The notes under the pieces are model-generated. The model was not told the DNA's origin, made no database searches, and saw only the letters and a program-made list of their open reading frames with translations. The position numbers and the translations under genes were made by a program. Positions 1 through 43,164 of a DNA stretch of 43,164 bases are shown in pieces. Position 1 is the stretch's first letter; every line of letters begins with the position of its first letter. The stretch covers positions 1-43,164 of the forward strand of contig CAJXEJ010000016.1 of NCBI GenBank assembly GCA_913052475.1, given 5' to 3'. The DNA comes from an uncultured Dehalococcoidia bacterium. GTDB taxonomy: Bacteria > Chloroflexota > Dehalococcoidia > Lucifugimonadales > Lucifugimonadaceae.

Positions 1-271
1 CCTGACAGCCGACGTGTTCACGAGGGCGCTGGCTGCCAGATCGAAATGTCAAACCGGCAAGCTGTGGCGGCCGTGGTTATTTGGTATCCCCAGAAATCGA
101 GCGTTGGATCATCTCAGAAGCCTGAAGCGTGATTCTGCTGAGCCTGTACTACAGAAATCGGTCATTCGGGATTACGTCGCCGAGGTTTCAGGTGGGACTG
201 AAGGAGCGTTGCGAGTTCAAATTCACCGTCCGTTGCGGACGCTTCGCGATCAGATCGAGGGAACGAGATGA
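1..271 (+). pseudogene. Degenerate ECF sigma-70 factor, 5' end off the window
   Basis: The open frame enters from the left edge (codon phase 2) and reads LTADVFTRALAA, then LFGIPRNRALDHLRSLKRD, both typical of ECF sigma region 2. It then jumps almost directly to YVAEVSGGTEGALRVQIHR, which matches the DNA-binding helix of region 4. The linker and the first part of region 4, usually about 50 residues, are missing, so an internal deletion is the simplest reading. The stop (269-271) overlaps the ATG of the next, also broken, frame as ATGA, an intact trace of translational coupling. Family assignment rests on motif resemblance only. A functional mini-sigma is unlikely because region 4 lacks its N-terminal helices. 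Confidence 0.72.
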
Positions 272-594
272 GTATTTTCAAGTAGTTCGAAGATGTTGCG
301 CGGAAGTTTTTCAGTGCTTCCGTCAGTGGTGATATTTCTTCGTAAAATGACGACAACTATCCAGACGACCTCGCCGGAATGGAGATTGCTCTATCGGTGA
401 TGATCGAATCGAGAGTTCAGTTCGTCGATTCGCTGGGTCAAATCTTGAGTTCCTCAACTTCCCCCGTTTCGAGTACTCGAGAACCGGTACAGCCCAGTGT
501 GTTCAGATTGCGCAAGGTCGTGTTGCGCGCCGTTTATGCCGTGATCGCACTGGCTATTCTGGGATTACTTGCGGTTTATTTCCAGAATCTGTGA
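268..594 (+). pseudogene. Degenerate membrane partner of the ECF sigma factor
   Basis: One reading frame runs from ATG 268 to TGA 592-594 (108 codons before the stop) and is interrupted by TAG at 283-285 and TAA at 343-345. Between the stops it still reads as protein (FEDVARKFFSASVSGD), and after codon 38 it stays open to the end. Residues near the C-terminus (VVLRAVYAVIALAILGLLAVYF) form one clear transmembrane helix. Position directly behind a sigma factor with ATGA overlap suggests an anti-sigma or sigma-associated membrane protein. I do not recognise the family. An internal restart at ATG 379 could yield a 71-residue single-pass peptide, but decay together with its partner is more likely. 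Confidence 0.6.
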
Positions 595-643
595 TGAACA
601 GTTATGGTGGCGTTTCCGGAATTCGGCGGTGGACGAGTTGTGG

Positions 644-3025
644 CTAAAGCACCGGTCGTGGCTTGCCGGGTTCGCCGGCGCCTACTACGCCTTCGTCTTC
701 TAGTTCGTCCATGAGGCGGGCGGCGCGTGGGTAGCCAATGCGAAGTCGACGTTGGAGGAGGGAGACCGACAGGGTCTGTTGCGATTGGGCCAGATTGGCT
801 GCTTGATCGAACAGCGAGTCACCATCTGCGGCGCTTGAGGACGTGCCGTTATCTGCGCCGGCATCGTCGAACGATACGACCAGCTCAGGCAACGCGGGAC
901 CGTTCATGTTTTGCCACGACGAAACAACGCCTTCTATTTCATGATCGTTCAGGAACGCTCCCTGAACACGAGAAGGTTTCGGCTTGTCGATCGGCATGTA
1001 GAGCATGTCGCCTCGACCTAACAGCTTTTCAGCGCCCACAGAATCGAGAATGGTTCGCGAGTCGATCTGCGACATCACGGCAAACGAAATTCGACTTGGG
1101 AAGTTGGCCTTGATCAATCCGGTAACAACGTCGACGGACGGTCGCTGTGTGGCGACAACGAGATGCACGCCGGTCGCACGACCAAGCTGCGCCAATCGCA
1201 CGAGCAGGCGTTCAACGTCGCCAGCGGCTGTCAGCATGAGGTCGGCAAGCTCATCGACGAGTATGACGAGATAGGGCATCTTCGCGTCCTGTTTCTCGTT
1301 GTATGAGGAGATGTTCTTCACTCCGGCCTGTTCGAGTTGGCGGAATCGACCCATCATTTCATCGACCAATGATCGCAAGACGATTACGGCGCGATCAGCT
1401 TCAACAATTACTGGGTGATAGAGATGCGGAATGCCCTGGTACGGCGTTAGTTCGACGCGCTTGGGATCGATCATGATCAACCGCAGATCGAGCGGTGTTT
1501 TGGTCATAATCAATCCTGTGATGATGGAGTTCATGCAGACGCTTTTGCCTGACCCGGTCGATCCAGCGACAAGCGTGTGAGGCATTCGAGAGAGGTCAGC
1601 CATCACTGGTTCGCCACCGCTGCCGAGTCCGAGCGGGACTGGTAGTGCGGCAGATTCGGCGAACACTTTCCACTCAGGTGAATCCATCACCGAGCGTAGC
1701 GTCACCTGGGTTGGGTGTGCGTTCGGGACTTCGATTCCGACAACCGATTCGCCCGGAACCGGAGCTTCGAACCGCAGGTTCGGGGAGGCAAGTGCAAGCG
1801 CGATATCTTTTTCTCGGTTCAGAATCGTGTCGACTCGAACGCGCTGACCGGTATTCTCCTCGGACCTACCTTTCCAGCCGGGACTGAGTCCATACATTGT
1901 GACGGTCGGGCCCTGTCGAACCTGATCGACACTGACATCAATTCCAAACTGGCCGAGTGATTCTTCGACACGTCGGCTAGTGGCGGCGATTTCTTCTTGC
2001 GTGATACCGCCCGGTTTGGCGATCGCCAGCATATCGGGGTTGGGTAGCTGCCATCGGAATCGGTGGGCAGCAGAATAGTCAGGAAGCGGAACACCTGCAT
2101 GTTCGGCCTCTTCGACTTCAGCGTCCGTCGGGAATGCCTCTGTAACCGGTGTAGCCGAATCGCCGGATGCGTCTTCGATAGATTTGGCTTTGGCTAGCTC
2201 CGAGTCTTCTTGCGGTTCATCTGAAACGACCGATTCACTATCGGTAGCTGCGGGTGATTCTCCTGCGGATTGGACTGCTGCAAGTGCAACAGCTTCGTTC
2301 TCAGCGTCGATAACCGATTGTGCAGCCTGATCGGCCTCGTATTCCGCAAGATCGGCCTTCTGCAGTTCCTTCATCTGGGAGCGTTCGTATCGCCAGTTTT
2401 CGAACTTGCGGTAGAGGGTTTGCACCCCGGTCGCCAGAATTGCGTAGACGAAGGCAACCGCTTTCACCAATTCGGAACCTATCAGTTTCGCCCATTTCGG
2501 TGAGGCAACCCCGAATGCGATGATGAGAAGCGCAGCTACTCGTATCCATGCGATTGCGTAGTCGGTGATAGCGACATCGAAGCGATCCCACTCAAGCGGT
2601 AAGCGCGATATCGCCATTCCAACATCGCCACCGTAAGTCTCACCACTGAATGCCGTGCCCGGCGCGTAGAAAATTCCGAGTCCTCCAGAAACGGCTGCCG
2701 CCAGAGAGAGCGACGAGAGAACCCATCGCCATCGCGAGAATAATTGAGATCGATTGAAGATCACTAGGAAGAGCGTTACAACCAGCCAGAGGCCAAGCGG
2801 TATTGCCGACCAACCGACGAGTTTTTCCGATTCATCTTGAAACCTGAAGTAGGCGACGGCTGCGATTGCGGATGTTGCCACTGCGAACCAGAACTGTGCC
2901 GGTGCAGCAACCAGAAGTCGCCCGATCACCTTTGCGGTCGAACCAACAAACCGTCCATATTTGACGGCAGCGTTCGGACCGGATTTACCAGCCTGCGACT
3001 TCGGAGTTTTGGATCTAGACGTCAA
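644..3025 (-). CDS. ftsK: DNA translocase FtsK/SpoIIIE
   Basis: This is a septum-located, ATP-driven DNA pump that clears chromosome ends at division and activates XerCD/dif recombination. Four hydrophobic helices lie near residues 41-60, 73-90, 101-121 and 156-173, followed by an acidic, alanine-rich linker (about 215-320). The alpha domain and a RecA-type motor follow, with Walker A GSTGSGKS (Lys494), Walker B ILVDELADLM and the VATQRPSVDVVTG segment. The last 60 residues form the winged-helix gamma domain (LLQRRLRIGYPRAARLMDELE) that reads polar DNA signals. Length of 793 residues is normal for the short-linker type. The start is TTG; an in-frame TAA lies just upstream. It overlaps the 3' end of the RNase J gene by 11 bases, so the two are probably co-transcribed. 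Confidence 0.95.
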   Translation of the reverse strand: MTSRSKTPKSQAGKSGPNAAVKYGRFVGSTAKVIGRLLVAAPAQFWFAVATSAIAAVAYFRFQDESEKLVGWSAIPLGLWLVVTLFLVIFNRSQLFSRWRWVLSSLSLAAAVSGGLGIFYAPGTAFSGETYGGDVGMAISRLPLEWDRFDVAITDYAIAWIRVAALLIIAFGVASPKWAKLIGSELVKAVAFVYAILATGVQTLYRKFENWRYERSQMKELQKADLAEYEADQAAQSVIDAENEAVALAAVQSAGESPAATDSESVVSDEPQEDSELAKAKSIEDASGDSATPVTEAFPTDAEVEEAEHAGVPLPDYSAAHRFRWQLPNPDMLAIAKPGGITQEEIAATSRRVEESLGQFGIDVSVDQVRQGPTVTMYGLSPGWKGRSEENTGQRVRVDTILNREKDIALALASPNLRFEAPVPGESVVGIEVPNAHPTQVTLRSVMDSPEWKVFAESAALPVPLGLGSGGEPVMADLSRMPHTLVAGSTGSGKSVCMNSIITGLIMTKTPLDLRLIMIDPKRVELTPYQGIPHLYHPVIVEADRAVIVLRSLVDEMMGRFRQLEQAGVKNISSYNEKQDAKMPYLVILVDELADLMLTAAGDVERLLVRLAQLGRATGVHLVVATQRPSVDVVTGLIKANFPSRISFAVMSQIDSRTILDSVGAEKLLGRGDMLYMPIDKPKPSRVQGAFLNDHEIEGVVSSWQNMNGPALPELVVSFDDAGADNGTSSSAADGDSLFDQAANLAQSQQTLSVSLLQRRLRIGYPRAARLMDELEDEGVVGAGEPGKPRPVL

Positions 3026-4688
3026 TGGCGCTTGTGATTATCAGCGGTCGCCGTTTCGTTCGACGCCCGAGAAAACTCCCCACGGTAGTTCGTACAACAT
3101 CTTCGAGTTCGCCCCACTCTATTGGCTTTTTCAAATGTTGGTCAAGCACGGGAGTCAGAGCGTCCTCAGTTTCGCGCAATAGGCCATCGGCGTCCTCTAT
3201 GTGAACGAAACCGGCTGAAACGATTTTCGGCTTGCCAACCAGCGAACCGTCGACGGTGTCTCGCGAGAACGCAACTGTTACGACGCCATTGTGCTGGAGC
3301 GATCGTCGTTCGACTACGACGTTGCCCGATTCGTCCCACAGGCCGAGACCGTGGACGAAGATGTGCCCGGCTTCGATACGGTCGACAATCCCACCCGAAT
3401 TGGCATCGATCTCAAGAATGTCGCCATCAGTAAGAACAAAAGCGTTTTCTGGGGCAACTCCCGTCGAAATCGCCAGATTGGCGTGGGCTTTGAGCATTCG
3501 GTATTCGCCATGAATTGGAACGAAGTACTTCGGGCGTGTTGCATTGAGCAACATCCGAAGCTCTTCCTTACGAGCGTGACCAGGTACGTGCGTGCGCGTT
3601 TCGCGATTCGTGATCACTCTGGCACCAAGCCTGACGAGTTCGTTGATTGAATCGTTTACAGGAACCTCGTTGCCAGGAATTGTACTCGCCGACATGATGA
3701 TCGTGTCGCTGTCCTGAATCTTGATGTCCCGGTGGTCGTTGCGGGACATTCGCACGAGACCCGACTGTGGCTCACCTTGGCTTCCGGTTGTGAGGATCAC
3801 GACTTTGTCGCCGGGGAGGCTATTGGCTTCGGCGGCGGTAATGATCAGATCGTTCGGAACATCTATATGCCCGAGATCCCGCCCAATCTTGGTGTTGTTG
3901 ATCATGCTGCGACCAAGAACGCAGAGCTTGCGACCGTGCTCGATGCAGGCGTCGGCTACGATTTGGATACGTGCGATCTGGGATGCAAAGCTCGAAACGA
4001 TCACTCGATCACTGGCGGCTCCGATGAGATCCGGCAGATTTTCGACGACTTCGCGATCGGAAGGCGAATACCCCTCGTATTCAGAGTAAGTCGAGTCTGC
4101 CATCAAAAGCAGTGCACCGTCCTGGCAAATATCTGCAAGCACTCCAAGGTCGGATGGTGGTCCGACGACAGGCGCGTTGTCGAGCTTGAAGTCGCCAGTG
4201 TGGATCACGACGCCGGCTGGCGTATCGATTGCGATACCTGTCGAGTCGGGCACTGAGTGGCAGACCGCGAACCATTCGACTTTAATGTCGCCTATGTCGT
4301 GCTGTTCACCGGGGTGAATCACCGTCAGTTCTACTTCGTCACGCATTCGTGCCTGACGTAGCTTTTCGTGGAGCAGTGCTTCGGCCATTGCCGGCGCGTA
4401 TACGGGCACATTGACCCGTTTTAGGAAGTGTGGGACAGCTCCGATGTGGTCTTCGTGACCGTGCGTGATTAGCAACGCCCGAACGCGATCTGCATTCTCT
4501 TCCAGATAGTCCATGTCAGGGATAACGACGTCGATGCCGGGCATGTTCCATTCGGGGAACAGCACGCCTGCGTCGATCACGACGATATCGTCGACGGTCT
4601 CGAGGACCATCATGTTCTTGCCGATCTCACCGAGACCACCAAGGGGTACGACGCGAATCCATGGTGCGTCGTTAGTTATTGATGTCAT
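3015..4688 (-). CDS. rnj: Ribonuclease J
   Basis: A metallo-beta-lactamase/beta-CASP ribonuclease with 5'-to-3' exonuclease and endonuclease activity in mRNA decay and rRNA maturation. Residues 76-81 are the zinc motif HGHEDH. Further signatures are HTGDFKLDN, the beta-CASP block with DSTYSEYEG, and the late VPIHGEYRMLKAHANLA motif. The C-terminal domain ends near GSFLGRRTKRRPLI. Length 557 is typical of RNase J1/J2. The start is ATG 4688, with only a weak upstream ribosome site. The 3' end overlaps ftsK by 11 bases. RNase J as the main ribonuclease fits a Gram-positive-like or Chloroflexota lineage. Confidence 0.95.
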   Translation of the reverse strand: MTSITNDAPWIRVVPLGGLGEIGKNMMVLETVDDIVVIDAGVLFPEWNMPGIDVVIPDMDYLEENADRVRALLITHGHEDHIGAVPHFLKRVNVPVYAPAMAEALLHEKLRQARMRDEVELTVIHPGEQHDIGDIKVEWFAVCHSVPDSTGIAIDTPAGVVIHTGDFKLDNAPVVGPPSDLGVLADICQDGALLLMADSTYSEYEGYSPSDREVVENLPDLIGAASDRVIVSSFASQIARIQIVADACIEHGRKLCVLGRSMINNTKIGRDLGHIDVPNDLIITAAEANSLPGDKVVILTTGSQGEPQSGLVRMSRNDHRDIKIQDSDTIIMSASTIPGNEVPVNDSINELVRLGARVITNRETRTHVPGHARKEELRMLLNATRPKYFVPIHGEYRMLKAHANLAISTGVAPENAFVLTDGDILEIDANSGGIVDRIEAGHIFVHGLGLWDESGNVVVERRSLQHNGVVTVAFSRDTVDGSLVGKPKIVSAGFVHIEDADGLLRETEDALTPVLDQHLKKPIEWGELEDVVRTTVGSFLGRRTKRRPLIITSAIDV

Positions 4689-4788
4689 ACGCTTGAAATG
4701 ATGCCAACGCGAACGTTAAAGGGGCACTACGCGGGAGTTACGCGACCGAATATCAGTCTGCATATGCTCGAATTATTTGACGCAGTTC

Positions 4789-5556
4789 TCAAAACATTCC
4801 CAGTTGGCGATCTCCTTGTTCTTTTGTTGTTTCGTTCTTCAATATTGGTTCAGATAGTTGGGCTTCGGCGTTTTCAGCTTCAGCAGTTTGACTCGATAGG
4901 GAATCCACGAGTTGAAGATCGGTTTCGTTTCTCTGTTCTTCGTTTTCTTCTTCTGGTTCTCGTTGGTTTACCGATATTCGAATCGACTCCTGCAGCGCTT
5001 CGGGGAGTCGTAGCACGTCTTGCTGTAGTTCTTGCTTGATTGCAGGGTTTCGAAGTCCTGCTGCCGGGTGGTACAGAGGGAAAAGGATACGGCCTTCCCA
5101 TGCGAATATCTTGCCGTGGTCTTTTGAGATTTTTCCTTCCGGATAGAACCTGAGAAGCGAGTGGCGACCTAGTGTGACTATCACTCTAGGGTCGAGTAGC
5201 TCCATTTGTCGCTGTAAATATGGACGGCATGCGGCGACTTCGTCGGGTAGGGGATCCCGGTTATCGGGCGGGCGACACTTCACCACGTTGGTAATGAACA
5301 CGTCATCTCGTGTGAGTGGTACCTCAGCTAATAGTTCATCGAGTAGCTTGCCGGAGCGCCCAACAAACGGTAGACCTTGCTGATCTTCGTTGAATCCGGG
5401 ACCTTCGCCGATGATGAGTATGCCTGCAGTAGGTGATCCGCTGCCAGAAACGGCGTTCGTCCGTCCATTGTGGAGCGCACAAGCGGTACAGGAACGCACT
5501 GCGGTTGCGATAGCGTCGATTGATTCCCAGGAGTGCTGAGTATCGGTTGTGGTCAA
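4789..5556 (-). CDS. Family 4 uracil-DNA glycosylase with a clamp-motif tail
   Basis: Removes uracil from DNA to start base-excision repair. Motif A is GEGPG (residues 50-54) and motif B starts HPAAGLRN (163-170). The four [4Fe-4S] ligands are Cys23, Cys26, Cys94 and Cys110, with the C-x2-C and C-x15-C spacing of family 4. The catalytic domain ends near residue 190. The last 65 residues are acidic and Gln/Glu-rich with no predicted fold, and finish in QLGMF, which resembles the beta-sliding-clamp binding motif QLxLF. The start is TTG 5556; the ATG seen 18 bases upstream is out of frame. It lies upstream of RNase J on the same strand with a 100-base gap, and divergent from the MFS gene. The 255 bases up to the MFS start hold nothing recognisable. 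Confidence 0.93.
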   Translation of the reverse strand: MTTTDTQHSWESIDAIATAVRSCTACALHNGRTNAVSGSGSPTAGILIIGEGPGFNEDQQGLPFVGRSGKLLDELLAEVPLTRDDVFITNVVKCRPPDNRDPLPDEVAACRPYLQRQMELLDPRVIVTLGRHSLLRFYPEGKISKDHGKIFAWEGRILFPLYHPAAGLRNPAIKQELQQDVLRLPEALQESIRISVNQREPEEENEEQRNETDLQLVDSLSSQTAEAENAEAQLSEPILKNETTKEQGDRQLGMF

Positions 5557-5811
5557 AACGTGGTAGTCATGGTCCGGGGTGGGCCCGGATACGGACGTGG
5601 ATAGATGACCTCAAGTTATCACACTGGGGCGCCCGGAGATGGTTCTGGCAATCGATCGTCTTCGGAACATTGATTCCCTACCCGCACACTCAATGCGCTA
5701 AGCTCCCGGTAGAACAATGCTGCCAGCACTCGGATGCGTAGTCCAAAGGAACAGAAATTCTCGATCCGGCATTGGAAACAGTGAGTGGATGCCTGATCGA
5801 AACGAAAAACA

Positions 5812-7083
5812 TTGTTTGAAGCGCTGAAATATAAAGATTTCCAGTGGATATGGATTAGCCAGACTGCTCATGCATTTACGATCTGGGCGCAGATGGTCGC
5901 TCTGCCGTTACTGGTGTTGGAAATTACCGACAACAGCGCCGCCCAATTGGGAGCGGTAATTGCCGTCAGAACGGTGCCAACTCTGCTTCTAGGTCCGTGG
6001 GCTGGTGTCGCCGCCGATTGGTTTGATCGTCGGACGATTCTGATTTTGACTAAGTGGGCAAACCTATTGCTCAGCATTGTTATCCTCCTCCTCGTAGCAT
6101 CAGGGCGCATCGAGCTGTGGCATATCTACGTCTGGATGATGTTGCGCGGAGCCACGCAAGTATTCGATCAACCCGCCCGATACTCGATGATCCCGGCGAT
6201 TCTTCCTGCCAACCTGGTTACTCAGGGCATGGCGCTGTTGAGTTCGACGCAGAACTTCATGCGTATCCTGGGCGCGACGGGCGCGGGATTTATCGCTGAA
6301 TATCTCGGGCTGTCCTGGACTTTCGGGGTGATAACGGTCGCCGCAGTGACAGGGCTGTTGGCGACTTACCAGATTCATGTCGAATCGAATGAACGAGCTG
6401 GCAGTGCTGGATTTAAAGGAATGACGACCGGCTTAGTTGAAGGCGCTAAATTCTCAATTCACAATCGCACGATCCGCGGAGTTTTAATTATCTCACTGAT
6501 CTACTTCACTTTCGGCATGTCGTTCATGCAGGTGTTCGCCCCGTTGTTTGCCGTCAAGGTTCTGGAGATCGGACGTGATGGTCTGGGCGTAATGCTAGCT
6601 CTGACCGGCGGTGGTGCTCTCGTTGCATCTCTGGTTATTGCGCGGATACGACCTTCAAGACTCGGGGTGGTGCTTCCAGCGACTGTGGTTGCGATCGGCG
6701 CCAGCCTGTCTCTATTCTCACTTTCGTCATACCTTCCCAGACCGGCCGGACTCGTCCTCCCGTTGGCGCTAGTGATGTTCGTTGGCGCATCCCAGACGTC
6801 GTTTATTGCACTTAGCCGGTCGGTGTTGGTGCAGTCGGCACCGTCGGACATGCGCGGGCGTGTGCTGGCGTTCATATCGATGGACCGGGCCATGATGGCT
6901 GTGGGCGGTGCGGTAGGAGGGTTGCTTTCGGCTGTCTATGGAGCTCAGTCGATCCAGATCGTTTTCGGCCTGACCTGTGTCGCCGGAGGCGTGATTGCCG
7001 TGCTTTCGCTGCGTGAGTTGAGGATGTTCAGGACAACAGACGAAGTCAAAAGTTCGGAGCGAAGCCAGACAGCACCAACCTAG
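5812..7083 (+). CDS. MFS transporter, EntS-like (MFS_3)
   Basis: A 423-residue inner-membrane protein of the major facilitator superfamily with about 12 hydrophobic helices. The opening MFEALKYKDFQWIWISQ and the loop-2 motif GVAADWFDRRTIL are typical of the EntS/MFS_3 exporter branch, as is the second-half repeat APSDMRGRVLA. Substrate cannot be inferred; related proteins export siderophores, macrolides or lipophilic compounds. The start is TTG 5812, forced by an in-frame TGA at 5794-5796 and absence of ATG. No strong ribosome site is visible. It is transcribed alone, divergent from the UDG gene, and ends at an intrinsic terminator (7148-7200) facing acpP. Confidence 0.88.
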   Translation: MFEALKYKDFQWIWISQTAHAFTIWAQMVALPLLVLEITDNSAAQLGAVIAVRTVPTLLLGPWAGVAADWFDRRTILILTKWANLLLSIVILLLVASGRIELWHIYVWMMLRGATQVFDQPARYSMIPAILPANLVTQGMALLSSTQNFMRILGATGAGFIAEYLGLSWTFGVITVAAVTGLLATYQIHVESNERAGSAGFKGMTTGLVEGAKFSIHNRTIRGVLIISLIYFTFGMSFMQVFAPLFAVKVLEIGRDGLGVMLALTGGGALVASLVIARIRPSRLGVVLPATVVAIGASLSLFSLSSYLPRPAGLVLPLALVMFVGASQTSFIALSRSVLVQSAPSDMRGRVLAFISMDRAMMAVGGAVGGLLSAVYGAQSIQIVFGLTCVAGGVIAVLSLRELRMFRTTDEVKSSERSQTAPT

Positions 7084-7147
7084 GCGACGAGCTGCACGGT
7101 TCCCTTTCCCTGCGGGGCGGAATCGAGTAAATTCGCTCCAGCGAAAA

Positions 7148-7200
7148 GATCGCAGCGTTCTCGAATGCAGATTTGCTCGCGAGAACGGATGCGGTCTTTT
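7148..7200 (+). terminator. Intrinsic terminator after the MFS gene
   Basis: Arms 7148-7163 and 7180-7196 pair as GTTCTCG/CGAGAAC, extended outward by GATCGCA/TGCGGTC with one wobble pair and a small internal loop. The loop is 16 bases and is followed directly by TTTT. It sits 64 bases after the MFS stop and before the convergent acpP. Confidence 0.6.
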
Positions 7201-7239
7201 ACTCAGATGCCAAAGCGTTGGAGGACGAAGCGGAACCGA

Positions 7240-7497
7240 TTAGTCGGTGATACCGCGATCGGCCAGATACTTCACAGCATCCTGAACGGTCTTGATGCCT
7301 TCGGCATCTTCGTCTGAGATTTCGAGAGGCTGGTCATCTGAACCAAATTCCTCTTCGATCGCCATGATCAACTCGACCACGTCGAGGGAGTCGGCATTCA
7401 AGTCTTCGGTGAAAGAGGATTCCGCCGAAACTTCTGAGGCATCAACACTGAGCTTGTCGGTCGCAATAGCGCAGACTCGATCCAACACACTGGCCAT
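7240..7497 (-). CDS. acpP: Acyl carrier protein
   Basis: Small acidic carrier of fatty-acyl chains in type II fatty acid synthesis. The phosphopantetheine attachment site is Ser37 in [18 protein letters not shown], the standard helix-II motif. Length 85 residues and strongly acidic composition are normal. ATG start, preceded by a GAGGGGTG ribosome site seven bases away. It is the last gene of the minus-strand group yceD-rpmF-fabD-nusB-acpP, a rearranged version of the common rpmF-plsX-fabH-fabD-fabG-acpP cluster with plsX, fabH and fabG absent here. Confidence 0.96.
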
Positions 7498-7598
7498 TTA
7501 CTTCACCCCTCGGAGGTCATGCGGAACCGCCGTCCCGCTCGAACTTGTAAAAACTATTTTCAAATCACGTTAACCGTTACACACGGTCGAACGGCAGC

Positions 7599-8090
7599 CT
7601 ATGCTAGCAGAGCCCCGAGCACTCCGTTCACGAATTTTGGCGACGAGTCGGAGCCGAATAATCGTGCCAGCTCAACCGCTTCGTTCGCTACAACGTTTTG
7701 TGGGGCTGCGTCGTCCATCTCCAACTCGGCCATTACGACGCGTAAAACGTTGCGTTCTACGAGTGGCATTTGGTCGGAAGGGTACTGAGACGCGAGTTTT
7801 GCGATACGTGAATCTAGCTTGGTTCGCTGTTCTTCACACACCTGCACCAGTCGGGTTGCAAAATCAATGTCGTCGTCGGCTAGTTCGCGCTCAACCGCAA
7901 GACGCTTCACGGCTGCGACGGCGGGGTGTCCGGATGAATCGGATTCGTAGAGCGCCTGCACTACGGCTGCACGGGAACCGGTGCGACCGCCACGGATCGG
8001 CGGATCGTTTTCGCCAACGACTTCGCCATCGACTAGCTCGTCTAGCCGGTCGGGTTCCTGTGGGGTGAATTTGGTATTAGCTGCAGACAT
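7599..8090 (-). CDS. nusB: Transcription antitermination factor NusB
   Basis: An RNA-binding helical protein that joins NusE/S10 at boxA to prevent termination in rRNA operons. The NusB core begins near residue 36 (RTGSRAAVVQALYESD) and ends with VANEAVELARLFGSDSSPKFVNGVLGALL, the family's most conserved C-terminal block. A 35-residue polar N-terminal extension precedes the core and is not conserved in the family. Length 163. ATG start. It lies between fabD (71-base gap) and acpP (101-base gap), an unusual place for nusB, probably in the same transcript. Confidence 0.9.
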   Translation of the reverse strand: MSAANTKFTPQEPDRLDELVDGEVVGENDPPIRGGRTGSRAAVVQALYESDSSGHPAVAAVKRLAVERELADDDIDFATRLVQVCEEQRTKLDSRIAKLASQYPSDQMPLVERNVLRVVMAELEMDDAAPQNVVANEAVELARLFGSDSSPKFVNGVLGALLA

Positions 8091-8160
8091 GTTTAGTTAG
8101 CCCTGAAGGCTTTTTTAACTTGAGGGTGGGCTATACGAATTAGTAGCTAGGGGAACTTTT

Positions 8161-9102
8161 CTACGAAGCGCTTGCGTATGCGAGCACCGATGCGAAGTCG
8201 CCAATGTTGGTGACGGTCGCAGCACGGTCGATTCGTTTCACCATTCCGGAGAGAATTCTGCCGTGGCCGATTTCGTAGAAGTTCTGGATTCCGTCGTTCA
8301 TCATGAACTTGACGGTGTTGTTCCACTGCACACACGAAGTCAACTGCATGCGAAGTTCTTCTTTGACTTCCTCGGTTGTGCCGAGTGACTTGGCGGTTAC
8401 GTTACCTACCAGTGGGACCAGCGGATCGTGGAACGTGAGTGAATCGATCATTGCATTCAGACCGTTCTGAGCGGGGCTCATCAAGCCTGAGTGGAAAGCA
8501 CCGCCAACCTGTAGCGGGATTGCCTTCTTGGCACCTCGGGCGCTGGCGATATCGATTGCCATTGCGAGGCTGTGGTGGTCGCCAGCGAGAATAATCTGCT
8601 GCTCGGTGTTGATAGTCGACATCTGTGCGCCAGACTCTCGGCATATCTCTTCGGCGGTTACTTCATCGAGACCGATGAAGGCAGCCATGCCACCGGGTCG
8701 TTCTTCGCAGGCACCCTGCATAAGGCGACCTCGCTCTAGAACGAGTTTTACAGCGTCGGAAATACTGAGCACCCCGGCGACTGCCAATGCTGAATATTCA
8801 CCAAGTGAATGACCGGCTGTTGCATTTGGAATTTGGAGTACGCCAGTGGCTTCCTCCATCGCACGCCACGTTGCAACCGAAGTTGCCATGATGGCGGGCT
8901 GGGTGTTTTCGGTCTGTCGCAGTTCGTCATCTGGGCCCTCGAACATCATGGTCGAAAGCTTGCGACCCAGTGTGTTGTCAATCTCGTCGAACACCTCGCG
9001 CGCTGCGATGGAGTTCAGGTAGATGTCCTTTCCCATGCCAACGGCCTGTGAGCCCTGGCCCGGGAAAAGGAATGCGATCTTTTCAGCTGTCTGGGTGGTC
9101 AT
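8161..9102 (-). CDS. fabD: Malonyl-CoA:ACP transacylase
   Basis: Transfers malonyl from CoA to acyl carrier protein in fatty acid synthesis. The catalytic Ser99 lies in GHSLGEYSALAVAG and the N-terminal oxyanion motif is FLFPGQGSQAVGMG (residues 11-24). The catalytic His is in GGAFHSGLMSPA, and the closing block is NFYEIGHGRILSGMVKRI. Length 313 is normal. ATG start. It lies 34 bases after rpmF and upstream of nusB and acpP, its substrate carrier. Confidence 0.96.
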   Translation of the reverse strand: MTTQTAEKIAFLFPGQGSQAVGMGKDIYLNSIAAREVFDEIDNTLGRKLSTMMFEGPDDELRQTENTQPAIMATSVATWRAMEEATGVLQIPNATAGHSLGEYSALAVAGVLSISDAVKLVLERGRLMQGACEERPGGMAAFIGLDEVTAEEICRESGAQMSTINTEQQIILAGDHHSLAMAIDIASARGAKKAIPLQVGGAFHSGLMSPAQNGLNAMIDSLTFHDPLVPLVGNVTAKSLGTTEEVKEELRMQLTSCVQWNNTVKFMMNDGIQNFYEIGHGRILSGMVKRIDRAATVTNIGDFASVLAYASAS

Positions 9103-9136
9103 GTTTGAACGACTCTCCTGCTCGCGCAGTTCTTAC

Positions 9137-9391
9137 TTACGATTCTGACTCTTCAGTTGAAGTTGCCGCTGCTGCGATTGGCTCTACCTGTTCGAGAAGG
9201 TTCACCTGAGGCCAGTTGCCTGGCATCGTGCGACCCATGTGGTTTCCACACTCCGGGCAAGCAATGTGCGGTTGGATTCGTTCCTGCCGTGAACATGGGC
9301 AAACCGAAGACGCCGGAAGCTTAATAGCGTTGTGGGCGTTCCGGTTTCCCTTGCGTGCTCGGGTATGTTTTTTCTTTGGAAGTGGTGGCAT
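9137..9391 (-). CDS. rpmF: 50S ribosomal protein L32
   Basis: Start chosen at ATG 9391, where the canonical opening MPPLPKKKHTRARKGNRNAH begins; the longer open frame upstream shows no conservation. Residues 30-50 carry a zinc-ribbon variant. Cys31-x-Cys33 replaces the usual C-x2-C, while Cys45-x2-Cys48 is standard. The protein is 84 residues, with an Ala/Ser/Glu-rich tail of about 30 residues after the usual end (NHMGR). Its neighbour yceD, 28 bases upstream, is the usual partner of rpmF. Function as a ribosomal protein is secure. Confidence 0.93.
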   Translation of the reverse strand: MPPLPKKKHTRARKGNRNAHNAIKLPASSVCPCSRQERIQPHIACPECGNHMGRTMPGNWPQVNLLEQVEPIAAAATSTEESES

Positions 9392-9419
9392 ATCTATGTA
9401 CTGTCGGGGCCCGCGCCGA

Positions 9420-9968
9420 TCATTCTGCGGATTTTGCGCCTTTTTCCAGTAGTCCCACAAGACCCGCCCAACGCGGATCTACAGAACTTTTGGCGCACGA
9501 ACACTGGAGTATATTGCGATTTACTGTGCAAATGGGGCAAATTCCAAGGCAATCGTCTTTGCAAACTGGTGCAATGGGGATAGCGCTGAGAAGAGCCTGG
9601 CCTAGGCCTTCGGTGAGATCTAAGAAATTTTGTTCATCAATGACAAGCGCGGGATCGTAATAATAATCTTCGTCTGCAGTGCGGTTGTTAGGGCCGCTTA
9701 CCAGATCGGCGTTTGTCGGAGAGAACTCCTCTTCCATATTCACGATTACGTTCGCAGTTGCCGGTTCAAGGCATCTGCTACACGAATCGTGCGTTGTAGC
9801 TTCAACATCGGCGTTCACGAGCACAGTTCGGTCGGTTCGCATGAGGCGGACAGATCCATTGATCTTTCTTAGCGATCGCCCGTTTGATTTCAGGCTTTCG
9901 TTCTCAATTTCATGCTGCTGAATATCACCGAGTTTCCCGGTAAGCAGCCCGGCAACGTTGTAGATCAT
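9420..9968 (-). CDS. yceD: YceD/DUF177 family protein
   Basis: Member of the DUF177 family encoded next to rpmF across bacteria and linked to 23S rRNA accumulation in E. coli and plants. Conserved features are CSRCLEP near residue 65, a CKDDCLGICPICTVNRN block near 138-153 and the closing motif DPRWAGLVGLL. The four or more cysteines suggest metal binding, although the biochemical role is not established. Length 182, ATG start. The stop is 28 bases from the L32 start, so the two are likely co-transcribed. Confidence 0.9.
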   Translation of the reverse strand: MIYNVAGLLTGKLGDIQQHEIENESLKSNGRSLRKINGSVRLMRTDRTVLVNADVEATTHDSCSRCLEPATANVIVNMEEEFSPTNADLVSGPNNRTADEDYYYDPALVIDEQNFLDLTEGLGQALLSAIPIAPVCKDDCLGICPICTVNRNILQCSCAKSSVDPRWAGLVGLLEKGAKSAE

Positions 9969-10090
9969 CTAGATTTTGTCCAAATCCCCGCTGAAAGGAC
10001 CCGAAAAGAACCCTGCATGCGCACTATAAGGATGCACACACAGCTAGGCACTGTAATAACGACTATCCACGTGAGCAAGCGTTTACGTAG

Positions 10091-10402
10091 GTGGGTTCCG
10101 TTTGCTTTAAGGTGGTGGAGTCAAATTGGTTCGTAGACAATGCCCGTATTGGACTAATAATTTGGATTGTCGGAATCGTAATTGAGATCGCAACTTCCGT
10201 CGGGCTTAGTACTATTTTTGGTCGCTCCACAGCATCTCTATAAATTGTCGGCTTTTTGACGATTTGGTTTATTTGGAAGCTGCTAACAATAAAACAGTGT
10301 GATGGCTGTGGAATGCTGATCAAACCGGGGCATAGCTCTGAAAAACTCCAAGTGAACACAAGAGACATATATCTGCACGGCGGGTGTTCGTTCACTACGT
10401 AA
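10091..10402 (+). pseudogene. Broken small membrane protein with zinc-ribbon-like tail
   Basis: One frame runs from GTG 10091 (preceded by TAG 10088) to TAA 10400-10402 and is interrupted once, by TAA at 10241-10243. The first half contains NWFVDNARIGLIIWIVGIVI, a transmembrane helix. After the stop comes a second helix (IVGFLTIWFIWKLL), then QCDGCGMLIKPGHSSEKLQV and NTRDIYLHGGCS, where C-x2-C plus a later His-Gly-Gly-Cys looks like a zinc site. Continuation of protein-like sequence in the same frame on both sides of the stop argues for one decayed gene of about 103 codons. I do not recognise the family. Confidence 0.5.
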
Positions 10403-10438
10403 ATAACCTCCCTTGTTTGCTCGTTAGACTCTGGCACT

Positions 10439-10534
10439 ATGCTGGGATTCATTGACCGACATGCAACCTTCTTCGAGTACCTTACCGTGTGGATGTTTTT
10501 CGGTGGAATGATCGTTTTTTTGCTGAGGCAATGA
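10439..10534 (+). CDS. Possible 31-residue single-pass membrane peptide
   Basis: ATG 10439 to TGA 10532-10534 encodes MLGFIDRHATFFEY followed by the hydrophobic stretch LTVWMFFGGMIVFLLRQ. A charged N-terminus, one helix and a basic end fit a small membrane peptide. No ribosome binding site precedes it, and it lies in debris between yceD and the DNA methyltransferase, so it could also be a gene fragment. No function can be assigned. Confidence 0.3.
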   Translation: MLGFIDRHATFFEYLTVWMFFGGMIVFLLRQ

Positions 10535-10760
10535 TTATCAATGCTGGAAATTTTCCATTGAAGATGAATCGGGATTCATCACGTGGGTTGCAGTTTCAAT
10601 CCACCCTGACCTGCCCCCCTCCCTCAAAAACCAGAGTTTCTAACATTAACGCTGGAATACTTTTTGGTGGTCAGGTCATTCTTTTGATTTCAATGGGGCA
10701 GTGTTAAATTTGTCGATAGACCGCTATCTAATCCACTGCTCGATCGTTTTCGCTGACCGA

Positions 10761-11618
10761 ATGAAACCCAATTCGATAACCCTTGCCGACAATCTCGACT
10801 TTCTTGCGAAGGTTGCGGATGACTCAGTGAATCTGATCTACATCGATCCTCCGTTCAACACGGGCGGGAAGCAGTCGATGACAACGCTCAGGACTGTTCG
10901 AGATGATGAAGGTGATCGAACCGGGTTTGGTGGCAATCGCTATCGCACAGAACGTGGTGACAGCAAGTCGTACCTCGATACGTTCGACGATTACTTGGGA
11001 TTTCTCGGTCTTCGGCTCAGGGAAGCCCGGAGAATTCTGAAACCGAATGGCTCGCTGTTTTTACATGTCGATCAGCGCGAATCTCACTACTGCAAAGTTT
11101 TGCTCGACGCGATATTTGGACGAAATTCGTTCATGAATGAGATCATCTGGTCGTATGACTACGGCGGGCGTTCGAAGCGAAAATGGCCGGCAAAACACGA
11201 CACAATCTTCTGGTATGCGGCCGATCCGAATAACTACTCGTTCAATGCCGAAGCTATTGATCGCATTTCGTATATGGCACCGTCGCTTGTCGGTAAAGAG
11301 AAGGCGAAACGCGGCAAGGTACCTACCGACGTATGGTGGCAGACGATTGTGCCAACTAACGGCAAGGAGCGAACGGGATATCCAACCCAGAAACCTCTCG
11401 CGATCCTTGAGCGGATCGTGAAGGTCCATTCAAATTCTGGAGAGGTTGTAATGGACTTTTTTGCAGGGTCTGGAACGACTGGTGTTGCTGCTGCGAATAA
11501 CGACCGACAGTTCGTGCTAGTAGATACAAACCCAGAGGCAGTTCAAGTCGCGGCGAAACGGTTGACGGAGTACGGACCGGAGTGTGTTGGTTTCACGCCT
11601 GAGTCTCAGATTGTCTAG
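10761..11618 (+). CDS. Orphan type II-like DNA methyltransferase (N4/N6, beta order)
   Basis: An S-adenosylmethionine-dependent methylase acting on the exocyclic amine of adenine or cytosine. The catalytic motif IV is DPPF (residues 29-32), a variable target-recognition segment follows, then TQKPLAILERIVKVHS and motif I DFFAGSGTTG near the C-terminus. DPPF before the SAM-binding motif is the beta-class order. Start chosen at ATG 10761 rather than GTG 10701 because the family opening (NSITLADNLDFL) begins there. It is 285 residues, close to YhdJ/CcrM-type enzymes. No restriction endonuclease or specificity subunit is nearby, so it is an orphan. Its stop overlaps the convergent next gene by four bases. 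Confidence 0.88.
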   Translation: MKPNSITLADNLDFLAKVADDSVNLIYIDPPFNTGGKQSMTTLRTVRDDEGDRTGFGGNRYRTERGDSKSYLDTFDDYLGFLGLRLREARRILKPNGSLFLHVDQRESHYCKVLLDAIFGRNSFMNEIIWSYDYGGRSKRKWPAKHDTIFWYAADPNNYSFNAEAIDRISYMAPSLVGKEKAKRGKVPTDVWWQTIVPTNGKERTGYPTQKPLAILERIVKVHSNSGEVVMDFFAGSGTTGVAAANNDRQFVLVDTNPEAVQVAAKRLTEYGPECVGFTPESQIV

Positions 11619-12130
11619 CTATTTGCTAACCGGCTCTTGACCGCCTGTTCGAGCTCTTCTGCTCGCTTTGAGCTGATGTAGTAGGTGCGATCTTTGCCGC
11701 CTTCGGTGAGCTTCACCTCGACGCCGGTGTGCAGGAACGGAATCGACCAGGCTCTATGGCCATCCCGAGCGTAACGGATACCGGCACCTCCGTACTTGTA
11801 GAACGAATACGGTGTTAATTCGACCGATTCGATTTGATCGAACGTAAATCGTTTGCGGAACTTACCGTAGCCAAACGCCAGATAGGTGTCATCAACCCAC
11901 ACGATTAACTTTCGGAACCAGAACGACACGACAGCCATGGTTATCGTCCCAAAAATCATCGCCGGGTAGTAGACCCAGATCGCCCATCCAGTGAGGTCGT
12001 CATCTTGAACAATTGAGGGAAGAACGATCCCTGTGAGCATCGCGACCACCGACAGATAAAAGATTGTTCGAAGCCCCCAAGGCATAGGGATCGCTTCGAC
12101 GAACGTGTTTGATGGTGTTTGATATTTCAT
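11615..12130 (-). CDS. Two-helix membrane protein with PH-like domain
   Basis: Start taken at ATG 12130 (MKYQTPSNTFVEAIPM); a longer frame to 12178 exists but lacks support. Two hydrophobic helices, LRTIFYLSVVAMLTGIVLP and AIWVYYPAMIFGTITMAVVS, are followed by a beta-rich soluble part. Its sequence pattern (YGKFRKRFTFDQIESVELTP, then EVKLTEGGKDRTYYISS) resembles bacterial PH-like domains of the DUF3093/YdbT type. Length 171. Function unknown. It is convergent with the DNA methyltransferase and lies downstream of a decayed methyltransferase on the same strand. Confidence 0.6.
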   Translation of the reverse strand: MKYQTPSNTFVEAIPMPWGLRTIFYLSVVAMLTGIVLPSIVQDDDLTGWAIWVYYPAMIFGTITMAVVSFWFRKLIVWVDDTYLAFGYGKFRKRFTFDQIESVELTPYSFYKYGGAGIRYARDGHRAWSIPFLHTGVEVKLTEGGKDRTYYISSKRAEELEQAVKSRLANS

Positions 12131-12174
12131 GTTGGTCAGTGTGAAGCTACTACCGTGACCTCGGATTGTTGCGT

Positions 12175-12684
12175 TCACCGTGGAGAGGTTCCATATTTTT
12201 CGGAAATGCGCTTGGTTGTACGGTCGATAACGGCAGCCAGTAAATGTGGGTTCCGGGCTTCGATCCCGATCGCATCATGATAACCGTGAGGTGTTTGGTC
12301 GAGGAACATTGGTGGATCGTCGTGGAATATTTCACCCGCTGCTTGGCGTTACGGCGTCGGCGAATTCGTTGTATGCGATGTGATCAGGTGTTGAACAGAA
12401 ACTTACTCTATGATTTCAGCACCCGCAGGATTTCGGAGTCTCCGGCCATTCGATCAGGAAAGAACATCGCGCCGAACTTACACACCACAACGTCGGACAC
12501 ATTGTCGGCAAACGGAAGTTTCAGGGCGTCCGCTTGTTGCCAGATCATCCGAATCCTGTATTGCACCAGCACGATCGGGCATCGGCTGATTTAGGTCGGC
12601 GTACGATTCGAAAATCAGCGGAACAAGGCCCGTATCGTAGATTTCAGGTACGGAACCGGTAAAAACGTGATCCTGATCGGGCAT
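12175..12684 (-). pseudogene. Decayed class I SAM-dependent methyltransferase
   Basis: Fragments of one methyltransferase appear in order in different frames. ATG 12684 begins MPDQDHVFTGSVPEIYDT, followed by LVPLIFESYAD. In another frame comes WQQADALKLPFADNVSDVVV, then CKFGAMFFPDRMAGDSEI and LRVLKS before a TAG. SKFLFNT, a stop, DHIAYNEFADAVT in a shifted frame, and EIFHDDPPMFLDQTPHGYHD follow to a final TGA at 12175. These match the UbiE-like family from the N-terminus through the post-motif-IV region. The SAM-binding glycine loop (motif I) is deleted. At least two frameshifts plus nonsense changes make it non-functional. The original substrate is unknown. Confidence 0.8.
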
Positions 12685-12721
12685 CTTTGGTTCCTATCTC
12701 AGGGACGGCGTAGTGATTCTC

Positions 12722-13867
12722 TTACAACTCTCCAATTAGTGCCCGAGAGATAACCAACCGCTGTATTTCTGAAGTACCTTCGTAGATTTCTGTAACTCGC
12801 TGATCGCGGTAAATGCGTTCGACAGCTGATGGCTTGAAGTAGCCGACTCCACCGTGGATCTGGAGTGCCTTACTGGCAATACGACCGGCGGCTTCCGATG
12901 CATAAAGTTTAGCTATCGCCGACTCTTTTCCATGTGGCAGACCTTCGTCGTAGAGAGCGGCGGCGCGGTAGGTGAGTAGGCGAGCGGCGTCGAGTTCGAC
13001 CGCCATGTCGGCCATCATGAATTGAATTGCCTGCCGGGTTGCGATCGGCTTGCCGAACGTAATTCGCTGTTTCGAGTAAGACACCGCAGCATCCAGTGCT
13101 CCCTTGGCGAGACCGAGGCATTGAGCGGCGATCATAATGCGGCTTGAGTCAAGGATTTTGAGAGCCAGCTTGTAACCTTCGCCCTCTTCACCGAGCCGAT
13201 TGTCAACAGGAATACGGCAGTTATCGAACACGAGTTCAGCGGTCGCACAACCCTTCATACCCATCTTGCCGTGCTGGGGATTGATCGTGAAACCGGGCGT
13301 ACCTTTTTCGACCACGACGGCGGTGACACCTCTATGACCGGCTGACTTGTCATGATTGGTGAAAACGGAGAATACGTCGGCAACCGCGCCATTGGTGCAG
13401 AAAAGCTTGGAGCCATTCAGGATGTACTCGTCACCGTCTCGGGTGAGTGATGTCTCCAGAGCAAGCGCATCAGATCCCGTCCCGGGTTCAGTGAGGGCGA
13501 ACGCTGCGATTTTTTCTCCAGTTGCGAGCGATGGTAGCCAGCGTAGACGTTGCTCGTTGGATCCGCCGTGATGGATCGTTTGCGATCCGAGCGAGACATG
13601 AGTGATCAGTACCGTGCTGGTCGATCCGCAGGCGGCTCCGACTTCTTCGAGCACCACCATGAAATCTTTGTACCCACCACCAGAACCGCCGAAATTTTCG
13701 GGAATTGTCATACCAGTAAGGCCCAGTTCGGCGAGTCCACTGAACTGGTTGATAGGAAATTCGGCCCTTTCATCGACTTCATCGGCTCGGGGAGCCAGAT
13801 TTTCGACAGCGAATTGTCGGACCGTTGTTGCCAACATCGTTTGCTTTTCGTCGTAGAACGGCTGCAT
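12722..13867 (-). CDS. Acyl-CoA dehydrogenase
   Basis: FAD enzyme catalysing alpha,beta-dehydrogenation of acyl-CoA thioesters. Length 381 is typical of short/branched-chain types. Conserved parts are AAFALTEPGTGSDA (FAD and substrate contact), the signature KILDSSRIMIAAQCLGLAKG and GKPIATRQAIQFMMADM. The C-terminal LQIHGGVGYFKPSAVERIYRD is followed by VTEIYEGTSEIQRLVI, where Glu363 occupies the catalytic-base position of MCAD/SCAD enzymes. ATG start. It stands alone on the minus strand, with ruvC divergent. Exact substrate (butyryl-, isobutyryl- or other) cannot be read from sequence. Confidence 0.93.
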   Translation of the reverse strand: MQPFYDEKQTMLATTVRQFAVENLAPRADEVDERAEFPINQFSGLAELGLTGMTIPENFGGSGGGYKDFMVVLEEVGAACGSTSTVLITHVSLGSQTIHHGGSNEQRLRWLPSLATGEKIAAFALTEPGTGSDALALETSLTRDGDEYILNGSKLFCTNGAVADVFSVFTNHDKSAGHRGVTAVVVEKGTPGFTINPQHGKMGMKGCATAELVFDNCRIPVDNRLGEEGEGYKLALKILDSSRIMIAAQCLGLAKGALDAAVSYSKQRITFGKPIATRQAIQFMMADMAVELDAARLLTYRAAALYDEGLPHGKESAIAKLYASEAAGRIASKALQIHGGVGYFKPSAVERIYRDQRVTEIYEGTSEIQRLVISRALIGEL

Positions 13868-14126
13868 GTTTGAGTGCCTCTAGATGACTGTCTGTTCGTA
13901 GTTTTCGAGCGCGACTATGCCGATTTTTGCCGTGGCGTAGGCGGTGGAACGTAAAGATACACCGACCGGATGATTTCGATCAGGTCGCTAGCGTCACTTC
14001 CGCTTATAGATTGGGTAGGGATAACGTTAGACTTCGTAGCTGAATTCGCCTGAGTTTCGCGCCTCGATTCTCGTGTTAGATATTGAGATTATGGGTGCGG
14101 CAGCGCAATGTGATCGGATTATTTTC

Positions 14127-14627
14127 TTGCGAATACTTGGTATCGATCCCGGACTCACCAGCACTGGTTACGGTCTGATCGACGTGATTGATCGGGATCT
14201 AGAGGCTGTCGAGGGTGGTGTGGTTAGGACCAAATCTGATCAACCTATGGAACAACGGTTGTATTCGATATATTCCGTTATTCGCGACGTGATTAAGGAA
14301 TTCAAACCTGAGGTTGTCGCTATCGAAGATCTCCACTCAAGGTTCGCGAAAACTGCTCTGCTTCTCGGGCATGCTCGTGGAGTTGTGGTTCTGGCGGCTG
14401 GAGAAGCGAAATTGCCTGTTTTCAACTATCAACCAACCCGTGCGAAGAACTTGGTAACGGGATCGGGTAGGGCAGATAAAGAACAGATGAAGCAAGCGAT
14501 AGCTGCTCATCTGGGCACTCCAGATGCTGCCAAGAATGAGCACGTTGCTGATGCGTTCTCGATCGCAATTGCTCATGCTGTGATGGCGGGCAGCTCGGCG
14601 GTTGCGGCGATCGAAGCAGCCAAGTAA
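14127..14627 (+). CDS. ruvC: Holliday junction resolvase RuvC
   Basis: Cuts Holliday junctions in recombinational repair. Start chosen at TTG 14127, which gives the family opening RILGIDPGLTSTGYG; a GTG start at 14073 would add 18 unconserved residues. Acidic active-site residues are Asp7 and Glu67 (AIEDLHSRFA). The C-terminal site EHVADAFSIAIAH provides His139 and Asp142; His in place of E. coli Asp138 matches the Thermus-type active site. Length 166. First gene of ruvC-ruvA-ruvB, with 27 bases to ruvA. Confidence 0.94.
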   Translation: MRILGIDPGLTSTGYGLIDVIDRDLEAVEGGVVRTKSDQPMEQRLYSIYSVIRDVIKEFKPEVVAIEDLHSRFAKTALLLGHARGVVVLAAGEAKLPVFNYQPTRAKNLVTGSGRADKEQMKQAIAAHLGTPDAAKNEHVADAFSIAIAHAVMAGSSAVAAIEAAK

Positions 14628-14654
14628 TCAAGTATTCAGTTATTTTAGACAGCA

Positions 14655-15299
14655 ATGATTAGTTACATCACCGGAACAATACGAAGTCTCACACGAGAAC
14701 CGGGACGCGCCGTAATTATTGCTGGCGGAGTTGGTTACGAAGTTAGCCTGCCTACTTACGTTTATCAGTCGCTCGCCAACGATGGCATTCGAGAAGGCTC
14801 GGACGTAGAACTTGAGATTTACTACCACGTAACTGAACGTCAACCGAAACCAATGCTGGTCGGATTTAGGCATCCGAGCGAGAAGCAGTTTTTCGAGCAA
14901 TTGATTCAGGTCGAAGGTATTGGACCTGCAAAAGCGGCATCTGCACTGGTATTTCCGGTTTCGACAATTGCTTCGGCGATTGAAACCGAGGATCTTGGTT
15001 CACTCCAGCGCTTACCCGGTATCGGCAGTAGGGCGGCGCAGAAGATTGTTGCGACGCTACGGGGTAAAGTGACGGCGACTGCACTTCTGCAAGACGCAGG
15101 TATTTCGGAACAAGGCCAGACTCCACCAGTCGCTGATGCTCGTTCCGAGGCGATCGAGGCGTTGGTCACACTCGGCTATCGCCCGACCGAGGCACAGGAT
15201 AAGGTCGAGGAGGCGATTCGTCGGACTCCAGAAGTTGCGGACGATTTGCAGGACCTGATGCGAGAAGTGTTCAAGGCACAGATTTCGGCTCAGGATTAG
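14655..15299 (+). CDS. ruvA: Holliday junction DNA helicase subunit RuvA
   Basis: Tetrameric junction-binding subunit that loads RuvB. Domain I is the OB-fold start ISYITGTIRSL with the family motif GVGYEVSLPTYVY. Domain II has two helix-hairpin-helix motifs (VEGIGPAKAASAL and LPGIGSRAAQKIV), and domain III is AIEALVTLGYRPTEAQDKVE, the RuvB contact. Length 214 is slightly above average. ATG start. It is followed 53 bases later by ruvB, so ruvCAB is probably one operon. Confidence 0.95.
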   Translation: MISYITGTIRSLTREPGRAVIIAGGVGYEVSLPTYVYQSLANDGIREGSDVELEIYYHVTERQPKPMLVGFRHPSEKQFFEQLIQVEGIGPAKAASALVFPVSTIASAIETEDLGSLQRLPGIGSRAAQKIVATLRGKVTATALLQDAGISEQGQTPPVADARSEAIEALVTLGYRPTEAQDKVEEAIRRTPEVADDLQDLMREVFKAQISAQD

Positions 15300-15352
15300 A
15301 TTCCTGCTGGTCGAGTAATGTCGTAGTTTGAGTAGAACAACGGAGTAGATGA

Positions 15353-16480
15353 GTGGCTTCTGGGCCAGACGAAAATGGACGCGAGCGAATCGTTCAGGCG
15401 AGTAGCCCGGCCGATGATGCCGAGAAACTTGCTGGAGAGCAGGCACTCGGAGAACGCGCACAGGAACTGGACGCTGATCCAGACGTCGTGGTGGAAGCAG
15501 TCGCTAAAGACCTTCGTCCCCGTCGATTCCAGGAATACGTTGGGCAGCGGCCTGTCGTCGACAGTATTTCGATTGCCGTAATCGCTGCGAAAAAGCGTGG
15601 GGACACTCTCGACCACGCGCTCTTCCACGGACCTCCTGGGCTTGGTAAGACGACTATTGCACACATCATTGCTAGGGAGTTGGATTCACAGCTTGTTCAT
15701 ACTTCTGGACCCGCACTTGAACGTCCCGCCGATGTCGTTGGGCTCCTCTCGAATCTCAAGGTAGGCGATGTTCTATTCATTGACGAGATTCATCGTCTAT
15801 CGCACGCTGTCGAGGAGTATCTCTACTCAGCAATGGAAGATTTTCGGGTTGATTTCATGACTGGCTCAGGTGCGTTCGCCAAGAGTATAAATTTGCCGCT
15901 GCAGCCGTTTACTTTGATTGGTTCAACAACACGAGCCGGGATGCTTAGCGCGCCGCTTCGTGAGCGGTTCGGTCTGGCGTATCACCTCGACTTTTACTCC
16001 ATAGAGGAACTTGCCCAGGTTGTCACGAGGTCGGCTGGAATTCTAGAAGTTGATATTGACAAAACAGGCGCTGCTGAAATCGCTCGCCGCTCACGTGGAA
16101 CGCCGCGAATTTCAAACCGTTTATTGCGACGGGTACGAGATTTCGCCGAGGTACGAGACGCGGGACCGATTGATAGTTCGGTGGCTTCGGAGGCTCTCGA
16201 AATCGAGGGAGTTGACGCGCTTGGGCTCGATCGTCTCGACCGGTTGTATCTGACCGCTCTTTCGAAAAATTATCAGGGCGGACCTGCGGGTATTCAGGCG
16301 TTGGCGGCAACGATTAATGAGGATCAGCAGACGTTGGAAGATGTTGTAGAACCGTTCTTGCTTAAGATTGGCTTTATTGTGCGGACGCCGCAGGGTCGTC
16401 GAACTACCTCTGAGGGTTTTGAGCACGTTGGATTGCCGCCAAGACTTGATGGTCCGACGGGTCAGGGTACGCTGCTTTAG
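15353..16480 (+). CDS. ruvB: Holliday junction DNA helicase subunit RuvB
   Basis: AAA+ hexameric motor for branch migration. Residues 53-62 (DLRPRRFQEY) begin the conserved region, and Walker A is GPPGLGKT at 93-100. Walker B is LFIDEIHRLSHAVEE, sensor 1 lies in TLIGSTTRAG, the arginine-finger region in PLRERFG, and the C-terminal winged helix in VEPFLLKIGFIVRTPQGR. A polar N-terminal extension of about 40 residues is longer than usual. The start is GTG 15353; the ATG at 15349 is out of frame. Confidence 0.96.
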   Translation: MASGPDENGRERIVQASSPADDAEKLAGEQALGERAQELDADPDVVVEAVAKDLRPRRFQEYVGQRPVVDSISIAVIAAKKRGDTLDHALFHGPPGLGKTTIAHIIARELDSQLVHTSGPALERPADVVGLLSNLKVGDVLFIDEIHRLSHAVEEYLYSAMEDFRVDFMTGSGAFAKSINLPLQPFTLIGSTTRAGMLSAPLRERFGLAYHLDFYSIEELAQVVTRSAGILEVDIDKTGAAEIARRSRGTPRISNRLLRRVRDFAEVRDAGPIDSSVASEALEIEGVDALGLDRLDRLYLTALSKNYQGGPAGIQALAATINEDQQTLEDVVEPFLLKIGFIVRTPQGRRTTSEGFEHVGLPPRLDGPTGQGTLL

Positions 16481-16518
16481 GGAGAGCCGGGGTGTTGCCG
16501 CTACGTGCGCATCACCCG

Positions 16519-16561
16519 ATCCCGCCGAAGATCCCCTACTTCGCTTTTCTGCGGTCGGGAT
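16519..16561. terminator. Possible shared terminator between ruvB and the ABC exporter
   Basis: ATCCCGCCG (16519-16527) pairs with CGGTCGGGAT (16552-16561) with one bulge across a 24-base loop. It lies between the convergent ruvB and ABC transporter genes. No long T-run follows on either side, so it is a weak call. Confidence 0.3.
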
Positions 16562-16585
16562 ATCGAATCATGCGAGCGTCAGAGG

Positions 16586-18478
16586 CTACGTCGATGTGCC
16601 TTCAGTTGCTTTCGTTGCCTGGGCGATAAGTTCGTCGGGAATGTCGTCGAACGAGGCATAGTTCATTGAGTACAGGCGTGAGTAGAGACCGCCGAGTGCC
16701 ATCAGTTCATCGTGGTTTCCTTGCTCGATGATTTCACCGTCTTGCAAAACGATGATTCGATCGGCACCGCGAATTGTCGCCAGACGGTGAGCGATGACCA
16801 TACCGGTGCGCCCTTCCATCAACCGCTGGAGCGCCTGCTGAATGAGCATCTCGGTGTATGAATCGATGCTTGCCGTTGCTTCGTCGAGCACGAGAATCTT
16901 CGCGTCGGCGACGATGGCTCGAGCGAAAGAAATCAGTTGACGCTGCCCAAGTGAAAGGTTTCCACCACGCTGCTCAAGCTCGGTTTCGTAGCCATCGGGT
17001 AGCTTCATGATGAACTCGTGAGCACCGACGGCCTGTGCTGCGGCGACTACGTCTTCTCGGGTCGCTTCATCCTTGGCATACCGGATGTTTTCGAAGATGG
17101 TCTCTGAGAACAGGAATGGTTCCTGAAGCACCATCGATACATGCTTTCCGAGCGAGTCTTGAGTCACATCTCGAATGTCGTGCCCACCGACCTTCACCGA
17201 TCCCTCCCAGATGTCGTAGAAACGGTGAACAAGAGCCGTTGTAGAAGTTTTACCCGAGCCTGTTGGGCCAACAAGTGCGACAGTCTCGCCAGGCTTCACC
17301 TCGAAGTTAATATTTTTCAGAATCGGCTGATTTGGGAAGTATCCAAACGTGACATCTTCGAACTTGATCGAGCCGTCGATCTCATCAAGATCGAGCGCGT
17401 TCGGCTTATCGACAATATCGACTGGGACATCGATAACTTCGAAAATTCGCTCTCCCGATGCCATGGCCCGTTGCAGAACGTTGTAGTGCATCGTCAGCGA
17501 TCGAATCGGATCGAAGAACCGTTGCACGAACAGAACGAACGCAACCATTACACCGATTTCGATCGAACCACCAAGTACGAAGAATCCGCCCATGATGACG
17601 ATGATCGCCATAGCCGCACCGGTGAGGGTATCAACGATGGGAAGCATCATTACACCGAATTTCGAGGCCCGGGTTGCTGCCTTCAAGTTGTCGGATGCAC
17701 GAATGTCGAACAGGTCGTAGTTCACGTATTCGCGCGACATTCCTTGCACCGCTCGGATTCCGTTGATGTTCTCGGCCAGAGCACCACTGACAATCGAAGA
17801 TGTAACGCGGGCACGCAGGAACGATCGGCGTGCGTACGGAAGCCAGATTATTCGAATGACAAATAGCGCCGGTACCACGGCGAGCGTCATCAGTCCTAGT
17901 CGCCAGTCCATCCACACCATCGCACCGATAATTCCGACCAGTAGTACCAGATCGCCAATCGCGAAAACGGCAGTCTGAAGGAATTCCTGTAGTGCCGCGA
18001 CATCGCCCTGGAGCCGTGCCATCAATTTGCCGATTTCGGTCTTATCCATGAACGAAAGTGACAATCGCTGGATATGCGAATACATCGCTCTTCGCATATC
18101 GATGAGGATTCGCTCGGCGACCCTACCAACTATCAGTTCTTGCAAATAGTTGGCGGCAAAGTTGAAGCCTACAGCGACGAGGAAAATGATCACCATCGTC
18201 GCCAGTTTCGAGCGATCCGGGGATCCTAATTTCAGGGCGTCGTCATACACGTTTCGGACTATCAGCGGAATTGCGATTGAGGAAATGGTGAAAACGAGAA
18301 CGGCCGTGATGGCAACCCACAAAAGTACTTTATATTGCGCAACGTATTTGATGAAACGACCAACTACTTGGCCGCTGAAGGCATCACCAAAGACTTCCTC
18401 GTCCTGAGTCGGTCCGAGTCGAATGGATGCTTTCGGCGGGATTTCGTGGCTGCGTTCGTGAGTGGTTTTGGTTGCCAT
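16586..18478 (-). CDS. ABC exporter subunit, canonical Walker B (heterodimer partner 2)
   Basis: A 630-residue half-transporter: six membrane helices (about residues 40-335) followed by a nucleotide-binding domain. Walker A is GPTGSGKTS, the signature is LSLGQRQ rather than LSGGQ, Walker B ILVLDEATASID retains the catalytic Glu, and the H-loop is AHRLATI. ATG start overlaps the stop of the upstream exporter gene by one base (TAATG), indicating tight translational coupling. Paired with the upstream subunit, which has an Asp at the catalytic position, it fits a heterodimeric type IV exporter such as TM287/288 or BmrCD. Substrate unknown; multidrug or lipid export is common. Confidence 0.92.
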   Translation of the reverse strand: MATKTTHERSHEIPPKASIRLGPTQDEEVFGDAFSGQVVGRFIKYVAQYKVLLWVAITAVLVFTISSIAIPLIVRNVYDDALKLGSPDRSKLATMVIIFLVAVGFNFAANYLQELIVGRVAERILIDMRRAMYSHIQRLSLSFMDKTEIGKLMARLQGDVAALQEFLQTAVFAIGDLVLLVGIIGAMVWMDWRLGLMTLAVVPALFVIRIIWLPYARRSFLRARVTSSIVSGALAENINGIRAVQGMSREYVNYDLFDIRASDNLKAATRASKFGVMMLPIVDTLTGAAMAIIVIMGGFFVLGGSIEIGVMVAFVLFVQRFFDPIRSLTMHYNVLQRAMASGERIFEVIDVPVDIVDKPNALDLDEIDGSIKFEDVTFGYFPNQPILKNINFEVKPGETVALVGPTGSGKTSTTALVHRFYDIWEGSVKVGGHDIRDVTQDSLGKHVSMVLQEPFLFSETIFENIRYAKDEATREDVVAAAQAVGAHEFIMKLPDGYETELEQRGGNLSLGQRQLISFARAIVADAKILVLDEATASIDSYTEMLIQQALQRLMEGRTGMVIAHRLATIRGADRIIVLQDGEIIEQGNHDELMALGGLYSRLYSMNYASFDDIPDELIAQATKATEGTST

Positions 18479-20568
18479 TACGAGAGGCCTCCCCCGCCCA
18501 CGTCGCTGCTCGATTCAATTTCAGTTGGTCGGATCTGCAACTCGTAGAGGTCGTTGTAGTGACCACCGAGGGTCAGGAGCTCTTCGTGTGTACCGCGCTC
18601 GACGATTTTGCCCTGCTCGATGAAGAGAATTTCGTCGGCGTGCATGAGAGAACTTAGACGGTGGGAGATGATGATTGTTGCCCGATCTTTCGTGAGGTCG
18701 GTCAGTGCCGCACGAATCCGCTGTTCGGTTGCCGCATCGATAGCTGCCGTTGAGTCGTCAAAGACGATTAGCTGTGGTTTGAGCATGATCGATCGAGCGA
18801 TAGAAAGTCGCTGGCGTTGTCCGCCTGAAAGCGACACACCTCGCTCGCCAACCATCGTGTCGTAGCCACCCGGTAGCCGTTCGATGTAGTCACCGAGCTG
18901 GGCATACTTCGACGCCAGTTCGATACGGTCGTCAGGAGCCCAAGGGTCGCCGTAGGCGACATTGTGTTCGACCGAAGCGGTGAACAGGAACGTGTCCTGT
19001 TCAACAACACCAACGATTTTTCTCAGGGAGTCGAGTGTGATGTCACGCAGGTCCTGACCATCGATTGTGATGTAGCCTTCGATAGGATCGTAGAACCTCG
19101 GGACGAGGTGCGCGATAGTCGACTTACCGCTTCCGGGAGGACCGACAAGTCCGACAGTATGACCGGGTTTCGCCTTGAACGAAATACCCTCAAGAGTGTG
19201 TTCGCCCTCGTAGCCGAAGCTGACGTTGTGGAATTCGAGAGTCCCTTCAGTGATTTCGAGATCTTTTGCACCGGGCTTGTCTTGAATTTCGGGATCGAGA
19301 TCGAGAACAGAGAAGAGTCGTCCACCCGTGGCTGATCCGCGGGCGTAACCGTTGATCATCATTCCGATTTGCCGGACGGGTTGTAGGAGAATGCTCATGA
19401 ACGCTAGGAACTGCGTAAGTTCGCCGGGCGTCATTTCGCTATCGATTACTTTTAGACCGCCAACCCATAGAACGGCTGCCATAGCGAGCATGAAGGCGAC
19501 ACCCATCAGCGAGATGTTTGAAGCCCGGATTCCTACTTGAACATTGGCGAGGGCGAGGGTTTCATTGGATGCCTTATCGAACTTTTTCATCTCGTGGTCT
19601 TGAGAAGCAAACGTACGTACTACCCGTATACCACCGAGGTTTTCATCCATCACTTTCGTTAGCGCCGAAAGTCGTTCTTGAAGCTGGTACCAGTTGGATC
19701 GCAGTTTCAGGCGAGCGGCAGTGGCGCGCCATGCGACAAATGGAACAAAGCTGAGACTTATTAATCCGAGGATCAAATCTTCACCCAGCATCAGGTACAT
19801 ACCGGTGCCGATTAGTACGACGAGGAAGACAGTACGGAGCAACGCCGTCTGCACGAACATTCGGACGCCTTCGACATCGATGATTCCGCGGGTAATTAGG
19901 TCGCCAGTGTGGACGCCGGCGTGGTAGCTGAACGACAGTCGTTGCAGCTTTTCGTAGTACAACATGCGCAATTCATAGCCGATGTTCTGACCGATCGATT
20001 CACCCATGTAGTTCTGGATCATTGCCGAAAGACCGCGTCCCACCGAGGCGATAAAAAGCAAAACAGCAATGATGATGAGGGCAGTCTTGGCGGGATCGGA
20101 ACCTTCGCCGAAAATATCGGTGGCCTCGCCAACCGCGCTGGTCACGACTCCGTTGGCGATCTCGACGTTGTTACTGTCGAGGCTTCTCGCTGCGTCGACT
20201 GCGCTCCCGATGAGGATGGGGATCGCAAGCTGAAATCCAGAAGCAAGAAAAATCGCGGTCAAGCCGAAGAACAATCGCCACCTATACTTGAGCGCCATGC
20301 GGGTGATACGCATGAATACTCCGACAGAACTCGATCCTTCGACAGGTCGTGATGATGTGCCGGCGGCTGTTCCTATTGGTGCGGCTTGGCTGGTGGCCGT
20401 GACTATTCCTCCGTGTTCATTTCTACAGCGTGTAAGCATCGCGCACTCGTGGCGGCCGTGCGCATGAATTGCATAACGATTTTCCGCGAGTGTAAGAACG
20501 GATTCGTGAATCGCGCTAAACTCGGTGAGACTGTTGCGGCCTCCCTCGTTCATTCGGGCTATCCTCAT
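18478..20568 (-). CDS. ABC exporter subunit, degenerate Walker B (heterodimer partner 1)
   Basis: Half-transporter with membrane domain from about residue 85 (MRITRMALKYRWRLFFG) and a C-terminal ATPase domain. Walker A is GPPGSGKST, the signature LSGGQRQRLSIARS is canonical, but Walker B reads LIVFDDSTAAID, with Asp replacing the catalytic Glu. Its degenerate Walker B and the partner's LSLGQ signature would meet in the same composite site, as in known asymmetric exporters. The start is uncertain: ATG 20568, 20553 or 20439 are possible, and the first 80 residues look unlike the family. The membrane core and ATPase are secure. Confidence 0.9.
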   Translation of the reverse strand: MRIARMNEGGRNSLTEFSAIHESVLTLAENRYAIHAHGRHECAMLTRCRNEHGGIVTATSQAAPIGTAAGTSSRPVEGSSSVGVFMRITRMALKYRWRLFFGLTAIFLASGFQLAIPILIGSAVDAARSLDSNNVEIANGVVTSAVGEATDIFGEGSDPAKTALIIIAVLLFIASVGRGLSAMIQNYMGESIGQNIGYELRMLYYEKLQRLSFSYHAGVHTGDLITRGIIDVEGVRMFVQTALLRTVFLVVLIGTGMYLMLGEDLILGLISLSFVPFVAWRATAARLKLRSNWYQLQERLSALTKVMDENLGGIRVVRTFASQDHEMKKFDKASNETLALANVQVGIRASNISLMGVAFMLAMAAVLWVGGLKVIDSEMTPGELTQFLAFMSILLQPVRQIGMMINGYARGSATGGRLFSVLDLDPEIQDKPGAKDLEITEGTLEFHNVSFGYEGEHTLEGISFKAKPGHTVGLVGPPGSGKSTIAHLVPRFYDPIEGYITIDGQDLRDITLDSLRKIVGVVEQDTFLFTASVEHNVAYGDPWAPDDRIELASKYAQLGDYIERLPGGYDTMVGERGVSLSGGQRQRLSIARSIMLKPQLIVFDDSTAAIDAATEQRIRAALTDLTKDRATIIISHRLSSLMHADEILFIEQGKIVERGTHEELLTLGGHYNDLYELQIRPTEIESSSDVGGGGLS

Positions 20569-20598
20569 AGCCAGTGAACCTGTCTAGAATTACTAGCG

Positions 20599-21432
20599 AT
20601 GACCCTTTCCGATCCTAACGACATACTTGCCGATGCGTTCGCAGATCTTGATGCAGGCAATCTCAGTTCGAATACTCAAGCCAAGAGTTCTTCACAAGAA
20701 TCGAAGAGCGAAAGCAGGAATGAGTTTTCAGTGCGCCGTGCATCACTCGGCGATTCAATGATGCTCGAGAGCATTGATCGAGAGGCGTTCCCCGGTATGA
20801 CACCGGTCACCCACATCGAACGTGATCTCACTCGACAGAATGGTCTGTACCTTGCCGCCGTTAGGGATTGGCAACCGGGCGAACATGAACTCGGACCCCG
20901 GTTTGCTATCGCCACGCAATCGGAGAAGGAAGACGATAGTTTCTCGGCAAAGGTGAAACGAAACGTTTATCGATATTTGCTGGACTACGTGATCCGACCG
21001 AAGTTACCTCCTGACTACATCGCAGGGTTTGTTGGATTGTGGTTTGTGCTGGATGAAGCGCACGTCGTGATTATTGGTCTGCGCGAGATTGATCGCCGTA
21101 AAGGCATCGGTGAGCAGTTGCTGATCAGCGCAATTGAACAGTCGGTCGAGAACGACTCGCGAGTGGTTACGCTGGAGGTTCGTGAATCCAACGAACCAGC
21201 GATCAAGCTATATCGAAAGTATGGATTTCAGGAAGTTGGTTTTCGTCGTCGTTACTACTCAGACAGCGGAGAGAACGCGGTGATAATGACTACGCCCCCG
21301 ATTCAGAGTGATGACTATCAGGAGCGGTTTTCTGAATTGGTCGAGCTCCACGCTGACCGCTGGGGTTGGGTTTCACGTCTAGGTTATTCCAGAACTGAGA
21401 GTCCTGATCCAACGATCGAAAGCGACGACTAG
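20599..21432 (+). CDS. RimI-like GNAT N-acetyltransferase
   Basis: GNAT-fold acetyltransferase most similar in pattern to RimI, which acetylates the N-terminus of ribosomal protein S18 and other proteins. The fold starts near residue 45 (FSVRRASLGDSMMLESIDREAFPG). The acetyl-CoA loop is in GLREIDRRKGIGEQLLISAI, followed by VVTLEVRESNEPAIKLYRKY and GFQEVGFRRRYYSDSGENAV, which includes the RimI-type Tyr-rich end. Extra features are a polar 45-residue N-terminus, an insertion before the loop (about residues 105-140) and a 40-residue tail, giving 277 residues against about 150 in RimI. tsa genes are not adjacent, so the exact substrate is open. Confidence 0.78.
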   Translation: MTLSDPNDILADAFADLDAGNLSSNTQAKSSSQESKSESRNEFSVRRASLGDSMMLESIDREAFPGMTPVTHIERDLTRQNGLYLAAVRDWQPGEHELGPRFAIATQSEKEDDSFSAKVKRNVYRYLLDYVIRPKLPPDYIAGFVGLWFVLDEAHVVIIGLREIDRRKGIGEQLLISAIEQSVENDSRVVTLEVRESNEPAIKLYRKYGFQEVGFRRRYYSDSGENAVIMTTPPIQSDDYQERFSELVELHADRWGWVSRLGYSRTESPDPTIESDD

Positions 21433-22232
21433 GCTCCACCGTTCGCCATGTAGTAGAGCAGCAGGATTACGCCGACCGCGCTCGTGATTACTACCCAGGA
21501 TGTCCACCGCTTTTGGAACGCATTGAAGTGTTCAACCGAACGCCACTTCTTGCCTTTCCACGCGAGTTCATTCCCTCGTGCGCCGAGATAAAGACTTGCA
21601 CTAATCATGACAATGATTTGGGCGGGTAGCGGTAGAAATCCGGCCCCGAACAGCACCGCTGCGTACGGAACTCCCGAGAACAAACCCCAAACGTGTGGCA
21701 TAAGGAACGCGGCCCAGTTCCACTTTTTAACTTCTGCCGGGACTTCACCGCTTCGCGTTCCCGAGGTGTTTTCTTCTGGAGAATCGGCTGAACCGAAAGG
21801 ATTTTGCTGGGAGATCGTAAGTTCGGGATCTGTGTTTGTGCTGGAATCTGCCGAGCCGCGGAGATCCGATGGATCAGCAGGCTGGTCAGTAGCGGGTTTG
21901 TTTACCGACGTCGAAACCGGGTTCAAGTCAGGGCGATATGTGCGCGGTGCTGCGGCCGACGGAATTTCTAGCTCCGGGGCAGGTGTGGGAGTTATCCGGA
22001 TCGACTCTTTCATCTCCAATCCACAGCCCCAGCAGTAACCGGCCTGAGCGTAGTTCGCTCCACCGCAGCGTGAGCACGAATTTAATCCACCGGGCAAGAC
22101 GCTTTCGGCCACAACTTCAACCAAACGCTCGCCGCAACGCGTGCAGGCATATCCACCTTTATCGTTCTCTGTGCCGCAATGGGCGCAGAAGTGGTGATCG
22201 CTAGTTACAGGTTTTTCCGTTTGGTCTGCCAT
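21429..22232 (-). CDS. Double zinc-ribbon membrane protein, DUF2628-like C-terminus
   Basis: The N-terminus has two zinc ribbons, HFCAHCGTENDKGGYACTRC and SCSRCGGANYAQAGYCWGCG, separated by 20 residues. A long Pro/Ser/Thr-rich linker (about 85-165) follows. The C-terminal 100 residues open with KKWNWAAFLMPHVWGLFSG, contain hydrophobic helices (AAVLFGAGFLPLPAQIIVMI and WVVITSAVGVILLLYYM) and the segment WKGKKWRSVEHFNAFQKRW. This layout is like DUF2628-type membrane proteins. Function unknown. ATG start. The stop overlaps the convergent acetyltransferase gene by four bases. Confidence 0.7.
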   Translation of the reverse strand: MADQTEKPVTSDHHFCAHCGTENDKGGYACTRCGERLVEVVAESVLPGGLNSCSRCGGANYAQAGYCWGCGLEMKESIRITPTPAPELEIPSAAAPRTYRPDLNPVSTSVNKPATDQPADPSDLRGSADSSTNTDPELTISQQNPFGSADSPEENTSGTRSGEVPAEVKKWNWAAFLMPHVWGLFSGVPYAAVLFGAGFLPLPAQIIVMISASLYLGARGNELAWKGKKWRSVEHFNAFQKRWTSWVVITSAVGVILLLYYMANGGA

Positions 22233-22308
22233 GCAGAGTTAAGTTTAGAGATATTCTTAGGTTGTGTCGCCGGCAGGCTAAGTGGTATTGGTTGTCTGGT
22301 GTTGCCCG

Positions 22309-23220
22309 TTACAGATCGGAAACGTTCAGATCGAGAGAGTTCATGAGATCGTCGAGTTCCGCTCTTGTCGAATCGTCGATCGGTGGGCTTGGTGGCCGGA
22401 CGTCGGCTGTGGTTGTGAATCCGCGACGTTTCATTATCTCTTTACGAATGGCGAGGCTGATACCGACTGAGTTTTCGTAGCGAATCAGCGGAATCCACTT
22501 GTAGAAGATACTTCGTGCTCGTTCAACATCGCCCCTTGCGATGTACTTGTGAACTGCAACCAGAACTTCAGGGTAGGCAAAGCCGGTCATGGTTCCAATC
22601 GCACCTCGACGAAGTTCTTCGAACAGGAAGGCACCGCCGAGACCACCAAATATTCCCATGCTACCGCCAGTGGCTTCAACAACTCTCGTTATCTTCTGGG
22701 GTGTCGGTGGATCTTCGAGTTTCAGGTATTTTGCATCAGGTAACTCTTCGTGGAGCTTGCCGATGAATGCAGGATCGAGATGAACACCCGTCTGTTCGGG
22801 CAGATCCTGCACGACGATCGTAATCTCGGTCGCTTCCTGTGCCGCAGCATAGTAGGCACACGTTGAAATCGGGTTGGGCTTTGCCATTTTCGCGGGAGCG
22901 ACCATTACGGCGGTAGCACCAGCAGATTGGGCGTCTCGGACTCGCGACGCCAGTGCTCGTCCACTTTCGGCACTGGTACCGACTGTGACCGTCAGGTCAT
23001 CTCCGGCTGCTGCAACTACAGCGTCGATCACTGGCGCCCGTTCTGCGTCGGTGAGGCGATGGGCTTCACCCATTACGCCCAACGTTACGACTCCGGTGCA
23101 GTGAGCGTTTCGGGCCACTTCAACAAGCCGCGTAAATGAAGCTGTGTCGACCTCGCCATTGGTGTCGAACGGCGTTGGCAACATGAAATGAACTCCGTCT
23201 AGTTTTCTGTCGTTTGCCAA
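22309..23220 (-). CDS. DapA-family (N-acetylneuraminate lyase/DHDPS) class I aldolase
   Basis: TIM-barrel aldolase forming a Schiff base with a pyruvate-like keto acid. Lys167 in AKYLKLEDPP is the expected Schiff-base lysine. However, the canonical GTTGE reads GVMGE (residues 48-52), and the YNxPxRTG tyrosine motif reads VQDLPEQTGV (137-146). Two residues of the DHDPS proton relay are therefore replaced, and a role in lysine synthesis is doubtful. It is better described as a family member of unknown substrate. Length 303. TTG start with an AGGAG ribosome site nine bases upstream. Divergent from the siroheme reductase leader. Confidence 0.85.
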   Translation of the reverse strand: MANDRKLDGVHFMLPTPFDTNGEVDTASFTRLVEVARNAHCTGVVTLGVMGEAHRLTDAERAPVIDAVVAAAGDDLTVTVGTSAESGRALASRVRDAQSAGATAVMVAPAKMAKPNPISTCAYYAAAQEATEITIVVQDLPEQTGVHLDPAFIGKLHEELPDAKYLKLEDPPTPQKITRVVEATGGSMGIFGGLGGAFLFEELRRGAIGTMTGFAYPEVLVAVHKYIARGDVERARSIFYKWIPLIRYENSVGISLAIRKEIMKRRGFTTTADVRPPSPPIDDSTRAELDDLMNSLDLNVSDL

Positions 23221-23367
23221 GTCGAATTACTCCTAAGAATCTTGTGCTGTAGTTGAAAACCGTGTGTATGTTGACCTCGTTCGAGGATGTACGCAAGATA
23301 TCTGGAAAGGAGTTTGTCATTTTGATTCGCGCCAATATTGACGCGATGAGTGCTAAAATTTTTTGCA

Positions 23368-23388
23368 TATGATGAACGTGTATACAAT
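23368..23388 (+). promoter_or_regulatory. Candidate promoter for the leader ORF and siroheme reductase
   Basis: Two -10-like hexamers occur, TATGAT (23368-23373) and TACAAT (23383-23388), each one base from TATAAT, in an AT-rich stretch. No good -35 lies 16-18 bases upstream of either. With TATGAT as -10, transcription would begin near 23380, only about ten bases before the leader ATG. Confidence 0.35.
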
Positions 23389-23390
23389 TC

Positions 23391-23456
23391 ATGGTTGCTG
23401 TTGTACTGGTCGCTAAGCGGGGCCGAGCTTTAGTAGCGCGTGGATTGAATTTGTGA
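23391..23456 (+). CDS. 21-codon putative leader peptide
   Basis: ATG 23391 to TGA 23454-23456 encodes MVAVVLVAKRGRALVARG followed by LNL. An in-frame TGA lies 18 bases upstream, so this ATG is the only start. There is no Shine-Dalgarno sequence, which would fit a leaderless or nearly leaderless message. Its stop codon ends one base before the hairpin of the intrinsic terminator at 23457. The arrangement (short ORF, terminator, then a biosynthetic gene 54 bases later) is that of transcription attenuation. The peptide lacks Cys and Met runs; it is rich in Val, Ala and Arg. Whether it is translated is an inference. Confidence 0.4.
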   Translation: MVAVVLVAKRGRALVARGLNL

Positions 23457-23488
23457 CCCTGCCTCCCGACGATGTGGCGGGGTTTTTT
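23457..23488 (+). terminator. Intrinsic terminator/attenuator before the siroheme reductase
   Basis: CCCTGCC (23457-23463) pairs with GGCGGGG (23476-23482), seven pairs including one T-G wobble, with a 12-base loop and six T residues (23483-23488). It lies 54 bases upstream of the GTG start of the reductase and points towards it. No other gene on this strand needs a terminator here, so premature termination control is the likely role. Confidence 0.65.
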
Positions 23489-23541
23489 GATCGTGCAAAC
23501 CAACTTCAACTTTGACGATTTATTTGAAAGAGGACCGAACG

Positions 23542-25332
23542 GTGACCACTGGAAGAGTTGATACGAAAGACTGGATTCCGAATCCAGACAACGCTCACGT
23601 ACTGAAGATTGACGGTCCTGAGATCGCCAACTTTGAGGACCAGGTAAAGCTGTTCCAGTCTGGTGCGAAAGATGAAATCGAATTCCTGCGATTCCGACTT
23701 CGACAGGGCGTCTACGGTCAGCGTCAACCCGACCGCCAGATGGTTCGTGTAAAGCTTCCATTTGGGGGCGTTACGGCGCATCAATTGGATGTGCTGGGTG
23801 AAGTCGCGGAAAAGTTCGCTCCCCTTAAAAAAGGTCACATCACCACTCGAGAAAACATTCAGTACCACCATGTTCCGCTTGGTGAGTCGACCGATTTGTT
23901 ACGCACTATCGGTGACGCCGGAATGTCATCACGAGAAGCTTGCGGAAACGTTGTACGAAACGTGGTCGCTGCTCCGTCGGCGGGTGTGTCGAAAGACGAA
24001 GTTTTCGACGTGACGCCTTACGCAGGTGCGTACGCACGTTATTTCCTACGACACCCCACCACCCAGAACATGCCCCGAAAATCGAAAGTCGCTTTCTCTG
24101 GTTCAGAAAAGGATGAGGCGATGGTGCTGATGCACGATGTTGGCATGGTCGCTCGAATTCAGGACGGCAAGCGTGGCTTCAAGATCGTTGTCGGTGGTGG
24201 ACTAGCCACCGATGCAATGATGGCGGAGACGTTGAAAGAGTTTGTTCCTGTCGAATATTTGATCAAGAACTGTGAGGCTATACTTCGTATTTTCAACCGC
24301 CAGGATGAAGAGCGGAAGAGCATTGCAAAGGCTCGAATCAAGTTCACCATCGCTCGGCTCGGCATCGAGAAGTTCCGGGATATGGTCGATGAAGAACTGA
24401 AGGGTGATTGGGCGAACAAAGTAATCGACCTCGATTCGTTGATGTATGTCGATGACGAATCGATCGATGCTCCTGTGGTACCGACCGACGCCACTCCCGA
24501 GCCGACTGATGACGCCGTTTACGACAATTGGAAGCGAACGAACGTCGAAGCGCAGAAACAAGACGGTTTCAACGTGGTTTACGTCCGAGTCGAGCGTGGG
24601 GACATCTACGCCAACCAGTGGCCGTCACTTGCCGACATCGCCCGCAATTTTGCTGGCGGTCGCGCTCGATTCGATCAACAACAGAACATTGTCTTCCGAT
24701 GGGTTCGCACCGAGTCACTATTCGACATTTACAAGGCACTTGGAGCTATCGGTCTCAGTGAAGCGGGTCGCGAGACGATTCGCGACGTTGTGACCTGCCC
24801 GGGTACTGATTCCTGCAAGCTGGGTATTACTTCTTCGATGGGCCTGAATCAGGCTCTTGGAGAGGCACTCGATGAGATGGGGGATCTCGATCCTCTGGTC
24901 GAGAAAATGCACATCAAGGCGAGCGGTTGCCCCAACTCCTGTGGTCAACATCACATCGCCAGCATCGGATTTCACGGTGCGGTTGTTAAAGGCCCCGGTG
25001 GGCAGGTACCGGCCTACGAATTGTTCCTCGGTGGCCGCTCGAATGAAGAAGCAGGCACCAAGATTGGTGAGCGTGTGAAGGCTCGAATTCCTGCTAAGCG
25101 TGCCCCTGAGGCGCTGAAATCGGTTCTCGATACCTACCTTTCCGAGCGCAATGACGGCGAAGAGTTTGCTGACTTCATTGAGCGATTCGGCGTTGCCAAG
25201 TTCGAAGAAGAGTTTGGCAAGTTGAAAGCTGAGCTTGGCCCGCTCGATCGGGACAATATCCAGACCTACATGGACTGGGGTAAGACCGTGGTCTACAAGC
25301 TGGAACGTGGCGAGGGTGAGTGCGCAGTCTAG
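23542..25332 (+). CDS. Ferredoxin-dependent nitrite/sulfite reductase
   Basis: Siroheme/[4Fe-4S] enzyme that reduces sulfite to sulfide or nitrite to ammonia with six electrons from ferredoxin. The start is GTG 23542, preceded by AGAGGA seven bases away, rather than TTG 23512. Cluster ligands are Cys419 and Cys425 (CPGTDSCKLGIT) and Cys463 and Cys467 (ASGCPNSCGQHHIASIGFHG). Two ferrodoxin-like half domains are visible (RQGVYGQRQPDRQMVRVKLP near 50 and VYVRVERGDIYANQWPSLAD near 345). Length 596 matches NirA/Sir of actinobacteria and Chloroflexota. Sulfite versus nitrite cannot be settled by eye. A strong terminator follows at 25363, and a ferredoxin is encoded nearby on the other strand. Confidence 0.92.
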   Translation: MTTGRVDTKDWIPNPDNAHVLKIDGPEIANFEDQVKLFQSGAKDEIEFLRFRLRQGVYGQRQPDRQMVRVKLPFGGVTAHQLDVLGEVAEKFAPLKKGHITTRENIQYHHVPLGESTDLLRTIGDAGMSSREACGNVVRNVVAAPSAGVSKDEVFDVTPYAGAYARYFLRHPTTQNMPRKSKVAFSGSEKDEAMVLMHDVGMVARIQDGKRGFKIVVGGGLATDAMMAETLKEFVPVEYLIKNCEAILRIFNRQDEERKSIAKARIKFTIARLGIEKFRDMVDEELKGDWANKVIDLDSLMYVDDESIDAPVVPTDATPEPTDDAVYDNWKRTNVEAQKQDGFNVVYVRVERGDIYANQWPSLADIARNFAGGRARFDQQQNIVFRWVRTESLFDIYKALGAIGLSEAGRETIRDVVTCPGTDSCKLGITSSMGLNQALGEALDEMGDLDPLVEKMHIKASGCPNSCGQHHIASIGFHGAVVKGPGGQVPAYELFLGGRSNEEAGTKIGERVKARIPAKRAPEALKSVLDTYLSERNDGEEFADFIERFGVAKFEEEFGKLKAELGPLDRDNIQTYMDWGKTVVYKLERGEGECAV

Positions 25333-25362
25333 GCTTTTCAATCACATCGAAAACCGAAATGT

Positions 25363-25402
25363 AAACGGGCGGTTGCACATTAGTAACCGCCCGTTTGTTT
25401 TA
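25363..25402 (+). terminator. Intrinsic terminator of the siroheme reductase
   Basis: AAACGGGCGGTT (25363-25374) and AACCGCCCGTTT (25385-25396) form a perfect 12-bp stem with a ten-base loop, followed by GTTTTA. It lies 31 bases after the reductase stop. Confidence 0.85.
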
Positions 25403-25442
25403 ACATTCTGGAGTGAACGAGGAAGGGGAATGGCTGCCCGTT

Positions 25443-25602
25443 CTAGGAATCTTGATCGTCATCGCCGGGTGATCCGAAGTCGATGATCTTGTCGTGATCC
25501 GGTGGATCGGGCTTTTCTTCGATTCTGTGCCTCGTCAGTATTTCACCGGAGGGCGTATCCGACGATCGCAAAGGCAATCCCGATGATTACGTTCGGAATC
25601 AT
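25443..25602 (-). pseudogene. Small membrane-anchored protein, apparently frameshifted
   Basis: ATG 25602 opens MIPNVIIGIAFAIVGYALR, a single transmembrane helix, and stops at TGA. One base out of phase, the adjacent frame reads LRSSDTPSGEILTRHRIEEK, then PDPPDHDKIIDFGSPGDDDQ to TAG at 25443-25445. Together these look like one small protein of about 52 residues, with an N-terminal helix and a polar acidic tail, broken by a one-base shift near 25550-25580. Alternatively the second part is expressed alone from TTG as 43 residues. Family unknown. It lies between the reductase terminator and the bidirectional terminator of the ferredoxin. Confidence 0.4.
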
Positions 25603-25652
25603 CGGGATAGGAGTGAAGGCAGCGATTGCGGAAGAATTGGACGCTATGGGAT

Positions 25653-25688
25653 AAAAAAAGCCCCGGCAAATTTGCCGGGGCTTTTTTT
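25653..25688. terminator. Bidirectional intrinsic terminator after ferredoxin
   Basis: A perfect 36-base palindrome. AAAAAAAGCCCCGGCAAA mirrors its complement, giving a GCCCCGGC core stem with seven T residues on each strand. It ends the ferredoxin gene on the minus strand, 12 bases after its stop, and can also act on plus-strand transcription. Confidence 0.92.
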
Positions 25689-25700
25689 GTTCGAGGTTAC

Positions 25701-25970
25701 TTACGAGGCGTTTGCGCCTGGCTCCGAGGAGTCGTAATCGTATTCGTAATTCAGATTGATGAACTCTTGCTGATCTGCGGGGACTTGATCTTCAGGGAAG
25801 ATAGCGTTTACTGGGCAAACCGGTTCGCAAGCTGCGCAGTCGATACATTCATCCGGGCTGATGAAAAGCTGGTTGTCACCAGGCTTTGAATAGATACAAT
25901 CAACTGGACATACGTCTACGCACGCACCATCCATTACGTCGACACATTCCTTGGCGATGATGTAGGTCAT
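25701..25970 (-). CDS. fdxA: 7Fe (3Fe-4S/4Fe-4S) ferredoxin, FdxA type
   Basis: Soluble electron carrier. Start chosen at ATG 25970, giving the family opening MTYIIAKECVDVMDGACVDV; an upstream in-frame start at 26003 adds 11 unconserved residues. Ligands by comparison with Azotobacter FdI are Cys9, Cys17 and Cys52 for the 3Fe cluster and Cys21, Cys42, Cys45 and Cys48 for the 4Fe cluster. Cys25 corresponds to the free Cys24 of FdI. The acidic C-terminal tail is usual. Length 89. It may supply electrons to the siroheme reductase encoded on the opposite strand, but that is inferred from proximity only. Confidence 0.92.
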   Translation of the reverse strand: MTYIIAKECVDVMDGACVDVCPVDCIYSKPGDNQLFISPDECIDCAACEPVCPVNAIFPEDQVPADQQEFINLNYEYDYDSSEPGANAS

Positions 25971-26050
25971 CCGATGAAGCTCCTGAGATGTTGCGACCAG
26001 CACTTCTGTTGGCTGACCGACTCTATGGCAAATCTACGGCAGATTACACG

Positions 26051-26109
26051 TTCCCGCTATCTGGCGTAAATAGGCTGACACCACCGCTTTTGAGCGGGAA
26101 ATGCCAGCC
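26051..26109 (-). promoter_or_regulatory. Alternative-pairing RNA leader upstream of the ferredoxin
   Basis: On the ferredoxin strand, GGCTG (26109-26105) pairs with CAGCC (26077-26073), enclosing a perfect CCGCT-CAAA-AGCGG hairpin (26097-26084). A competing eight-pair helix, TTCCCGCT (26100-26093) with AGCGGGAA (26058-26051), uses the same bases as the inner hairpin. The two folds exclude each other. The element lies about 80 bases before the ferredoxin start and 37 after the HesB-like gene's stop. No T-run follows. It matches no riboswitch class that I recognise. Confidence 0.35.
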
Positions 26110-26145
26110 ATTTGTTATCTATCTAACTAACTCACGAGTAACGGA

Positions 26146-26544
26146 TTAGTGTCCGCCACAGGCGCAACCGCCGCCGCCGCCGCCGCAGCCACCGCCACCG
26201 CCACCGCCACCGCAACCACCGCCGCCACAGCCACAGCCAGATGCGAAGTTGGGGTTGGAGATTACGAAACCTGAGCGTTCGAATCCTTCGACATAGTCAA
26301 TGCTCGAACCCTCAAGCATGGGGGCGCTCTCGTCATCGACAAGTGCTTTGACGACGCCTTCGACTACTGTATCGGATTCGGAAGGGGTTTCTTCCAGCCC
26401 GAATACATATTCGATGCCACCGTGATCGGCTGTTGCAACAGCGACACGAAGGTACTGACCTTCAGCATCCTGTTCCTTGAGAACTTCTAGCAACTTGTTT
26501 GTTGCTGCCTCGGTGAACTCTATAACGGTCGTAGAACTGACCAT
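26146..26544 (-). CDS. HesB/IscA-like A-type Fe-S protein with Cys/Gly tail
   Basis: The fold matches A-type iron-sulfur carriers: VIEFTEAATNKLLEVL at the start, VVKALVDDESAPMLEGSSID in the middle and FERSGFVISNPNFASGCGCG near the end. The first ligand, normally Cys in GGCSGxxY, reads ADHGGIEY, placing His41 at that position. The usual CGCG ending (Cys104, Cys106) is extended by a glycine-rich tail with Cys111, Cys120, Cys127, Cys129 and a terminal Gly-Gly-His. The DNA encoding the tail (26155-26235) is a GCC/CCG-type simple repeat. Start ATG 26544 has a GGAG site six bases upstream. It may serve in cluster delivery or metal storage. Confidence 0.85.
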   Translation of the reverse strand: MVSSTTVIEFTEAATNKLLEVLKEQDAEGQYLRVAVATADHGGIEYVFGLEETPSESDTVVEGVVKALVDDESAPMLEGSSIDYVEGFERSGFVISNPNFASGCGCGGGGCGGGGGGGGCGGGGGGCACGGH

Positions 26545-26865
26545 TTGGTACTCCAGATTGCCTTACGAAAGGTGAATTTGAGTTGCATTTACTACTTTAC
26601 GCGCAATTTATACAAAAAGTACAGATTTCGAATATAGGGAAATATTGCCGAAAATTCACGTAAAGCACACAGCCAATCGTCCCTGATACGCAGATTCCGC
26701 CGGTATCATTTATGTTCGTGATGGTAATGCGCTAACCGTTAATCAATTAGGCTCTTGCGTCACGAAACGAAACTAATACAGGTCTTTCTGGAAAATGCTC
26801 TAATCGAACACTCACATGTTCAGTGTAAACCTAAGAATCTTGTTAGGAAAATTGGAAAAACTCGA

Positions 26866-27306
26866 ATGGACGAACTCGATCGAAAAATAATCAACATTTT
26901 GGAGCGTAATGGGCGAGCTTCGAACGCTCGAATTGCTCGTGACGTTGGTGTCAGTGAAGGTACGGTTCGTCGACGCTTGAAGCGACTAATCAGCCAACGG
27001 ATCATCAACATAATTGCACTTCCCGACCCACGGAAGTTGGGATACAACTCAGAGGCTCTCATCGGTGTTCAGGTTGACCCAGACAAGGTTGATGGGGTCG
27101 CAACGAAAATGGCTAACCTTGAGCACACTCGCTGGGTCGCCGTTACAACCGGTACTTACGATGTGTTTGCCTGGACAACACTGGCCAATGCTGAATCGCT
27201 TGGGCGGTTCTTGCGTGACGAAGTTGGTGCTATCGATGGCGTGCGCCGAACAGAAACCTTCGTGAATCTTCAGGTCATGAAGCGTGAGTTCGGAATTCCT
27301 GCCTAG
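26866..27306 (+). CDS. Lrp/AsnC-family transcriptional regulator
   Basis: DNA-binding regulator with an N-terminal winged helix-turn-helix and C-terminal RAM (effector-binding) domain. ATG 26866 gives the classic opening MDELDRKIINILERNGRASN; the longer frame from 26755 is not conserved. The HTH is ARIARDVGVSEGTVRRRLKR, and the RAM domain runs from EALIGVQVDPDKVDGVATKM to about residue 140. Length 146. It has no nearby amino-acid metabolism gene as an obvious target. A long inverted repeat follows at 27323. Ligand unknown. Confidence 0.92.
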   Translation: MDELDRKIINILERNGRASNARIARDVGVSEGTVRRRLKRLISQRIINIIALPDPRKLGYNSEALIGVQVDPDKVDGVATKMANLEHTRWVAVTTGTYDVFAWTTLANAESLGRFLRDEVGAIDGVRRTETFVNLQVMKREFGIPA

Positions 27307-27322
27307 AGAATCTGATCCGGAT

Positions 27323-27382
27323 AGCGTGTTAGCTAAAACGAGGCGTCCAATGAAAAAGGCATCTCGTTTTAGTTAACACGCT
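27323..27382. repeat. 20-bp inverted repeat downstream of the Lrp-type gene
   Basis: AGCGTGTTAGCTAAAACGAG (27323-27342) and its mirror at 27363-27382 pair over 20 positions with one mismatch, across a 20-base loop. It begins 16 bases after the Lrp-type stop. No T-run follows, so it could be a factor-assisted terminator, an RNA-stabilising hairpin or a protein-binding site. Confidence 0.6.
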
Positions 27383-27407
27383 TAAGGGGAATGCGAAATA
27401 TAATCAG

Positions 27408-27438
27408 CTTCTCCCGCCGTCTTGAGAAGGATTGACGG
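27408..27438 (+). promoter_or_regulatory. Possible H-type pseudoknot in the bioY upstream region
   Basis: CTTCTC (27408-27413) pairs with GAGAAG (27424-27429), while CCGTC (27417-27421), inside that loop, pairs with GACGG (27434-27438). The two helices interleave as an H-type pseudoknot. It lies 69 bases before the bioY ATG. Helices of 6 and 5 pairs could occur by chance. Confidence 0.25.
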
Positions 27439-27507
27439 GTAGTCTGATACGAGCCAATTGCGCTAATGTTTTTGATGTAGTGCGAGACCTACCTAATGGA
27501 GTAAGCG

Positions 27508-28140
27508 ATGCAGCAATCAGCTGTTACAACCCGGCGGACCGAGCCGTTCACCCTTCTGGGCCCTGCGGAACTATCCCTTTTTGATCGACTCGTACCGTCG
27601 GCGACTGCCTGGCATAAGAGTAGTGCGGTCGTGTTGGGGATCATACTCGTGTCACTTCTGGCGCAGGCTCGCTTCTTCCTTCCCGACAATCCGGTACCGA
27701 TCACACTTCAAGGCTTTGGGGTATTGATGCTCGGGGGTATTTTGGGCTGGCGATTGGGTCTTGTATCGGCGATCGGATACTACTTCGGTGGGCTGGCTGG
27801 TCTTCCCGTATTTGCTAACGGTGGCGAAGGTTGGGATTACGTGATCCATGGGGTGACCGGTGGCTACCTGCTCGGATTCATTCTTGCTGTGGGGGGAGTT
27901 GGCTATCTTTCTCAGCGAGGTTGGAATCGGGGCCGCAGCCTGTGGCCGATGTTGATTGGATCGTTGTTGATCTACGTTCCCGCTCTAATCTGGTTGAGCG
28001 TATTCGATTTTTCCTGGCCGGCTGAAGGCAAGCTGTTCTCGGCCGCCCTCTACCCGTTTCTTCCTGGTGACATTTTGAAGCTGATGGCTGCCGCTGCGTT
28101 GACTGGTGGTTTGTGGCGACTTGCCGATAGGAGGCGGTAA
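27508..28140 (+). CDS. bioY: Biotin transporter S component BioY
   Basis: Membrane substrate-binding subunit of energy-coupling-factor biotin uptake. Six hydrophobic helices follow a 35-residue polar N-terminus. The BioY signatures are NPVPITLQGFGVLMLGGILG, GLAGLPVFANGGEGW and GGYLLGFILAV, with the C-terminal YPFLPGDILKLMAAAAL. Length 210. Start ATG 27508 has a GGAG site six bases upstream. No EcfA/EcfT or biotin synthesis gene is in the window, so it may work alone or with a shared ECF module elsewhere. A possible pseudoknot lies in its leader. Confidence 0.94.
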   Translation: MQQSAVTTRRTEPFTLLGPAELSLFDRLVPSATAWHKSSAVVLGIILVSLLAQARFFLPDNPVPITLQGFGVLMLGGILGWRLGLVSAIGYYFGGLAGLPVFANGGEGWDYVIHGVTGGYLLGFILAVGGVGYLSQRGWNRGRSLWPMLIGSLLIYVPALIWLSVFDFSWPAEGKLFSAALYPFLPGDILKLMAAAALTGGLWRLADRRR

Positions 28141-28219
28141 ACCCGCTTCTATCTATGGCCCCGGGTTTCAATATCTTTGGGCCGCCACATTCATTATTTG
28201 AACGAACAGGAAAACTACG

Positions 28220-30019
28220 GTGTACAAGGACACGAACTGCGGAGAGCCACGGGAATCGGCGGCTGGCTCGCAAATCACCGTTGCAGGGTGGGTCCATAGA
28301 CGACGAGACCACGGCAACCTGATATTTATCGACCTGCGAGACCGAAGTGGTCTACTACAGGTTGTATTCAATCCCAAATATTCGGAGAAGGCGCACGACC
28401 TCGCCGGTAGCTTGCGATCGGAATGGGTTGTGCAGGTTACCGGCAAAGTGGTTACCCGACTTCCCGGAGCTGAAAATCCCGACCTTCCTACCGGGATGGT
28501 TGAGTTGTCGGCTACTGATCTTGTGATTCTCAACCGGTCGGTTACGCCACCGTTTGAGGTGTCGGACGAGGTTGAGGTTGATGCCAACACCCGTCTGAAG
28601 TACCGATTTATGGACTTACGACGGCCGCGGATGCAGGAAATTCTCAAGCTTCGTCACGAGGTCATTCACATCATGTGGGACTACCTGACTGACAAAGGAT
28701 TCACGCAGATTGAAACCCCGATCCTGATTAAGTCCACACCCGAAGGGGCGCGTGACTATGTCGTGCCGAGTCGGGTGCATCCTGGCAATTTCTACGCCTT
28801 GCCGCAATCGCCTCAGCAACTGAAACAGTTGCTGATGGTTTCGGGAGTAGAGCGTTACTTTCAGATCGCGCGTTGCTTTCGTGACGAAGACCTTCGCACC
28901 GACCGCCAGCCTGAGCATACACAGCTCGACTTCGAGATGTCGTTTGTTCATCAGGACGATGTGATGACGATTGTCGAAGAGTTGTATACACGCATCGTTA
29001 AAGAGACGTCTCCAGATACCGAGATATCCGCTCCGTTCCCACGACTGACCTACGCTGAATCTATGGAGCGATTTGGAACTGACAAGCCCGACCTTCGGTT
29101 TGGAATGGAGCTCACGACTATCACCGAAACGGCCGCGACATCGGATGCCCAAGTGTTCCAAGCAATGGCCTCATCGGGAGGGTCGATCCGTGGATTTAGT
29201 GTTCCCGGTTGCGGGGACTACGGACGTCGGCAGACGGACAATTTGACTGAATTCGCGAAGTCGAGTGGTGCGCAGGGACTGGTTTTCATAGCGCTCGACG
29301 AGAGCGCAGCTTCGATCGACGCACTGGAAAACGATCACATCAGATCACCGCTCAAGAAATTCTTGTCGGTCGATGTTGTGAAGAAGATTGCGACAGAGAT
29401 GGGTGCAGAGCCGGGCGACCTGATGCTGATAGTTGCCGGAACCGAGAAGCTTGTGAACACGGTACTTTCGAACCTGCGAAATGAGATGGCGAAGCGGTTG
29501 GAAATGGCTGACCCGAAGCAGATTGCATTCGCCTGGGTTTACGATTTTCCGTTGTTTGAATGGGACGAAGAACTCAAGAAATACGAACCAGCTCACCACG
29601 TGTTCTCATCACCTAAAGCGGAGCACATGGACTATCTGGAAACTAATCCCGGAAAGGTGATTGGATTCTTGTGGGATCTTGTTTGCAATGGCTCGGAGAT
29701 GGGTTCGGGGAGTATTCGAATCCACGACAAAGACCTCCAAACGCGGCTGTTCAACATCATCGGCTACACCGAAGATCAGATTAGCGACCGGTTTGGCCAG
29801 TTGCTCACGGCGTTTACATACGGTGCGCCACCGCACGGAGGCATGGGGCTTGGTCTTGATCGACTGGTAGCGATTCTCGCTGGCGAAGATGCCATACGAG
29901 AAGTGATTGCATTCCCGAAGACACAGTCGGCAGTCGATCCATTGTTCGAGGCACCATCGCCAATTGAGGATCAGCAACTTGAGGATTTGCACATTCGGGT
30001 GGTAATGCCGAAATCGTAG
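28220..30019 (+). CDS. aspS: Aspartyl-tRNA synthetase, non-discriminating-type residues
   Basis: Class II synthetase with an N-terminal OB anticodon domain, catalytic core and bacterial GAD insertion (about residues 285-415). Motif 2 is CFRDEDLRTDRQPEHTQLDF and motif 3 is GAPPHGGMGLGLDRLVAI. His31 (WVHRRRDHGNLIF) and Gly83 (RLPGAENPD) correspond to the determinants of non-discriminating AspRS in Pseudomonas (His31, Gly82), which charges both tRNA-Asp and tRNA-Asn. Asn-tRNA would then be made by GatCAB, not visible here. GTG start with AGGA upstream. Length 599. Confidence 0.95.
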   Translation: MYKDTNCGEPRESAAGSQITVAGWVHRRRDHGNLIFIDLRDRSGLLQVVFNPKYSEKAHDLAGSLRSEWVVQVTGKVVTRLPGAENPDLPTGMVELSATDLVILNRSVTPPFEVSDEVEVDANTRLKYRFMDLRRPRMQEILKLRHEVIHIMWDYLTDKGFTQIETPILIKSTPEGARDYVVPSRVHPGNFYALPQSPQQLKQLLMVSGVERYFQIARCFRDEDLRTDRQPEHTQLDFEMSFVHQDDVMTIVEELYTRIVKETSPDTEISAPFPRLTYAESMERFGTDKPDLRFGMELTTITETAATSDAQVFQAMASSGGSIRGFSVPGCGDYGRRQTDNLTEFAKSSGAQGLVFIALDESAASIDALENDHIRSPLKKFLSVDVVKKIATEMGAEPGDLMLIVAGTEKLVNTVLSNLRNEMAKRLEMADPKQIAFAWVYDFPLFEWDEELKKYEPAHHVFSSPKAEHMDYLETNPGKVIGFLWDLVCNGSEMGSGSIRIHDKDLQTRLFNIIGYTEDQISDRFGQLLTAFTYGAPPHGGMGLGLDRLVAILAGEDAIREVIAFPKTQSAVDPLFEAPSPIEDQQLEDLHIRVVMPKS

Positions 30020-30095
30020 TACCACGCGAACGTGTAGACGTTCTCAAATTTCAGGGGCCAGAAAACGTGACCCTGAGTTACAATTCAAGTCAATC

Positions 30096-30119
30096 AAGGA
30101 GCGTCCAAAGGCGCTCCTT
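30096..30119. terminator. Hairpin between aspS and tig
   Basis: AAGGAGCG (30096-30103) and CGCTCCTT (30112-30119) form a perfect 8-bp stem with an 8-base loop. There is no clear T-run, but it lies in the 178-base gap after aspS, so it probably aids termination there or shapes the tig leader. Confidence 0.45.
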
Positions 30120-30197
30120 GTCGTGATCCTGATACGGAACCTCTGTGCAGGCGCTCACGCCTTACTGGCTGACTAACTGGTTGTTTCGGAGAACGCG

Positions 30198-31616
30198 TTG
30201 AAAGTTACTCGCGACGATGGAGAAGATCGTCAGGCTATTCTGCACATTGAAGTAGAAGAAGATCGCGTGGAGAAGCATCTCCAGCGAGCGCACAAGAAAG
30301 TTGCGGCGCGTGTAAACATCCCCGGATTCCGTAAAGGCAAAGCCCCTCGGAATATCGTTGAGCGGTTTGTCGGTCGTGACTATCTGCTTGAAGAAGCGAT
30401 GGAAACACTCGTGCCCGAGGCCGTTGGTGTGGCAGTTGAGGAGTCGGACATTGAATCGACTCACACACCTCCCCGAGTAAAGGTCGTCGAGCGCGATCCG
30501 ATTGTGAAGATCGACGCCACTATCGCACTCCCCTCCGTAGCCACACTTGGCGACTACAAGAAGCTTAAGTTCGACGATCAACTTGAGGAGGTGACCGAAG
30601 AGCAGATCGAAGAACAGCTGACGCAAATTCAGGAATCTCAGGCGACCTGGGAGCCGGTACCGCGTGCAGCCAAGTTGGGCGATATGCTCACGATCACTTC
30701 GAAAGGTTTGGTCGAAGGCAAGGAATTTGCCAATGTCGATGGTGGCGAGTTCCTCGCCGAAGTTGGAAGCATGAATCCTGTTCCTGGATTTGCTGAGCAG
30801 TTGAAGGGCTTGAAAGAGGGGGGCTCTAAGGAATTCGATATTGAAATTCCAGCCGATTATCCGAACGAAGAATTTGCTGGAAAAACCGCGAATTTCTCCG
30901 TTGACGTTGCGGAAGTGAAGAAGAAAGAACTGCCAAAAGTGACGAACGCACTGGCGGCTTCACTAGGCGAAGATTTCAAGACCGTTGCGGAATTACGGAC
31001 TCGGATTAGCGATAATCTCGAAGCGCAAGCCCAAGATGGTTTGCGTAGATTGTTAGAAGAAAAGATTGTAGAGGCACTTGTTGAAGAGGCCGAATTTGAA
31101 GTTTCTCCGATGATTATTGAGCACGAAGCTGAACACGTGCTTGAAGATCAGCAGCGGCAATTGGCTCAGTACAACATCGATTTTCAGCAGTACATGCAAG
31201 GCATTGGAAAATCGACCGGAGAGATAGTTGATGAGGCAAAGGATTCTGCGGAGCTTCGACACAAGCGCATGCTGGTGATCGATACTCTGGCTGAAGATAG
31301 CGGAGCGTCGGTAAGTGACGAAGAAGTCGCTGCTGAAATCGCTCTGATGCAAGAGACACCTCAGTACGCAAACGAAAATCTTGATACCGATGAAGCGCGT
31401 GATGCAGTGCAGCGAATTCTGCGACGACGAACGGCGATAGACCAGGTAATCGAAATTACTCACCACCCCAAGGCTGCTAAAGCCTCGGCGAAGAAATCCA
31501 AAGCAACCAAGAAAAAACCTGCTGCCAAGGCGAAAGCCAAGCCAGCTGCGAAAAAGAAACCGGCCAGCTCTGCAAAAGCGAAAAGCTCGAGCAAAGCCGC
31601 TAAGGGCGACAAATAA
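30198..31616 (+). CDS. tig: Trigger factor with lysine/alanine-rich tail
   Basis: Ribosome-bound chaperone and prolyl isomerase. The ribosome-binding loop is [19 protein letters not shown] (residues 44-62). The FKBP-type domain lies about 155-245 ([13 protein letters not shown] to [17 protein letters not shown]), followed by the helical C-terminal domain to about 420. The last 48 residues are a Lys/Ala/Ser-rich repeat tail ([18 protein letters not shown] and more) resembling histone H1-type tails, not usual for this family. TTG start with GGAG nearby. clpP follows after 19 bases and clpX after that, the classic tig-clpP-clpX order. Confidence 0.95.
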
Positions 31617-31635
31617 CCCTCTGGGGGCAACCTAT

Positions 31636-32316
31636 ATGACATCAGGACTAATTACACCAAACGATTTCGGATCCGGTACTGCAGCCCAAGGCAAGGACAG
31701 TCCCCTACTGAATCTTCCCGAGAGCATCGTTCCGATGGTTATAGAGATGGGTGCGCGTGGCGAGCGGGCATACGACATCTATTCCCTGCTCTTAAAAGAG
31801 CGAATCGTATTTCTTGGAACACCGATCAACGCGCAGGTTGCGAACCTGATTGTTGCGCAGCTGCTGTTCTTGGCTCGGGAAGATCCTGAGAAAGACATCA
31901 ACCTGTACATCAACTCACCCGGTGGTGAGGTGTACTCCGGTATGGCTATTTACGACACGATGCAATTCGTGCCATGTGACGTCGCAACATTCTCAGTCGG
32001 TCTTTGCGCCAGCATGGGTACGGTGTTGCTGACAGCCGGTACCGCAGGTAAGCGGTTCTCGATGCCGAATTCAACAATTCACATGCATCAACCGTTGAGT
32101 GGAACTCAGGGCCAGGCATCGGATATCGAGATTCATGCTCGTGAGACACTACGAATTCAGGACCGTTTGCGTCAAATCATCGCGGACCATACGGGCCAAT
32201 CCTATGAGCGCATCGCACGAGACTCTGACCGAGATTTCTGGTTGAATGCAGAACAGGCGGCTGAGTACGGGCTTATCGACGAAGTACTTAACCCCGAGTC
32301 TATGAAGACTGAATAG
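31636..32316 (+). CDS. clpP: ATP-dependent Clp protease proteolytic subunit
   Basis: Serine peptidase core of ClpXP. The catalytic Ser126 lies in [12 protein letters not shown] and His151 in [20 protein letters not shown]; the third residue, Asp, is expected in the [20 protein letters not shown] region. The substrate-binding stretch [19 protein letters not shown] (91-109) is standard. A 25-residue N-terminal segment may be a propeptide. Length 226. ATG start. Located between tig and clpX. Confidence 0.96.
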
Positions 32317-32372
32317 AGCCTTTTCGTTCATTCAGATTAGCGGTAATATCGTAGAAGTTAGGCACTCAACAC

Positions 32373-33680
32373 ATGACGACTGATCAAACAAACGGTGGTG
32401 GCGACGACGGTACAACTACCGGAGATGCCTATTCGTGTTCGTTTTGCGGAAAGCCTCAGGAAAGCGTTCGACGGCTGATCGCAGGACCCTCGAAAATTTT
32501 CATCTGCAACGAATGTGTTGGTAGGTGTCAGCAGATCATTGCCGATGATCTGCCCATTGTTAAGCCACACACCAAGCCGACTACGCCGCGTGACATGTTC
32601 GAACTGCTCAACGAGTACGTCATTGGACAAGAGCGCGCCAAGCGGGTTATCTCGGTCGGTGTGTACAATCACTACAAGCGCATCTGGTTTGGTACGGAAG
32701 ATCCCGATGTGGAGCTTCAGAAGACCAACGTAATGCTGGTGGGGCCGACCGGTTGCGGCAAAACTCACCTCGCTCAAACCCTTACTCGAATTCTCGATGT
32801 TCCGTTCGCGATTACCGACGCTACCTCGCTCACTGAGGCAGGTTATGTCGGTGAAGACGTTGAGAACATTTTGTTGCGCCTGATTCAGGACGCAGAATTT
32901 GATATTGCTCGAGCTGAGCAAGGCATTATCTACATCGACGAGATCGACAAGATCGCTCGAAAGTCTGCCAACCCCTCGATTACTCGTGACGTATCGGGTG
33001 AGGGTGTGCAACAGGCACTTCTAAAGATCCTTGAAGGTGCAGTTGTGAACGTTCCACCGCAGGGTGGCCGTAAGCATCCGCATCAGGAATTCCTGCAGAT
33101 CGATACCTCGAACATTATGTTCATCCTCGGTGGTGCGTTCGATGGTCTCGGTGAGATCATTCAGGGTCGCGAGACCAAGGATGCTACATCGATTGGTTTC
33201 AACTCTCATAGCAAGACTCAAGAGGATGACGGCGCAGATTTCACAGCAGTCGAGCCCGGTGATCTTCTCCACTTCGGATTCATTCCAGAATTTATTGGTC
33301 GAGTTCCGCTGGTGGTGGGTCTCTCCGACCTCGACCACGACGAGCTCATTCGGGTTCTTACCGAGCCGAAAAATGCGCTGATTCGTCAGTACGAGGCGCT
33401 GTTCAAGATGGACGGTGTTGAGCTCGAATTCTCTAAGGATGCGCTGGATGCGACGGCTCGAATGTCACGTGACCGCAAAGCCGGTGCACGTGGATTGCGA
33501 ACGATCGTTGAAGAACTTCTTGTCGATGTGATGTACGAGCTGCCTTCCATGGAAGGCGTTGCGAAATGCATCATCAGCGAGGGAACCGTTACTGAAAATG
33601 CGTGGCCACAACTTCTCGATGAAGATGGCAATCGCATGGATGGCGATCTTCCTGAAGGCAAACACACGGCTGCTGCTTGA
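32373..33680 (+). CDS. clpX: ATP-dependent Clp protease ATPase subunit ClpX
   Basis: AAA+ unfoldase that feeds substrates to ClpP. The N-terminal zinc-binding domain has Cys22, Cys25, Cys45 and Cys48 (CSFCGKPQE and [10 protein letters not shown]). Walker A is [12 protein letters not shown], Walker B is [14 protein letters not shown], the pore loop is [10 protein letters not shown], and the ClpP-contact IGF-type loop lies near IGFNS. Length 435. It follows clpP after 56 bases; ATG start. An extra acidic insert ([20 protein letters not shown]) lies before the sensor region. Confidence 0.96.
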
Positions 33681-34162
33681 GTAGCAAGTATCGACATAGA
33701 GATTACGAAAAGGCTCGACACTACACTGGGGTTTTTATGTTTAGCGGTTCGGGATTGAACGACACTCGAACATCCGAGGTGGTGACATCGTGGAATCACG
33801 TTCAGTCGGAGAGTAGATCAATAGCGCAACAAGTTCTGAACGCTATAACGTAGTCACTGAATAGCTCGTCACGATATCTTCTATGGGGGAGTAAATGATG
33901 TTTGGAGGTAGCGGAGAGAATCCCACTTCTATTCCGAGTCGCCAGCCCTCGGAGTTGCCGATTCGCGGCCCAGAGCAGCCATCCGGCGGCAGCTGATATT
34001 TCTGGGAACAGGTGCCCAAGTAAGGTGCCATATCGATTGTCGTGTTCTTGTTAATGATAGTGTTCGCGATGATTCTGAATTGTGAAACTGAGCCGACGCC
34101 GCGTCAGATTTAGCTCACCGCGGTGGCAGGGTTGGCTGAGGCCACAAGAGAGAGGCGAACTG
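33681..34162. other. Intergenic stretch after clpX
   Basis: About 480 bases with no recognisable gene on either strand apart from a short Pro/Ser/Gly-rich ORF at 33895. A segment near 33741-33790 faintly resembles a reversed T-arm, but no tRNA folds from it. No clear intrinsic terminator for clpX is seen. Confidence 0.5.
33895..33996 (+). CDS. Possible 32-33 residue Pro/Ser/Gly-rich peptide
   Basis: Two tandem ATGs (33895 and 33898) are preceded by GGGGGAG; the second has the better six-base spacing. The peptide starts MFGGSGENPTSIPSRQP and ends EQPSGGS at TGA 33994-33996. In the same frame after the TGA, YFWEQVPK continues to a TAA at 34021, so this could be a slightly longer gene with a nonsense change (Trp to stop). 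No family recognised. Confidence 0.35.
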   Translation: MMFGGSGENPTSIPSRQPSELPIRGPEQPSGGS

Positions 34163-34963
34163 CTAGTTCGCAACCGTATTCTCGACCTCAGGTGTGAGGT
34201 CAAGCACGTCTCCCGATCCGCTCGGATCAATGCGTCCAACGGAGACGGCTTTAAGAGTTTCGATTAGGAGAGATCGTTCTCGGAGCAAACCCGCCTCACG
34301 AATTGCCTTGAACAGCGACAGCTCCTCACCGGGATCGGCTTTCAGTGTCGCGGGATCCAACCCGGAAATTTCGTTCCAGTATGAATCGAATTCCTCGCCC
34401 CTAACTGAAAATTTTGTGATCGCCAGCGCAGGGCCTTCGTCGACTTCTTCCGTCGATACGTGGATCATGGCGCCGGTTTCGTCGAGTCCTTCGGTAATGA
34501 CGTTCCAGACTGCCTGCTGCCACATACCAATCGTTCCGCCGGGCAGGGCAGGATGGAGATTCAGCGTGAGGTACTCAGAGCAGAGCAGCGGTGCGATGAG
34601 CATGTATCCCGCGTGAACTGCGATATCTGCGCTGTGCGGGGCAAGCAGCTCGATTACAGCACGATCAAAGTCTTCTCTGAGTTTTGCCCAAGGTTTGTTT
34701 TCGTGTGATCGCCGAAAGTCTATGGAAGAAAGAGTGACTAACGGAATATTGCGGGATTCAACAAGCTCAAGAAATCTGTCGGTGCGTTTCGTTTGGCCTT
34801 TGACCCGGTTGACGAAAACGAACGCCAGTTCTGCTGCGAGATCTCCGGAGTCGATAGCGTCGAGAGCTGACTTCAAGAGACCGAGTGAGCCTTCACCTCG
34901 TCCGGTTGAGAACCATCCGATTTTCAGTGGGGCATTATCGTCTGAGGCTGCTTGCGCGGTCAA
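34163..34963 (-). CDS. PurN-like formyltransferase
   Basis: Belongs to the formyl-transferase fold that uses 10-formyl-tetrahydrofolate. The catalytic triad of glycinamide ribonucleotide transformylase is present: Asn135 and His137 in LNLHPALPGG and Asp175 in TEEVDEGPAL, with MIHVS before it. The opening KIGWFSTGRGEGSLGLLKS replaces the usual PurN phosphate loop (VLxSGxGSN), and the protein is longer (266 against about 210), so the amine substrate may differ. TTG start three bases after the xseB stop. A 7-bp hairpin (34155-34171) covers the stop codon. It is last in the topA-xer-aroQ-pepQ-efp-xse line. Confidence 0.75.
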   Translation of the reverse strand: MTAQAASDDNAPLKIGWFSTGRGEGSLGLLKSALDAIDSGDLAAELAFVFVNRVKGQTKRTDRFLELVESRNIPLVTLSSIDFRRSHENKPWAKLREDFDRAVIELLAPHSADIAVHAGYMLIAPLLCSEYLTLNLHPALPGGTIGMWQQAVWNVITEGLDETGAMIHVSTEEVDEGPALAITKFSVRGEEFDSYWNEISGLDPATLKADPGEELSLFKAIREAGLLRERSLLIETLKAVSVGRIDPSGSGDVLDLTPEVENTVAN

Positions 34964-34966
34964 AGG

Positions 34967-35242
34967 CTAGGCGTCTTCGTCATCGTTTTCATCGAGGTCT
35001 GGAACGAGGTTCATCTGCTCGGCGAAGTTGGCCTGGAGGCGAGTGATCTTTAGCTCCGAGGTGGAGAGAATTTCGTTGCACTTGGTCGCCAGTTTCATGC
35101 CCGATTCAAACAGGCTGGTGGCTTCATCTAGCGATAGACTACCGGCTTCGAGTTTGCGCACGACATCTTCTAGTTCAGAGAATGCATTCTCAAATGATTT
35201 TGCGGTAGGTTTTGAATCCTGATTTTCTGGCGATTCGGTCAT
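34967..35242 (-). CDS. xseB: Exodeoxyribonuclease VII small subunit
   Basis: Short coiled-coil subunit of exonuclease VII, which degrades single-stranded DNA. The family pattern is visible in FENAFSELEDVVRKLEAGSL, with SLDEATSLFESGMKLATKCN after it. Length 91 with an acidic tail (DLDENDDEDA). ATG start. It follows xseA after 53 bases on the same strand, the usual order. Confidence 0.94.
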   Translation of the reverse strand: MTESPENQDSKPTAKSFENAFSELEDVVRKLEAGSLSLDEATSLFESGMKLATKCNEILSTSELKITRLQANFAEQMNLVPDLDENDDEDA

Positions 35243-35295
35243 ATCAGTTCCGTGTTTGGATTTGCGGGATTGATTGTAGCTGTTGTCTTGATAAG

Positions 35296-36543
35296 TTATG
35301 AATCGACGACGATGGATTTATTGTCGACTTCGTCGACTGTCGTTTCGACCGTGCCATCAGCGAACATCACGCCTAACTTGTCGCCTGCTGCAAACTGACC
35401 AGCGCTATTGGCGGCGTTACCATCGGCAAGCCGTGTGATCGTGTACCCGCGACCAAGGATTTTCGCTGGACCGAGAGCGTTTAGCGACGCCTCGACCGTC
35501 GCCAATCGCTGTTTCGAGGATTCAACAAGTCGTTGCCCAGCGAGGCGGGCGCGCGTCAGCAGGTCGTCGATCCGCTGTCGTGGCTGGGCGGTGTCGGGGA
35601 CTCGAAGGTTCATGCGGTCGATTGCCATTTCGAACTGTGAACGGCTATCGCGCACACTTCTTCCGATGATCTCGTCGATACGAGCCGCATATCCAGCCAC
35701 ATATTCCGCAAGATCACGAGCGTCTGGAGCGATAATTTCCGCCGCAGCGGAAGGGGTTGGTACTCGACGATCGGCAACCCAATCAGCGATCGTCGTGTCC
35801 GTTTCGTGTCCAATAGCGCTGATGATCGGGATATTTGAAGAGAAGATCGCTCGGGCTACGATTTCCTCGTTGAATGCCCAAAGGTCTTCGAGCGATCCAC
35901 CGCCGCGGGCGACTATAGCGACATCGATGTTATCGAGAGCGTTCAGAGCCTGGAATGCCTTGACTATTTCTGGCGCTGCTTTCTCGCCCTGTACCGATGT
36001 CGGAATCAGGACAATTTCTGCGAGCGGATACCGCCGGGTTAGAACGTTCAGTATGTCCTGAATTACTGCTCCGGTGGGAGAGGTAATAACGGCGATTCGT
36101 GATGGCAACTCGGGTAGTGGGCGTTTTCGGTCTTGCTCGAAAAGCCCTTCGGCTTCGAGGCGTTTTCGCATCTCTTCGTATGCCTGTTGAAGCGCACCAA
36201 CACCATCCGGTTCTACGTGGTCGACGTAGAACTGTAGATCGCCCCGTGCTGTGTAGATCGAAATACGGCCATGACAGATGACCTGCGTACCATCGGTGAG
36301 AAACCGCCCACCTCGACCAGACCGGAAAAGTACGCAACGAATCACCGACTGCTCGTCGCGAAGCGCGAAATAGTGGTGCCCGGATGAGGGGTTGCGATAG
36401 CCGGACACTTCGCCGATTACCGTGAGATCGGCGAGTCGTGGATCTGACTCCAGACTGGTTTTCAGGTAATCGGCGACAGCACTTACGGTGTACGCAGTTT
36501 GTTGGTCTGATTGCTCTTGGCCTGAATCGTAGTTACCGGTCAT
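35296..36543 (-). CDS. xseA: Exodeoxyribonuclease VII large subunit
   Basis: Catalytic subunit of ExoVII. An N-terminal OB-fold (DLTVIGEVSGYRNPSSGHHY, then FALRDEQSVIRCVLFR) precedes the catalytic core with SRIAVITSPTGAVIQDIL, DVAIVARGGGSLEDLWAFNE, PIISAIGHETDTTIADWVAD and RRVPTPSAAAEI. A long helical region and a C-terminal LGRGYTITR segment follow. Start at ATG 36543 is preferred to TTG 36561. Length 415. Upstream of xseB. Confidence 0.95.
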   Translation of the reverse strand: MTGNYDSGQEQSDQQTAYTVSAVADYLKTSLESDPRLADLTVIGEVSGYRNPSSGHHYFALRDEQSVIRCVLFRSGRGGRFLTDGTQVICHGRISIYTARGDLQFYVDHVEPDGVGALQQAYEEMRKRLEAEGLFEQDRKRPLPELPSRIAVITSPTGAVIQDILNVLTRRYPLAEIVLIPTSVQGEKAAPEIVKAFQALNALDNIDVAIVARGGGSLEDLWAFNEEIVARAIFSSNIPIISAIGHETDTTIADWVADRRVPTPSAAAEIIAPDARDLAEYVAGYAARIDEIIGRSVRDSRSQFEMAIDRMNLRVPDTAQPRQRIDDLLTRARLAGQRLVESSKQRLATVEASLNALGPAKILGRGYTITRLADGNAANSAGQFAAGDKLGVMFADGTVETTVDEVDNKSIVVDS

Positions 36544-36610
36544 TAGGGCATTCTTCCACAATGGTTCGGCAGCTACCAGCGCGGGCGTCGGAGAAATCGG
36601 GTGGATCGAA

Positions 36611-36712
36611 CTCCTTCTCCCAGCGAGAGAAGGTCCGGATGAGGGAGAGTTGTGGGCTGGACTCGGCTTGCCGGTTCTCTCACCTAAATCCTCTCTTTCG
36701 CGAAGAGAATCC
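36611..36712. repeat. Inverted pair of REP/BIME-like repeats between xseA and efp
   Basis: Two related 35-40-base units lie in opposite orientation: 36611-36649 (CTTCTCCCAGCGAGAGAAGG followed by TCCGGATGAGGGAGAG) and, inverted, 36675-36712 (complement reads ATTCTCTTCGCGAAAGAGAG followed by GATTTAGGTGAGAG). Each has its own hairpin, CTTCTC/GAGAAG and TCTCTT/AAGAGA. The GAGAAGG...GATGAGGG pattern matches widespread intergenic repeats of many bacteria. Spacer is 25 bases. Confidence 0.7.
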
Positions 36713-36731
36713 GAACGCTTTCGCCGGAAGG

Positions 36732-37295
36732 CTAATCGGCGCGGCCGGTGTATTCACCGGTTGTGGAGTTGACCACGATTCGGTCGCCTGTTGATATGAA
36801 CAGCGGAACTTGCAACACGAGACCGGTCGTCGTGGTCGCTGGTTTCGTTGCGCCGCTCTGAGTGTCACCTCGAAGACCAACTTCGGTTTGACCAATCTCG
36901 AGAGTGACCGAGGGTGCCACTTCAACCGAGAGTGGTACACCTTCGTACATCATCACTTCGATCGTGTCGCCCTCGGCGATGTACTTCAGCGCGTTGCCCA
37001 GCACTTCTTCAGTGATCGCAAATTGCTCGAAAGTCTCGGTGTCCATGAAGTTGTGCATATCACCGTCCGGGTAGAGGTACTGCACGGTTGGTGAGCCGAC
37101 TTCAGCCATGGTGAGTTTCTGGTTGCCCTGGAGCTTTCGTTCGTAGACATTTCCAGTTTTTAACTGACGGACTTTCAAGGTGAGAGTCGGTGGAGCCTTT
37201 GGTGCTTGGCGGTGCTGCCAGTCGAGGATCTGATAGACATCATCGTCCAGAATGATTGTCATATTTCGACGAATTTCACTTGAAGAGATTGTCAT
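36732..37295 (-). CDS. efp: Elongation factor P with unusual lysine loop
   Basis: Three beta-barrel translation factor that relieves stalling at polyproline. Domain I opens MTISSSEIRRNMTIILDDDV, domain II contains VQYLYPDGDMHNFMDTETFE and domain III closes with TKPATTTTGLVLQVPLFIST and GDRIVVNSTTGEYTGRA. The modifiable tip lysine, Lys33, sits in HRQAPKAPPTLTLKVR, where most EF-Ps have PGKGxA. The proline-rich loop suggests a different or absent modification. Length 187. ATG start. Neighbouring pepQ and aroQ are common companions of efp. Confidence 0.93.
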   Translation of the reverse strand: MTISSSEIRRNMTIILDDDVYQILDWQHRQAPKAPPTLTLKVRQLKTGNVYERKLQGNQKLTMAEVGSPTVQYLYPDGDMHNFMDTETFEQFAITEEVLGNALKYIAEGDTIEVMMYEGVPLSVEVAPSVTLEIGQTEVGLRGDTQSGATKPATTTTGLVLQVPLFISTGDRIVVNSTTGEYTGRAD

Positions 37296-37370
37296 CGCGG
37301 TCTTGAAGTTCCTTTGGTGCTAGCGGTCAGCTAGTTCGAGTTGGCTATCAAATATACGGGAAAGCACGGG

Positions 37371-38456
37371 TTAGAACTTCATTTTAGCTGCGTGACTCAT
37401 GACGCGAGCTTCGCCGTTCTCAAGAACCACGACATCTTCGATACGAACGCCGCCCCATCCGGGGATGTAGATGCCGGGTTCGATAGTGAATGGCATGCCG
37501 TTTTCGAGCTTGCCTTTCGAGTTGGGACCGACCCCGGGATTTTCATGGACTTCAAGACCAAGACCGTGACCCAGGCTGTGGCCGAAGTCGTTTTCATGTC
37601 CCGCCTCGGTGATGATTTTTCGGGCAATTGCATCGCATTCTTCACCGGTCATACCAGGCTTTACCATGTCGATGGCAGCGAGTTGAGCGGCAAGGACGAT
37701 GTCGTAGACGCGTTTCACTTCGGCGTCGGCTTCACCGAGTACGATGGTGCGTGTAAGGTCGGAGCAGTAACCCTGATATCGAGCGCCACAGTCGAGGACG
37801 ATCGTCTGCCCTTCCACGAGCTTACTATCGCTGGTGGCATGGTGCGGACGGGCGGCGTTCGGGCCGATAGCGACGATAGTTTCAAACGATATCGATTCAG
37901 CACCGCGTTCACGAACCGCTTTCTCGAATATCCATGCGGTTTCTTTTTCGGTCATCCCGACTTCAAGTTGTGATGCTGTATCCTCGAACGCCTGGTCGCC
38001 GATATCGATGGCGCGTTGGAGTAGTTCTAGCTCTCCAGCATCTTTGTAGGCACGGAGATCGACACCGATGCCAGAAGTTGGTTTTAGTTCGGAACTCGAG
38101 TCGTTTTCGGCAAGTACTTTTTTGAATCGCTCAAGAGTACCGACGGTCATGTCATCGGCTTCGAATCCGAGAGTCTTGATTTCGAATTCCATGACCAGAT
38201 TCGCAAGCCAATCGGACTTGCCAGCGATCCGGTCGACTCGCCAACCGGGTGCTTGCTGTGTGGCTTGTTCGGTGTAGCGGAAGTCGGTGCAGATGACTGC
38301 ATCGTTCTGTGTTACAAGGAGATACCCGGCGCTGCTGACGAATCCCGAGATGTATCGTCGGTTTTCGCCGTTGCTTACTAATATCGCGTCAAGTTCGTCC
38401 TTTGCCAGACGTTCACGAAGTTTTTGGACACGCGAAGGAAATCGGAAATCGCTCAA
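37371..38456 (-). CDS. pepQ: Xaa-Pro peptidase (M24 family)
   Basis: Creatinase/prolidase-type metallopeptidase cleaving Xaa-Pro bonds. The N-terminal domain contains LVSNGENRRYISGFVSSAGY. The catalytic domain has the metal ligands in VLDCGARYQGYCSDLTRTIV (two Asp), GHSLGHGLGLEVHENPGV (His), PFTIEPGIYIPGWGGVRIED (two Glu). Length 361. TTG start with GGAG ten bases upstream. It lies 21 bases after aroQ and 75 before efp. Aminopeptidase P versus prolidase cannot be decided; the symbol is provisional. Confidence 0.9.
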   Translation of the reverse strand: MSDFRFPSRVQKLRERLAKDELDAILVSNGENRRYISGFVSSAGYLLVTQNDAVICTDFRYTEQATQQAPGWRVDRIAGKSDWLANLVMEFEIKTLGFEADDMTVGTLERFKKVLAENDSSSELKPTSGIGVDLRAYKDAGELELLQRAIDIGDQAFEDTASQLEVGMTEKETAWIFEKAVRERGAESISFETIVAIGPNAARPHHATSDSKLVEGQTIVLDCGARYQGYCSDLTRTIVLGEADAEVKRVYDIVLAAQLAAIDMVKPGMTGEECDAIARKIITEAGHENDFGHSLGHGLGLEVHENPGVGPNSKGKLENGMPFTIEPGIYIPGWGGVRIEDVVVLENGEARVMSHAAKMKF

Positions 38457-38477
38457 TGCGAAAAGTCTCCGTGCTGA

Positions 38478-38918
38478 TTAGCCGTTGATGACCGAAGAAA
38501 GATGGTCGAGGGCGTAAATGTATCCGGATGGACCGAATCCTGCCATCTGACCAATCGCATTCGAGGCGAAAACGGAACGCTGTCGGAACCGTTCCCTAGC
38601 GTGAATATTCGAGATATGGACTTCGATGAAAGGTAATCCAGCATCGAGAAGCGCATCCAAAATCGAGTAGCCGACCTGCGTAAGGGCTCCGGCATTGATG
38701 ATGATCCCATGGGCTCCGGTAGAGGATTCCTGAATGAAATCGACAATCGAGCCTTCATGGTTCGATTGGAAGAATGTCACTTCAACTCCAAGCTCAGACG
38801 CTTGTGCCGAGATGTCGTCCTGAATATCGGCCAGCGTTTTCGTGCCGTAAAGAGACGCATCTCGCTTCCCGAGATTGTTCAGGTTCGGTCCGTTTATTAC
38901 AAGAATCGTTGCTGGCAA
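38478..38918 (-). CDS. aroQ: Type II 3-dehydroquinate dehydratase
   Basis: Third step of the shikimate pathway (3-dehydroquinate to 3-dehydroshikimate). The motifs are ILVINGPNLNNLGKRDASLY with catalytic Tyr24 and Arg19, FQSNHEGSIVDFI, IINAGALTQVGYSILDAL and IEVHISNIHARERFR with catalytic His. The usual NPGAYTHTS reads NAGALTQVG. Length 146. TTG start with GGAG six bases upstream. Adjacent to pepQ and efp, the common aroQ-pepQ-efp arrangement. Confidence 0.96.
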   Translation of the reverse strand: MPATILVINGPNLNNLGKRDASLYGTKTLADIQDDISAQASELGVEVTFFQSNHEGSIVDFIQESSTGAHGIIINAGALTQVGYSILDALLDAGLPFIEVHISNIHARERFRQRSVFASNAIGQMAGFGPSGYIYALDHLSSVING

Positions 38919-39000
38919 ATTACTCTCCCGATTATCGGGCTGTCTTCAGGGATCGAAGCGATTGCGACGTATTCCCAAAATCGCTCTTGTACTAAGCCTA

Positions 39001-39999
39001 CTACGTGGAGCTTTCAGATTTCTGCTTATTTTGCCTGCGCGATTTGTTAGCTCTTGGATGAGCACCCAGATAGACCTTACGTGCCTGTTCGGTTGAAACG
39101 TGGGTGTAGATCTGGGTTGTTGCCGGGCTGCTGTGACCGAGTAGATCTTGAACTACCCGCAGATCGGCACCACCGTCGAGTAGATGGGTTGCGAAACTGT
39201 GGCGTAGTGAGTGCGTGTGGAACTCGGGATCGAGTCCGGCTGCCTCGGCATATTTCTTGACGGTTCGTTGGATTGATCGCGTTGAGAGTCGGCCGCCTGA
39301 CTGGTTCATCCAAACAGCAGAATCCGATCGACGGCTGACAAATTTGCCACGGACGTCGGTCAGGTAATTGTCCAGCCATCTCGCACCTTGTTCACCGAAA
39401 AGTACCACTCTGGGTTTTGCGCCTTTGCCGATGACACGGACTTCTTTTGATTCCACGCTGACATCTGCGAGGTCCATTGCGTTTGCCTCGGACACTCGAA
39501 GCCCCGCGCCGTACAAAAGCTCAAGTAAGGCACGATCTCTGATGCCAGCGTCGGTTGCGGTATCGGGCTCGTCTAAAAGATGATCTATTTCGAAGCTAGA
39601 GGCAATTACAGGAAGTTTTTGTTCTTTTTTTGGACCGGTCACCAGATCGCTCTGGTCGAGTTCCACCACACCCGAGCGGCTCAAGAATCTGAAGAACGAT
39701 TTCAGGGCTGAGAGTTTGCGCGATACACTGTTGCGGCTATAACCGTGTGTGATCAACCAGGCAAGGTATCCCCTCAGGAACAGACGATCTACATCGCCGA
39801 AAGTGGAAACGTTTTGTTCGTCAAGATATTCGATCAAGGGAACGAGATCGTTTATGTAGTTCCGAACAGTATGGTCGGCGAGTTGGCGCACAACGGTGAT
39901 GTGCGCAGCGAACTCACGGATCAGTCGAGGAGCCTCAGCAATATTCGCTTGACGCAGTGCGTCTTCCATCGCTGGCGAAGGCAGTCTAGTGGTGGTCAT
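39001..39999 (-). CDS. xerC: Tyrosine recombinase XerC/XerD
   Basis: Site-specific recombinase that resolves chromosome dimers at dif, together with FtsK. The N-terminal SAM-like domain is HTVRNYINDLVPLIEYLDEQ. The catalytic residues are Arg168 (GAGLRVSE), Lys192 (GKGAKPR), His263 and Arg266 (HTHSLRHSFATHLL), His289 (LLGHSS) and nucleophile Tyr298 (QIYTH). Length 332 with a basic tail. ATG start. It lies directly downstream of topA (57-base gap). XerC versus XerD is not decided by sequence; the topA-adjacent position is typical of XerC. Confidence 0.93.
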   Translation of the reverse strand: MTTTRLPSPAMEDALRQANIAEAPRLIREFAAHITVVRQLADHTVRNYINDLVPLIEYLDEQNVSTFGDVDRLFLRGYLAWLITHGYSRNSVSRKLSALKSFFRFLSRSGVVELDQSDLVTGPKKEQKLPVIASSFEIDHLLDEPDTATDAGIRDRALLELLYGAGLRVSEANAMDLADVSVESKEVRVIGKGAKPRVVLFGEQGARWLDNYLTDVRGKFVSRRSDSAVWMNQSGGRLSTRSIQRTVKKYAEAAGLDPEFHTHSLRHSFATHLLDGGADLRVVQDLLGHSSPATTQIYTHVSTEQARKVYLGAHPRANKSRRQNKQKSESST

Positions 40000-40056
40000 T
40001 TCAGAACCACCTGTCCCGAACTGCTTTCGTTTCGAATTCGCCAGAACAGGTGAAGG

Positions 40057-42141
40057 TTATACTTTTGTCTTGGACTTTTTAGCTGCGGACTTCTTTTTGG
40101 CAGATTTGCGGCGTAAACCGCGTTTTGCTTCAGCTTCGGCTGCTGCCGCCGCCGCTGCTTCTGGGTGCACGATTGCGCACTTTTCCATCGCAGTTTTCCA
40201 GGCGATCTCCCAGTTCTCTTTGACTTCACCGGTAGCTCGCTCGCTAGGTCGGGTTGAGATGGAAACACGGCATTCTGGGAATCTTCCGCACGCCAGGAAC
40301 TTGCCGTAGCGTCCGCTACGAATGACGAGATCATCTCCGCCTTCGCATTTTTCATCGCTTTTCTGGACGAGTTTCTTTCGATCGACCCGTTCAGCCTTTT
40401 CGATTGTTTCTCCGACCGCCTTATCGAACGGCCCGAAGAATTCTTTCAGCATCTCGACCCAGTCCTGCTCACCTGCGGCTACCGAGTCGAGTTTCGACTC
40501 CATACCAGCGGTGAACCCCATGTCCATGATGTTTGAGAAATGCTCGGTGAGCAGATCAGAAACGGCAGAACCGAGTGGAGTTGGCTTAAACCGTGATTTT
40601 TCACGGTCGACATACTGTCTTCGTTCGATTGTGCCGACAATCGATGCGTACGTGCTAGGGCGGCCGATTCCCTGTTCTTCCAAAAATCGAATTAGATTGG
40701 CTTCTGTATAGCGGGGAGGCGGCTGAGTGAACTGCTGATCGGCGTTCACGGTCTGCTTCTCGAGGTCGTCACCTTTGTTCATCGCAGGTAGCTGTTTGCT
40801 GTCTTCATCTTTGGCATCTTCATCTTTGGTTTCGATGTAGAGCTTGCGGAAGCCATCGAACTTGATGACCGAACCGGTCGCACGAACGGTGTATTCAGAT
40901 CCGTTCGGTGCTGTGGCGATGATGTTGACACCTGTGTTATCGACAATTGCGTCGGCCATTTGGCTGGCGATTGTTCGCTTCCAGATAGCCGTGTACAAGC
41001 GGAGCTGTTCGCTCGAAAGGAACGGAGCCACACGCTCGGGTGTGTTCGAAGCAGAAGTTGGCCTGACAGCTTCGTGAGCTTCCTGAGCCGACTTGCTTCG
41101 CGTCTTGTAGCGCTTGGGTCCGGTTGAGTATTCATCGCCGTAGGTCGACTTGATGAACGACTGTGCTTCGTCGAGTGCATTCTGAGAGAGGTTCACCGAG
41201 TCGGTACGCATGTAGGTGATGAGTCCGACAGGGTCTGCGCTTCCCAGTTCGATACCTTCGTAGAGGTCCTGAGCGATACGCATAGTCCGCTGCGCGCTGT
41301 AGCGGAATGAACGGGCAGCCTGCTGCTGGAGCGTGCTAGTGGTAAATGGCGGACGTGGACGCTGCTTGGCTTCTTTTCGAGTGACTTTCGACACGGCGTA
41401 GGCAGCGGAGTTGAGATCAGATTTGATCGTCATCGCCGTCGTTTCGTTGTCGACGACGGGCTTACCTTTTTGGTCGGGAACCGCGATCAGGTTGGCGTTG
41501 AATGTGTATTTTCGTGTGCCAGATTCAGTTTCGAGATCGACAGTGATTACCCAGAATTCTTCCGGTTTGAATGCTTCGATTTCTCGTTCTCGATCGACGA
41601 TGATCCTGAGGGCGACGGACTGGACTCGACCTGCTGAGAGACCGCTTCGGACTTTTTTCCAGAGGACAGGGCTGAGTTTGTAGCCCACGATTCGGTCCAA
41701 CAGACGGCGCGCCTGTTGGGCATTGACCAGCTCCATATCGATATCACGGGGGTGAGTGAACGCTTCTTCAACAGCCGAATTCGTGATTTCGTGGAACACG
41801 ACTCGTTTGAGATTCTTCGCTTTACCGAGATCTGCAGCTTCTACCAAGTGCCAGGAAATGGCTTCGCCTTCTCGATCCGGGTCAGTTGCGAGGTACACCG
41901 AGTCGGCCTGTTTAGCGGCCTTTTTAATCTCGCCGATCAGGGTGGCTCGGCCGCGTACGTTTACATAGTCCGGCTCGAATGTCAGATTCTCGACATCAAC
42001 ACCGAGAGAGTTTTTCGGGAGATCGCGTACGTGTCCCATTGAAGCCTTGACGACATATTTGTCGCCCAGGAATCGTCCAACAGTTCGTGCCTTCGCCGGT
42101 GATTCGACGATAACCAGATCGCGCTTTGACGTTTTCGCCAA
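40057..42141 (-). CDS. topA: DNA topoisomerase I
   Basis: Type IA topoisomerase relaxing negative supercoils. The toprim domain has IVESPAKARTVGRFLGDKYV and TDPDREGEAISWHL. Active-site Tyr310 is in LITYMRTDSVNLSQN. The conserved FLEEQGIGRPSTYASIVGTI and the C-terminal zinc element KCEGGDDLVIRSGRYGKFLACGRFPEC (one shortened ribbon) follow. An Ala-rich segment and a Lys-rich tail finish at residue 694, shorter than E. coli TopA (865) because only one zinc finger is present. TTG start with GAGGT nine bases upstream. dprA upstream is a pseudogene; the topA-dprA pair is a common bacterial arrangement. Confidence 0.96.
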   Translation of the reverse strand: MAKTSKRDLVIVESPAKARTVGRFLGDKYVVKASMGHVRDLPKNSLGVDVENLTFEPDYVNVRGRATLIGEIKKAAKQADSVYLATDPDREGEAISWHLVEAADLGKAKNLKRVVFHEITNSAVEEAFTHPRDIDMELVNAQQARRLLDRIVGYKLSPVLWKKVRSGLSAGRVQSVALRIIVDREREIEAFKPEEFWVITVDLETESGTRKYTFNANLIAVPDQKGKPVVDNETTAMTIKSDLNSAAYAVSKVTRKEAKQRPRPPFTTSTLQQQAARSFRYSAQRTMRIAQDLYEGIELGSADPVGLITYMRTDSVNLSQNALDEAQSFIKSTYGDEYSTGPKRYKTRSKSAQEAHEAVRPTSASNTPERVAPFLSSEQLRLYTAIWKRTIASQMADAIVDNTGVNIIATAPNGSEYTVRATGSVIKFDGFRKLYIETKDEDAKDEDSKQLPAMNKGDDLEKQTVNADQQFTQPPPRYTEANLIRFLEEQGIGRPSTYASIVGTIERRQYVDREKSRFKPTPLGSAVSDLLTEHFSNIMDMGFTAGMESKLDSVAAGEQDWVEMLKEFFGPFDKAVGETIEKAERVDRKKLVQKSDEKCEGGDDLVIRSGRYGKFLACGRFPECRVSISTRPSERATGEVKENWEIAWKTAMEKCAIVHPEAAAAAAAEAEAKRGLRRKSAKKKSAAKKSKTKV

Positions 42142-42167
42142 GTGTCTAATACCTCAAGCCCAGCACT

Positions 42168-42988
42168 CATATTGATACCACCAGGCGTTCTCTATCCGCA
42201 ATGAATTGCATCGAACCGACTTGCCGGGCAGTTCCCCGCAATTCCAGCATCACAAGAACGGAGCTAACGGCGGCGGCTGCCTCGCCAGTGCTCGGGTGAC
42301 GTCGTCGACGTGCATCGGCTCCTTTGAACTTTCAAGAAGATCGACAACACGACGTTCGATACTTAATACATTGTCTTCACGCGCGAGGTTGTCAAGCGCG
42401 TTTTGCCAAGCTCAGTGCGTTTATCGACCGAATCTTGAGGATTTAAAGGCTTATCTTGGGATTTGGCGGATCGAGATTCAATGTTCAGTTCTTCGAGAAT
42501 ATCGTCGGTATGAGTCGTCAGCTTTGCTCCCTGTTGGATCAACCAGTTAGTGCCTTGCTCTTCTCATTCAACGAACTTCCGGGCACTGCAATTACGTCGC
42601 GATCCTGTTCGAGTGCCCAGTTGATGGTGAGCATGGCACCACTGTTGAACGCTGCCTCGGCAACGAGAACTCCATGGCGCAGCCCGCTAATCACGCGATT
42701 ACGCCGCGAGAGTTTCAGCGAGTTGTCCTGGGTAGTCGGTGTGACGCAGGTGGAGTGGAGTGATGCCAAGGGGTTCAATTTCCCAAGGATTTCGTCGGGT
42801 TCGTTCCCGTCGCGGAATCGCTAGGTTTCGCCTGCGACCTTTCAAAGTACATCTGCTGCTACGAGATCTGACAATGGTGCTCGCCAGGCGGTTTCCATAT
42901 CGCCATAACGTGCCTCGAGTTTTGCGAACGTTGCGGGTCCGAGTTCGTATACCTGGCGGAACGCAACCCAGTACTTCAAGTCATTCAT
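42168..42988 (-). pseudogene. dprA: Decayed DNA-processing protein DprA
   Basis: ATG 42988 begins MNDLKYWVAFRQVYELGPAT with YGDMETAWRAPLSDL, the SAM-like N-terminus. TGA at 42842-42844 and TAG at 42821-42823 interrupt it, and the frame resumes with LGITPLHLRHTDYPGQL. The first half of the Rossmann domain (the GSR motif region) is missing. In another frame RRNRVISGLRHGVLVAEAAF continues to DRDVIAVPGSSLNEKS and GAKLTTHTDDILEELN. After further frameshifts come NVLSIERRVVDLLESSKEPM and the winged-helix end VMLELRGTARQVGSMQFIAD to TGA at 42168. Total 821 bases against about 1,100 for an intact gene. It precedes topA by 26 bases. Confidence 0.88.
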
Positions 42989-43112
42989 GCGGCGAATAGT
43001 GACTTATTCGGGTGACTTAAGGCATGTTCAGAATGACAAAAAGCATAGAATGGGCCTTCAGGAACTGGTTCGCGCGATCTCTATAGCCGAACGCCCGGGG
43101 CAGTAGTGAAAA

Positions 43113-43164
43113 TGGCGGAGAGGACAGGATTCGAACCTGCGGTGAGCTTGCACCCACACACGCT
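43113..43164 (-). tRNA. tRNA-Ser, 3' part
   Basis: On the minus strand the edge reads a 3' acceptor CCTCTCC, discriminator G, encoded CCA (43115-43113). The T-arm GCAGG-TTCGAAT-CCTGT and a long variable arm with stem GTGGGT/GCTCAC and loop GCAA are seen. A long variable arm with G73 indicates serine. The anticodon and 5' half lie outside the window. Confidence 0.85.

Follow-up and report, generated by a model that had tools for sequence, protein, structure and literature searches.

The attenuators of the trp, his and ilv type combine a short ORF, in which codons of the pathway amino acid stand in tandem, with alternative RNA pairings (2:3 versus 3:4) and an intrinsic terminator, and none of them is known to use cysteine codons. 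A study of M. tuberculosis sets out the same attenuation scheme for ilvB1 (PMC13236596). For cysteine, Canestrari et al. 2020 (PMC8764745) are cited for cysteine-responsive translation attenuation in mycobacteria by leaderless poly-Cys ORFs, and Shell et al. (PMC4633059) state that such uORFs, if confirmed, would be the first cysteine-directed attenuation in bacteria. A further study (PMC1262725) predicted leaders with runs of Cys codons for Mycobacterium, Propionibacterium acnes and Bifidobacterium, reports that conserved terminator hairpins are absent there, and suggests Rho.

We analysed a stretch of 43,164 nucleotides (the window), contig 16 of a 2.13 Mb genome, 90.6% complete, of the SAR202 Chloroflexota, a lineage reported to make up 10–30% of deep-sea planktonic prokaryotes (PMC10444878). 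The genome belongs to the genus of Ca. Lucifugimonas marina, and the reductase-bearing named records closest to the window were those of Ca. Lucifugimonas marina JH1073 (89% identity) and of SAR202 cluster bacteria. Upstream of a reductase gene we found a short ORF with three tandem Cys codons followed by a terminator (Table 1), and we read this arrangement, with a probability of roughly 0.86, as a transcription attenuator of the Yanofsky type that responds to cysteine and has a leaderless ORF as its leader, by which the cell would most likely make the reductase only when cysteine is short. Like the trp, his and ilv attenuators, it has tandem codons of one amino acid, here probably that of the pathway, in a short ORF, predicted alternative 2:3 and 3:4 pairings and an intrinsic terminator before the gene; it differs from them in its cysteine codons, its predicted leaderless leader, the single ferredoxin-type reductase that it precedes and its occurrence in Chloroflexota. 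The poly-Cys ORFs of mycobacteria are likewise leaderless and carry consecutive Cys codons before sulfur-assimilation genes (on our side, a likeness in silico), but they are reported to act by translation attenuation, whereas here an intrinsic terminator follows and 125 nt lie between the leader stop and the gene. The actinobacterial leaders of PMC1262725 likewise have several Cys codons in a row close to their stop, before cys operons or cbs; they are reported to be without terminators, in contrast to the intrinsic terminator found here. Searches of an open-licence library gave no attenuator of transcription by cysteine from Chloroflexota; what therefore appears to be new is attenuation of the trp type that would take cysteine as its signal and has a leaderless leader.

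Table 1. Positions of the features of the leader region and the reductase gene in the window.
Feature	Position	Strand	Basis or remark
Extended -10 element TGCTAAAAT	23351..23359	+	TG 23351-23352, TAAAAT 23354-23359; ends 9 nt before the first ATG
Leader ORF MMNVYTIHGCCCTGR, 15 codons	23369..23416	+	Starts at ATG 23369 or 23372, ends with TAA 23414-23416; leaderless by prediction
Cys codons TGC TGT TGT in tandem, where the ribosome is predicted to stall	23396..23404	+	Frame of the leader ORF
Region 1, pairs with region 2 (protector hairpin round the stop codon)	23406..23413	+	Candidate
Region 2, GCGGGGCCG, antiterminator 5' strand	23417..23425	+	Genus alignment, group test, minimum-free-energy fold of the window with ribosome at third Cys codon
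Region 3, UGACCCUGCC, antiterminator 3' strand; terminator 5' arm from 23456	23454..23463	+	Alignment, ribosome model
Region 4, GGCGGGGT (3' arm of the terminator) with the T run	23476..23488	+	Sequence; stem covariation
Reductase ribosome-binding site GAAAGAGG	23528..23535	+	Sequence; GA(A/G)AGAGG-like purine-rich box kept there in most genus loci
Ferredoxin-dependent nitrite/sulfite reductase family gene, 596 aa, start codon GTG	23542..25332	+	Pfam NIR_SIR and NIR_SIR_ferr

The reductase scored 238.8 bits against NCBIfam NirA, under the cut-off of 523, and its nearest solved structure was 1zj8, the NirA of M. tuberculosis, which we take to be an enzyme acting on sulfite. We read it as a putative assimilatory sulfite reductase, a role that we infer from the Cys leaders and the cysH- and cysD-type genes of the genus.

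The original prediction placed a translation-dependent attenuator before this siroheme reductase, and that general idea is supported by our analysis. Several of its elements were also confirmed: a 21-codon ORF is open from ATG 23391 to TGA 23454–23456, no Shine-Dalgarno sequence stands ahead of 23391, a terminator hairpin with a T run (23483–23488) precedes the gene, and the reductase start lies 54 positions past 23488. The 21-codon ORF, proposed as the functional leader, did not survive the comparison with its relatives. We aligned 18 same-genus sequences, namely the window, 16 other intact loci and L079, where the reductase is broken. The ATG of the 21-codon ORF was common to only one of the 17 other sequences (L018) and its frame ended at or within 6 columns of the TGA in none of them, and we rejected it as a leader on these grounds. 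The conserved leader ORF overlaps it in a different frame, so that the Cys run of the leader reads as VVV in the frame of the 21-codon ORF. The statement that the peptide has no Cys was correct for that frame, but the overlapping frame holds Cys-Cys-Cys at 23396–23404; since this is what the conserved leader encodes, cysteine is the likely signal, that is, the sulfur amino acid that had been ruled out. We therefore consider it very improbable that the 21-codon ORF is translated and that the terminator is kept from forming by a ribosome at the TGA of this ORF, even with an open frame and a stop that abuts the stem in the window. The -10-like hexamer TACAAT (23383–23388) was discarded as a promoter for this ORF, because it would start the RNA within it.

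The genus set comprised 19 genomes: 17, including the window's own, had an intact reductase, one had a broken copy and one a fragment. A Cys-cluster ORF was present at the matching place in all 17 intact loci and persisted in the broken-reductase locus. Before the stop codon, several of these leaders ended in CCCTGR, and the others in CICTGR, CCTGR, CCTFR, CCTSR, CRCNN, CSCPRY and similar endings. Relatives used both TGC and TGT at the Cys columns, the residues ahead of the cluster varied, and outside the cluster the peptides were widely different. The genus-level scan recovered a terminator after the Cys cluster in 13 of the 17 intact loci and none in the remaining four (G002, G003, G008 and G016).

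At the level of the order, 154 of 201 genomes had a reductase match, and we examined the upstream regions of 111 genomes from 29 families; the regions of two genomes (G006 and G031) were taken from a separate search only. The strict scan required an ATG or GTG ORF of 6–24 codons in which the same residue occurred twice within three codons, followed by a GC-rich stem with a T run beginning 8–60 nt past the ORF stop. A Cys leader with a terminator was found in 72 of the 111 regions, representing 21 of the 29 families, while the highest counts for any other amino acid in the same scan were 18 of 111 for Leu and 15 of 111 for Thr and Ala. For Cys, the reverse complements yielded 0 of 111, and five dinucleotide-shuffle sets yielded 0, 0, 0, 0 and 1 of 111. 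Among the 39 regions missed by the strict scan, 11 had a Cys-cluster ORF by the genus-level scan rule; reading the other 28 by eye, we found three with a weaker Cys leader and terminator and 25 with none, the latter including all five loci of one genus of the window's own family. The element is thus found widely across the order, although some lineages have lost it or never acquired it. In other Chloroflexota, outside the order, a Cys leader with terminator was found in 0 of 20 reductase upstream regions, and a Cys-cluster ORF without a terminator in two of the 20. On this comparative evidence, the Cys leader with its terminator is a real, strongly conserved regulatory element.

Under a looser rule, a leader–terminator pair was recovered in 82 regions. 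Two of these (G038 and G141) were dropped by eye, and the remaining 80 leaders, from 22 families, were used for the pairing, ribosome and promoter tests; several of their chosen terminators are weak (G003, G021 and G031). The f35 leaders (e.g. L155, L156 and L161) carry CCCCC...GGGGG after the Cys codons and inside the leader ORF, where a protector hairpin seems to form before the stop, unlike in other families.

Between families, the only common features that we saw were the Cys codons, a stop-proximal G-rich stretch and the terminator, which argues against a protein- or metabolite-binding leader (riboswitch or T-box) that holds the ORF by chance. The position of the leader and its terminator would suit such an element, but no Rfam family matched 23200–23600 at E-values up to 1, and for want of a covariance-model match we regard it as ruled out, with next to no probability left.

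The leader peptides bear on another explanation, in which a constitutive 5' terminator is accompanied by a small Cys peptide with a function of its own (metal or redox) and not by a codon sensor. Some peptides are alike within a clade: in the upstream regions of G045, G050, G097 and G079 (L133, L152, L147 and L149) they agree past the Cys codons (MR..DDLFHLC), a likeness that could also mean peptide-specific arrest. Outside such clades, however, the Cys cluster alone is kept, and the competition between pairings differs from that of shuffled linkers, as described below for the ribosome model, which speaks against a constitutive terminator; we find this explanation quite improbable.

The Cys leader ORFs look leaderless. 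In the window, the transcription start is predicted at about 23366–23369, and across the genus TGCTAAAAT or TGCTAGAAT, with few variants, stands at the equal position. The window has only a poor -35 box (2 of 6 matches), with an extended -10 element instead, and is in the minority in this respect. Considering the 80 leaders, the motif TAnnnT lay 5–12 nt ahead of an in-frame start in 77, most commonly at 8–10 nt. Both a -10 and a -35 box with at least 4 of 6 matches were present in 52 of the 80, versus 0 of 775 reverse-strand control starts, a control that applies the stricter two-box rule and is comparable with the 52 and not with the 77. A Shine-Dalgarno core preceded the chosen start in one of the 80 leaders. 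A general promoter scan of the region was uninformative. Just 5' of the extended -10 element, at 23325–23345, a block like GATTCGCACCAATAT is alike in several loci of the genus; it is perhaps an activator site, given an extended -10 without a -35 box.

The terminator of the window consists of ACCCTGCC (23456–23463), a 12-nt loop, GGCGGGGT (23476–23483) and Ts at 23483–23488, and is separated from the leader stop by 39 nt. A simple terminator scan missed it because the loop exceeds the limit of that scan (3–8 nt). As the gene 5' of the leader region is divergent, there is no upstream transcript for the hairpin to end, and a plain terminator of the upstream gene was ruled out. The single sequence gives little, since the 206-nt region folded no better than its shuffles (z -0.64), and the significance of the element comes from comparison. 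For the covariation analysis we aligned 14 of the 17 intact loci, leaving out L074, L085 and L072 (of G016, G003 and G002), whose terminators were unalignable. The terminator stem was paired in 93.7% of the cells, with a covariation score reached by six of 500 shuffles and three pairs changed on both sides, a number that 12 of 500 shuffles reach. The comparison with relatives, which the original prediction had put forward as its own check, thus bore out the hairpin by covariation in these 14 sequences and not the 21-codon ORF.

The competing pairing, of 23417–23425 with 23454–23462, was paired in 72.9% of the cells versus at most 51.4% when slid, with five pairs changed on both sides (reached by 31 of 500 shuffles); its covariation score in the genus was not above shuffles, 179 of 500 of which reach it. 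The protector hairpin (1:2) was paired in 67.9% of the cells versus at most 53.8% when slid, and gave no covariation signal in the genus (215 of 500 shuffles reach the score). Over the 80 leaders, which are related by descent so that these pairing statistics are not independent draws, the 2:3 duplex had a mean z of -1.21 against shuffles, with 45 of the 80 below -1, and the 1:2 hairpin a mean z of -0.71. When each leader's own partner was ranked against the partners of other genomes, the mean ranks for the 2:3 duplex were 0.33 and 0.38, where 0.5 is expected. A competing antiterminator is thus supported in silico for the group, and weakly for the window alone. The linker of the window is 4 nt longer than that of its relatives, and in the free window RNA (23385–23450) the Cys codons are paired within a long hairpin.

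According to our proposed mechanism, the RNA would begin at the leader ATG or a few bases from it, and a ribosome would load on this 5' end without a Shine-Dalgarno site. With ample Cys-tRNA, the ribosome would pass the CysCysCys codons to the stop codon and cover region 2 (GCGGGGCCG), leaving region 3 free for region 4; with the terminator formed, transcription would stop short of the reductase. With cysteine short, it would stall on the Cys codons and cover region 1 only; regions 2 and 3 would pair, no terminator would form and the reductase would be made. The original prediction had the opposite sense, with a ribosome at the stop blocking the hairpin; at the true stop, the model predicts that termination is permitted.

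We modelled the ribosome by holding the nucleotides beneath it unpaired. Before region 4 exists, region 3 was held by upstream sequence with a mean of 0.61 for a ribosome at the first Cys codon and 0.30 at the stop; the stalled value exceeded the stop value by over 0.2 in 50 of the 80 leaders, with the reverse in three. The mean stalled-minus-stop difference was 0.316, versus 0.100 with shuffled linkers (sd 0.025, 12 sets). With the complete RNA at equilibrium, the position of the ribosome made little difference on average (mean terminator probability over the 80 leaders, 0.84 stalled and 0.93 at the stop). Most leaders favour the terminator wherever the ribosome stands, so the switch has to be a kinetic one. 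For the window, with a 12-nt footprint and values that vary with the footprint, the terminator probability was 0.98 both in the free RNA and with the ribosome at the stop; a ribosome on the Cys codons brought it to 0.60 (first codon), 0.90 (second) and 0.12 (third). The effect of the window alone was equalled by 33 of 400 shuffled linkers, and before region 4 is made its region 3 was held at 0.70 with the ribosome at the stop, about as much as when stalled (0.43, 0.75). As a model, the switch is well supported for the group and suggestive for the window sequence alone.

Genes of the PAPS/APS-reductase family were found in 16 of the 19 genus genomes, and were missing from G012 and from the two genomes whose reductase is broken (G011, locus L079) or reduced to a fragment (G001). 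In G011 and G001, a loss of sulfate assimilation is probable. The assignment of genes to the cysH and cysD types, by length, motif and position, is our own. A Cys-cluster leader preceded 8 of 13 cysH-type loci in the genus (L169, L171, L173, L174, L176, L177, L179 and L183), with a terminator scored in seven of the eight. Cys-rich leader ORFs were also present 5' of 10 of 13 cysD-type loci (L182, L180, L184–L189, L191 and L192), of which one had a scored terminator, with an imperfect stem. The cysD-type locus of the window's own genome (L182, G000:C54) has the leader MCPPMPGCVHVIFCMCCTNTEAVC, directly followed by a stop codon. The cysD leaders, many of which end in C.CCTNTKAAC or TAAC, are not followed by a clear T-run terminator, and the mode of attenuation at these genes may be different. 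The Cys leaders at both gene types support sulfite, and not nitrite, as the substrate of the reductase. ATP-sulfurylase (PF01747) and full cysE were each above the cut-off in 0 of the 19 genus genomes.

The Cys runs of the cysD leaders, with their near lack of scored terminators, and the similar leaderless poly-Cys design described for mycobacteria would both suit translation attenuation, in which the stall alters access to the ribosome-binding site of the reductase and the terminator is a side element. At the reductase, however, the leader stop lies 125 nt from the gene, which has its own ribosome-binding site, and the GC-rich stem and T run after the leader are kept by covariation and accompany the Cys leader in the 72 regions of the strict scan; we thus judge this mode unlikely for the reductase. 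Under transcription attenuation by cysteine, the sulfate assimilation of SAR202 (sulfite reductase, cysH and cysD) would probably form a cysteine regulon governed by leaderless Cys leaders and not by a protein regulator, with intrinsic termination at the reductase and cysH. This regulon would have arisen within the order, as the 20 regions from outside it had no Cys leader with terminator.

These results name a candidate signal and switch for a sulfur-assimilation gene of SAR202, a lineage with few cultured members, and would extend ribosome-mediated attenuation to cysteine with intrinsic termination. As the leader ORF seemingly has no 5' untranslated region, the usual pacing between RNA polymerase and ribosome must differ here. 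The Cys leaders can, in addition, serve to mark sulfur genes in genomes where the function of such genes is unclear. Finally, past the reductase gene, we observed on the minus strand (26146–26544) a Fe-S_biosyn (HesB/IscA-type) protein with a long Gly/Cys tail, adjoining a 4Fe-4S ferredoxin gene (25701–26003, minus strand).
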